This document shows, piece by piece, positions 1 through 64,000 of a DNA stretch of 64,000 bases. The translations under genes and the position numbers were made by a program. The notes under the pieces were generated by a model that worked only from the letters and a program-made list of their open reading frames with translations, did not search any database and was not told the origin of the DNA. Source of the stretch: Flammula alnicola (lineage: Eukaryota; Basidiomycota; Agaricomycetes; Agaricales; Strophariaceae); contig JADNRV010000092.1 in assembly GCA_015499995.1 (NCBI GenBank), forward strand, positions 1 to 64,000. Reading direction: 5' to 3'. Position 1 is the stretch's first letter; each line of letters starts with the position of its first letter.

Positions 1-1264
1 CACACATAGGTCTAGGCCAGGAAAAGTGTGATGAGAGTTTGGGAATGTAAGGAAGGTATGAGGTGGTGACACGTCATATGTGATATGGACACTGCACTCT
101 TGAATAGCACCAACTGACAGAAGGTTCACAGGTGCTCCCAGAGCATGAAGGCAGTGAAGGAGCCAAATGGCTATACATTTACTTTGGTAGAAAACATGAA
201 ACTGGACTTCACTCATCATGAAGGCACACAGAGAGCCACAATTTGCCATACCAATGTCAACCACACGCAAAACATCATAGTTGTAAAAGAGAGAGCGATC
301 ACATATAATGTGGTGTGTGCAACCAGAGTCGAGCAGTGTGTTGTACCATCCAAACAGCACAGATGAGGTGACAAAGGCGAAAGGGTGTGCAGGGATAGGG
401 CACTCGATTGCAGTCTTGCAGGCAGCCAGAATGGCGAAAGGCTTGATGTCACTCGCAAAACCATACCAGCAACCCTCAAGAGGGGTCAAATCATCATTAT
501 GGTAGTTACTGGTAATCGACATTGCTGAGACGGCATTGGGTAAAATAGTAGAAGTGGCACATATGTAATAGGTTCTGCATGACTAGGAAGAGGTTCCACT
601 GAAAAAAAGATACAAATGTATCATCCAGAGGAGGAGGCATAGGAGGAGGAGATTCTTTTTCCAAAAGATCTGAGAGTTTCACAAGTAAGGCCTGCACCTT
701 GGGTTTCAAATGATGATAGTCCTTCGACAGGTGGTAGAAAGATCTGCAACCAGTGCAAGGGTGTTCAAGATGAGGTGGATGTTCGCTGATAGGGTGAGAT
801 GAAGCAGCTGGAATAGGAGCTGCCAGTGCATGGTTCACTGTAGCAGAAAGTCCCAGAGCACTCCCATCCAAAGAGCATGGAAGTTGTGGTTGCACTGGGA
901 GAGGCATAATACAGTTATACTCTGCATCTGAGACCTGCTCCAAGAGAACCATGAATTCATCAATACCAGCATCATCTATCCCGTTGAGACCCATGGACAT
1001 TATCACATTGTAGTAGGAGGGAAGGCAAAGCATGAACTGATGAGTCAGGTAGCGAGTGTGCATCAGGAAACCTGTGTCCGCAAGTTGAGAGACAATATCG
1101 CGCCAGCGGGTGACATAGCTCCAGACATCGCAATGATTGCAAAGGTAGACAATCAACTCATTGAACATTGTGCTGCAGGTGTTATAGTTCCCTAAGCCCA
1201 AGACCTTGTTGATAGCCTTGTATGCCTCGAGTGCAGTCCTAGTACCATTCTGGTTCCTCTGTGA
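1..1264 (-). pseudogene. Copia-type gag/protease fragment, broken and cut by the window edge
   Basis: Read on the minus strand, about 1260-506 encodes a gag-like (UBN2-type) region followed by a zinc-knuckle-like patch beginning PCTGCRSFYHL. The last expected Cys of the knuckle is Tyr. The reading frame stops near 506. Homology resumes in another frame at about 335-300 with the aspartic-protease signature LLDSGCTHHI, then jumps frame again near 295 and continues as a pre-integrase region (INLLSVGA-like text, here VNLLSVGAIQE) to the window edge. This layout (gag, knuckle, LDSG protease, pre-integrase) is that of Ty1/Copia polyproteins. The frameshifts and lost Cys mean it is not functional. 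It belongs to a different element from the complete Copia at 2082-7618, because the gag and protease sequences differ. Confidence 0.75.
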
Positions 1265-2076
1265 CTAGCTGCTTTTGTCATCAAGAAAAATGTAAAAAAA
1301 ATTAACCAAAGCCTGCGGTTTTGAAAATTGCATGTGCCAAATATGGAATTTCTTGATTAGAAATAGGTCCCACAGTCTCATTTTGATATATTTGTAATTC
1401 TGGAAGCATGCTCTACAGTTACTTTTTTTTTTTGGCAAAAAGTTCCCACGGTACCTGAAACAGACCAAATAAGGTGATTTCAGTTACCCAAGTGAGATGG
1501 CATATGCATATTTGTAATCTCCTTAAAATTCTAAATCTGATGGTACCCCATTGACCCTGAATCTCTCCTGGGGCTCTGGGTTCAATTCCTGAAAGATGCA
1601 AAATCTTTAAATGATATTTTTCTCTGAGTTCTGTCTAAGTCCACCAAGTTGAAGTCCTATGTGGAATGTTGGTCATTCCTGTGGATTGCGGTCAGGATTC
1701 CTGTGGACTCCATTCCATTCCTGTGGATTCTGGTCTATTCCTGCAGATTTCGGTCCATTCCTCTGGAATTCAGTCATTCCGGGAGGAATCAGAGGAATAA
1801 AAAGTATTGCACAATGATCCAGCTTGCAGTTGCATTCTGGAAATCTTACTGTAGCCAGACATACCCAATATGGTATATGTCCCAAATAACTATTTCCTTG
1901 ATCTGAGCTTTTGATCGGCATTGCTACAGGCATGTCTATGGGTGTCTGCTTTATCCCACTGCTCCACTGTCCTCAGTGCCTCTGGCAATATCATGCGACC
2001 TGTCCTGTAGTGTGCCTAGATGTCTGTTCTTTAATCTAGAGACCCATGCCCTCACTGTATAGGCTGGATGGTTAAG
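1265..2076. other. Gene-free repeat-derived stretch
   Basis: No coding signal is visible here. It contains poly-A/T runs and a short degenerate tandem repeat (listed separately), and it forms the left flank of the Copia insertion. Confidence 0.6.
1672..1787. repeat. Degenerate ~20-bp tandem repeat
   Basis: About five imperfect copies of a unit resembling GGTCATTCCTGTGGATTC follow one another, each 19-22 bp long. Copies differ by substitutions and small indels. No coding meaning is apparent. Confidence 0.7.
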
Positions 2077-2081
2077 ATATT
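2077..2081. repeat. Target-site duplication, left copy (ATATT)
   Basis: ATATT directly abuts the left LTR here and is found again directly after the right LTR at 7619-7623. A 5-bp direct repeat is the expected footprint of Copia integration. Confidence 0.85.
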
Positions 2082-2472
2082 TAAAGTTACAAGTGCAGGT
2101 AAGTAACTCAGATGGACATGAGAATGTGTAACGGCTGTATTTCACCTAAAGTTACAAGCGCAGGTAAGTAACTATGGAGAAGTATTAGTCTACATTTAAT
2201 GAGAGTAGGATAGAAGAATACTGACCTCAGACGGACACAAGAATGTGTAACGGCTGAGGTCAAGTAAAAATGTGCTACGAAAGATATCTGCATGCGGGAA
2301 GTCCTGCGTGCGATGGCATGCTAGTGATCACAGTATGGGCGTACGCGGTCCATAGTGAGTAGTCTATGTGGGTGGCTACAGAATGTAGGGCACGTATGTC
2401 AAATAGATAAGTAAAGAAAAGTAAGGAATAAATTAAATGAAATAAAGAGTAACATGCCCGTTTACACCAACA
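2082..2472 (-). repeat. 3' LTR of the Copia element
   Basis: 391 bp, about 96% identical by eye to the copy at 7228-7618. It contains two copies each of GTTACAAGYRCAGGTAAG and of a GGACACGAGAATGTGTAACG-like block. The terminal dinucleotide is mutated (TA instead of CA on the element strand). Confidence 0.95.
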
Positions 2473-5400
2473 CTCCCCTAAACTGCATGACTCTCCTGAG
2501 TCGAACAAACAGAGTGCGTGTGCTTGATTTTCTGTGGCGACACGAGGCAGTGGCTTCATGAGGATGTCGGCTAGGTTCTCTGCTGATGGTACATGTACCA
2601 CGCGCACATCGCCTTCGCTAACTCGCTCTCGAATGTAATGGTATCGGATGTGGATATGCTTTGCTCTCTTGTGGCCCTTCTTGCTTTCCATAAGTGAGAT
2701 CGAACCAGTGTTGTCGTTGTAGAGGATAGCAGGTGTTTCCTGCTCGAGGCCTGCTTCCCGCATGAATGAGTACATCCATACTGCCTGTTGGCAGGCGCGG
2801 CTCGTCGCCATGTATTCTGCTTCCATCATCGATAGGGCGACCGTGTCCTGGTGTTTTGAGCTCCACGAGACAGGTCCTCCTGCCATCGTGAATATATAGG
2901 CGCCCGTGGATCGTCCGGTGTCAAGGAGGTCACCAGCATAGTCTGCATCGATGTATCCTATTGGTTTGAGACTGTCCTGGGTGCCTCAATGGTAGGTGAG
3001 TTTATAATGTAGAGTAGCTTTGATGTATGCCAGAACGTGCATCAATGCCTTCCAATGTGCCGGCCCTGGGTTGACCTGAAAACATGCGAGAAGGTTGACA
3101 GCAAAAGATAAATCCAGGCATGTTGCGACCTGGGCCCACATAATGCTCCCTAGGACTTCGCGATAGGGTTTGTCTGCCATGAAGGTCTTCTGTTCTTCTG
3201 TGATGGTGCAGTCGTCCAGAGTCAGATCAATTCCTGATGGGAGAGGTGTGTATTTTGGGTTACAGTCAGACATGCTGAAACGCTTGAGGATTCTTTCGAA
3301 GTACGGTCGTTGGGATAATGTGATCGCTCCTGTCTTCTCATCTCACTGCATACTCATCCCGAGTATAAGCCTTCCCTTTCCTTCCTCCTCCACTCTCTTG
3401 ATTTCGTATGCATCCTCGAGCTCCCCTATCGCCTTCATCTCTTCTTTTCTCATCGTAGATCCCCCAATAACATCGTCTGTATAAGTGACATTTAATGTGT
3501 ATTGTCCATCGATGACGCGGTGTCAGACGCATGGGTCAGCGAGCGACTAGTAGTATCCTAGAGCATTGTGAGTGCCCAATAACTCCTCCTCCCAGTCGTG
3601 TGTGCCCGCCATCATGCCATAGATGGTTTTGTTAGCCCGGTATACCAAATGCTCCTCCCCTGGCGCAATGTGCAATGAAACTGGGTGCTTGACAAGTGTA
3701 GGCCTCGAATTTGTTAACGCTGTTCAGGTATGCTGCAACAAAATCAATCTGCCAGAGATGCATCCCGAGGTGAGCAATAATCACAATACACATCCGCATC
3801 GACTTTAGCCGAGCCACTGATGCATACATTTGGTCGAAATCAACACCCGGTATTTGGTTGAAACCCTGCGCTATGAGACTGGCTTTCCAGTTGGCGATCT
3901 CTCCTTCAGCGTCGTATTTGAACCCAAAAATCCATTTGAGTCCAATCACCTTTCGTCCCACTGGGCGCTCGACTTTGCTGAATACACCACATTTACGCAT
4001 TACTTCCATCTCAGCCTCCATCAGCAGCAGCCACAAGTTGGCGTGTTTCATGGCATCCTCGTATGAGCGCGGCAGGTATGTGTCGTTATCGGCCTTTGTC
4101 AACAGTGCCATGTATTCATCCAAATCCGCCTGAAATGTCCCCATGTGGACTTGCTGGAACTCGATTGAATCGAGATCCATGTCAAATCCTGGTTGTGCAG
4201 TGGTTTCCGGATATGCCATATTTGCTGTGGATTCGTCTATGGCCCAATCGTCGCCTTGTTCCCTCGCATTTGCTTCTCTGGTGGACGATTCTGCAGAATC
4301 CAGCACTCCAGCAGTGGGCTGCGTGATCCTTCCGGAGCATCAAGGTAATGGAGGTAGGGCTGGAGCAGGGTTGGACGCATTGAACAATTGTATGTTTGCT
4401 GGGTGTTGTCCAGGTGCTGATGGTACATTGTGGAGGATGTCTGTCGCTCTGTGCCTGGGTGCAACTGGCTGTGTTTCTTGGATTAGATTACCAGCGCGCC
4501 CAGTTTGTGCAGCCTCAGGTATGCAGTCTATGGGTGCCTGAGTCTTCTCGACATCTGCTCGGTTGTCGAGTTGTTCGAGATCAGGCACATCCTCGAAAGT
4601 GAACATGGGATCATCGCATAGCTTTTTTTGGTCAAACAGAGTGTGATGTCCTGTGCCTTCCTCAAAAACTACATTCCGTGCCTTGACAATAATGCCTGTG
4701 TTGTGATCTAGTAACTTGTATGCGTCACGGCCATAGTACCCGATTAGAGTGTACTTGATAGAGGTTGAGTCGATTTTAGATGGGTTTATTTCCTTCGGTA
4801 TTTTTGCATAAGTGATGGATCCAATGGGTCTTAGATGTGAGACATCCTGTCTCTTTCCGAACCATCTTTCTGCTGGGATGTGACCTGGGTGCTGACGTGA
4901 TGGCATGAGATTGTGAATGTAAATCACCGCCACTAAGATATCTGCCCAGTATGAAGGAGGAAGTCCGGAATCACATTGGACACACCTAACCCCCTCAATG
5001 ATAGTGCGGTTTGTTCGCTTGGGAACCCCATTAGCTAAGTGAGTGTATGGTGCTGGTGTCTCGATTATGATGCCATGTTCCTTGCAGAAATCGGCCAGAG
5101 CGTGCATAAGGAATTCTTTGGCCATGTCGAGGCGGATTCTTTTGAGCTTTTTACCAGTATGTAGCTCTGCTTCAGCCTTGTATGCCTTGAGCGCTTGGAT
5201 TACTGCGTCACCAGATTTCTCGCTTAGGAAATATTCCTTTCGAAATGATGATCCTCTGTCGGTGACAATCATTGCATATCTCACTCCTCCGCTCGAAATC
5301 ACACGTGCGGGTCCCCATAGATCGATGTGAACCCTCTCAAGAACCTTCTTTTCTGGAATGACCCTTTCATCATATGGTCTTGAGGTTTGTTTGCCATATA

Positions 5401-7148
5401 TACAATCCTCGCACATCCCGAGGTTCTCCTTCCCATTAACAATCTGGAGACCATCGACCAGGTTTTTGCTCGCCATATCTTGAATTGTACGCTTCCCAAA
5501 ATGGCAAAAACACTGGTGCCATTGGTCGATTGAGGTGGGTTTCTCATGTGACTTTGCTGGCATTGCAACGTGTGGTGTACTTTTAGTGTTGACCTCCTCG
5601 AAAATGTACATTCCCTTCTCCTTGTTGACCGATAGGAAGTGTTGCCCAGCAGGGTTGATCAATTTGCATGTTCCATTTCCAAAATGGACTCCAAAACCTG
5701 CATCGTCGAATCAGCTCACAGAAATCAGATTTGCCGCGAAATCAGGGGTGTGTAGACAGTTTGTTAGGGTTAGGCTTGTTTGTAAATTTCCTGACTTGTA
5801 TCATTTGCTGACTGTTCCTCTTCCATGAATTTTGAATCGTGCTCCTCGGCTGGCTGCTTGACCTTCCTGGTGCTCGATAAATGGTTCATACGCGGAGAAA
5901 TCAGATTTATTAATAAAGCAATAGTTGCTCGCCCCGGAGTCTGCATATGTCATGATATCTAGGTTGGTACCAGCTGTACTCATAGCTAAGGTATTCCCAT
6001 CCATTCCTTGCTTCTCCGGTATAGCTGTGATGACATATTCAGATTCATGGGCCTCTCCAGTTTCAGGGTCCGAAGGTAGATCAGCGACAATGATTGGATG
6101 TTGGATTGGGTCAATGAGGGTGATTTTCCCATAGACTAGAGGGTGCTCGTCGACGATTTCAGGCATGTCCGTACTGCGCGGTGAGTGTGTATGCTGTTTC
6201 AGTTACTGCCGCATTTGCGATTGACTGTGTTGTTGTTGCACTGGTGGCTGACCCTGTAGTTCCGCCTCTCTGGCCAAACCCAGGGGGGAATTGTCCCTCC
6301 TTTTCTCCGCCCTTCCAGTAACAATTGGCAATGAGGTGTCCCTTTTGTCGACAGATCGGGTTGGTGCAGACCTTCTTTTGGTATGTATCAGTCTTGGTTG
6401 AAGCTTTCAGGGCAATCACTGATGATCCGGGGGCAGATACGCGGCTGGTCCGATTAACTCGGCTCCAGTGTTGCTCGAGGTGGATGATAGTATTGATAGA
6501 TGTTGATGAAGTGTGCAGGGTCGAGATAATGTTGTCCCAGGATGGTGGTAATGATGCTAGTATGATTTCACGGAAATCAGCATCATCGATCTTGGCACCC
6601 ACAGTGTTTGCTCACTTGTGCTTAGTGTGGAGGTCAGCAAGGTGCATGGGGAAATCCTCTCCATCGTTGAGATGAGCACTTCTGAGCTCTCATTGCACGT
6701 AGACTCTCGCGAGGTCCGTGGATGTCTTGTACCTATCAGCCAATGATTTCTACGCCTCCGCCGATGAACCATCTGTCTTTAGTCTGAGCCCTGTCGGGTT
6801 CTTAACATTTTGATGGATCATGATGTGGCACCAGGCATCTCTCGCATCTCACTCTTCCCACATTGGGTTCGTCAATGTCCATGGTGTTTCGGCAACAGGT
6901 CCGATGGCAGCAGTGGTAGCAGCCACTGCAGCAGCTATGACCACAGGTGTAGTTTGTGTGGTGGTTGTGGTGGCTGTGGATGTGCCTGGGGTTGCTGGTT
7001 GTGGGATGGTGCCGTCTATGTATCCTCATGCTCCTCGGAGGCGACACGCCATTAGGATTGTGTCGCACCATTCCAAATAGTTTGTTCCATTGAATTTTTC
7101 GTCATCTGGGAGTAGTGGCGGGGATAAGCCGCTGCCTTTTGTGGCCAT
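2275..7148 (-). pseudogene. Copia gag-pol polyprotein, degenerate
   Basis: A start codon at 7148 opens a gag with the UBN2-like motif KFNGTNYLEW. It is interrupted by TGA at 7026-7028. A C-x4-C-x4-H-x4-C knuckle ends gag near 6300. The protease (DSGASNY) lies near 5935. Integrase follows with CEDCIYGK of its zinc region and the first Asp in HIDLWGP, but the catalytic Glu position reads NGVPKR instead of NGVxER. Reverse transcriptase has QIDFVAAYL and the YTDD box at 3472-3483. RNase H has DADYAGD and MMEAEY. Two stops, at 3343-3345 and 2986-2988, each look like CGA changed to TGA at a CpG. Several frame jumps are also present. The last frame runs into the 3' LTR and stops at 2275. Confidence 0.92.
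2473..2479 (-). other. Polypurine tract of the Copia element
   Basis: On the element strand AGGGGAG lies directly 5' of the 3' LTR, the expected plus-strand priming site. Confidence 0.7.
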
Positions 7149-7215
7149 GTGTGTGTAGTTTTGCTGAGCCTAGCGATTGTCAGTGTCCAGGTTTTCTGGT
7201 TAAAATTTTTGTGCA

Positions 7216-7227
7216 GGGCCCATAACC
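7216..7227 (-). other. Primer-binding site matching the internal part of initiator tRNA-Met
   Basis: Directly after the 5' LTR, the element strand reads GGTTATGGGCCC. This is the complement of the anticodon-loop region of eukaryotic initiator tRNA-Met (GGGCCCATAACC), not of a tRNA 3' end. Copia-group elements are known to prime from a cleaved 5' half of this tRNA, so the site fits that mechanism. Confidence 0.8.
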
Positions 7228-7618
7228 TGAAGTTACAAGTGCAGGTAAGTAACTCAGATGGACACGAGAATGTGTAACGGCTGTATTTCACCTAAAGTTA
7301 CAAGCACAGGTAAGTAACTATGGAGAAGTATTAGTCTACATTTAATGAGAGTAGGATAGAAGAATACTGACCTCAGACGGACACGAGAATGTGTAACGGC
7401 TGAGGTCAAGTAAAAATGTGCTATGAAAGATATCTGCATGCGGGAAGTCCCGCATGCGATGGCGTGCTAGTGATCACAGTATGGGTGTATGCAGTCCGTA
7501 GTGAGTAGTCTACGTGGGTGGCTAAAGAATGTAGGGCACGTATGTCAAATAGATAAGTAAAGAAAAGTAAGGAATGAATTAAATGAAATAAAGAGTAACA
7601 TGCCCATTTACACCAACA
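7228..7618 (-). repeat. 5' LTR of the Copia element
   Basis: 391 bp, TG...CA on the element strand. It holds three self-complementary pieces: AGTTAC/GTAACT arms at 7231-7254 (a second copy near 7297-7319), GACCTCAG at 7369-7376 with CTGAGGTC at 7400-7407, and a 10-bp perfect inverted repeat (arm GCATGCGGGA, 2-nt spacer) at 7436-7457. The promoter of the element would lie here, but no clear TATA box was picked out. Confidence 0.95.
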
Positions 7619-7623
7619 ATATT
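7619..7623. repeat. Target-site duplication, right copy (ATATT)
   Basis: This is identical to 2077-2081 and directly adjoins the right LTR. Confidence 0.85.
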
Positions 7624-7869
7624 ACTGAAATGCACCTATTCTGTACACTTTATTAGATGTATTCACTATTATCTCAATAGTTACTAAGGATAATGTCTTT
7701 ATTAAACTGTGCATTCCTTGTTATCTTGCATAGTTTCCTCTAGTTCTTAGTAGTCTTGTCATTGTAGTCCAGACTTGTAACATTTAGACTACATTGTAAG
7801 CTTTACTAAGTGCTAAAAATAGCTCAGGTAAGGAGAATGGTAGTCTATTCAGAGCTAGCCGCTCAGCGG

Positions 7870-8070
7870 TCTCTTCACTAGATTGGCTCTACACTTGAAT
7901 ACCTTCTTCGAGGTGTACCATTTGAAGTCATGAAAGTCAAAGGAAGATGGGCAAGCGATGCCTTTATCAAATATCTCACAAAGCATTCCCAAATCCTTGC
8001 CCCATACATGCAAGCTGTACCAGAACTTTATGCATTATTTATTAAATTAACCATGCTCCCCGTGCGCTAA
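7870..8070 (+). pseudogene. C-terminal remnant of a tyrosine recombinase (Crypton/DIRS/Ngaro-type)
   Basis: From 7882 an open frame of 62 codons ends with TAA at 8068-8070. It reads IGSTLEYLLRGVPFEVMKV, then VKGRWASDAFIKYL and HSQILAPYMQ. Fungal tyrosine recombinases end with just this arrangement: an SFRIG box with the catalytic Arg, then K(G/Q)RWxSDAF, then the tyrosine. The codon just before IG is TAG, where the catalytic Arg of SFRIG would be, and nothing recognisable lies further upstream before the Copia LTR. It is therefore a dead fragment. Whether the parent was a Crypton DNA transposon or a DIRS/Ngaro retroelement cannot be told from this piece. Confidence 0.75.
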
Positions 8071-11000
8071 GAAGGTAAGCAACAAGCCCCTCCCCTGCTC
8101 CTAAAATATGGGTATCCCTGATTCGCTGGATGCATTGCAGGCTTCCTAAAATATAGGAATCATAGCTCATGTTGGTTCTCCCCACAGGAACAGCTATCAG
8201 GACAAAAGCCTACAGCTTTGCCCGTATATTGCGACCACTATGTATACAAAAAAATAACTCAGTCAACATTGACTAAGTATCACCTAAGTCATAGCTTCAA
8301 GAATCTAACATTCAAGTTTGCTTGAAAGTGCACACACTTAAGAGGTTCAGAGGTGAGCAAGGAGACTTGTAAGATTGCTACAAGATCTCACGAACTACCT
8401 AAAGAACTAACTAGTTAGTCTACTGCTTTATATAGGGTCCAATATGGCACACAGACCATAATGTGGCATAGGTAGTGAGTCACAAAAGGTGATATAAATT
8501 GAATAGACCCAGAAAGTAAAAGTTGAGTTAACAAGAGTCCATGAATGCTGATACAAAAATAGACAAGACAAAAATAGGAAGGTATGGTACATAGCACTGG
8601 GAATAGTTGGCTAATAATATTACATGGTAAAGATAGAAGATGAAGAAAAATAAATGAGGTTTGTAACAGGTCCAGAATAAAGCAGCACTGCTAGCTAACA
8701 TGCACATAAAACACATGGTAGATGAAAGTTGGAAGACCTATTGCACACTAAAAATAATAAAAATCCTAAATCCTCAACCTCTGCTGGATCACCTAAAGGA
8801 CACAACCCTATACCTAGAGCCTGCAGGCAATGTTAACATGTGATAAGAGTGCTTTGCCTTATTTTATTTGCATCCTGAAACCATACATCACTGGAAAATA
8901 AAAAATGTATCTATGTTGCCTTAGAGACTCTTGGTGTATATTAAATGGTATTCAAAACTGGATGCCATTGCTGATCAGAAAAGTTTCCCCCATGACTGAC
9001 CCAACTAGAGTACAAGGTGCTATTTTTCCATTGTTAAATATTTTTAGAGCTGCATGTTAATAACTGGTTGAGTAAATACAGTTATTAGACTATTTGGTAG
9101 AGAGAAACTGATGTAGAACTATATATATCTATATTATAATATGACAAGGCACTTTCTCATAGGGGATAAAGACAATAGACAAGTACCATAAAAGGATATG
9201 GCTGAGTCTCAATTTCGAGCCGGTGATGGCCTAGCAGCTCTAGCTGAGACCTGGTGCATATGGCTCGATCTCACATGCGCAGGTCTTACCGTCTCGTCAT
9301 CTTATACTACTGCATACCTCTGGATCACAGGTAAGTGGTGCTACACATGGGTAAGGGTACTATGCACAGGTAGGAGTACTATGCATAGGTAGGAGAACTA
9401 TGTGGGTACTAATGTATGGGTAGAAGTACTATGCATGGGTACAGGTACAGGTATTACTATTACTTCTATTTCTTGCAAGTTTTTCTGCTTTAATTTAGTT
9501 GGAAATCAAATTAGACATTTCTTTCATTCAGTGTAGCAATCTGGAATATAAATCTTGGGTAGTTTAATAACACACATTTTGATCTCATTTCTTGGATCAA
9601 GCTCAAGATTTACATATACTCCAACATTGAATTCATTAAAAGACATGGGTCAACTGCTAGTTGAATTATAAAATACAAGAGTCCAGAACTTAGAAGTGCT
9701 TTGGGAAAAGCACCCAAGGATGCTGAATATGCTTTGGAAAAGTTGAAATTACTTAAGTTGATCTGGGATCTATACCCATACCTGCCATTAAAATAAGATT
9801 AAAACACCCAAAATAGTTGAGAAAAGGAGATACAACTGAGTGCATTTTATTATTTTAGCCATATCTCATTTAATTCCAATCTATTTTGGATGTTCTTGGA
9901 TTTGTTTTAAAGTTCACTGATATGCTAACATATATCATATCAATACTCATGCATATCCATAACTCCTTTGCATTTGCCTACAGACCAATGAAAACTTTCT
10001 AAACTTGACAAACAGCAGATGATGGATCATTACATTGACCTTGCAGAAATCACCTGGTATAAGAACAAGTCCTAAGAACAGGACTTATAATGTGTGTTAT
10101 AATCTTGCCTAGCTCAGCTGCTGGTACACTGTTGTAACTTTGCACTCCTCGCAACTTGCAAGTCAAAACATTCTGAACTCTTTGATAAGAAAGGCCACAT
10201 AGTTTGAGAGTTTTTATGATAATGATCATAGAGGCTATGGACACAGAGGAGACAGGTACAAAGTCTGTATTATAGGAGGTAGCCTGTAGGATGTAGCTCC
10301 TCTATTAAACCCATGGAATATGAGAAGTTGAGTGATTTGAAGGAATAGAAAAGTTTAACAATATTGATGAAATTATTCCCACAAAAGAAGAATGGTTTGT
10401 GAGCAATGACAGTCATCATGGGAACAATAAATAAAAGTATAAGCAGTGCATTTAAAATGTGAGTCATCATGAGAAAAAAAAAAGTAATAATAGATTTTAT
10501 ATAACATGAGTAATCTAGTATCATATGATATGTCACATGAATGATTGTGTGTGAAAAATATGAGTAATCATGAGAAGTTCTATGATAAGAGAAGGATGGT
10601 GTGTGAGTGGTAGCAATCAGTATAAAAGAAAGTAAGTAAAAGCATGAGTTACAAATTTGTCAAGTTGAAAGAGAGAAAAATATCAGTTTGTCAATATTAT
10701 TAGTCAATACAAATAATAAAAGCCAAAGAAATAGATTATGTTTCAATAACATATTTTATTCAGTTGCAAGAAAGGCCAGTATCATTTTCAAATTCACAAT
10801 GTTGTATACACCACATATATAAGCAAATATACTAAGTATATAAAGAAGTGGAAGAGATCAGTCATTTATAAAAATAAAGCAGGAGATGACCAATAATTCT
10901 CATGATCTATTTTTACATGAAAGAAGAAGCATCCAAAGAAGCTGAACCCAAAGACCCCAGTCAAAATTATAAACCAACAACCAACATGCAGCCATAAAAG

Positions 11001-11102
11001 GTTATATTTTCTAATAAGAATGGACTGGATAGAACCAGTTAAATAGCCCTGGGTGCATGCTAGGCTTACACTCAGTTCACTTTTACCCAGTTGACTAGTT
11101 CA
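8071..11102. other. AT-rich gene-free stretch
   Basis: Only short, protein-unlike open frames occur on either strand. The DNA is AT-rich and almost without CpG. It includes the tandem repeat at 9331-9450 and repetitive text around 10380-10620 in which phrases such as GAGTCATCATGAG recur. The last 60 bases should contain the promoter of the Rep gene. Confidence 0.6.
9331..9450. repeat. ~19-bp degenerate tandem repeat
   Basis: Six to seven imperfect copies of a unit resembling GTAGGAGTACTATGCATAG occur here, following a GC-richer island at 9197-9330. Confidence 0.8.
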
Positions 11103-12404
11103 ATGCCTGCTATTCCTTCTACCTCTGCTACTCCTGCTATTGAAGTGCCCTCTGTAGAGGGTATTCCACCTGCTGACCTTCCCAATGTGGGCACTATAGT
11201 TCACTTTGGAGGAAGTAACTTTAGGTGGAGTATCAAGAAGTGTTTTTTAACCTACAGCCAAGTATGTTGCTTTGATAATTCTGGATAATCTAACACATTG
11301 CTAATATTTCAGTAGGTTGGTGATAGACCTTTTGCTGAGGTCACTGTCTTAATGGACAAGCTCAAGCCCAAGCCAGTCAAATGGTTTGCAGTGCAAGAGT
11401 TTCATGAAGATGGAGGCTGTCACTGGCATGTTTTGGTGTGCTGGGACAAAGTCTTTCGCTCCAGGAGTTCTAGAGCCATGGACATTGATGGTGTCCATCC
11501 TCATGTAAGAACGTAAGCACTTTTTTTTTCAATCAAAATTTTTGATTATAACCAACAAATTTTTAGACTTCCTACAGAACACAATATGGATAAAGTGATC
11601 CAGTATATGCGAAAAACCCCAGGTGCTCTGACAATGGGCAACTGGGTGCCTCCTTTAGTGCAAGAGCATATTGGAACCAAAAAGGAGGTGTGGAGCTATA
11701 TTAATAATGTGAGTCATTTTACCTATTAATAATAAAAACAACACTTAAACTGGTTATAGGCATCCACAGAAGAAGAATTCTGGGCTCGCATTCGAATTCA
11801 TGCACCCTATGAAGAAACAAATAACTACCACAACCTGCTTTTTTGTTGCCAAGTGCGCTACAAGCATGAGAAAAAGCAGACTTTTCAATCAGATTACCAG
11901 CCTGGGGATTTTCCTCACATTACTTCAGCAATGAAGAACTGGTATGAAAGATACATCAAGTCTGAGAATCCTGGAAAGAGGCCCAAAGCTTTAGTCATCT
12001 GGGGGCCTTCCAGAACAGGTAAAACAGAGTGGGCCAGATCACTTGGTGAGTGATATTTTTTTAACAGATGATAAATTACTGAATAATCCTTAGGCCATCA
12101 TATCTACTTCAATTCCATTTTCAACTTGGATCAGTTTGATGAAGGAGCTGAATATGTTATCTTTGATGACTATGACCCCAAAAACTTCACTAACTACAAG
12201 TGTTGGTTTGGTGGACAGGCAGAGTTTAATCTGACTGACAAGTACACCAGGAAGAGGACTGTCAAATGGGGAAAGCCAATGATTTGGCTGTCTAATGCCA
12301 ATCCACTTGAAGATCCAGTATTTGATTCTGATTGGTTGGCAGCTAATACTGCAGTAGTCCATCTAGATAGCAAGCTGTTTGATGAACCAGAAGTTCCTTT
12401 CTGA
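11103..12404 (+). CDS. Endogenous rolling-circle replication initiator (Rep) of the CRESS-DNA, gemini-/genomovirus-like type
   Basis: Five exons (11103-11261, 11316-11512, 11567-11708, 11760-12045, 12094-12404) joined by four GT-AG introns of 48-54 nt give 364 codons with every phase matching and no stop. The HUH endonuclease motifs are in order: motif I KCFLTYS in exon 1, motif II CHWHVL in exon 2, motif III VIQYMRK with the nucleophile Tyr in exon 3. The superfamily-3 helicase follows: Walker A GPSRTGKT at the end of exon 4, Walker B VIFDDYD in exon 5, and motif C with the sensor Asn in WLSNANP. In viruses Rep nicks the origin, ligates it and unwinds DNA in the nucleus. No coat-protein gene or credible origin hairpin is nearby, so this is an integrated, spliced copy, not a whole viral genome. 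The ATG at 11103 was chosen as the first in frame. Only six CpG occur in 1302 bp. It could be domesticated, or be the replicase of a Rep-driven mobile element. Confidence 0.93.
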
Positions 12405-13316
12405 ACCTGATAAAATATTTACAGCATGCTTGTATTTGTAGGCCATTACTTTACACACAGAAAAATTTCCCTCTTTTATTTTCTGCACTCCCATCTAGAA
12501 AGATATAGAAATTATGTTTTATTCTATACCTGTGTTTTTGAAATGCTATTTGGAAACAACAATTTTCTAGCTATCCTAATGACCACCATGCAAGTAGTCA
12601 TAACACTGAAAAAGACTCTCAAGAAACCATAGAACTCAATGTACTATTTTCATCTGTTGTAGGACTTGAGAAGTAGACATGTGCACTCAGAACACTTGAA
12701 TGTATGTGTATAAGCAGGCTATAACACTGAAGCAAGAGGTAATGTTACCACAAAGCATTTAAATCCTGCATTGCCATTTTAGTGAACCACTCAAACAAGT
12801 GAATAGTGGGCAATAGACAACCAATATACAAGTTAATCAAGCCTGTGATGTCTGGAGTTTGTGATGCATGAGTGGTAACAAAAGAAAGATAGAGCAAGCA
12901 CCATGGAGAAAAACTGCAGTGCTCATAATGCATAAAGAATGTCAATACAAGGGTCAGGGACAGGAGAGCCTAATAACAGAAGAGAAATGCAAACATTTTG
13001 ATAACTGCTGCAGGAACACATAGACTGCAAGCCAAGTATGGTACAAAGCATCCAACACATACACATATTTGTCAATGGCATGCCAGTGATTTTATTGTGC
13101 ATCTAATAATTATGTGTTACAATGGATGGGAGGGAAACAGTTATCATGTTTAATAACTTCAGATCAGAGCCTATACAGTGAAGAAGGGCTTGGACAACAC
13201 TGCATGTATCAATGTTCTTCTATCCAGGTCTACAAAGCAAAGCAGATAGCAAGGCCAGAGGGGCATGAGGATGAACTGGCAACCAGTGCCACGAGTTTGT
13301 AGCAATTCATAATTCC
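12405..13316. other. AT-rich gene-free stretch after the Rep gene
   Basis: It has no credible reading frame, coat-protein-like frame or terminal repeat. CpG remains rare until about 13290. Confidence 0.6.
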
Positions 13317-13454
13317 TAGAAAGGACACTGCATACAACAGAGCAGGGGCTGGCACTGGCACGTCAACCATTCGTACCTCTTTGGTCCTGAACAAGGCTAA
13401 AGCTCGCATTTTAGAGCCAGCGGGTGGTGGTTCATATTCGGGGTTGACGTCCAT
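13317..13454 (-). pseudogene. N-terminal fragment of a zinc-type (medium-chain) dehydrogenase
   Basis: On the minus strand an ATG at 13409 begins MRALALFRTKEVRMVDVPVP, the usual N-terminal strand pattern of medium-chain alcohol dehydrogenases (MKALVL...VVDVPVPEP). Homology is lost after about 25 residues, exactly where the AT-rich, CpG-poor block begins. The rest of the gene has been replaced by repeat-type DNA. A longer frame reaches 13454. The call rests on a short match, so it is moderate. Confidence 0.45.
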
Positions 13455-14905
13455 CTCGAAGGGACCGAGACACTAGCCGTAGATTTGAGGCTTCTATCAG
13501 TTTTGCGAAACCAATATATTCACTGGGGCGGCGGTCGGGGACAGAGGAAGACAATAAAGACGCGTATGGCCGACGTTGCCGCAGTGCATGGACCGTAAGC
13601 AGAGGCAGGAATACGAAGCATTCACATATTCGTCGACGGCTTATCGATTTTATCGCGCGTTTCAAGTCTTTATTGCGCGCCTAAAGTCTGCGCTGCGACG
13701 ACCGGTTTTTTTTTGCCGGCGTTCGTCAAGCGTTCGCAATGTCCAAAGGAATATCGGGACCGAGAGGGCAGGGGCCGGGGACAGGCGATCCAATAATAAA
13801 CATCACAGCGTGTCTTTTTTCCAGAGCGCGTAATGACCAGGCAAGATGGACGAGGCCAATAATAGGAGGACACCGAAACGGACGGCGTCACGATGTCGAT
13901 GAGCTATTTTGAGATAGTCGACCTGAGGATATCCTGGCGAGGTCTTGGAATTGCTCCGCGGGACTTGGATCTCCTATGGGGGACGCAGATAAATGGCAAG
14001 CGTGGCCAGAGTTGTATTTGGAATCGAGACCGATAAGGGATGGGTTGAGTTTCCGAGAAACAGCACTCGAAAAAGCGAGAACTGGAAGAGGGATGGATGA
14101 GAAAGGGACGGAGGAAATTGCAAGAGGGGAAAGAAAGAATCACACTATATAAATGACGGAATCTTGAGAGAGCATGTCTTCTGGACCCGTCGATCTTGGA
14201 ACGATCGGCTGGGAAGGGGATGTATATGGATGACAAGAGGAGTGATGGATAAGATTTTCTGGGACAAGGGTGGAGAATCCTGGGCGGAGAAGCCTTGGCG
14301 GAGAGAAAGTGGAGGGAGTGGACTGGACATCATCCACTGCAATGGCGGGGATGTTGTTGACGATGAGCGGGGTTACCCAGTATGGATGTGACGTGACAAA
14401 GGGTAAAGGGGAGTGTGACTGTTCTGTTTCGTTGATTCTCATTATTCCCTCTGAGCAGTGTGTGCAGAGAGAACGAGTTGACGGTCCATCCAATACGCGG
14501 CCATCCACCAGTTTTGTCCCGCTCCAGTCCTGTATTCGCGGAAAAGAGCGGACGAGACTTATCGGCTCGAATCTGCGTCTGTCTGTGTTTCCAATCGTGC
14601 TGACTCACACACCTCCCCACCATCGATTTTTTGTTTCTGCACTCTCCAGCGTCGGTTCCGGTCCGTCTCCAATCGCCATCCCTCCTCCCCGCTCATCCAG
14701 ACGCGCTGTCCACGTGTTCTCTTCCGACGCGTCGTTTGTCCGCCCCTTTTTAGAGTATGTCCCCATTCCCCCTCTCCTCCCCTCCCCCCCTCCCCACTCA
14801 CCTACCCACACCTAGACTATAACTTTTTACGACGCGACGACCTCCCTTGGACCGTAAGCATTCATTCCCTAATAGATATCCAGTCCCTAACCCCCTCTTC
14901 CAGAC
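13455..14905. other. GC-richer intergenic region upstream of SNF5
   Basis: The base composition changes here to that of the gene-rich part. Long open frames on the minus strand (for example 14140-14508) have skewed composition and no recognisable domain. The 200 bases before 14906 are pyrimidine-rich (CCTCTCCTCCC runs), a common feature of fungal promoters just upstream of the start. Confidence 0.5.
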
Positions 14906-17900
14906 ATGAACCCCAACAGCTTTTCCCAGCAAGGCGGCAGTAGTGGCGGCGCCATCAACCCCGCCATGCTCTCCGCCTTTCAGAACTCGCAAAAGGCGAC
15001 CGGCTTTCCTGGTGCAGTCACAAACCTCAACCCCGCACAGATCCTCAACAACGCTGCTGGCGGCATCGTCCCCATCTACCCAAACAACATCTCCATGGGC
15101 ATGGGTATGGGCATGAACGGCTCAGGAAACACCATCTCTCCCAGCCAGCTCATGCACCAACAGCAGCAGCAGAGCAGTATCATGCTCAGTGGTGGTGGAG
15201 GAGGAGGAAGCATCAACCCAGCTGTACTCACCGCACCCTCCTCGTCCTCCTCGCAGCACCAGCCCCAACATCAACAGCAGCAGCACCACCCCCAACACTC
15301 TTCCTCATCCGGCCCCAAATCAACATATACGCCATGCTCAATGCCCTCGGCATATCGCGCGAGCAATTTGCCGCCCTCTCCCCCAGGACCGCAACCTCGC
15401 CGCACAAAAGTACATGTCCGCTGCCCACATGCAAAACACCCAGTTCGAGCGAATGCAGCAGCAGCAGCTCCAGATCGAGCGCGAGCGCCAGTCTATGGCC
15501 ATGGGCATGCCCAATGGTATGGGTGGGATGGGCAGCATGGGCGGCGCTGGAATGTCCAGCATGGGCAACATGAACATGTCCAATATGAACATGGGTATGG
15601 GCAGCATGTCGCACATGTCCAACGCCAGCATGGGTGGGATGTCCCACATGTCCAACCAAGGTCAAGGCCAGCAGCAACACTCCCAGCAGCAAGCGTTCGA
15701 CCGCCCCTCGAGCTCGGCGTCCTCGCACTCAACCTCCCACGCCCACCCCCAGTCGCAGCAGCAAAACCAGATGATGCCCCCGCCGCCTCCGCGGCCGCCC
15801 ACAGCCCAAGGACACGGCGGCCAGCAGCAGCAGCAACTATCCCAGCAACAGCTCGCTCAGGCGCAAGCTCACCAACAGCAGCAGCAGCAAGGTCAGCACC
15901 TCTCGCGTCCGGGCACTGCCCTCTCCCATCGGTCGCCGACGATACCTGGTCCAGGGTCGGGCTCGATGCACGATATGATGCAGCAGCAGCAGCAGCAGCA
16001 AGGTCAAGGACAGCAGAGACCGCAGAGCAGGATGGTACGTCCTTCCTGATCATTTTTTTTCATTGTGCTGGCTTCTTTTTTCGAGTGTTCTCTCGTCGTT
16101 CAGGAGAAGCATAGTTCATTATTTTAATTGTTCTCTTTTACTTCATTCTACTTATCGACTTTACCTTGCCCCGCTCTCGTGTTTCATTTTATCCTTGATT
16201 CTTATCCATGGCTCTTCATTTCGTTGTTAATGCGTCGATTTTCTCATTTTCCTTCGACCCACATTTTTACCTTCCACCCCTCAACCTTAACAACGATGAA
16301 CTCACCTTCTCTTCCTCCTCCTCCTCCTACAGGCCCAGCGCGGCGACGGCATGATGAACGGCTTCAAGCCCTCGCAACCCCAACAAGGCCAACCCCAACA
16401 GCAGCAGCAACAGCAGCAAGGCCCCTCGCACCACCACCACCACCAACAACCCAACCAACAGTCCATGTTCAACGCCTCCCAAGGCCAAGCGCAAAGACCC
16501 CCCTCATCCCAAGGGCACCACCCGCAATCGTCGTCTGCGCAAGCACCCAACAACCCCGCCGCCGCTGCTAACGCCTCCAACGCCCCGCATCCGCACACGA
16601 CGTCCGCTTCGCCGCCCGCGAGTATGGGCTCGCCCTACCGCGGTGCGAAGAGGAAGCTTGCCGGCGAGATGGTCTCGTCCGCGGGCGGCGGCGGCATGGG
16701 CAGCCAAATGGGCGGCGGCGGCGCCGGTGGTATGTCCAGCATGAACCCGATGGGTGGCATGCCCGGCATGGGACCAAGCAGCATGGGCGGCGGCATGAAC
16801 CCGATGAACCCGATGAACCCGATGTCCGGCATGCCTGGCAGCATGGGCAGCAGCATGGCGGGCATGCCCAACATGTCTGGCATGCAGGGGATGGCGAATA
16901 TGCCCGGAGGCATGGGCGGTAATATGGCTGCCCTCGCGCAGATGGGCGGTATGGGAGGAGGAGGAGGAGGAGGAGGAGGGGGGATACCCGGCAGCCCGCG
17001 GATAGGCGGTGGTGGGTTGGGGCTTGGCGGTATGGGTGCTGGACCTGGAGGAATGACTGGGCCTGGAGGAATGGGAGGAGCAGGAGGAGGGGTGATGGGC
17101 CCGCCTGGATTACCGCGCAGCGTGTCGGGCGACGGCATGGGCATGAACGCCATGAACAACATGGGTGGCATGGGCAACCTCGGCGGTGGCGGCGGCGGCG
17201 GCATGTCCAATCTTCCCAACATGGGCGGCATCAACAACATGTCCAACATGAGCAACATGCCCAACATGGGCGGTATGGGCGGCGGCAGCATGCCAGGCAA
17301 CATGCCCGGCAACATCAACATGGGCAACATGGGCATGAGCAACATGATGAATGGCGCACCGCGGGGATCGCCCCGGCCGCAGTCGTCTATGGGCATGGCT
17401 GGCATGCAGGGCGGCATGGGTGGAATGGGCGGCATGGGCATGGGTGGAGGCGGAGGAGGGATGGGTGGTATGAGTATCAGCGGCGGTGCAGGAGGAGTAG
17501 GAGGGATGAACATGGGCGGCGGCAGCGGCGCAGGCGGGATGGGCATGAACGTCGACATGCCTTCGCGCGTACACATGCCCCAGGGCGGTATGGGTGGCAT
17601 AAGCGCCCCGCAGACGCCCATGCGCCAAGGCTCTCTACCGCCCCAGTCGACGCCTACGCCCTCGCAGATGCCGCCGCAGCTCCAGAACCAAGGACCAGGA
17701 ACACCCATGAGACAAGGCTCGCTGCCGCCCTCTAGCTCCGGTCCGATGGGCCCTCAGCCTGGCATGGGTATGGGCGGCGGCGGCGTTGGAGGAGGAATGC
17801 CGATGAACATGGGCCAGCGCGCGAGTCTGCCCAATACGGGCGGCATGAATATAGGCATGGGCATGAACATGGGCATGGGTGGGTCGTCCGGCCCGCACCC

Positions 17901-20900
17901 GCCTTCTAGCCCACGCCCTGGCGGTGGTATCGGAGGACCGCAAGCCATGACCATGACGCCGTCGATATCCTCCTCGTCTATAGGGTCGATGTCTGGCGGT
18001 GGTATGCCGAATGTTGGCGGTCCGCAGATGACGGCGTCGGCTGCTGCTGGTGCTCAAGTTAATTCACTAGGCGGCGTTCCAGGAGGAGTACAAGCAGCCT
18101 CTGGAGGTCTTGGACCTAACGTCGGTGCACCAGGTGCCATGCCGGCGTCTTCGTCTTCTACAGGAGGAGCAGAAGGACTCAGCACAGGAGCTGCCTCCCC
18201 TGCTGGCCCGATCGGCGGTGCCTCAGGCTCCTCTCTCATGGCGCCCCCACCGCCTCTGCCCTCACACGTCAACTACAACCCCAAGACGACGGAAATCACC
18301 ATCGTGCCCCTGCTAACATCCCTTACGACAATCCCACCGCTTTCATCCGAGGAGATATCACAGGTCAAGGAGTGGATGGCGACGGACCGCGCGTATGAAG
18401 GTCTGTTGCGACAGATGCAAGGCCGCATGCTCGACGAGGCGAGGGAGGTCTTCAGCGTCGGCGGCGCGGCGGGTCCGATGTGGTGGGACCGCGGTGCGCC
18501 AGGCAATGGGACGGGTAATTGGAACAGATGGAGACGAGGCAGAGAGAGCTTTGATGTGCGATACCCGAGAACGAGAAGGGAGGGCGTGTCGCGGAGTGGA
18601 AGAAAAGGAGCAAGGAGAGAGGGCTTGAAACTGTAAGTGTTTCAATGTTTATTTTTAAATGTTCCTCGTTTTAATTTGTTCGTGAAACTTTTTAAGGCCG
18701 AGGAAGATCGATCCGGAGGATGCAAATAGGCCCGAGACGCTTGTTCCTATCCGTATCGAATTTGATGTCGAGCACCACAAAATGCGCGATACGTTTGTCT
18801 GGAATCTCAATGGTATGCTGTCATATTTTTTTCCTGTCTGTTTCATCGATATTGATTTTGCTTGTTTTTTTTTTCAGACGCCGTTGTTACTCCAGAAGCC
18901 TTTGCTCAGTCCATTGTAGAGGACTACAACCTTGCACCATCATATCACAGTGTCATCGTCAAGTCTATCCAGGACCAGTTGAGCGACTTCCGCGCTCATT
19001 CGACGAACTACGACGGCGACGGGGCCGAGCTCTTCGATAACGATGCAGCCAATGACGGTGCTGTTATCAAAGGTACCCTGGACGAAGAGAATGCCAAGTG
19101 GTGGGATGTCTGGCGGCGCAGAGTCAAGTTGCAGAGTGCGAGAGCCATAGCGGACGCGAACGCTCTTGCAGGCGACGGAGAAAGCGGAAAGACGGCCAAA
19201 CGCAACGGAAGTAGACAGCGCAGCAGTAGCCGGAAGAGGCGGAAGATGGTCAAGAACGAAGACGATCCCGACGCGGACGTGAGCATGTTGGCGGACAACG
19301 AGGACGAGCAAGATGACGAGAAAGACGAAAGCGAGAGAAAGAACAAGGCAGTATCGTTTGACCTTGATGACGAGGCTTATAAACCCCTGAGTGTGGAAGA
19401 GATTATGTTGAACGAGAAGGCTATGCACGAGGACATGCGGATTTTAATCAAGGTGCGCTGTTCATTTTATTTGCAGGTCTGCTCCTGGTTTTAATGTTTG
19501 CCGGATGTAGTTGGACATCATCGTTGGTTCTATCAAACTCGACGACCAATTTGAATGGGACTTGGATAATCCCATGGCATCGCCCGAGGAGTTCGCAGAA
19601 GTGTACGCGCAGGAACTGGGGCTCGGCGGTGAATTCAAGTATGTCAGCTCTCTTTTGCCATTCTTATATACCCGTTTCTTTTCGCCATATTCATCATTTG
19701 TTCACTCAAATTTATCCTTGATCCGTGATCGTCGTTCTTTTTCACGACATGCAGAACCGCCATTTCCCACTCGATAAGAGAGCAAGTCCAGACCTACAAC
19801 AAGTCGCTCTTCCTCGTAGGGCATCCCTCCGATGGGACTGCTGTCCAGGATGACGACCTCAAGCAGTCCTTCTTGCCCAGCCTCACCTCCGGTGCACGCC
19901 CTGTTGGTGATGTCCTGATGTTCACGCCGTTGCTCAATTACCTTAGCGATGGCGAGCTCGAGCGCACCGAAAAGGAAAGAGATAAGGATCTCAATAAGCG
20001 CCGGAAGAGGAACACTCGTGGACGCAGAGGTATCGCTTTGCCGGATCGCGAACCCATCAGGACATATCGTACACCTGCAATTGGGTTCCCAGAGCTGGAC
20101 GCTGCGACACTGGCGTTGGCAGCAGCGGCGAATGCCCCCATGTCCCGCCGTGCGGCTGCGGCAGCTGCCTCGCTTACCATTGCCAACATGGTTGCGTCGG
20201 AAAATGGGACGGCGTTTATGCCTCAGACGATGCCCTCTGCTCCCCAGCCCACACCTGCGGCCACGACGCCGAAGGACAAGAAGCCCAAGGGTCTTTTCAA
20301 GGCCCCCACCTATCCTTCTTCTGTACTGCGTCCGCGAGCCCTCGTTGTTGCGCCTACCCCTTCAACTGCTGCGGATGTCTCATCAATGCCACCTGTACCT
20401 GCCGACAACGAGGCCCCGCGCTCGTCATCGTCTGCTGCACCGCCGCCGCCAGACAACAGAACCAACAAGGTCCTCACGGCCAAGAAGCAAAAGGAGCTCG
20501 AGAGAGAGGCGAAGGAAAAGGAATTCGTGGACGGCCAGCATCCCAATTACATCGACGGAGTGTGGCATTGCTCGAACTGCGGCTGCCCCGAGAGCATCGC
20601 TGTTGGTAGGAGAAAAGGTCCATTAGGTGATAAGTCACAGTGTGGAACTTGTGGTATGTGGTTTTATACTTTGCCGCGTGGTGTGATTGTGTTGATGTCA
20701 TTTCTTTTAAGGCAAATTTTGGCACAGACATAGGAGACCTAGACCTGTGGAGTACAACTCAGACCCTGACTTCCATTCAGGCGTCAAGCAGAAGGAGGCT
20801 GACGCGACAAAGACACCTGCATCGAAGAAAAAGGGTGCTGCCGCGGCCCTGCGTGCTCAGAGTGCGGCCCACAGTGCTACGCCAGCAGCGGATGCCTCAG

Positions 20901-21582
20901 AACCCCAGACGCCGACCCGTTCAAATGGAGATGTCGAAGGCTCTTCTCGCAAGTCGCCCACACCAGCTGCTCCTGCTAACGACGATGATAGAGCGATGTC
21001 ACCTGTCTCGACGGCTTCGAGTGCTTCAGAACCTCCTCTCGCACAAAGAGTTAAAATGAACGGGCATCATTCTAAGCCTACGCCTACGCCGGCTCCGGCT
21101 CCCGCTACTCCAGTCAAACCTCAGCCAGCTGACCCTACATCGACTCCTGCTCCTCCAGCCGCAGCTCCAGTAAGCCCTTCGAAGACATGGGTAAGTCGTC
21201 TTCGCTACACATCGAAACAATGTTGAACCCCTTTCCTTTTGAAGCCACCACCATGGTTGTCAAGCGCGATGCAAGCTATGCAAGCGAGATACCCCAATGA
21301 CAGATTTGAAGTGATATTGCGCAAAGTCAACGCAAGTAGTACGCCTGAGTGGCGGATCAAATGCTTGGATTGCCCTGGCAAGGTGCGCACGTTTGCGAAT
21401 GATTGAAATAGGCAGCTTTCTGATTCCATCCATCATAGCTGTATACCCCTGGCCCTGGAGAGACATTGTCGAATTATGACGTCCATCTGAAAAACCGTCA
21501 ACATCGTCAACGCGTCAATGATCGCCTTGATCGCCTTGCCGCCGCCGCGACTGAGGGCGGTGCTGACACTACAAAACCATAG
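14906..21582 (+). CDS. snf5: SNF5/INI1-family subunit of a SWI/SNF-type chromatin remodeller, with C-terminal GATA-type finger
   Basis: Nine exons: 14906-16034, 16333-18632, 18697-18812, 18878-19452, 19511-19638, 19755-20653, 20712-21190, 21245-21382, 21439-21582, about 1970 codons. The first ~1100 residues are low complexity: poly-Gln, Gly-Met repeats (MGGMGSMGG style) and Pro/Ser. The SNF5 core starts near residue 1145 with LVPIRIEFDVEHHKMRDTF and VTPEAFAQSIVEDYNL (repeat 1); LDIIVGSIKLDDQFEWDL is repeat 2. A CSNCGCPESIAVGRRKGPLGD ... CGTCGKFWHRHRRP finger (about residues 1688-1733) is the GATA-like finger typical of fungal SNF5/Sfh1. The protein should act in nucleosome remodelling at promoters. 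Two single-base losses in exon 1 (about 15313-15320 and 15380-15384) break the frame around LNALGISREQFAALSP. Both look like homopolymer undercalls. Membership in SWI/SNF rather than RSC is inferred from the Gln-rich N-terminus. Confidence 0.93.
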
Positions 21583-22124
21583 TTTATCTACTAACGAATC
21601 CCTTTTTTGCTATCCTGTGATTACTATCTCCCTCTACCCTCTCCTTCATTTGTCATTGGCTCTTCAACTCGTTATGCTGTTGTTTTCTTATCACGTTAAA
21701 GCTCTCTGTATCGTTATAATTTCGATCTGTAATTCCGAACTATATGGGTAATTCATTTCTTCCAATGGACAGAATAGTGGATTTTATCCAGCAAGGTCCG
21801 CCATATGTAATATGATTAACTTTTCAGCACCTGAATCGCAGCAACATGACCCAAGTCTGAACTGATTTGCTGGAAACACTAGACTGAAGGTCGCCTAAAT
21901 GATATTATATGAATGTTGGTTTCCAGCGGGCTGCTCTATCGGCGTGAATTGCCGCTGATCAGAGTATTTCGAAGTTGGTCACAGTTTCTCACTTTCCTGC
22001 CAGCCTTCAAAGCAGACATAATAAAGACCAGAGAGATTTTACGTCCGTCATGCATCATGTCCAATAAATAAATAAACAACCAGTATCCAACACTTGATCG
22101 TACACCATGAAATTATGTAAAAGA
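21583..22124. other. Intergenic space between convergent genes
   Basis: SNF5 (+) and the GT15 gene (-) end toward each other. No gene is seen, only AT-richer 3'-flanking sequence for both. Confidence 0.6.
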
Positions 22125-24069
22125 TCAATTAAACATGTTTTCAAATCTCTTCTTACAAGAGTACCAATCATAGTCTAGGACGCGGTGGAGGTTGTTAAGC
22201 CGTTTTCGACAATAGTCAAACAAAATGAATGTCGCGTACCAAAGTTCTGTGCGCTGTCGCACCAGCACTTCCCCTTTTGGTGGGCTTCTCCCTGAGGGCA
22301 ATGCTGGTATGGTTCGTGCCGATACCCAATATCGTCGAAGAAATGCTGAGACGAAAGACGCTAATGAGAGGAGTTCAAATGAATGGCTGTCTAGGAACTT
22401 ACGATTTGCTCCTTCTTGGCAAAGAGAGCAGCTCCTATGCTATGTACAGGGGCATCTCCCCAGCGCTTAATAAGAGCAACATTTAGATATACGCAGCATT
22501 GTCAACGAAAGCGAGTTGTTTCTAATTACCTCGTAATAGAAGCCCCCACTCTTGTCCAGGTGGTCGAAGAACTTGGTGTATGCCTCGCCTCTCCAAAGAT
22601 CAAGATTACCAATCTCAAAGTTGCTCCAGACTAAAAGGATGAGTAAAAGACAGAGATGACAACTCAGAGGTAAATTGCGGACATACAGTGACATCGATTA
22701 TACGTCTCGCCACCATCGTCAGACAGGAATTGCATGGAATTATCGGGTGAAATGAGCTCGGTGTTGTTCTTCATGAATTCTGCAAATTTATTCGTCACCT
22801 TGCAATCCTGTCAAACAAACCATGGAAACTAACCTTTTACCGTGTCCCAGAGCGTCGGAATAGTGGCCTTATATTCGTAGAGGGATATAGTGAATCCTTA
22901 CCATAAGTCAATATCTAGAGAAAATGGGCCTTTATTATAAGTACGGGACAACTTACCATACATTTTGTTGTTATCTTGCATGTACAGGAATGGGTCGTAA
23001 TCGAGATCGCAGAAGAACGTAACGCTGGGCCTACGTAGCATCCTATATAAGATGCACAATTTCGTTGACCGAACACAATACTTACTCGACCCTATAAAAT
23101 CTTCAGCGGTAGATTCAACGGTAGGTAGTATAGACTAACCTCCAGTAATATTGAAATGGCTGTAGAAGTTCATGGCGATAGAAGAACTAAAGACGGAATG
23201 CTGAGTCTTCCAGCGTTAAGAACATAATATGTGAAGTATATCACTTACGCCTGAATTGAATCGACACATGTTGCGGTACCTGGATAGTCGTCAGAACGAA
23301 AGACTGGAATGCGTATTATGACGCATACGTGACGCTAGCTGTTGTGAGGATAGAGATTGAGCAAAGCCACACAAAAAGGGCACTGCGCGACCGACGTACC
23401 TCCATAGATAACTCTGTCCTTCACCATTTTTTCACGAGCCTCCGATGCCTTAACTTCGTCGATCTCCGGCGGTTGAACCCAATGCTCTACCGGAATGAGA
23501 CCAAACTGAACATTAGCATCCGTTAGTTCTCTGACACGTCTTCAAAGGAAAGGAATATTGAGCACTGAAAACACAGCCGACATCTGGCACACACTTTTTG
23601 AAGTTGTCCGTGAAAGGCAGCTCGTTTAGAAACACGTAGGGGTATTGGAACTTTTTATTGAAACGATCCTCTATCTGCTTCATGCTGCTTATGACGCCAT
23701 TCATCTCGCTGTTGCGCGCTAGATTGACGAATATCAGTGAACCTGCACGTCTATCTGTCTAAGAGAGATGGCACAAACCAAGCATTACAATAGCTGCATT
23801 CGCTTTCCGGTCGGGTGTGGTGAAATTCTTGGGTATATGGTATTGTGCAGGTAAAGGAAGTCTGTATGGAGGGATGCCAGTGGGTCCTATGACTTGCTGC
23901 TTAAGTCTTCTGAGCGATGTTGCACGTCCATATTCCTCGTTTGAGAAGCTAATGATCAAGTGCAAGCCAATCTACATGTAGAGTGAGATATTTCAGTTGG
24001 ATCCAGAGTCCTACGGTGGATACCGACGATTGTACTGAGGACAAGGAGGACATATCGCATTGGGGTCAT
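22125..24069 (-). CDS. Alpha-1,2-mannosyltransferase of the KTR/KRE2 family (GT15), type II Golgi membrane protein
   Basis: Fifteen exons give 380 codons with all phases consistent: 24028-24069, 23779-23971, 23595-23718, 23400-23539, 23329-23338, 23249-23279, 23140-23186, 23086-23091, 22957-23030, 22834-22896, 22687-22779, 22530-22630, 22403-22465, 22240-22345, 22125-22174. Exons 1-2 encode one membrane anchor (MRYVLLVLSTI then IGLHLIISFS). GT15 landmarks follow: AAIVMLARNSEM, MKQIEDRFNKKFQYPYVFLN, YRNMCRFNSG, YYWRVEPSVTFFCDLDYDPF, WSNFEIGNLDLWRG and HCPQGE. The enzyme adds alpha-1,2-mannose to O- and N-glycans in the Golgi. Exon 8 is only 6 nt and exon 5 only 10 nt; skipping either would break the conserved YRNMC or WRVEP region. 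The exon 1 donor (GTCGGT) is non-consensus, so that junction is the least certain. Confidence 0.92.
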
Positions 24070-24263
24070 CATCTTGGCTACGCGGAGCCTTTGGAGTATC
24101 CAAATCGGCGGCTAGCGCCTTGGAAGAAAAGGTTGCAGGCACTGAGGGGGTTGGTGTTACTTTGAGGATAGAAGTGGCAGCTGTCGGTATAAGTGTGTTG
24201 GGCCATGGCAACTGGCGGTGAATGTTGTTTGGTCGGTGAGAAACTATTTGACTTATAACCATC
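24070..24263. promoter_or_regulatory. Short shared promoter between divergent genes
   Basis: Only 194 bp separate the start codons of the GT15 gene (-) and the hydrolase-like gene (+), so both promoters must lie or overlap here. No individual element was identified with confidence. Confidence 0.5.
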
Positions 24264-25219
24264 ATGACTGAATTCCACATCCGAGAACCATCTACCTCCA
24301 ATGCAACATCTCCAAAAATCAAACCGCCTCCAAAAGTCTCCAAGATTCCAGGACAATTTTTCTACGCACCAAGCGACGACGGAACGGACGAGAATCTCCT
24401 TATCCTTCTCCATGGCCTTGGTATGTCATTTGCAGAACTGGTCCGCCCTCATTCGCTGATCAAATCAACTCATACAGGAGATACGCATCTCCCATTCTTA
24501 AAATTGGGTAAATCACTAAAGCTTCCTCAAACTGCCATACTCGCCATCCGTGCCCCCGAACAGTAGGTGAGATTGACGGGACGCCGTACAAATCCCTGAT
24601 TTAAATCTTCTATTCATTACGCAGAGTTCCATTTCTCTACGAAGACGCCTACCAGTGGTACACATCCTTCGACGACCTCGGCGAAACCATCGAGCGACCT
24701 AACCCAACACCTGCCCTCCAATTCCTGTCCAAGGTTGTTGATCATCTCACTAACGACTGTACATGGCCCCCGAACCGAATCCACTTCTTCGGCTTTGCAC
24801 AAGGAGGTTCTGTTGCTGCAGAGTTCGGGATAGACCGATGGAAAGCCCAGCTGCAGTCCAAAAAAGCCATCACCTCTAGCGAAACCGATTCCACGGTCGA
24901 ACGGCCACTGCATTCGTTTGCCTCCATCGTCACGGTTTCAGGACCTCTGCTTTCTTATCCAACCGTTTCGATCCTCTGCCCGACTCCCATCTTGGTCGTC
25001 CATCGTTCTCCTCCTGCAGAGACGGCCCTACCTACAGGCGCTCTCAACTCATTCAAGAAAGCATATCAATCAGTGACTGAATCGAAAATGGGAGCCAAGG
25101 CGGCAGGTATGCCTGCTTCCAAGGAAGAATGGGAGCCCATTATGCGGTTTTGGAGCCAGCATCTATCAAGACGACAGGTCGACGGTCTGTATGAAGTTAT
25201 GACTGGGATGGGAAAGTGA
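24264..25219 (+). CDS. Alpha/beta-hydrolase-fold protein (phospholipase/carboxylesterase-like), nucleophile Ser absent
   Basis: Three exons (24264-24420, 24478-24562, 24625-25219) give 278 codons. The oxyanion-loop strand is LLILLHGLGD, followed by LPQTAILAIRAPEQVPF and FLYEDAYQWY, then the elbow strand RIHFFGFAQGGSVAAE. In lysophospholipase/carboxylesterase-2-type enzymes the elbow reads GFSQGG with the catalytic Ser; here it is Ala. Downstream, ILCPTPILVVHRSPP resembles the later strand of the fold, but no clear catalytic His is seen. It may be a non-catalytic relative, or use another chemistry. Intron phases match and there is no stop, so the gene itself is intact. The substrate is unknown. 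Confidence 0.82.
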
Positions 25220-25327
25220 TAAATAGGTGTGTTCGAGTTTTACACTTCGAGGTGTTTCTTATCCTTCATGTTGTTGATCGATACGGAAAGATTGAAATAA
25301 ATATGATTTCTCTTCTCGTAGGAGACG

Positions 25328-26255
25328 TTATTCATACAAGATCTTCAGCTTCTGGGTTGCACATTGAAAGACTCGAACCTTCTTCATGCCTATCTGAACA
25401 ATCCAACGGATGTCGCCGTGTTCTGGATCGACCTCATCCCGCCGTCGATGTGGGCTCAGATATAGTTTTTCGATGGAGGCAGTTTCGCTTCCTGATTTGA
25501 CCAGGATACCTGGATCTTGATCGCTACAAGCTAAAGACATGGTCCCTGCGAATGAATGTTTGGATAGCAGTTGGTCATCTGTGCCGCGGCCAAATGACAC
25601 TTTGGTCGATAAAACCTTTGGACCTTCCTTTCCTGTGTCTATTTCTTCATCATCCTCTCGACGAGTATCTGGGATGTGCTGGGGTGTTTCCGCCGTGTCG
25701 TCTTGCAGCAAGAGCACTTTACAGACAAGGTCTGGCCATTGCTCACCATAGTGGTCGTGTCGACAAGGAATTTGACTCGACCTAGCTCCGACTGTTCATA
25801 ATTTCCGCACAGAGTACACAAGCATTCTGAAGCTTGCCGCGAACGCAGGAGCTATTCTCTATATCGGCTCCATCGAGACGGTGGTGTTTCGGACGACGGT
25901 TGCCAGAGATAATGTGCATCAACCGCATATAACCAGTTAGCAGGTCTTCTCGCTGGCAAAATACTTTCTGTCCTTCGCGAAGGACGGGAAACGAATCGAT
26001 ACCGAGGGCCTGAGGCAGTTGCTCAAGGAAACAGTATTTCATTGTCGTGTGGATCAATGGGGGGCAGAAGTTGGGAAATTCTGCATACTTAATCGAGTGT
26101 GCTTTAGAGAGGCCGGGGATACCCTCTGACATCAACGCAAAGAAATCGTCGGTAACGATGGAAGGCGGAAGCTCGTGGAAACGGTGCCACTGTCAGTGGT
26201 ACGCAGCGCAGATAATGGAATCGTCATGTGCGCGCCCGTTAACGAGATGCGCCAT
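25328..26255 (-). pseudogene. Decayed gene of unknown function
   Basis: From an ATG at 26255 the minus strand reads protein-like text (MAHLVNGRAHDDSIICAAYH), hits an in-frame TGA at 26193-26195 and continues in the same frame with HRFHELPPSIVTDDFFAL and CPPLIHTTMKYCFLEQLPQA. Near 25815 the frame must shift by one base to reach CTLCGNYEQSELG, which completes a possible CxxC pair, and again near 25715 to an acidic tail ending at 25328. One stop and two frame changes suggest a dead or badly assembled gene. No family was recognised. Confidence 0.45.
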
Positions 26256-26446
26256 GAATCATGCCCCTAGATGCAAGTTTGCAACGCACTCCCGATCGAG
26301 TGGCTGTGTGGCTCCTGCACTAATCTATATATGATTGGCTTATAAAATCAAATTCTTGGTCTACGGGAACAGCCAAGCTGTGCTTTAAAGTGTACGTTCC
26401 GGATTCTTCGATAAAACACACGCCCAAAGTGACACTTATCCTTACT

Positions 26447-27823
26447 ATGTCTTCCGAACCTCCAATCTCCCAACTATCGCAAGAGCTCATTGACAAGATC
26501 CTCGATCATGTTGCTGCCAACTCCAGCGGCTGGTTAGGAGATAATCTACTACAGTGCGCGTTCGTCAGTCGATCTTTCCGCCCTCGCTCTCAGCTCTATA
26601 TATTCTCGTCCATCGACATTCGAGGGGGTTCCGAAACACGGGAAGAGAAGGTTCAAAATTTACTCGAGATCATCCAGGATAATCCCGAAATTGCACACTA
26701 CATCGAAGAACTCAGTTTAGAGTGCACAGACAACGAATATTCATGGATTTTCGAGGATCAAACATTCATCGATGTCATGGAAAGGATATTGACTTCCGAT
26801 AGGCCCCTTCGCAAATTGACAATAAAAGCAGATACGGAGGCAGACGACGGCTACAATACTCTGCCTTTAGAAGATCCCGAACCTTTGCTGGATAATTTCT
26901 TCCTACCTTTCATTGCTCCATTCATAACCTCGTTATCTCTCCACTGACTCTTGAATGTACCGATCGAGGCGGTGACAAGCTGTGTCAATTTAACAGACCT
27001 CGAGTTGTTACATGTCGAGTTCGAAGAACGAGACGAATGCAGGCACTATAAATCACATTCTCTCAAACTTCAGCACCTTGCACATCGGCTTTCACAGACT
27101 GCTTTGTCCAAGCTTCTCGATCCAACTTCGGATGGATTAAACTCAACCTTGGATTTATTTCAGCTCCAGTCTTTCACTGTTTACACGGACGAACTATCGG
27201 ACCTCGGATTCGAACAGAAGATCATTGATTTATCCCGCGAATCACTCGAAGAGCTTCATTTCATTACCATGCAAACTGCCTGTAAGAACCTCCTTAGCTT
27301 TACTGGAAAGACGTCGCTAAATGCTAACATCCTAAAAGGGAACGGAATATTTCATGGCTGCGCAGATCTTCAATACTCGACCCGTTTGCGTTCGTTACAT
27401 GCCCATGTTCTATTCCCCGAAGACAGCCTGGTTTCCATTCGCCGAACGCTCTCATCTATCCGTACGCGTTCATTGGAGAACCTGTTCATCGAAGCTAAAG
27501 TAGCGTTCTGCGACCTTTCTGAACCGGAGGTCGTGCTCGATGCCGACTGGGCCATCTTTTGCTCAGAAGTCGCCCGAGTAATGTCTGGTGCGGGCTCCAG
27601 CTTCGAGTTTAAGATGACATATCTGTACAGGGACAGTACAGATATGGGTTTGAACGAGTACAAAGTTCTGCTACAGAAACGCTGCCAGTTAGTTATGGCA
27701 GAACTTCGCAAAGAGAAATTTAGTTCGTTGGAGGATGATCCGCGTTTCACCCTCATTTTATCTCATGCACTCGAATTTGATGCGCTTTATGAATATACCT
27801 TGGGTGAAAATGCCTACGAGTAG
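26447..27823 (+). pseudogene. F-box protein gene with an in-frame premature stop
   Basis: The start at 26447 gives MSSEPPISQLSQELIDKILDHV, an N-terminal F-box, continuing with LLQCAFVSRSFRPRSQLYIF. This is the pattern of the many Agaricomycete F-box proteins that recruit substrates to SCF ubiquitin ligases. A TGA at 26945-26947 interrupts the frame between FITSLSLH and LLNVPIEAVTS, and the same frame then continues to 27823. A 57-nt intron at 27282-27338 (GTAAGA, branch-like TGCTAAC, AAG) is likely and keeps the frame. The stop could be a CGA-to-TGA change. If the stop is real, only about 166 residues with the F-box would be made and the repeat-like substrate region would be lost. Confidence 0.7.
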
Positions 27824-28236
27824 TCATTATAGACTAAGTAGCACATTGTAACCTATTATTGTAATTTTGCTAATCGATGCAAGATTCGGGGAAATATCTG
27901 CTTTAGAATGCAGACGACGACGACGGAGATATTTTCCATCGTGAGTTTGCTTGACTTATATATTATTCTACTTTGTTTATAAGGCCCATTACAGAGCGAT
28001 TACAACTCAATGGGGTATCGGTATGTCCTGATCGCTCAGCACGGCAATTGGAATTATAGAAGGGAAAATAAGTAAAGGTGGTTGTCGTTGTGCAACTCGA
28101 TATACTCGATTCGTATTTACCCACGGAAAGGACGGGAAACACTAGCATCAACACCCAAGGATCCTCCATCCCAAGACCTGGAACAAAGAAGCAGATTTTC
28201 CAACATTGAGATAGCGCAATGGATTTGTAGTGCCGA
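27824..28236. other. Intergenic 3' regions
   Basis: F-box gene (+) and SET gene (-) converge here. No further gene was seen. The exact 3' end of the SET gene may fall inside this stretch. Confidence 0.4.
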
Positions 28237-29843
28237 TTAACCATATAATTTCCAGGCGTTCTGGATATGAAAGGCATGGTTTGGGCTTTGATGGTGCCAA
28301 AGAGGATGGGGTCGGCGTTGCCAGGGGGGACATGGTTTTGAGGTTGATCTCGAGCTCGTGGTGAGCCCTGGGGAAATTACAGCATCAGTTATGTGTCCTT
28401 TGTAAAAGGAATTGAAAGAGAAAAGCTGGATAGTAAAAAGGTTCCGAAAACGTCGGCGAAGCGACAGAACAAGAACAAATGGGAAACGAAATAGCGAAAT
28501 AAACAGAAAAGCCTTACCTGAGAGCGCTTCTCTCTCATGATTCCCACCTCCAATCTCAACATCCTCATCGCCCTCAACCGCCCTCTCCTTGCCCTTCCTG
28601 CTCCTCACAACCTCCCCAGGCGACCTCGACCGGTTCAACGGGACAGGTGGAGGGCCCATCATCCCATTAAAGTGATTAATATGCACATGCCCATGCTCGT
28701 CTTGAAGCCTCACTTTGGTCCTAACAACGGACCTAAGTCGACCTCCCTCTCACATAGACTCCGATCAGGATGGTCTCGGTGCTCGTGGTGGGCATCAAGA
28801 GGTTGGTCGATGAAATTGGCCATTTGGGTGAGGACACAGTCGCGGGCGCGAGCGGTAAAGGTGGAGGAGAGGGCGTGAAAGATATTGAATATCTGGTTTA
28901 GAAGGTGGGCTATCTATTTGAGGTGCGAGTCCGTGCATGGTGGATGAGCGTTGTGGATTTGCAGTGTCGAAGTTAACCATAAAGGAACCGGAGATGAAAA
29001 GGTGGATTGAGGGGTTGAATTCGAATTAGACAGATGAAACCGATCGGCGCTATGATGTTCATAAACCAAATGTACAATAGAGATTGAGGATAAAACTTAC
29101 GGGAACATCGCGGGTGTATTCAGTAGCGCAGGTAGGCAATGCACCACGTTGCCCTCATCCCACTCCCAGCCCAATACAGTCTCCTCGCCAGCTTGCAGGT
29201 CTCGCATGGCGAATACACCAAATCCCAATGTCTGTCCATCATCTTCGTCCTTCTCCTCCTCCTCCTCGCCTTCCTTCGGTTTACAACACAATACAGGTCT
29301 GAGGACAGCATTAGGCCGACACCCACTCGTAAAAATCGACCATAGTTGTCCACAATCCGTGAGTCAACAGCTCCGTTGAGAGGCAGGCCAAGGAAGTGGA
29401 CGAAGGGCTTAGGCATCCCAAGGCAGGCATAGACATTGAGAGGGTCCGAGAGGTAGGACGACGATGGGGTAATGGTGGATGTATATGGTGTGATAAACGG
29501 TCGATCAGAAGGTATGGCACAGTCGTATGTGATCCATAGGCAGGACCGCAGGTGGTAAAACACGTGGGTTCGAATTGAGGGCAGGAGGTCGTTGTAGGTC
29601 GTCTGCAGAGGCAATTCGTTCAAAGCTATGGGCGGTGGTGGTACAGAAGATGATGAAGGCGACGAAACAGCAGGATACCTCCAATTCTGAGCCAGCTTCT
29701 TGAGCGGGTTCCTTTGCAATACGGACATAAGACTCCTTCCACGGCTCTGGAATTGAGAATTGGTGGCTCGGAGAGGGGAAAGGTAGCCATGATGGACCAG
29801 GACAGAGTGCAAAATAGCGTTTGTCGTCGCTAGTCCGCCCCAA
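28237..29843 (-). CDS. SET-domain protein (fungal Set3-like), gene model interrupted
   Basis: The SET core is recognisable: LGMPKPFVHFLGLPLNGAVD, NYGRFLR, GCRPNAVLRPVLCCK, TLGFGVFAMRDLQAGEE and VLGWEWDEGNVVHCLPALL. This resembles the Set3/Set4-type SET domain of fungi, in which GCRPNAVL replaces the usual NHSCxPN motif, so methyltransferase activity is doubtful. An intron begins at 29100. Another exon (about 28910-28510) reads NQIFNIFHALSSTFTARARDC, then LTQMANFIDQPLDAHHEHRD and a Ser/Arg-containing tail. One base appears to be missing at about 29325-29330 and another at about 28732-28737, each breaking an otherwise continuous protein. Start and stop are uncertain. No PHD finger was found upstream. 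The likely role is chromatin-associated, as part of a Set3-type complex. Confidence 0.65.
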
Positions 29844-30166
29844 GAATAGAAATCTGCGATTTGCTGAAGACGATTTCAGCCACAGCTAGTAAGTAGAATG
29901 TGACTGTCCAAGTATGACTTTAGAGCGACAAGTTGAAGAAATGTTGATGAAACAAAATCCGATTACTTTCATAACGATATCAAGAATACTGGTTTGGCAC
30001 ACAGAGGGGTAGATTGAATGTTACATGATAAATGAGGTAGATGACCAAGATGAGATTAGTAGGTAAATGGAAAGAAGATCGTGATAGACGTGAATGAAGG
30101 GCGTGAACTACAAATGTAGGATACAAGTACTAGTAGCTGGATCGATGATAAGGTGTCATAAATGCA

Positions 30167-33100
30167 TCATCGACGTTGTTCGTACATCGACGCGTTGGAT
30201 GGTGTTCTTGCACCAAATGGTCCTGGACTTCTAAGGCCTGGACTTCCACGTCCCGGAACCATCAACGTAGGCTCCACGGAAGGAGGGGTAAGTTGGGCAT
30301 TTCGATCGGCTATAAATCAACTCGACCTAAGCACCTTTGCGAAGTGACACAAATAAAACTAAAACTACTTACGTTGCCAAGTTGCCCACGAGCCCGTGAG
30401 TTGTTGCCTCAGATCATATCCGGAGGGGGGAGCAACGTGCATTGGGGCTGCAGATGTAGAGGCTGCCGGACGCACTTGGGCTTGAGCCTGTGCTTCTGCT
30501 TTCTTCTTCTTCTTTGGACGAGGGTGAACACTACGCCAGGCAGGCTTGACAGGTGGTTGGACATCCGCAATATCGGGCATGGGTGGCATATCAGGAGGAG
30601 GAGGACCAGGAGGAGGACCAGGTGGCTTCCTATGAGGGACGTGAGCTTAAGTCAAGCCAGGAATGTAGACAACTTACCAATCAGGTTCGTATTCTCCTCC
30701 GGGGCCGTACTTGGCTTTCATGCACAGGAGATCACCAATTTCACTAAAGAGTATGGCTTTAATGTTGGCTTGTCAGTAAACGAGCACTGCGATGACGTAC
30801 TGCTGAAGCGCTCGTCTCTCCTCACGAATCTTGCCAACTTCTCCGAGCAGCATGCGTACTTCAGTCGCCAATGCCCTGCTAAATTCGTCGAGATACTGAG
30901 GGACCGTGAGTCCAACGTCACGAACGTAATTCATATGCGCACTCACGCCTTGGACATTGAAGGGTACCTGTTCGTTCGCAGTGGATCTGACGGCCTCAAT
31001 CGTTTCCAGGTGATGTTTTTCGCAATCAGCCCTCCAGCCTGGTTCAAGGAAGGGAGTAAGAGAAGTGAAAGACGCATAAATACGAGATACTCACTCTCAG
31101 ATAGAGATTGCAACAACTCGCGCTGTTCAGCATTCTGCCTCTGTAAGTCCTCAATGATCTTTTCCAAGGCTGCAACAAGCTCAGTTATAGTTATTTAAGC
31201 GATTGTCACAGATCACGTACCTTCTTTGGAGTCACGCCTGTCTTGCTGGGATCTTTCCCTATCAGCCTCCATGCCGTCGTAAATATTTTGCACCATGTCA
31301 TGCAGTTCGATAGACCGCATCTCCTTTTCCGCTCGGTGCGCTTGCGTTTCTTCGTAACGAGAGTCCATCAACGCCTTCTTGCTTTCGAGCATATCCCTCT
31401 GATCCTGAACAAGGTTGGTAAGGTCTCCCAGCTGCGCTCTCACATACTCGTCCCGTTCCGCGACTTCTTGTCGTTCCCGTTCTCTGATTTCGGCTTCCTC
31501 CGTAACTCGCTGTTGTTTCTCCGCTTCGAACTCTCCACGCAGCTGGGCAAGTTCATCTTCCAGAGCGCGGATTCGAGCATCTTTCTCTTCAACGATGCGA
31601 TCTTTTTCAGCCTTCAGTTCAGCCAGCAGCATGCTTCGTTCCTCCGCCGCCTGCTCGCGTTCCCTTTCAGCTGCCTCTCGCTCTTCTCTAACAGTCTCCA
31701 AGACATCGCTGGCATGTTGAGTTGCAGCTTGGGTGGCAATTGTCCTGATGGTAGCTATCGATTCACTGTCACCAGCCTGAGCAGGTTCGCCAGGGACTGG
31801 TACTTCTCCTGGTACTTCTCCGGGAGCAGGCGGCGCCGGTAAAGCAGAGAGGCGTGATTCAAGCTCATCCCAAATCCCAGCTGCACGGTCTCGAGCCTCG
31901 TGAGTCCTTCTTTCCTCGTTTTGCAAGAAGATTTCTTCTCGGTGTTCTTCATGGTTACGGAATTCAAGTTCTCGCTGGTCTTCAGCTTCCTGGGCAGCGG
32001 CAGCGGTCATATACAACCGGTTTGCAGCTGCGTTTAGCTCCTCGAGTTGTCCTCGACTTTCGTCAGCAACGTGGAAATTAAAAGGAGTGGCAGTTGCTTG
32101 TCGAGGGGGTGGTTGCGCAGCAGCAGGGCGCTCTGACGCTTCTGTGGGTAGGCGATGAACTGGAGGAGGACCAGTGTCGGAACGAGGGGCGTCACCAACT
32201 CGTTGAGCACTAGCAGGCCGAGCTGGAACTGATTCTTCTCCATAGGTAGGTTCGCGAGAGGATGGAAGATGAGGCAGCCCTTCAACATGAGAGGGAACAT
32301 GCGACGGAACAGTCTGGTGGTCGTGTTCGCTGGGCACAACCGCAATATCGGGAATGCTTTCAGGAGAACGAGGACGACGATCACGAGAATCTCGAGGTTC
32401 TCCGTAGATAGAATGCACATTTGTATATTCGCCTAGAAAATGCTTTCAAAATGCGGACTAATTTTTCAAAAAGGATTTAACTTACCTCCAGAAGGCCTCC
32501 TAGCAGTGCCTGTACGACTGACCCCAGGAATGCCGGGCGTATCATCAATTGTCATCACCGTCGGTGGCCTGTGTGCATCAGTGCGCCTAGGAGGAACCGT
32601 AATCCTAAGTGTCTCAGGTGTTCCCGGTCTGTCTCCCTCAGATGTCGGAGCGTAGCCTGTTGGATGTCTGGAAACTAGGTGCGGACTGGGGGAACCTGGT
32701 CTTCCCCGCGTTGGCGTTCGAGCGGATGATCCTTCACTACGTGATCGACGGATAGGAATGGCAGAACGGCCATAGTCTGCGACCTCTTCATCACGCCGTG
32801 TTGGAGAACGAGCACGAGAGGATGGTCCTGCTCTACGGTGGCGCGGGTCGCTAGGAGAATATCCGCGAGTGGATACAGGCGAAAGACTCCTTGTTTCCGT
32901 TCCAGGGCGCCTAGTACGAGAGGATGGTCCTGGTCTACGGCGGCGCGGATCGCTGGGAGAATATCCACGAGTGGAGACAGGCGAAAGACTCCTAGTTTCC
33001 GTCCCAGGGCGGCGCCTAGTATGATCTCGGGTATCTGCTGGTCGACGAAGCGGAGAGTATGATCGGTCACTAGGAGAATGATAGCGCCTTGAACGATCAC

Positions 33101-36100
33101 GTCGAGTATAAGGCGGCGAACGATCTCGACCCCGATCTCCTGGTGAGAAAGGACGACGGCGTCGTGGACTATATCTTGTTGGAGATCCACGGCGTCGGTC
33201 ATCACTACGCGATCGACTAGGATAGCTAGGATAACGATGTCGCGAAGGGCTATGCCTACGCGGCGAGCGACCATATGAACGAGGATCTCCTACAACTTGG
33301 ACCCTAGTCGGAGAACGCCTAGACGGAGAACGAGAACGAGAACGAGAGACGCGTGAACGACCGTATGGAGGATATCCAGGGACCATGGGCGGTACCATTG
33401 GCGGCCCTGGAATGACAGTCGTAGTAAGTGGAGCTGTGGGTGGATATCCATAGCTGCGAGGAGGGGTTCTGGAGCGTGAGCGACGGCGAGAGCGAGAGCG
33501 TGGAGATGATGATCGACGATGGCGCGGAGAACGTGAACGCGAACGTGGACGGTAACGTGGAGATCTTGATCTTGAGCGACGCGAGGTCGGCTGACCAGCG
33601 GGAGGAATGACAATCGGTCCACCTCGACGCGGTGAGCGTGAACGTGAACGTGAACGAGACGTTGGAATGATCACGGGAGGTTGCATCCCAAATCCAGGCA
33701 TTCCTGGTTGAAGGAGAACAGCAGGTTGCTGCATGGGCACTTGTTGAGTCATTGGTGCTGGATACATAGTGGGTGCAGCTGGTCCAGGTTGAGTGACTAT
33801 GACTGGCGGGCTTCGACTACGACGACGGCTATGATGGCTACGATGGCTACGACGGCTGGAAGATCTGGAAGGCATCATTACGACGCCCCCAGGAGGAGGC
33901 ATACCGCCAAAAGGCTGTGATGGCAGAACAGTAACACCAGCAGGCATTTGAGGTTGTGGGGTATGGCGAGGAGAACGAGAACGAGAACGACGCGTATCTG
34001 TAATGATTACTGGAGCGGTTGGCGCCGGCTGAGGCTGCGCCGGAGGCGTTCGTGAACGACGATGGCGGCGACGACTACTACTTCGACTTCGGGATCTACT
34101 CGAAGACCTGCTCGGTTGTTGAAGGATCATTGGGGCCGGAGGGTAATAACTTCCTGGCACACCCGGCGGTAGGGGGGTCATTGGCATACCAGTCATGGGC
34201 ACACCCACACCAGTCATTGGCATTCCACCCATTGGCATTCCACCCATTGGCACACCCATCGAACCAGGCGGCATCATACCCGCGTCACTCATCATCACTC
34301 CAGGACTGGAAGGCACGATAATAGGCTGCTGAGGCTGCTGCTGCCCAGGTTGTTGGATGATGATAGTAGGTTGCTGCTGCTGGGGTTGAGGAGGAAATTG
34401 ACCTGCGTAACTTCTAGGAGACATCGAACCAGCGGAAGGTGGAACAACGTGGATCGGAGGTTGCCCGTATATTGATGGTTGATGAGGTATGCGCCCCTGT
34501 GTATCTTGAATAACTGCTGGAACCATGCCCGCAGATGGGTTTGTGATCACCAAAGGAACAGGAGATCGCCTTCCACGGCTCGAGCGGCTACGACTTCGTC
34601 TACTTCTGCTGCGACTGAGCCTACGACCAGGCCGACTACTGCGCCTGCTTGGGCTGCTGTGTCGCCGCCTGCTTGGGCTTCGCGACCTCTCAGTACTCTC
34701 ACTTCTGGAGCTAGAAGGGCTGGGAGGAAGATGTTCAACATCGGCTCCCATATTTGGAAACCTTGGCGGTATGTGTAGGGGACGTTGGGCGCGAGGCGAG
34801 CCTGTGCTACGGCTAGATAAATCTGGAGGAATGAAGATTTCCTCTACAGGGCGCGGCGTCGCCATAGGCATTGGGCCGGGTACAGGACGATGATACCCAT
34901 CGGTCGGAATGAAGGGTTGAATACCAGGCTGTCCTCCAGGATGCACAATGATGGTTGGTTGGGGGGCATAGTGGGTATAACGGGAGGAAAAGAAGGAGGC
35001 GGTGTGCGATGATCTGGAATTACAGGAGGTATGACAGGTCGATTATCTTGAGTTGCAAAAGGCTGGAATGTCGGTGGCAGACCAGTAAATGGTTGAGGCA
35101 TTTGAGGGCCTTGAGCGGGATAATGAATAATCTCTGTCTCTGATCCATCTGAAGACCCGCTGGACCGACTGGCAGGTCGACGCCCTGCATTTTTTGGATG
35201 TATAAGTAAAAATGCTTCCCACAATTGCGTAACTCTTACCTCGCATTTGCATACCACGAAGGTCATGGCTCAACTGTTCTACTCGTGCAACGACTCCACG
35301 TATCTCAGATTGGCGATCGTGCACATCTCGCTCTAACCATTCATTGAGGCCCCTCATATATCTCATCAATTCGCGCTGCTGGTCAACAGTTGCAAGTTGT
35401 GCTAGACGATTTTCCTGAGATTCGCATTTAGACTGAGACCACATGCACAAAAGAGGAGCCTCACCCGCAAAATTTCCATCAAAGAATCGAACAAGGGAGG
35501 CAGCTGTAAGACCGTCTGCCAGCGACCTTAGTCGACTCAGATTAAAGAATACAGTAAGAACTTACAGGTCCGGCAGGCATAGGCATGTATACACGTTGCG
35601 GTTGTTGTTGGGCACCTGGCGCGCTAGGACTAGGGCCCGTACTTGCTGGGGGAATATTCGCAGTCGTCACAGAAGGCTACGCAGAAGGGTGGTCAAACTT
35701 GAGTAGTTGACAATATAATTCTTCTTACTCTTTGCACCCTCGTTGTGTCTCGCCGACTCGGGAGATACCAACTGGGACCTTGACGAGTATCATCCTGACC
35801 AAGACTAGCAGGAGCGGTTGGAGGGCGTCTATTGCCAGCATCATAGAGATTGGTGGGCTATGAAGCTGTCAGTTATGGAATTTGAAAGGTATACGAGCAG
35901 ACTTACAAGAATCGGTCCGGTGTTGGCCCTGGCGGACCATGAAATCTCTGCCCTGGTGCTTGATCTCGCATTGTGTGCATCGGTGGCTCTTCTGGAGCCT
36001 GAGTTCGTCGAAAGGGTATTGGAGCAGTAGTATATTGAGTCGATGTATCTAGCTCCGAAGTTGCTCCAGGTCTGGGTCCTTCCGTCGAGGTGGTCGCCGT

Positions 36101-39100
36101 GGAGGAAGAGCATATGCTATCGGTACTGTAGATGGACGTGCCGGCAATGTCTCCATCGACACTGGACTAGGGCTTCTTACGCGTTCACCTCGTTCGGCGG
36201 GCTGATAAACAAAGGGACCACCCGGTGGCTCCGATACTCCTGTTGATGGTAAATTACTCGAAGACAATATGTCGTCGAGCTGTTGGACCATTGACGGCCC
36301 CGTCTGAGCAGTTACTGGTATCGGCATGTGGGGTCCATCCAAAGGTGATGCCAATTCACCCAGAATCCTAGCCAAGCGCCCCAATGAGTCATCCGACTCC
36401 GATATTATTGACTCTGTACGGCAGTGGAGGCGCTTCATACTGTATTTCAGGTCCTCTTGGGTGACGTTGGTCAACAAGAGCTTGGACAAGGTTTTCGATG
36501 CGTTGCAGGCGATCTGCAAGTTCGGCGGTGTGATCTTCTGGTTGTGGAACTTCTCGGCTTTGCAGGGCATTTAAAAGATCACGAGCTGAAGTCTGGCCGT
36601 CTTCCAATGCTCGCAGTTGATCTTGAATGGCTCGTAGCGACTGCTCAAGTACATCCGGAGCTTGCGCCTTGCAGTTCTTTCTGACGAGAACTTGCCTCCG
36701 ATAATGGGCTAGACGAAACAATCGACGAACTACTTTCATCCGGACTTGATGATGACTCGGTGGGCAATTGGTCAGGACCCAGAATTGCGACGAGGGAAAC
36801 GATTCATCTCTTCCTTCCAGAATATCGTCATCGGAATAGTGGGACGATAGATACGATGCGACACTGCTTGCATTGCTAGTCGAGCGACTCAGAGAAGCTG
36901 GATGGTCAGGAATGACCATGTCAATCATGCGAGGCCCGGCTGGGTGAAGTGAGGAGATGATACTGCTACCACCAACACTTGGTCAGTGAGTTGGACGCCT
37001 TGTCGAGATGGCACACGAGGTTCTGCATGCATGACTACAGGAGAAGCGGGAGAGGGTGGCCGGTGCAAAAAATCAGCCAAGTCCCGTAGCTCGTCTCTGA
37101 GCGCTCTGACATTAGATGCAACTCTTCTTCTCGAGCCCTCTTGCGTGATCGTATGTCCGAAGTTCGTCAGCCAACCTATCAATGTCTTACCTAGATCTCT
37201 CTGTGTAACGGTGCTTATTGATGGGATGGTGCGTAAACTTGATTGCTCCGTTGCTCCGCTTCCCTGTGGTGTTGTAATGCTGACAACAAGGGAAGCCTCG
37301 GGCGTAGAGCCAGTACTGATTCGAGGTGTAGGAATTGGAGTTGGCTGAGAAGAGAAATATTAAGCAAAAGAACGCCAGGGGATGAGAAAAAACTTACTGA
37401 TGACGGCGGAGGAGTACTGAGCAGGAAGGCTCTGTGGATGGTTCTGGAACCGGCTCCGACTCTGGCTCCGACTCCGGCTGCGGTTCCGGAGGCTCTGAAT
37501 AGTCGATTATAGATCGAGAATCAAAGATGGACGAGCTCAACGATGATTGAGACACATAGGACAAGGTCGAATATGTTGAAAGTGTCCTTCCAAGAGAGCT
37601 TGATGATTCCGAGCTGAACGTAAGGCTTGTGGGCGTCGCTACATCTGTCAGAGATGATATTGATAATGGCAGAGCTGGTACAGGCGTCAACGGCTGCAAG
37701 GGCGATTGTGGCGGCGCCGAAGTTAGAGGAGAGATTGATGCTGGAATAGTACTCATGCGTCCAATTGAGGAAGGAGACCCACTTGGCCTGAAGATCGAAG
37801 TCTCGAATGAAGTTTCTATCCCTTCTAGTAAGGCAATGGAATGCGTTGAGGGTGACTGAAGGATAGACGATTCGTAGGAATTGTCGGTCACAGATGCCCA
37901 CGGTCGAGGGCTAGGCGGCACGAAGGACGACGATGTCTGAGTAAAAGTGGAAAGATCTCCTGATGTCGATATTGATGACTCCGTAACCCAGCTAGACTGG
38001 ACCGTAGGTTGAGGCGTGACAGGGGTCGAAGGCGGCAACGTCGAAGCTGTTGATGGGGATAACATAGCAATCGAAGTTGGAGTAACCACTGAAGTTGAAC
38101 CTAAGGTCGAGGGAGGAAGCGATGACAGCAAGCTCAAGCTGACGATTTCCTCGTCTATAGACTCTTCTTCATCTGGCCTTGAAGACTCTGTAGGTAGCGG
38201 CATGTGGAAAGAGGTTGGTGTGGGTACATCTTGTTCCTCTAATGAACTTTCGATAGGCGTAGGAATCGGCGATATAGACAACGACGGAGATGGCGACGGC
38301 GATGGCACGGGAAGAGCTCGCGATGGCGGAGGAGGAGCCGAAGATGGGGCAGACAGAGGCAAAGGAATTTCTTCTGGAAGAAGCTCCGACAAAATGGATG
38401 GAGACCTGACCGAAGGAACAACAGAAGGAGGAGGTAAAGGAATTTCTTCGGGAAGAAGCTCTGACAAAAGAGACGGAGACCTGATCGAAGGAACAACAGA
38501 AGGCGGGGGCAAAGGAATTTCTTCAGGAAGGAGTTCCGACAAAATAGACGGAGACCTAATCGAAGGAACAACAGAAGGAACTACCACGACACTTCTCTCC
38601 TCCACGTCTCGCTCCGAGCCCAACCTGAGCGAAGACAGGACAGGTGTGCTAACCTCCGAAGGTATGTCTCCAACCTCACTCCCAAACATATCTGCCGTTA
38701 TGTATGCCGATTCAGGCGAAGGCTCAGACGGTTCGGATGCCGTGACGAAATCGGTCTCCATACCAGGCTCTGATGCCGTGCGGTATTCTGTCGAGGCAGA
38801 TTCTGCAGTAGCGTATTCTTCCGATCCAGGAATAGATGGGAATGATTCAAATGAAGTGATTGATGCTCTCGAGGATTGAACGACGGCGGTTGCATATTCA
38901 GGGCTTCCCTGCGACGCAGTAACAAACTTTTCTGAGGCCACTTCGGAAAGAGTGTCTGAACCGCGCGAGAAAGGCGTTGCCGTCTCGGATTCTGAGGTGG
39001 TGGTCGGTCTTGTTAAGTCCGTAAGGTCTGAAGAAGGGCAGATGTCATAGCCAGTTTCGCTGGAGGAGATCGGCGTGTGGCCACCAACTCCGCTGCTCGA

Positions 39101-42100
39101 AATACTGTCGACGATGTTGCTTTCGCCCTGCAAGGTATAGCTTCCGCTGCCTGGTGTATAACTACCACTAGGCGTATAGCTCTCACCGCCTGTGTAACTC
39201 CCGCTTCCGGTCTGGCTGCCACTCCTGGAGCTTCCACTCCGCTATAGCTTCCGTATAACTTCCCGTCGGCGTTCGACTGCGACCCTCCAGAGAACTGCCT
39301 GACCTACTGTGACTTCCGCTCAAAGAACTGCCTGCACTCCCAGGCGTATAACTTCCAGTCGGAGTGCGAGTTCCATCCTCGCTGCCTTCATTGTCTCTAT
39401 CTGACTGCGACGACTGCGACGAGATGCGTCGGTTTGATATCCCGACGAGTGCGTCCTTGAGGTCCCAGCAACCCTACGGCGAATCTCTCGCGCACGAGAC
39501 AATGTCGAAGGCGAGTCTGCGAAAGAGACATCCGAATCTTCACTCCTATAGGAACCCGAATCACTCAAACGATAAGTCGAGGTCAAAGTGGACGGTGCAA
39601 CCTGAGTTTCGGAAGTTGCCGTAGTGATGCCCCCAGTGATGCTCGTCAATCCGGTCGTCGTCCGAAGGTCTCCCGCTGACGTCAACGACGTCTGGGAAAA
39701 ATACGTAGAGGACACATTTGACCTCAAGCCACCAGAAGATCCAGCGCTGAAGAAATTTTCGTCGGATAATTCGGACCTCGCACGATCGCTGCCGCGGCCA
39801 ACACTAGGAGGAGGGGTAACGAAAATGTTCTTTCCAAGGGAAGATCCACTCGAAATGGTCACAGGCGAGCCGCCGAACAATCCACCCGCTCCTCTAGCGC
39901 GATTAAGCGCAGACTTAAACTCCTCATCGAGGTCGGTCATGGACCCTGTACGCCTCAGCGAATGGCCGCGATTAGGAGTAATAACCCGCGAATCGCCAGG
40001 ATAGACATATTCCTGGTTCTGGATGACAGTGTCGTCAACGGTTCGAGAGTGATGAGATGAGACGAGAGAGGATTGTCGAGATAAGCCAGAAGTCGTTGAT
40101 ATGAAGTCAGATATATCTGGGAGGGAGCTGAGAGGTGGGACGAAGACCGTCGAACGAGATCCATTGCTCGAGTTGCTGCTACTGCTGTTGATCGAGAGGA
40201 TGGTCCTGATAGAACCAGTTGGCGAGCGAGTGACGGAGGCAGAATCCGGAACCGCAATCGGCCTATTGACAGCTTCCCTGTAGACAACGTTGAAATCAGT
40301 AACACAATAGGCAAAAAAAAAAAGATTACTAACCAAAGCCGATTAACCCACTTCTGCCTCTCGAGAAGGCTTTCCGCAGCTAATCTTTCACACCATCAGC
40401 ATATAACATATGGAATGGCACGAGCATATCCATCAGCGGCTGCGCATTCGCTTCGCCACTTGCTGCCTCGCAGCGATGGTGCCAACGTCGTCGCGAGCGC
40501 TAGGGTGTGTAGGCGAAGGGGCTGACTGAACGCTAGTGCAGTTCAAGAGGTCCAAAGCAACGATGCCACGACCACCACCTGGAGAAAGCCAAGACAGAAG
40601 AAGCATGTGAGGATACAACAGTGCCTGGCATCTTTGCCAACGGTACGGAGGTGATGCATGGACGTTGAGATACCACAGAAGGCCAATATGAATCGGCTAG
40701 AAGAATCAATCAAGTTAGAATGATTTTATATTCCGGTTAGCTTAAAATATAACTTACGGGCTCCGAACTTTGTGCATAGTTACTATTTCATTCATGTCAA
40801 ACCCAGGAGGGAAGACACCACTTCGACCGCTCCTGATACTTGCATTGTCGGGCACATCTTGCGACACTGGCCTTGTAGGTGTTACCTGTGGATTGCTCAC
40901 CGCACGAGACTCACGGAGCCTGGCACGAGCGCCTTCGACTCGGCGGCGAATGCCATAGAGACCGTCGTTTTCGGACGCTGGCGCATTAGGTGGGAGACAG
41001 ATGACACGGACCCAGGAGCTGACTTTTCTCCTGGACGGGCAGAAGCAGGAGTGCGTTCCTTCCACAACGCGACGATGTTCCTGACAGATGCTAGTGGAGA
41101 TCTAGGCGATGTCTGAGGTCGACGCAGCCCGCTATTCGGAGTAACCGACGTGCGAGTGAGAGTTTCCGAATCTGTGTAGGTCTTGGAATCGGTGCCAGGT
41201 GTGGTATATGATCCTCCTAGAGTATTGGTGTTGGTATTTGTCCATGTGCTGTTATACGAATATGTGCTTGGAGCAGCGGTATAGGATGGACTTGTGTATG
41301 TGCGCGGTCCGCTAGGCGTCGTAGAACGAAAACCGCTGGATGTGTGGGCCTTGGCGGAGGTGGAGAGAGCAGACTCGATCGCATGTCGGATGCGGAATAA
41401 GACCCCGAAGACCCCGTTCCTGATTTAGATGGGGACGAAGGACGCGAACCCGGTCCATATCCTGTTGTAATAGACTGGCCAGTACCAAACATAGGGCTCG
41501 ATGGTCTGTAGCCTGGGGTAGAGGCTGCGCGCGAATGGCCGCCACTGGGACTTTGAGCCTCGAAAACTGCTCTCAGCTCACTCAGACGTCCTGGAGGAGG
41601 CAAGGTGCGATCGGAACTTGGGTCGGTCGACGAACGTGAATGAGAAGGGGTACCTCCTCCCAAGAGAGCAGATCGTCGAAGAGTGTCGGGAGTTGGGTTG
41701 GCTGGGCGCGTCACGTTGGTCGTCGAGAAAGCGGTCGACGTTGGCCGCGACTCTTCTGTTCTTTCCGTAATCCTGCTGAGACGTGCCCTGGGGTCGATAG
41801 GTTGAATAGGTGGCGAACGCGGAGAAAAGGCTGGAAGGGAGACGAAAGATGGAGAACCAGTATATGTGCCCGAGTAGGTGAAAGTACCCGTAGCGGATGA
41901 GAATGTCGGTCCTGGAGAATAAGACGAACTATGGGACCACTCCGTCAACGCATGTTCTGTGTCGTCCAGTTCGTCATCCAAGTTGTTGAGAGTGGCATCG
42001 ACTTCGTCGAGAGAGTTGTCGTCACTGTAATCGTCGTCTACATTGTCGTGTTCTTGAGATGGAGAAGGAGAAACAACAAGCCGCCGCATGTTTTGAGCCG

Positions 42101-42282
42101 AGTCCTCTCCGTCTGACGAGAAACGTTGTGCGTCTACATGGATGTTAGCGCACAGCATTCGCGAAAGAGATTAGTTACTGACCTGAACGAGAGGTATAGG
42201 AATATCTTGATGGGGAAAATGTGTCTGTGAATGTTGTGGTCCCCTCTCGAGGAGACCAAGTATCCGATGGGTTATTATTCAT
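30167..42282 (-). CDS. Very large PH-domain, coiled-coil and RS-rich scaffold-like protein
   Basis: One multi-exon gene fills 12 kb. It starts at 42282 (exon 1 42183-42282; exon 2 from 42133) and ends at 30167 after the last exon 30309-30167. In order it shows an acidic/Ser-rich N-terminus; NIVALWKERTPASARPGEK near 41060; a PH domain at about 40790-40345 (HIGLLWYLNVHASPP, LYPHMLLLSWLSPGGGRG, LMDMLVPFHMLYADGV, ERQKWVNRLW); a long Ser/Thr/Pro-rich stretch (40290-37400) with three 75-bp repeats; coiled-coil segments (37180-35050); an RS-dipeptide region (34950-32470) like that of SR splicing proteins; a charged coiled coil (32430-31210); and a C-terminus with EVGKIREERRALQ and YDLRQQLTGSWATWQ. 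PH suggests membrane lipid or protein binding, while RS repeats suggest nuclear or RNA work; the function is unknown. At least three single-base losses (about 34961-34966, 40459-40463, 40387-40391) break the frame. Some internal junctions are unresolved. Confidence 0.75.
32850..33035. repeat. Two ~102-bp tandem units inside the RS-rich region
   Basis: Two adjacent near-identical units encode RPGTETRSLSPVSTRGYSP-type text. They start about 102 bp apart (matching phrases at 32861 and 32963), so they keep the frame. Confidence 0.8.
38361..38585. repeat. Three 75-bp in-frame tandem repeats
   Basis: Units begin at 38361, 38436 and 38511, each 75 bp, encoding three near-identical 25-residue blocks with the core SELLPEEIPLP. 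Differences between units are mostly silent or conservative. Confidence 0.9.
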
Positions 42283-42562
42283 GGATTAGAGGGAGATAGC
42301 TAACATTGCTGATGGACTTTGGAGACAAAAATGTTGGTCAACACCAATCACACAAAGACTGCTGAACCGCCCGATTAGGACACAACTTCAACATCAACCA
42401 TCACGCACACGTGATCCTTAGGGCAGGCTCTCTCGCGCGACGAATCCTACACACGTGACCAACATGCATACGAAATTGATTTTGAACTCGACATTCTTTA
42501 CACTGTGTAACAAGTAACATATGTACACGAGGTTTGCGCCAACATGGCAACATATTAAAGGA

Positions 42563-44940
42563 CTAAAAACCACTCGCAGTCACCCCCAGCTGCTCCAGTT
42601 TCTTCAGCACCTCTCCTATCGTGCGATCCAGGTCACCCGCTATAGATTTGAAGTAGTATTCTCGCATAGGTCTCGCATAAATCACCGTCCACACCTTGAC
42701 AGGCACAACCTCCGCCAGCTCAAGTGATCCGTACCCACTAACACATTCCCCTTCTCACTCCGCACGTGCTGCTCGAGTGCCGAGATAAAGTCCAGATGTC
42801 TTCCTTGGATACAGGCGGTACCAGGAGCCCGATCGTTCCATGTAAGCCAGTGTACAATAGCACATCGCGGCCACCAAAAACGAGGGACACTTTATGAATG
42901 GAGGTGACGAGATCTACGACAACATTTTCGTCTTATGCGGGGCGCCCATGAGATTGCCTTTTTCATGCAATATATCAGAGCCTGTTGGGTCGTCGTCTAT
43001 GTGGTCAGATACCTTGGACGGTTGACGAATATGTTTCCGAACTGATCCCCGACGGCAACGGTGTTATAGTCGACCATCGTCATGGCTGACACCCAGCGTG
43101 GTTGAGTGTCGTCCGCAAAGGTGAGAAGTCGATTTTGCATATGTTTGTAAACTGCAAACTGAACAGACTCCTGCATGTCTGAGTCCAACAATAATGCGTG
43201 AACCTTGAGCTGCCAGAAAGATAACCGCAGTGGTGGAAGTCTAATGCAAACAACCGTGGTAAGAACGCTGCGTAGGAAATGATACAATTCTTACCTTATT
43301 CTCGACCTTATGAAGGAGCCTTTTCATTCCAACGTTGTATATCCTCAGCGCCTTTCCTACACCAACAGCAAGACGTCCTTGGAAAGCCACCATTAATCAT
43401 CTACCTCAATCTGGAATCACAAAACCGTCAGTTACGCCAATGAGAATCCATGTTCGACATACCTTATGTAGAAGCTCCAGTCCGGCGCCGTCGTCCGTGA
43501 ACTTCAAGTAAGTTCGCAAAAAGACTGCGGAGCAGGATCTCGGGGAGATCACGGAATCCTCGGCCGTACCTACTACAAGATGCAACTCGCCATTGCGAGC
43601 AGCAAAAGGAACTATAGCAAGCGAAAATGCTGCTTCGTTTCCTTTCAATGGGTGTACAGCATTTTTGGCCTCGATGGGATCCATGATAAGGATACACGAG
43701 CCCTAACTCCCTGCTGCCGCCTTGGGCCTTCCGAACACAGCTGCTGGTAGATTGAGGACCTCTTGATATGGTTTTTCGCCTTTTTGACGCTGATGAAATA
43801 GCAGTCAGCGTGAGGCGATTAGGGATGGATATATAACATTGACGGACCACGGACCAAGTCCTCAAGTCTTTTATTGGTCGCATCTTCACCGAGCACTCTA
43901 TGGCCAGCCTCAATGATATAGAAATAAGGATTGGCAGGGTGAGTGACGGACTTCAAAGGGTGTAAGAGAGGAATAAATCTTGGTTCAACTTCGTTCCTAG
44001 ATCGGGTACTGAGATCCTGGTAAGGCAGAATGAGCGAATGTACGTTGCAAGGTAAAACAATAATAAAAAGGAAATACCGTAGGACACTGCCCGCGACACC
44101 AATAAGCCTTTCGGAACACAATTCCTCCAAGCCTAGTTAGGATTCGCATATATGACTGGCATAAAGTGTTAGGTTTTGATAAGCATAGTTGAGCTGGTTT
44201 TGGTGAACTTGTACTCGAACGAGTTTTACTGGCTTCGTGCCCAAGAACCTGTTCAAAAAAGAAAAGATAAGCCGCTTGCAATAAAATTAAGGATAAAATG
44301 AAAGTAATAATTCGCGCCTAGTTCGAGTATCTGCCAACTGCCCATTGATAGGGTCGAGACCGTCCGCAGCAGAACGCCATTCTGCAAGCCGATATCGATA
44401 AACGTAGTAGGCTGAGCCTGTTGAAACTGAAATCCAACATATCTGCGATGCAGATCGACGAAGTTGGCCGCAGCATCGCGGTTAAGAACGTAGACCAGCT
44501 TGGACTTTTCCATTGTGGCATGATGCATCGTCCTTTCGGATCCGTCGCAAGATATTGACCAGGTACTATCCGTCTTGCTTCAGATTTTCCAAATGTTTCC
44601 TCGTACGCTTGACGAAACTGCTTCCAGAATCACGATCCGCCTGAGTCTGATCCCACTATATGAATGCAGAAGGGCATCAATGGAGATTGGAATGCAATAC
44701 GAGTAACTACTCACTTTTATTCCACCAGTCAAACGAAAGGCAGCGAGGGATCTTACCGAACCAAAAACATCTGTGGCGATAACCGTCAACAACTTGCAGT
44801 ATTTGTACCAGGTCGTAAAAGTTCCAGTGGCATTCCGTGCGAGACAGTAATTTCTTGCTGTCGAACGCCAGAAAGAAAGTTCCCGACTATCGCCTGATGA
44901 CAACTGTTGGCGAATGGAGAATGAGGTTATACAAATGCAT
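42563..44940 (-). pseudogene. Truncated, frameshifted copy of SF3B3/RSE1 (U2 snRNP splicing factor SF3b subunit)
   Basis: Minus-strand fragments match SF3B3 in order: ATG at 44940 with MHLYNLILHSPT, then out of frame LELLRPG and [103 protein letters not shown] and DQFGNIFV, ending GDLDRTIGEVLKKLEQLG before TAG at 42563. A real SF3B3 is about 1200 residues; the whole region spans 2.4 kb and frame changes occur between nearly every block, so large parts are deleted. SF3B3 is essential for spliceosome assembly, so an intact copy should exist elsewhere. This is a decayed duplicate. Confidence 0.88.
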
Positions 44941-45444
44941 GGTTCGTGCGAAGGCGTTGTGGAGGTGATTATCACCAGTTCAGTCACCCACACATAATAT
45001 ATAAGGACCATTCGTTCACATTACATATTTCCCATGTTATATTCAGACTGGGACTCGCACAATTTCGAGCGAAGTTTACCATTGTTTCTGCAAGTGGGCT
45101 ACTTATACCTGCGTATTGACTCAGAGATCGCATGCAGCTCCATTTTGAACGAGCTATGCGGCAGATTTCTCCTAGGCAGGCGTCTAAAAGTCTGGCCTTA
45201 GTAGTAGTCGGAGTCAGAGAATGTTTTTTTGTTTGAAATCACCGTGGCAAATCTCATTCGATCCGCGAAATATGGAAACCATATGCTCTAAGGCCAGTCA
45301 CAATTACAATCCGCTTAATGCATGTCTCTTCGGAAGCTGCACTCTATGACTGGCGATGATGTCAAGTCGATTGCAATATGGTAGTATACAGACAATTCAG
45401 GGTTTGAACAAAAATCAATGGCAGCAAGATAAGAAGGCAGGACT
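44941..45444. other. Intergenic, no gene seen
   Basis: AT-richer sequence between the pseudogene's former start and the 3' end of RBX1. It contains no protein-like frame. Confidence 0.6.
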
Positions 45445-46159
<715 letters not shown>

Positions 46160-46395
46160 GGTTTCGAATAATGTGGTGAGGGGGGCTTTGAAGTAAGGGC
46201 GGAGACGAGGAACAAGGCCAAGTTGAAGTGATCCCCAGAGGCTGCTTACTAGGAGAGTTTGTTTGGTTCCAACCTCAGGAATAAATATCCTGCACAGCAC
46301 TTGCCTTGAGTTGCCTGATCCGCGAAGATACCATTTAGAACCACTATCTCAACCTTCGGAATTTATATCACAAACCTCCTCTCGTCCCTTCATCA
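46160..46395. promoter_or_regulatory. Shared promoter of RBX1 and TBCC
   Basis: Start codons of two divergent housekeeping genes lie 236 bp apart, so the promoters overlap here. No specific element was singled out. Confidence 0.5.
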
Positions 46396-47585
46396 ATGGC
46401 GAATTCCAATTGGTCTTTCCTACAGACTTTTACCCCTCAATTTCAAGCGATGCGCTCCGGTCTGCAATCAACCTGACTCGCAAATGCAAACCTCGTCTAA
46501 ACATTTAACTAGAGCTGGAATCTCGGATCGAGGCTGCTAAAGCTGTGCCTTCACCTCCTCCAGATGTTCTCCAAGAGTTGACACTGCTGCTTGGGAAGGC
46601 TACTAAAGCACTTGCCGACGCTACTGGATCTATCCCTACCTACGACCAAAAGCAATATGAGATCGTAAGTCTGATTTACATGATTGGAAGGGACTCAATG
46701 CTTAAGATTTCAGTTTAGCAAATGAAAGGTCTCGAGAAATCTATAGTGGAACTGAGAGCTTCGAACGCCCCCAAATCAAGGTTCGCGTTCAAACGCAAGC
46801 CACAGGCTCCTACTGCTCCAACAGCTCCTCCAACAGAAGCATCAACGAAGGACACTCCTGTTGTAAACCCCGCCCCTTCTCCTTCATCGACCTCGTCAAA
46901 TCTTTCTTTATCTTCTCATTCTCACAAATATCTAACGAGATCGGACCTTCCTGACCACCCGCAACAAACCGATCTATCAGTCTCCGACCTTGATAATTGC
47001 ATTGTCGATCTTCTCCCTTCAATCACTAATGGTGGGTTGGGTGAATACATGATTATATCCGCTCTACACGCCAGGAACCTCACAAACTGTGTTCTCCTTC
47101 TACCGGCCATTGAGGGCAGTGCTTTGCTCCATGACTTGACGCGCTGTGTCATTGTTCTTGGTTCACATCAGGTCTGCAAAAGTCCAGCTCACATGAATTA
47201 TTCTAAGCTACCATCTCATTCTCTTTTCGTTTCGTCAAGTTTCGAATGCATTCTTCGAAGAAGATCGATGTTTTATTGTCAATTTCATCAAATCCCATCA
47301 TAGAAGACTGTGATGGCATAAGATTCACTCAATACCCAACGGCCTTTAGGACATCAATTGAAAACAGCAGGTGGACATCCCACTTAAATGATATTTCGCA
47401 ACTAACGTGACGATCAGCCACTGCCTTCGTTTTCCGTTCAAGATTTTTCTCACATTCGACCCACGGCTTCACCCCATTATTCTTTGATGAAAGAGGACGA
47501 GAAGTGCCAGATAGAACATTCGCTCGTGTCCGCACGCGGTAATTCCACCTACATCACACAACTCTCCGACGTGTTACCTCAATAA
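46396..47585 (+). CDS. Tubulin-binding cofactor C (TBCC-domain protein)
   Basis: Exons 46396-46459, 46513-46664, 46719-47171 and from 47240 onward. The N-terminus MANSNWSFLQTFTPQFQAM leads into a helical spectrin-like part (ELESRIEAAKAV, LTLLLGKATKALADATG), then a Ser/Pro linker, then the TBCC beta-helix: VSDLDNCIVDLLPSITNG, LHARNLTNCVLLLPAIEGS, LHDLTRCVIVLGSHQFRMHS, and GIRFTQYPTAF. Cofactor C acts with cofactors D and E as a GTPase activator that releases folded alpha/beta-tubulin. The catalytic Arg normally sits in the QxRxHxS motif, here HQFRMHS. The last exon (FSVQDFSHIRPTASPHYSL to TAA at 47583-47585) does not match the phase of the preceding exon by one base near 47365-47410; an assembly error or an unusual junction is likely. 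The exon 1 donor is GTCTGC. Confidence 0.88.
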
Positions 47586-48024
47586 TGTGAGTGATATTGG
47601 TGCAGAAGTTTGGCCAGGCTAGCGCATCATACCTATCAGAGTATCATATTGGTTCGTGACTGTGATGTAGCTCGGAGTTTTTAAATGCATAGAGTGAAAT
47701 GCATGGGACAAGGGCTGGCGTTTGCCGGCGTTCGTGCAGCATGATTGAAGGGATGTTTCCGCCGTTCCAGTACAAAATTTGCTTCCATACGAGTACATTA
47801 TGGATCCAATAAAGGGAAGTACAGTAGCTGGAAAGGAAAGATGTACAGCATCGAGCCACTTTCAAACGCGAGCTGGGCAACCGCTTAGTTCATATATGTA
47901 ATATACGTCCACGAGACACTCGGACTCAACTATCTTGATTTCCCTTTCTTCTTTCTTCTTCCTGACAACCTTGAACGCTCCTTTTACCCTTCTTTCTTTC
48001 TTTGCCCTTGAACGCGCACTCGCC
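47586..48024. other. Intergenic region upstream of the small Cys-rich gene
   Basis: No gene is supported. A minus-strand Lys/Arg-rich frame at 47862-48086 overlaps the next gene's first exon and shows no domain. Confidence 0.5.
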
Positions 48025-48447
48025 ATGGACGCTGGAGGAGATGCCTGCTCAATGATATGTGGAGGCTGCTGTGAGTCGTACGACATGTTGATGACAAGGA
48101 GGCCAGGATGACAGACTAATAGCCTTCGGATCCCAACAGGCCTTGTGTTCTTTTCCGGTCTGACCGCTTATTGCGGTACAAGTGTGTCTCAAAGCATCTA
48201 CATCATCAGGCTACTGAGTACCCCTCACTGATCCTTACTGATCTTAGAAACATACGGTTCTGGAGGATGCGGCGGCAACCGTAACGCAGGATGTTGCGGT
48301 TCTTGCTGCAGAGATTCCTTCGACGAAGATGCATTCGATGCACAAGTCAAGAAGGATATGGAAAAGACGAGAGATCCAAATGCCCAACCAGCGCTTACAG
48401 AAGGAATGTCAGTGCAAGCTCAAGGGGCAACGACTGCGGCTCCTTAG
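48025..48447 (+). CDS. Small Cys-rich protein (95 aa), possibly membrane-associated
   Basis: Three short exons (48025-48070, 48140-48181, 48248-48447) with matching phases give 95 codons. The N-terminal half has clustered cysteines (CSMICGGCCLVFFSGLTAYC, then SGGCGG, NAGCCGSCCRDSF) around one short hydrophobic segment. The C-terminal half is hydrophilic and acidic/Lys-rich. The cysteine pairs next to a hydrophobic stretch suggest palmitoylation or metal binding, which is inference. There is no signal peptide of the secreted-effector kind and no recognised family. Splice sites are canonical (GTGAGT, GTGTGT; CAG, TAG), and the three short exons stay open through to the stop. Confidence 0.75.
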
Positions 48448-48972
48448 GAGGTATTTGGTGAAGTTAGTTCGGCCCCTTTAAACTTTTCTCTCTGCTCTGT
48501 GAGTGCATGCTTTAGTCAGATGTCGTACGGCCATATTTGATGCATCGTTCATCAGGAATCTCTTTTGCTGCATCCAGGACCCAGGAACACTATGATATCC
48601 ACTACACTACAAATAATGTATTGACGCAGATACCTTTCCCAAAGACCTTTTCTGCCCCAACTCCTCCATTTGCACATTGCAAGGGCATACTGATAACGTG
48701 TCGACGTCTTCCACTAGCTACAGCATCATGCAAGTACTAGTTATCTGTCGTATAGGCAAGTAGTTGCCCGATGTAAATATATTTCCGCTGGCGAGGGTTG
48801 GGCCGACTTTCGTTCGTTGGCAAGGCCAGAGTTCACATCATTCCAACGACCTGGAACGAGAAGCGAGCATATAAGGCAAAGTACCTTCATTCAACGGTGC
48901 GTCCTTCAATGGACAATGGCTTGCGTCAATATTCCGGATGAAGACTATTCCAGAACATAGGATGCTGGCCAG
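48448..48972. other. Intergenic, convergent 3' regions
   Basis: No coding signal lies between the small Cys-rich gene (+) and the Zn2Cys6 gene (-). Confidence 0.6.
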
Positions 48973-51900
48973 TTATGGTTGCTGGTACTGCGGTGGTTCT
49001 CTCAAGAGCCCGTAATTCATGAACGAACCCCAACGGTCATCTAGCATCACACCTCGCTTCCCTCCGGTGCGTGTTGGCGTTGCTGACCTATACCAGGTGG
49101 TGCCGAGGCCCTGGATGACGGGTATGTGCGCCTGAGTTCGAGCCAGGCCAGCCCGACTATTATTCTCATTTTGCCTGTAAAGTCCGTACGAATGTGGGGA
49201 ACCTCGTGGAACAACCCATTCCACCCTCCTGACAGATCGGCAAAGGTTTGGGCTTGGTAAGGTGGAGCTCCTGCCGCAGTCGCTGTCGTTGTGCCTATCC
49301 TTAATGGAGGAGGTTGACGTGATGCGTGAGTAGATGGTTGTTGATGCATCATTCGTGAAGGTGGCAGTGTACAGCTGGATTGTGGCGTACCGTGGTAGGT
49401 CGACGGCGCGCCTGAAATGGATGGAGAAGAGCGAACTGAAGTCGAGGCTTGAGCCCGAGGAGGCGGCGGTAGAGTGTGCAATTGTTGCGGAATGTGAGAA
49501 CGGGGGATTGGACCGGAAGCTGAAGGCTGAGGCGGCTGCCGAGGTTGAGGCTGAAGTTGAGTTGGAGTTGTAGCTTTAGGCTCGTGCTGTATCACATTAT
49601 TGTTCCCTCCAAAATATAGAAGGTCCTCGACCCCTTGGCCTTTAGATGGAGCTGGTTTTCCTTGTTCGTGATAATATGCATGAGCTTCGTAGGCCTTCTG
49701 TAGCATGACCTGCAGAACGGGCTAAATAATAGGACCGTAAATAAGTCATTCTACTGTTAAATTAAACATAAAACTCACTAAGGCTCGGGCAGCGCGACTA
49801 CTGGTTTGCGCAGCACTTGTGAATATTTTACATATGGCTTCAAACTCCTCCAACGGCGTCGGCTTTAGGTTCAGATGAACCCCTCGAATAGCCACGGTGC
49901 CAACAATAACCTAAAAATGAAGTTCGTTAGCCTGTTGCTTTCCATTCCTAGACCAATCCTTTCTCACGGCTGCAGAGAACGTGAACGACCAGATCCGCCA
50001 GACTCGCGCACAAAGAAGCGGCTTCTTCAAGAACTGGGCCCTCGTATCCTGCAAGACGATGCACGCGCTAGAATATGCTGCAGTGACTGATTGACTACAG
50101 GGGCTGCTCAGGGGGTTGTCAGGATGTTCGGTCATCGCCTGCGCAAAATAAGCGCGATGCAGAAACAGCAACACTAGATTCCATTTGATTGAAAAATATG
50201 GAGTCAGACAAGAAAACTCCGTCGCATCTTTTTTATGAAATAAAAAATTGTGGACATACTGAGTTCTTGGTAATGTGACCGAACGAAGGTACGCATTGAA
50301 ATTGCCGTACGATCTGTGTGATTTTGGAGAACGTCGGCTCGTGGAAGAGCAAGATCTCGGATTTTTCGGTCGAGTTCCATAACCGTTTCATAGCTCGGCG
50401 GTTTAACAGCGAGGGCAATGCGCACTAGAGGTATCAAGCATTCGGCATTTGCTTTGAAACCCCAAATACCAACTATTTAAAAAAAATTAGAGCTATACGC
50501 GACGGCGAAGATAATCCGCAGACTTACAGCCCAGAGGTACTTCTCCCTCCTGAAACAAATTTTCATCCTCGACACTGGGTATGCGACAATCAATATATGA
50601 CATCAGTAAACTCGGCGGCCTTCCTGTAACCAAACTCTAAAAAAGCGTTATCAAGTGCCTCACAAGGGTTCAAAAACGGTGGAAACACGTCGATTGACGG
50701 GGAGCTGGGTTCAAAGTCGTCACATACCTGCCATAGAACGCCTGCCATCAGGTTCCAGAAATAGACGCGCCGGTCATATGCCTCTCTTCCCTCAAATCCC
50801 CACATCGATGGATCAATGTCTGGTGGGAAATTTATTCTGGGTCAGCAAAATATTGCTCTTCTTTAGTGGATAGATCCTGAGAAAAATCGCAACTCACGGA
50901 AGCCAATCTGATATTTATAATTTAAAAAAAATTGCGGCACGGTAAAATGAAAGTGCACCCACCCTCAGAGCTACTTGGCCAGCTAAATCGAGAAGCACAT
51001 ATGACTGCTCGAGATTGCTTTCCTTCCCACTCATACCGTTGTAGATGCTCATGAGGTGTAGTACCTATTATGGCCGATATCAGCGAAGACAGGACCAGAG
51101 TAATGAATATAACAAGCCTTGATGGTGACCATAGATTGGGCGCCCAGGACAGGTTGAAGCGCCAAGGTTGCCCTAGAAAGGCGGTAATAATGCTGTGCTT
51201 CCAGATTATACGGTGGGAGATTCAGGTCTACTAAAGATCCTATCCCAAGAACGATAAGCAGCAAAGCGAGATCATGTGGGCCATATAGAACGGGGTTCTG
51301 TTTGTATATGATAGGGATGAGTTCGTTTACCAGTTTATGACGAGAGACAATGTGAAACATCCACGACAGATGTTCAAGAAAAGTGTCGCATAAAGTAATG
51401 GCCCTATCGATTGAAGGGAGAAATGATTCTATCATATTCTGCACTGAGGCAGCCACGACGTTAGGTGGTGTGAATGGGAAGGATTGGTAACATTGGTTGA
51501 TTTCTGGGGAAAGATAAGAGGGATCTAATTCTTGGAGCGAGGGTCCCGAATTTTCGCTTTGCGATGTTGAACTGACTTCTGAAGACTGTTGAAAAGACCC
51601 AAGTCAGATAGCTAAACTAAGAGCATTAGAAATTGAATTGACCATTAGAAGGCTCTGAAAGCAAGCCATGACGTTCAAGATCAGCAAAAGTATATCGATG
51701 AGTATAGTAGACAAACCTCAGATCCTCCTGACGGTCCAAAGAAACGAGAGCCGCCTTGGCCATCGAGCCACAGCGTCCCCGAGGCTTCGCGAAGAGGTAA
51801 TGGCGACTGAGTGTTTTCTTCCGAGACAGCTTTTAATTGGGGCCCTTCTTCTTCGTCGACTTCTTCTGTCGAGCTGAGCAGGGGGTGGGGCCGATCTGAC

Positions 51901-52447
51901 TCGGAACCGTGAATAATGGCAAGAGCGTCTTCTAATGAACGCATGCGCGCTTCCATCCTCGTCAATTTGTGACGGAGGTGGTCTGTGGCTGCGAGGACAA
52001 ATCTATGTATTACGATGACAGAGTTCAGAAAGTGCACACCGAACGTAGTTATACAGCACTCACCGGCTTCCCTCACCTGGGGGTATCGTCCCTGACGCAA
52101 TAATTGAGCTCAATACTTTGGAAGACCAACTAAGATCATACCGTTCGGACAAAGAGCCCCACATCCTCGCTTAACACACGTGGAGCACGGAACTGTCCTG
52201 TCGCAGCGTATCTTGAGCCTTCGACATTCAGCACATGCTATCTCGCCCCTAGGAATTAGGTGTAAAGGTCTCTCAGTGGCGGAGTGACAAAGAAAGAGGC
52301 GCACCTAATTCTCCTGGTCGCTTTAGTGGGTACTCTAATCTTAGCAGCGAGTGGATCCCCGAAAGCTTCACTGCTGCCTGCAGCTGGGGATTGAGAACCC
52401 GAGGAGGGTTGCACTATCCGCTGGAACGGGATCTGCTTTGGGTCCAT
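48973..52447 (-). CDS. Zn(II)2Cys6 transcription factor with fungal-specific middle homology region
   Basis: The ATG at 52447 begins a disordered leader. After an intron the zinc cluster reads CAECRRLKIRCDRTVPC then STCVKRGCGALC (C-x2-C-x6-C-x5-C-x2-C-x8-C). A coiled coil follows (LRHKLTRMEARMRSLEDAL). The fungal-specific transcription-factor domain is spread over many small exons: FLEHLSWMFHIVSRHKLVNE, GPHDLALLLIVLGIGSL, HYYRLSRATLAL, WGFEGREAYDRRVYFWNLM, CRIPSVEDENLFQEGE, and LHRAYFAQAMTEHPDNPL. The C-terminus is Gln/Pro-rich, ending LDDRWGSFMNYGL before TAA at 48973. One base appears to be missing in a C-run at about 49196-49201, where HEVP must join PHSYGLY. It is a nuclear DNA-binding regulator; the target genes are unknown. 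Exact exon ends were not all fixed. Confidence 0.85.
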
Positions 52448-55400
52448 CGGCGACTTTTGTTGAAATTGGAGGGTAAAAGAAGAGTGGCATGCGTCGGAGA
52501 GGAGACAAGGCAGTTGTTTGAGGGAGAGATGGAGCGTTGTATAATTTAACCTGTTTCGCGTGCAATTGTCAAAGAGAAGCGACGACATACGGCATCAATT
52601 TCGCTCTCGGAGACTCTCGAGGTCTCTGAGTCTTTGTGCAGATTCTGTCGCCCACGTGCCGATCAGCTTCAAAGTAAAATTCTGAAGTTCGCCGCGTCTG
52701 TATTACCGAAATCCCCTTATTTTAAAATTCTGCTCGCTGGCACCTCTACATAATCGAAAATATCCTTCAAATCCTTACCAGAACGACCTTAATTCAGGTA
52801 TTCACTGGCGTTCACTTCCTCGTAGTAAAAGAATCATTGGTCCTGTGACTGGATGCCGACGCTAACGATGGCTCTAACCTATTTCTTTCAGGTTTATTTT
52901 TACATAAACTTGGTCTCAACTGCGCTGTCGTTGTCAAAAAGAAGCGATTCCTGCAGCGGGCCCCGATGCATATTTCTGGGCGCGGTTTCACATTTTTAAT
53001 CTTCCTGCAAACCTGAATAGCGCTCTGTTGCTGGCAAAACGTGTTGCCATGTGCGATAGAGGACCGGTCACCGCTGCGCAGTTCGCTGTTCTAGCCTCCG
53101 GTCGCTGTGCTTGCACCTGATTGTCCTTATGGACGAATCTGGAGCCAAGGGGCCGGCACACGGCTGGCTTGGATTCCACATTTGTAACTTCTCAATGGTA
53201 CGTCATAGCTAATCGATTATCGTTAGAGTTACCGCTCACGTCCAGTACGGTGTACCCAGTGCTTAAGCGGGGACCAACGCAACCCATTTAACGATAAATG
53301 GGCACATTGCCGAGCCTCTGCTCCCAAATGCTACCATGGTATCTCTCGCAGCCTCTCCTCTGGCTCTCTCCTTCCATGACTGCCAGTGTCGGAATCTATA
53401 AGTCTTGTTCGTAGATTTCATTTGCGCCTTCTCGGAATTAGTGTATTGTTCTCTGGCAGTAACCCTGAAGTGTTTGACATGTCCGTCTTCCACGCCACGG
53501 TATCTTGCGAGTCGGGTCCTCGGAACAACAGAAAGCGGACCCGCTGGTGTATTTGGGACACTTCCTTCCCGGACATATGACATGGCACGAAGCCCTCCAA
53601 CCTCGAGGCCTCTTCAAAGATGACATATCGTTGATTTTCGCTGTCCACGAGGGTGGATTTTTCCGATGCGAATTCTCAGAGAACAAGAAAGCACACCCGT
53701 TGACATCTCTTTCACTGGCTCGCTCCGGTCAAGTACGAAAGGCTAAATTACTGTCAATAGAACTCATGTGTTTATAGCAACAATGATGCAGTAACTCACA
53801 CGGTACTGCCGTCCATGTCCATGGAATCCCAGATGTGCCGTATCGGTACCGAGTGCCTAGGAACTTTTGACGCTAGCATGGCCTGTAGTAAAGCTGAGCC
53901 TTGAGTTAATACATCCCATTCAGGAAATTGAACGGCAGGCAGTATACGTTTCTAACTTTATCCACCTTGACAGATCGACAAAACAAACGTCGTGGGTGCG
54001 AATGAAATAGTCAAAGCTGGGATTCGAACACCCTCACCAGCTTACTCCCCACAACAGACCAAAAATAAATAACAGTACTAGCCCTCAGTCGTATGAATTC
54101 TCTTCCGATTAGAATGAGTATGAGCACCAATAAATTGTCCTTCAATGCGAAAGATGTCAAAGCCAAGCAAATGCACTGAGCAATCTTTCAGGCTACGTCA
54201 ACAGTTTGGTCTACTTTCCCTGTACAACTCAGTAAAAGAAACAAATATATGCATGCTCTCCAAGCAATGAATATTATTGTGCAATAGTTGGAAAAGATAC
54301 CAGAAAAATCTACATAGTTATAAAATGAGCATGAAATATCCTTGTCAGCCAGAACGATGTGGTGACCTGAGGCCTGAGCGCTGAGCCCCATGTCAATTCT
54401 GTTGAAAATATGCGCTTGAAAGTGAGACGCCTTGGCAAGACTGTGGCCGCTTGTTCTGTTGGCTCTTCTCATCGGGCTTTGATTGTTTCCAAGAAGCTCG
54501 TAGAGGACAATATTACTTGAATGCAGCCAAAGCCGTGAGGTGCTTTTCTTGGACGCGTTGTCAATTTCACGATGAACTTATTTCACGACTGTACATAGAG
54601 AATATAAATATCCAGGCATTTCCAGGTACTATAACTTGTCTTCATCAGTTTGGCGCCTTGGGATTGGAAGCCGCTGTATTACTCTACATAGAGTATATCT
54701 TAGTAAGCGCCAAAATTAGATAATTTAGAGATCAAAGTTTCATTCAAGCAAGTAGCGATTGACCTCCTATGAGTAGGTGCTCCTGCTATGGCCAAGCTGT
54801 GGCCAAGATTTTCTTGATTTCAGGTCGAAGGAATCAGCGGCCCGGGCGCCTCCGCTTATTTGTAACTATTTTGGCACCGGCACGGTAACCATTCCTTTTT
54901 GCAACGCATGACCGGTGACTTCAACACGAACCAGTTTACTCGCGCCGCTGTTCTCCCACTACGGCCTCGTCCGCCTATCCCTCGTCTTCATTATGGACCA
55001 CCAAGTCTTGGAAACTAATGGACGGTTAATCCAAGTGATATCACTGCCCTTAAGCTTTGCTTAAGCTTGCTCTTCGCCTGCAAGGATCACCACGGTGCAG
55101 ACTTCCACAGTGCTTTATCATCCGGGCCAGTACAACTTCAAGCTTCAAGCTTCAAGTGTCATATCCCTCCTCACCCAGAGATCCATATCTCATGGACTGA
55201 CTGCTGTAGATTTCCCTCATTTCTTTGCATGAACATGCGGCTCTCGGGTTGAACAACATTCTGTCCTCGGATGACGTCGTCAAGCTCACGGCGTCATATT
55301 AGTGCCTCTTTTACTTCACACAGTCCCAGGCATTATGATTTTCAATCCACCTAACGCACGGTCTTCGCGGTCTGCGGATCGCAAGGATTCCTAATGTCTT

Positions 55401-55797
55401 CCTTACCGAGGCAGCAACGCATTGCCTTTTCTATGATAACTTCTTGACTCATCCGGTCCCTCCTTAACTTTTTCACCAACTCTCTTCGGAACCTAAGTAG
55501 GGGCCCAGCGTAACCACAACCGGACATCGAATGTGACCCTTGTTATCGCCCTAGAGCGAAGTTTGTTCGGTCCCCACAATCTCTCCCAAAGTTTTCGACG
55601 AACTCCGTAAAGGCTCCCTTCTGCTCGAAATATATTTCGCACAAACGAAAGCCAATCCGCTCGCAATTGCCTTTCGCATCCAATCAGAATGAACCACTTT
55701 GTTGAAAGTCACCTACGCTATATGTCTTCAAATTACAATCAAATCGAATTACAAATAGCGTCATTCTATTCGTCTTAGCCAATCCTGGTCCGATCCA
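52448..55797. other. Gene-poor stretch, nothing intact seen
   Basis: Short frames on both strands lack protein-like composition. The first few hundred bases are the promoter side of the Zn2Cys6 gene. From about 55000 the text may include further rotted parts of the adenylation-domain gene that follows, but nothing can be named. Confidence 0.5.
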
Positions 55798-56500
55798 GTG
55801 CATTTAGCGATATCCATATTGGTTGACGGAGGTGCCTACGTTGTCCTGGATCCTAAAGCGACAAGCACTGCCAGAGCCCTGCAGGAATGCTTGAGTTTGG
55901 GCAAACTGCACTCCCTTGTGGTCATAACCCGCACTACGTCTCACATTGAATTTGGATCTTTAGATATCGATTTCCTCGATGTGGAAGTTTATCCAAAGCT
56001 CGCTTCATGATCCTCGAACCTTATGGGGTTTTAATTCAAAGAGCAGTTTTCCATCCGTAGCTCCTCAGGACACTGCATTTGTTTACTCGCAAGAACACCG
56101 ATGATTCGTCATTCGTAACTCATGTCACTCATGCCCGCGCTATCAATCTCCTGCATGAATCCTTTGAGAGCTTTGGTATTAGTGAAGATAGCAACATTTT
56201 AATCACGACGGTTGTCCGGACTCGATGTCTCAATTCTTTGGAATATCCTTGCGGTACGCCTATCCTTGTATGATTTTATGCCGCCTCTTATTATCGAACG
56301 TAATCTAGCATGGCGGTGCCATCTGCTCGACAGATGTCGACTGAACCAATCTCCTCGTCACTTTCTCGGTTTCCATGCTCTAAACACACCGCTCTCTACA
56401 GTAACACTTGCGGGTTGCCGTCACATACCATCATACAAGATGACAGTCCATCGCCAACGTTTTACAATGACACAAATATCATGAAGGTATTTATCTGATT
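55798..56500 (+). pseudogene. Remnant of an NRPS-like adenylation domain
   Basis: Three frames in succession match core motifs of adenylate-forming enzymes: ISILVDGGAYVVLDPKA (A2-like, compare LKAGGAYVPLDP) at 55805-55860, THARAINLLHESFESFGIS (following A3) at about 56118-56180, and GLDVSILWNIL (A4-like, compare FDVSIFDIL) at about 56215-56250. Stops and frame changes separate them and no A5-A10 motifs were found. The gene was probably a nonribosomal peptide synthetase or related reductase and is dead here. Confidence 0.6.
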
Positions 56501-58315
56501 ATATCTCAACCGGGTGTTCAAATTTTAATGTCTTCTCTCATGCTAGTAGTAGTACGACGACGAGAATTTTATGTGAGTTATTTATTCTATGACAAATGTT
56601 CTCTATCACTGACAAAAAGCACAGTGAAGAAACTGGTCCTTTCGACTGCTTTCAGGCTTAATCTTAAACAGAATTGACACTGAAATCGTCAAAATCGACG
56701 GTGGCTTGCCTGTGAACTATTTATGGCACCACCCTTCTCGTCACTGAAGGGCGCAATACGATCTTCATACACCAACGTACAAAAATCTCTGTCCCATGCG
56801 TCTAACTCATCTTCCGACAACATAGTTGCTACTGTATCGTCATGCAGTATGTCGGCGTCAAGGTGGATGCTTTGGAACGTTAGGGAAATTATATTGCCCA
56901 ATCCGTCCGTACCTCGACCCTCTCGCGGCTCGCTGGGTAACTTGGGGAGCTTGAGTGTACTAGAAAACGCCATCAAATGCCAGGGCCCAGTTGGTGGGAC
57001 TCTGTGTATGTCGATATTAGTGGTTCAGAAAATGTAATGCAAGCCCCTTCAAGTTCAGGAGCACGCTGATCTGATGAATTGGCTCAATCACAAACTCAGC
57101 ATCCACTCTGGCTCTGCAGAAGCGTTTACAGGAATTTTATTCTGGTCGACGAGATGATCCAGTTATGGATTATCGCTTGGGAATTTGGAGGGTGGAATTC
57201 GGCTTATTTTGAATACGCATGTTTTGCATCGTCGTTACCCTCCACTGTTCTAAGGCGTTGGATGGACCAGATACTGCCGTACTTGGGATCTTATGATGAA
57301 GAACGTCACCTCTTTCGCTCCATGATGTGGGCACTCGAGATTACACCTTCTGCTTGATAGCTGCCAGTGACATTATGTTCAAAGCGGATAACCAACGGAT
57401 AACGGTGGATTTGTCATGATATCATCACTAAACGCTAGCTGAATGGTGGAGCGGGCAGCGAAAGAGTGCCTGCAACATTGTCCTCTTTTTGAGCCCTACC
57501 GTTGAACTTGAAATAAATCATGTATGAAGACTTATTAATATTTGCTGCATTCAGATGCAAAAGGAAAGGACGGTAATAGAACGATTGCGTTCAATATTTT
57601 AGGCCTCTTGCAGCATGATCAAAGACATAGTGTTTGGTATATGTATGGTTCAGTTGGATGTCAAGTTGCTTCTAGCGGTTATCGATTTATCCCTCCTCTA
57701 TCTATGTTTCCAGGGCTGTCTGAGCCACCTCTCCCGATCAAATATGCGCGCTCTTGACAACACATAAATGCAATCAGCGGCGTCATTTATTTTTGAATTG
57801 CCTGTTACCCCTAATTAGCCCCTTGCGCTCTGTGTCCGCACTGAAATTTTACACCACATACGTCTATCCACCTTCGACATTTTTTCCGAGTATTTGCAAA
57901 TTCAAAAATCGCGATGCATACTTCTCTTAAACCACCCCTACTCAATCAACTACTAATGCCCGAGTCCAGAGTTCAGAGGGATCACCAACATCAACGTCTG
58001 AGCGACAATTGGCATATATTGATGGCAGACAGTGTGAAATGAGATGGAAAGATTTACGTCTCCATCTGTCCAATTGTAATCAACGATGCAACCTTTTCAA
58101 AGCCTGAAGAATCGCCCACTTTGTTCCATTTCGGGACCATGTCAGTATCACAACTACCTACCTACCATTAGGGTAGACTAGGGTCTCACGCAGAGTAATG
58201 TATTTCAGGTACAAGACCTGCCCTGACAATTCAGTCGTGGAACTATAAATCCGAGAGGCGAGTTGTGTCGATTAGCAGATCTCCCTCATCGTACCTCCCT
58301 ACCAAAGCGACAGAC
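56501..58315. other. Gene-poor stretch
   Basis: Open frames at 56723-57037 (+), 56689-56976 (-) and 57079-57357 (+) are moderately long, but none shows a recognisable domain or a consistent exon structure. They may be further decay products. Confidence 0.45.
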
Positions 58316-58716
58316 ATGTCAGGTCAACAAGGTCACGAACACACTCAACCGGGCGCTAAGCCTCCCATGTGTACGTTCTCCATTTTTCATCGTTCTCCAC
58401 ACGGAGAATCCGACGACTTACCTCCTGACTCACCAGCGGCTCAGATGCAAGACGTTGCCAAAAAGACAGGCACGGAATTTGCGAAGAGCATGGGCAAGGA
58501 AGGCGGGAAGCAGTTCGTCGATTATGAAAAAAACAATGGACAGCAACAGGTCTCGGATGCTCAGCAGCAATTGGATGATGCCAAAGCGCAAGCTCAGGTC
58601 CGTTTTGACTTTTGAGTGTTAGGATTGAGGTTGAATCATACTATACTGACTTGAGCTGGCCTTTCTCTTCACAGGGCATGTGGGCGAAGTACTGCGGCTG
58701 CTTTTCTGGAGCCTGA
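58316..58716 (+). CDS. Small conserved-looking hydrophilic protein (85 aa)
   Basis: Three exons (58316-58370, 58437-58597, 58675-58716) give 85 codons with matching phases. The protein begins MSGQQGHEHTQPG, then AQMQDVAKKTGTEFAKSMG, KEGGKQFVDYEKN and DAQQQLDDAKAQAQ, ending WAKYCGCFSGA. The middle is an amphipathic, Gln/Lys-rich helix; the last residues include two Cys near the end. The first intron (66 nt) is a multiple of three, so retaining it would add 22 residues without a stop. No family was recognised. The upstream 60 bases lack a strong TATA box. Confidence 0.65.
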
Positions 58717-61700
58717 ACGTTGTATGTCGGGTCCGAACAATTCTGGTAGCGTCTATGGGTATGTCTTCCTTTGTAAACATGTGAGGATATACATGCCAGA
58801 GCCATTTTCGGCGCATGCGAAAGGTGATAGGAATCCGTAAAAACTCTCTTGCAATAGAATTAGCACAGTGGAAAATGATTCGAACAATCATAAGTCTATA
58901 AGATAGATTTCGTACCGACATGATCTTGGTCATTCGGTGTCAAGAAATATTCCGAGATGTCTTCAATCCATTCTGTATTGTCCGTCTTACTAAGGGTCGC
59001 GGATATGAAGTGCGTGCAGTTGAAGTAATACACGTACGAATGACTCACATAAGACACATGCTTTCATGCGTGTTTTGCGCGTGCTTGTTTCCACTCGAGT
59101 TCCAGTGTTCTCAATAGCGGGTGCCGGTGCTGCAGCATGCGCGGTCCCCGCTATGTTTGCCTGACTAAGAGTAAGTATGAGCGTAACCCTGTGCCGATGC
59201 ATATTAAATATTGCTCGAAGACGCGACACGTCAGCGCGTCACTCAGCCTTTGCTTGCCTATGTTTGCCCCGAAATTGCCAAGAATGGCAGATGTCCTTAC
59301 TGATTCCGAGCGCCAATTTCCAAAGCTGGTAGTATTTCATTGGATGCATCTTTTTTATGGCTTACGCTCGAGCAGGGATCTCCTGCGAAATGACTATTAT
59401 TCGCGAAATTTCTATGGGCTATGCCATTGCGACATTCCAAGTACGTCAAACGTATATAGGAATACCATTGGCAACGCTCCCCGGTGGACCCTTCGAAGTT
59501 CGAACGTGCTATATCGATCTTGCATGGCCACAATCTGATAGCCACAAACCTTGAGGAAACTTCATCGGATGCCATCGATAATCTGAAGGGCGTCTAAATC
59601 TCCTCGATGCTCCCAAAAGTACTCGATCTGCCAATATCTTGCTAGTGGCCAACTAGTACAGTTCTCGGTCTTCAAGTGGCGGTTTGCACTGGCATGGGAT
59701 AACCCACAGCTTTTCAGGGCTCCACGGGGACATTCAGATCCTTTCCCTAGTTGGGAACATCTTGTGATCTTATCGCGACAAAGTTAAGAAACCTATGCTC
59801 ATAGGTTGGGCTGGCCATTGTCCGCCGCTTTAGTGCGCAGTCTTGTGGGATCACCATGGTATCCTCGAGGTCAAAGCGATCACCTGGCCAATAGGGATGC
59901 TTCTGCCATGGGTTGCTGCGCAGGACTTCGGCTTGTTCTTGTTCAAACATCCTTCTTTGTATATTTAAATATATATTTGGGCAAGAAGCTTGATCTTCGA
60001 TCGATATCCACCAAAGCTGGGTTTGGTTATATTCTTTACCCGTGTATCGCTTCAAACATCCTCGGAATTCTTTCGCAATGTTATAACCCTCAACCCTAAA
60101 TCGTCGGTTTTTATTCTTGACGGTCGATCACTTAACAATACAAAGACATCCTGAAGCACTGCGTGAAATTTTACTAAAACCACGTATAGTGGGCGGGAAA
60201 TCTGTGCCTTTGCATTGAAGCTTTTGCCTTTCTTTCAAGCTGTGGCTATAACAAATGCATTCTAACTGTCATCTACAAAGGGAGCCGAGTATAGTCAAAG
60301 CATCTTCCCCAGCAGTGTACATGTACCATGGCAATGTAGCGATCATTCATAGGCCTGGTGTGTACTCCCTCATATATTTTCTTTTATGGATGGCTGAATA
60401 GTTCTATGTAGAATTCGCGGGTTTGACTCACTGAAGTAGCATGCGTGCATCATGGCAGTCACATGGCTTGCAGCAAGTCCTGCCTCTAGCGCAGGATCAA
60501 GCTTCGGTAGCGCTCCAGTGGCTTCGGTACCGCAAAGGCTAAAGCCTACGAATGTTGGCTATGACTCGGAGCAATTTCCCTCAGCTATGCTATGGCCAGC
60601 AGCTGCGCAGACCTAACTATATTAAGTTGAGTACTATATACAGCCGTGCAACATGAAACCCTTTACTTACCATCGAATCAAGGGGACTGCCAATCTCTCT
60701 GTCTTCTTAGAAAGGAGAGCTTCGCTCCATCGCCCAAGTCATACTCGGAGCTCAAAGATCCAGATAGAGTTCGTTCTCATAGCCAAGGATTTCCGTGGCT
60801 CGCAATATCCAAAATTATCATTGTCCAGTTATTGTGGTGAGAGACCTAGATGATAAGGCAGCCCCTATCGACAGAATGGTCCACATCTATCGAGTCATAA
60901 TCCAAGTGGTCATTTCCTAGGGAATTCGAAATTACATCTTGTTCTTTTTGGGATGCGGATATGGCGATAAGTTGATGTTTCATGGCGGTGAGAAATTTAT
61001 GCACTCTTCTTATCATATTGCCCCACATCCCGTTCTAAGTAGGACAATTACAGCGTCCACCGAAAGTGCCAAACCTGGGACGCTCTCACAAGGACATCGT
61101 AATTGCATTTCTTAAAATTTTAGACCGGCAACCCCCACTGTGATAATAATTTGTTTCGCCCGATCAATCACATTTAGGCGCTCAGTCAAATGCAGCAAAA
61201 GCGCCATAGTAGGATATTGCGGCCCGGAACTAAGCCTACCCCGTTATCTCCTAATTCAATAGTCCGATATCTTCGTCCAATTTGAGAATATCGCTACCAC
61301 TCGTGTAATGCGGCTGCCGCACCATGTATGCCATTAAACGTGTTTCAGCCATGCCAAGTACCGGTTACACGACGGTGCGCCCGTTTGCGTAAGTATCTCC
61401 ACTTCCGGGAACGTCGCGGGTACCAGACAAACCCGTCGGTACCAAGCTAACCGTGCGTCAGTCAGCAGCGAGCACGAGAGATGTGTTCTGTCAGCGTAAG
61501 CGCGCTTTCGAGTCATTCTCTACGACAATTAATTTTCCCCTATGCTACTCCTTTTCTGTCGGAGGTGACAAAAGTATTAATATATGTATTACTACGATGC
61601 CGGATTTAATATCCGTAGTGAATGTTTACTTGTGGTGCACTTTCGGTCCATTCATTCCTCGTCATCACTCGAAGGAGAAAGTATCATAAGCGCGTAAAGT

Positions 61701-62168
61701 GTATGGTGATTATGAGTGGGTATATGGATTATAAAGGTATTGTATCTTAGACTGGGGACATGACGAATGCTCGTGGATGTCCGTGTATGTGTGTGCGGAG
61801 AGGGGTGAACGTGTATACGGGGATCTGTGGGCTTACGGTACAGTACATGGTGAGTACAAGTATATACAGAGGGAATGTACAGCTGGAATGCAGAAATGGA
61901 AAGATGAAGAATGAGGAGTGGATAAACAAGTAACCTACAGTCCCTGAAAGCAAAATCTAAACTAAGGAGATACGCAAACAAAAAATACAACCCAAGTCCG
62001 GCAGAGAATAATAAAAAAATGACTCGAGTGCCCAGAAGTAGAGATGCTGACTGTTTTCCCTATTTGAGATTGAGAGGTGAATAATGGTGGCGTGCATGGG
62101 AGCCGACAGATCGATCCATATGGCAGGTCATGGCAAGGATGAGATATCCCGGACCTTGCATTCCGAGT
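58717..62168. other. Gene-free stretch of about 3.4 kb
   Basis: Only short, stop-limited frames occur. A minus-strand frame at 59747-60055 is somewhat protein-like (LEDTMVIPQDCALKRRTM) but isolated. The last 500 bases are the 3' flank of the Hsp20 gene and contain T/A-rich text on its sense strand. Confidence 0.5.
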
Positions 62169-62997
62169 TTACTGCAAAGCAGTTCCCGCAGTCACCACGG
62201 ATGCGGGTGGACTTGTAGTATTCGGGGTTCGAGCGGGAGTGGCTATTTGAGCGGCGGGTGATTTGGGCCACGTCACCGTGAGCATGCCCTCATGGAGAGT
62301 CGCACTGACATCTGACTCCTAAGGTAATGAAGTTAGTGACTCGTTTCTTATGATCGGGTAAGGAAAGTATGCAATGGAATGAAAGCAGGTGGACAATTTC
62401 AAAGGGGAATGAGTCAATTGGGTGATAATTACCTTTATGCCGTCTGGAACACGTATGGCTCGTTGAAAGGTTCCGTAACGGAGCTCTTGTACAGGTAGTC
62501 GTGGTCGCTGCAGTGGAACTTCCTTGTGCTGGTCGTCGGTCTCCATTTCCCCAGATTCAAGGGCATTCGCCGTCGCAATGGGGTTTTGTGGTAAGGCTTC
62601 CCTCTGAGCGGCACTGAGTTGAGGGGGACTCCTTTCGCCGAAGACGACCAAGTGATTGTCACGAATTTGGAGCGAGATATCTGTGCTCTTTATTCCAGGA
62701 AGCTCGAAGAATGCCGTGAATTTGGAGGATGTAGGATCGTCAACGAGATCCATTCTAAAAATAAATACGTCGCAAATTGAGCAAAAATACAGAGGGTCGA
62801 GGTGCTTACCGTGGTGAATAGCGAAAAGCACCCCGTAAATCATTGGGTTGCACAACGCGAAGTCTGCCTGCTCTAATGGCTTCCAAACACTTGATATTTG
62901 CAGCGCGGTTGACTGCTTGGACAAACGTGGGATGCTGGAACATCTGAAACGTGATGGAGTCGAACTTGGGGTTCGGACGTTGTGTTCTTGTTGTCAT
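62169..62997 (-). CDS. Small heat-shock protein with alpha-crystallin domain (Hsp20)
   Basis: Three exons (62810-62997, 62433-62754, 62169-62318) give 219 codons with matching phases. The N-terminal region is MTTRTQRPNPKFDSITFQMF and onward. The alpha-crystallin domain starts FTAFFELPGIKSTDISLQIR, DNHLVVFGERS, is split by a long acidic insert (EMETDDQHKEV), and resumes YGTFQRAIRVPDGIKESDV with LHEGMLTVTWP; GML is the usual GxL strand. It should act as an ATP-independent chaperone that holds unfolding proteins. The start at 62997 was preferred over an in-frame ATG at 63078 because a TATAAAAA box at 63104-63097 would start transcripts about 30 bases on, downstream of the 63078 ATG. Confidence 0.92.
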
Positions 62998-63096
62998 TTT
63001 TCTGCTCGTAGAATGATATGGCAGGCGAGAAGGTCGAGGAGAAGGGGGAGTGAACTTTGGCGCGAGTGTGGGGCGCACATATTTCCAAGTTAGTCA

Positions 63097-63104
63097 TTTT
63101 TATA
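63097..63104 (-). promoter_or_regulatory. TATA box of the Hsp20 gene
   Basis: TATAAAAA on the minus strand, 100 bases upstream of the chosen start codon. Strong TATA boxes are common in stress-induced genes. Confidence 0.6.
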
Positions 63105-63141
63105 CCCTCTCGGAAATAGCCGAACCTAAATCTAGAGTCAT

Positions 63142-63159
63142 CTCGAAATGCCCTTCGAG
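63142..63159. promoter_or_regulatory. Inverted repeat upstream of Hsp20
   Basis: CTCGAA and TTCGAG arms surround a 6-base spacer, and GAGTCA occurs on both outer sides. The GAA/TTC content recalls heat-shock elements, but the spacing is not the canonical 5-bp module, so the role is open. Confidence 0.3.
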
Positions 63160-63686
63160 TCAGACCGAGATTGCACAGATCGGGGCGAATCGGGGGGGTA
63201 GGAAATCTCCCAAAACTTCAAATCCCAAATGCTTTCCGGGTTCGTTCCGCCATCTCGGCTAAAGTTCTTAGCAATAAATTGGGAGGAAAGTCATGCTGTG
63301 CAAATTTTGTAAGACCGATGTGTCTTCGGCATATGAGTCTTTTGTCATCCTGGTTGGTCAACCAATGAGTACTGCGAAACGTAGTGACTCGGTACATTGT
63401 TGAATCCAGAGGCAGTGAAAGCGCAGTGAAGTGAATTGGAAGGAGCGACGGAGCTTTGGGAGAGCAAGTTGAATTGGCGATGATCCGTTGGTGAATCATC
63501 GCCGAGTGTTTGGTCATACGCAGTCTTTACCAACGTGGGGCAAATAGAAGCACACAGCCTGGATCTTATCACGTGACATAGCCGGTTCATTGCTGGCTGA
63601 CGTCGCCACTGGTCAACCGGTCACCTTCGATATTCTCTCCACTTTTCACAACCTTCCCTCCCGTAGATCAATAAGCATACATCGCC

Positions 63687-64000
63687 ATGTCAAAAGTAGT
63701 ATTCGGTACGTCGTCAGCGTTGCCGAAGAGGCCGAAAGTCGCGTTGATGGCAGTACGCCACAGTTGGAAATGTGCCCTACAACATGGCGGAAGAGCAACT
63801 CATCAACGTCTTCAGGTCGGTGGGGCAAGTCATTGGATTTAGGTATCGTCATCGCATAGCCTCCTCTTACGGGAGAATAATCCTAGCTAAACTGTTCATG
63901 CCGCCCCGCGTGCAGACTCGTATTTGACAGGGATACTTCCAAACCAAAAGGTTATGGCTTTTGTGAATTCGCGGGTACATCTTTACTTTCCTGTGTGCAT
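63687..64000 (+). CDS. Cleavage stimulation factor subunit 2 (CSTF64/Rna15), 5' end only
   Basis: Exons 63687-63705, 63764-63842 and 63916-63974 encode the start of an RRM: MSKVVFVGNVPYNMAEEQ (RNP2 = VFVGNV), LINVFRSVGQVIGFRLVFDR, and KPKGYGFCEFA (RNP1). The very N-terminal RRM and this exact wording are characteristic of CstF-64/Rna15, which binds the U/GU-rich element downstream of polyadenylation sites. A third intron opens at 63975 and the gene continues beyond the window. Confidence 0.93.

Follow-up and report, generated by a model that had tools for sequence, protein, structure and literature searches.

In a stretch of 64,000 nucleotides from the basidiomycete Flammula alnicola (the window), we have identified an intact Rep gene of the CRESS-DNA type, which is best explained as an old endogenous Rep that is now a spliced nuclear gene, which selection has maintained in working form at a single locus and which is probably domesticated; we put the probability of this reading at roughly one half. 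New here are a repeat unit of ∼2.2 kb in which the intact Rep sits and which has decayed copies elsewhere in the genome, and a polarised test of the constraint on this Rep. Should the selection be confirmed, a eukaryotic virus replication enzyme has been kept by a mushroom with its decayed siblings as an internal neutral control, and the use of Rep by a fungus against ssDNA replicons becomes testable.

Results

The Rep frame, 364 codons plus a stop, is assembled from five exons at 11103–12404 on the forward strand, as are all of the features of the gene given below. Exon 1 (11103–11261; codons 1–53) encodes residues 1–35, which are disordered, and HUH motif I (FLTYSQ, 11244–11261), and exon 2 (11316–11512) encodes motif II (HWHVLV, 11421–11438) together with an FRSR..DxxGxHPHVR block (11454–11510). 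Motif III (YMRK, 11604–11615) with Y132 as the predicted nicking tyrosine (Y132xxK135) is in exon 3 (11567–11708), Walker A (GPSRTGKT, 12003–12026) in exon 4 (11760–12045), and Walker B (VIFDD, 12156–12170), motif C (WLSN, 12285–12296), and the stop codon TGA in exon 5 (12094–12404). All four introns have GT-AG ends: namely, intron 1 (11262–11315; 54 nt, GTATGT...CAGTAG), intron 2 (11513–11566; 54 nt), intron 3 (11709–11759; 51 nt), and intron 4 (12046–12093; 48 nt). A first-pass annotation of this DNA had described a five-exon, 364-codon Rep with four short introns, three HUH motifs, Walker A, Walker B, and motif C; its coordinates and frame were reproduced, and every one of the motifs was located in the 364-residue protein. 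Its further statement that the gene has no lesion holds for the frame as modelled but depends on the sites chosen for introns 1 and 2, where nearer ones break the frame. Intron 1 ends with CAGTAG followed by G, and splicing at the nearer CAG would retain an in-frame TAG. Also, two GT donors, at 11505 and 11513 and thus separated by 8 nt, compete for intron 2; the frame is kept with the one at 11513 and shifted with the one at 11505. The upstream donor site reads TTAG, not TAAG, in three aligned decayed copies, and the competing donor therefore looks like a change on the window lineage. The NCBI prediction for the allelic copy (BDZ97DRAFT_1977654; P0001, 364 aa) is 99% identical to the window Rep, with identical residues at all four exon junctions, and the Reps of Amanita and Serpula align without gaps across the same four junctions. 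The transcript is probably spliced as modelled, giving a putative nickase/helicase of 364 aa.

Six residues (E81, H83, H89, H91, Y132, and K135) are invariant in all of the nine aligned Reps, and motif I is filled in six of the nine. Equally invariant in these nine are D109 and H114 of the D..G.HPH block between motifs II and III, which we take to be the GRS. Above the Pfam cut-off, the protein matches geminivirus Rep domains only, namely Gemini_AL1_M (E = 5e-15) and Gemini_AL1 (E = 1e-6). An AlphaFold2 model built on an alignment of 36 rows has a mean pLDDT of 86.7 and a pTM of 0.57, with residues 1–35 disordered. When this predicted fold was searched with Foldseek, a complete CRESS-virus Rep (9pqq) was matched with E = 9e-11, geminivirus endonuclease domains were matched with TMt of 0.63–0.73, and the helicase part matched viral SF3 helicases. 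The whole-chain TM is low (0.25–0.30 of the query), and the domains are thus supported but not their arrangement. Judged from its HUH motifs and its predicted SF3 helicase, the window protein is a CRESS-DNA-type Rep, and the block and the matches to Gemini_AL1 and Gemini_AL1_M assign it to the gemini/genomovirus subgroup.

The first-pass annotation had proposed a protein search and a tree, and these place the basidiomycete Reps in one clade near genomovirus-like Reps. The tree was built on 44 of the 51 proteins found, with seven short or odd ones left out, and several of its rows are long-branched. The clade (100/99) consists of the proteins from Flammula, Laccaria, and Amanita, two from Serpula, and one metagenomic protein; next to it stand environmental sequences and the robinz virus, followed by a Genomoviridae sp. 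Rep, and these outer nodes have bootstrap values of 88–92 and SH-aLRT values of 77–82. The Genomoviridae sp. Rep (P0045) stands at the base of the wider clade (88/79). Inside the basidiomycete clade, the branching is Serpula, Amanita, (Flammula, Laccaria), in which the last fork is weak (91/56); this is the order expected from the species. Scans of viral_contigs confirmed no relative, in a collection from which the relevant viruses may be absent, and a plasmid search gave nine records, all of phytoplasma with 24–32% identity.

The Rep locus is chromosomal and biallelic. Contig C140 represents the other haplotype, given that positions 7684–37849 of the window align with C140:46575–77020 in collinear blocks of 95–98% identity (matches of >150 nt against C140:31001–77020 were considered); the Rep is intact in both haplotypes, and its site and flanks are common to them. 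A recent duplication onto C140 is ruled out, since C140 is the collinear allelic haplotig, and so is a contaminating viral contig, because host genes stand on the same contig and both haplotypes carry the Rep. The host gene on the right, ∼6 kb from the Rep, has an SNF5/SMARCB1 domain in two ORFs on the forward strand (18856–20730), and the ORFs from 14891 on may be the 5′ part of this gene. Between the alleles, the divergence averages ∼0.8% over 8300–12400 and is 8–17% per 100 bp from 12400 to 13100; this jump, which begins directly behind the stop codon of Rep, looks like a haplotype mosaic or a conversion tract. On the left, the ORFs of a copia-type retrotransposon are found on the reverse strand (4343–6611), with the Pfam domains gag_pre-integrs and SH3_retrovirus above the cut-off and rve and Retrotran_gag_2 below it. 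Positions 1–7684 of the window, which include this element, align with C140:31001–46575 in just two pieces (168 and 355 nt), and the copia element thus looks haplotype-specific. Apart from C140, a 260-bp repeat (7619–7878) has matches at no fewer than 37 other genomic places, a lower bound from the 40 candidates, out of 311, that were scored.

Searching the genome at the protein level gave 28 matches, with the window and C140 counted in, and DNA searches revealed that the homology of the copies reaches upstream of the Rep gene. The repeat unit common to the decayed copies covers 10370–12560 on the forward strand (∼2.2 kb with blurred ends), including ∼0.7 kb of upstream non-coding sequence, and one piece, in C190, matches the window further left, down to 10313. 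Further copies in the genome, and their boundaries, were another subject raised in the first-pass annotation; we located ∼11 fragmentary or decayed copies with blurred boundaries, namely in C133, C190, C231, C274 (two), C335/C434 (three), C47, C72, and C779, a count in which presumed allelic pairs (C335/C434, C72/C18, and C47/C861) are collapsed and six further contigs with matches are left out. The introns are kept in the copies where covered, and hence the copying was at the level of DNA. Most of the copies are 5′ pieces with varying 3′ ends, and besides the window locus, the 3′ half of the unit is kept by C335/C434 alone. Stops number six each in C335 and C434, three in C72, and two in C779, and there are none in the short pieces of C47, C861, and C274 (73, 73, and 38 codons); the longer copies also have indels, and several copies are split by insertions. 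Among the loci examined, only one is intact, and no young copy was found: except C140, the copies diverge by ∼11–25% from the window. Their tree is star-like with short inner branches, the branch of the window lineage being 0.057 and several others 0.1–0.12. A stop at codon 76 is found in all three copy lineages that cover this codon, and R101C is also common to the three lineages with data. The amplified source may therefore have been dead already; nonetheless, recurrent mutation also explains the common stop, as C>T or G>A changes in the copies amount to ∼0.16–0.23 per site per copy (0.56 in CpG), a rate at which a few such sites can arise by parallel mutation. Local copies m and r of C335/C434 (L034–L037) group by haplotype (C335m with C335r, 96/90; C434m with C434r, 74/65), as if they were homogenised within each chromosome. 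Also, the upstream stretch 10830–10960, which surrounds the candidate stem-loop described below, occurs twice in C47/C861, C133, and C190 in the form of partial repeats.

As for the ends of the unit, which are known approximately, no terminal inverted repeat beyond 12–13 nt was found to join them within 10250–12700, and no fixed terminus emerged from the aligned ends of the copies. Their left ends vary (10313, ∼10371, 10406, and others), and no element terminus is therefore claimed. An apparent common end of C274a and C274b at 10443 was weakened by a piece of C274 (29364–29439) that matches 10370–10445 and points to an insertion at this place. The longest non-Rep ORF in the unit has 129 codons from stop to stop, leaving no room for a capsid gene, and none of the 10 ORFs in 10.0–13.7 kb had a Pfam match above the cut-off; outside the unit, a spliced or very divergent capsid gene could escape this search. 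The earlier remark that no coat protein accompanies the Rep thus stands, in that no capsid gene was found within the unit. An origin hairpin had likewise been described as missing, and here the outcome is divided: no TAATATTAC hairpin exists in the unit, but a weak stem-loop does. An exact TAATATTAC does not occur in the repeat unit, and the sole one in the window is at 8615, outside the unit; no significant folding was found at 8590–8650, 10466–10510, 11285–11335, and 12405–12455. The origin of a CRESS virus would sit upstream of the start codon. The weak candidate stem-loop (10869–10915, forward strand) is ∼190 bp before the ATG and has 18-nt arms with 83% complementarity and a loop of 11 nt, in which TAATATT is not found. 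Its folding energy does not reach significance (equalled or bettered by 17 of 200 shuffles), its covariation is not above that of shuffles (213 of 500 as high), and its conservation is no better than that of the sequence on either side (0.149 differences per site versus 0.145 and 0.187). This stem-loop can be recognised in the copies, and C335m and C335r have their left break within its left arm.

No constraint on the window gene was visible in unpolarised counts, with coding and non-coding divergence from the copies being about equal. Compared with the copy majority, the window differs at 28 of the 337 coding sites and at 31 of the 460 non-coding ones, and the coding differences are distributed over the codon positions as 11/9/8, with no third-position excess; among the changes private to the window (496 comparable sites), 6 are silent and 10 are replacements. 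Twenty of the 28 coding differences are T>C or A>G, with the copies holding the C>T/G>A decay product, as expected with parallel decay of the copies, for which this pattern argues without proving it, and the direction of change thus needs to be set independently. With the Reps of Amanita, Serpula, and Laccaria and P0004 as an outgroup, amino acid differences at which the outgroup equals the window versus the copy are 39:3 for C335 (the longest copy), 14:2 for C72, and 21:4 for C779 and, in smaller comparisons, 8:1 for C47, 9:1 for C190, and 4:0 for C274; for C335, 39 changes are hence assigned to the copy and 3 to the window lineage. The larger copy-versus-copy controls polarised in the same way gave 7:20, 6:15, and 12:7; the small ones are in part equally skewed (C72:C190, 7:1; C190:C274, 0:4). 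If the neutral share of the window is assumed to be 0.25, a value estimated from the branch lengths in non-coding sequence, neutrality is rejected by the C335 comparison (P = 0.003; P = 0.00008 at a share of 0.33) and is not rejected by C779 (P = 0.21) or C72 (P = 0.20). Five of the six amino acid changes on the window lineage are conservative by judgement, Y47C being the one that is not, and A348 is polymorphic. Furthermore, the chance that the frame of 1092 bases has survived neutrally since the copy burst is estimated at 0.0007–0.0055, based on allelic non-coding counts of 19 indels (16 of them non-multiples of three) and 213 substitutions at 5749 sites. The coding sequences of the two alleles have nine differences, 7 silent and 2 replacement; the probability of at least seven silent ones among nine is 0.0004–0.002, but the upstream non-coding sequence also differs little between the alleles, and the allele data alone are therefore weak. 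From the polarised test and the survival of the frame, the window Rep looks constrained, though not in the unpolarised counts, and such constraint could date from a mobile phase of the gene.

Discussion

In the reading that we prefer, a Rep gene like those of genomoviruses and geminiviruses would have entered the basidiomycete lineage long ago and become an ordinary spliced nuclear gene in F. alnicola; the unit would once have been amplified into the ∼11 copies that are now fragmentary or decayed, with one locus maintained. Y132 is expected to nick single-stranded DNA, and the ATPase to form an oligomeric helicase. The most likely use would be one maintained by the host, such as interfering with related replicons that enter the cell or with copies of the element itself. 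With no capsid gene beside the Rep, a host-maintained use is preferred over a complete replicating virus, and since young copies, termini, and a proven origin are all missing, selection for host use is somewhat likelier than that for element use. In the accessible text of PMC12774355, a genomovirus Rep expressed outside infection restricts fungal growth and needs its ATPase domain to do so; as far as that text goes, such a protein can thus affect fungal cells. The first-pass annotation had offered either domestication or a Rep-driven mobile element in place of a recent virus insertion, and this view is upheld in part: the locus is chromosomal and biallelic, its unit has no room for a capsid gene, the other members of its family are scattered and decayed, and the gene looks constrained in the polarised test and by the survival of its frame, but no constraint shows in the unpolarised counts.

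A somewhat unlikely alternative is a Rep-driven element whose one remaining functional master copy stands in the window, the unit having copied itself, or its truncated derivatives in trans, by rolling circle. Such a process would leave dispersed copies like the ∼11 found, copied at the DNA level with their introns retained where covered, in a star-like tree with short inner branches and mostly as 5′ pieces with varying 3′ ends; the weak stem-loop upstream of the start codon, with the left break of C335m/C335r in its left arm, would also suit it, as would the precedent of a Rep-bearing fungal transposon in Tuber described in the accessible text of PMC3198968. An element of this kind is, nonetheless, hard to reconcile with the failure to find a terminal inverted repeat or a fixed terminus, with a stem-loop that has no TAATATT in its loop and gains no support from energy, covariation, or conservation, and with the single intact locus and the lack of a young copy among the loci examined (∼11–25% divergence apart from C140). 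Its source may, moreover, have been dead already when the copies were made, given the codon-76 stop in three of three covering lineages, for which recurrent mutation is also possible.

That the gene is merely an inactive integrated Rep, young or lucky enough not yet to have been hit, is unlikely. Its frame would have survived neutrally with a chance of only 0.07–0.55%, the polarised ratio of 39:3 stands against 7:20, 6:15, and 12:7 in the larger controls, and there is a silent excess between the alleles; the similar unpolarised rates of coding and non-coding change are the observation that such a fossil would explain. Even less probable, in our view, is that the window Rep was lately re-acquired, its donor being an extrachromosomal virus or plasmid subject to selection of its own, with the old copies representing an earlier wave. 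The upstream non-coding part belongs to the copy family, and on the window lineage it, too, has diverged; both haplotypes have the same site and flanks, the gene carries four introns of spliceosomal type, and no relative was confirmed in viral_contigs, where the relevant viruses may be absent. A re-acquisition would account for constraint without a host function, and in its favour, only a few species of basidiomycetes are represented in the 26 proteins found.

Intact fungal Reps are an already known kind, into which the old endogenous Rep that we favor fits. The Reps of Laccaria, Serpula, and Amanita have the same architecture, are 39, 43, and 45% identical to the window Rep, respectively, and belong to one clade with it. 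Unlike in the published fungal Reps, both haplotypes are intact here, the exon structure is described, and decayed siblings from one and the same genome serve as the reference for testing constraint; among the literature matches listed, which mostly lie outside subscription journals, no title concerned a constrained Rep of Agaricomycetes. Liu et al. in 2011 (PMC3198968) reported fungal Rep genes, five of them in Laccaria bicolor, and some of the transferred genes are conserved and expressed according to the accessible text of that paper; fungal endogenous Reps are placed near Genomoviridae and Geminiviridae in that of PMC6186406. The geminivirus-like transposon of Tuber melanosporum is also a multicopy genomic unit of a fungus with a Rep gene in it, and it is described in the same part of PMC3198968 as having 37-bp terminal inverted repeats, transposase ORFs, an interrupted Rep frame, and a total of 42 Rep genes or remnants, which with one exception are >95% identical. 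In F. alnicola, by contrast, the copies are old and the Rep is intact, with no terminal inverted repeats found and no adjoining transposase ORF recognised. Genomoviridae and mycoviruses like SsHADV-1 share the domain order and the motifs of the window Rep, which is, unlike theirs, chromosomal and multi-exon with neither a capsid gene nor a circular genome. Helitrons have an HUH rolling-circle enzyme in a eukaryotic chromosome. The window Rep is likewise an HUH enzyme in such a chromosome, but above the Pfam cut-off it matches geminivirus Rep domains only, and viral SF3 helicases are the matches to its helicase part.

In C335r and C434r, a gene for a TET/JBP 2OG-dioxygenase (Pfam Tet_JBP, E = 3.5e-14) follows directly after the intron-1 acceptor, in frame with a decayed Rep exon 1; the joined sequences are on the reverse strand at C335:316560–317156 (L037) and C434:84564–85670 (L035). 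The ordinary TET genes of the same subfamily that were checked (C281 and C257) have no 5′ part of Rep. In C274b, a TET piece comes ∼48 bp later with a different TET breakpoint, and in C72/C18 one lies beyond window position 11772. Fungal DNA transposons capture TET/JBP genes according to PMC12730594, the main text of which contains none of the words geminivirus, CRESS, and Flammula. It is highly improbable, we consider, that the Rep is still a DNA-cutting enzyme in the fungus and powers a distinct class of rolling-circle element, with copies that keep the 5′ part and lose the 3′ part, as if it captured a demethylase-type TET/JBP cargo of the sort that is known from other fungal transposons. 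The genome has 32 matches to the TET/JBP domain and 119 to the KDZ transposase domain, and at least 16 of the TET matches have a KDZ match 3–6 kb away on the same contig. The homology of C190 (L046), C274b (L047), and C335r/C434r (L037/L035) is lost within 6 nt just after intron 1 (window 11312–11317), and the break in C335r looks like a separate one, given that Rep sequence continues up to 12560 in C335m, its neighbour with 96% identity. The intron-1 sequence before these breaks is CAATACT in C190 and TAATATT in the other two lineages as well as in the window. In C434, Rep sequence returns with a piece of exon 2 ∼1.6 kb after the TET/JBP junction.
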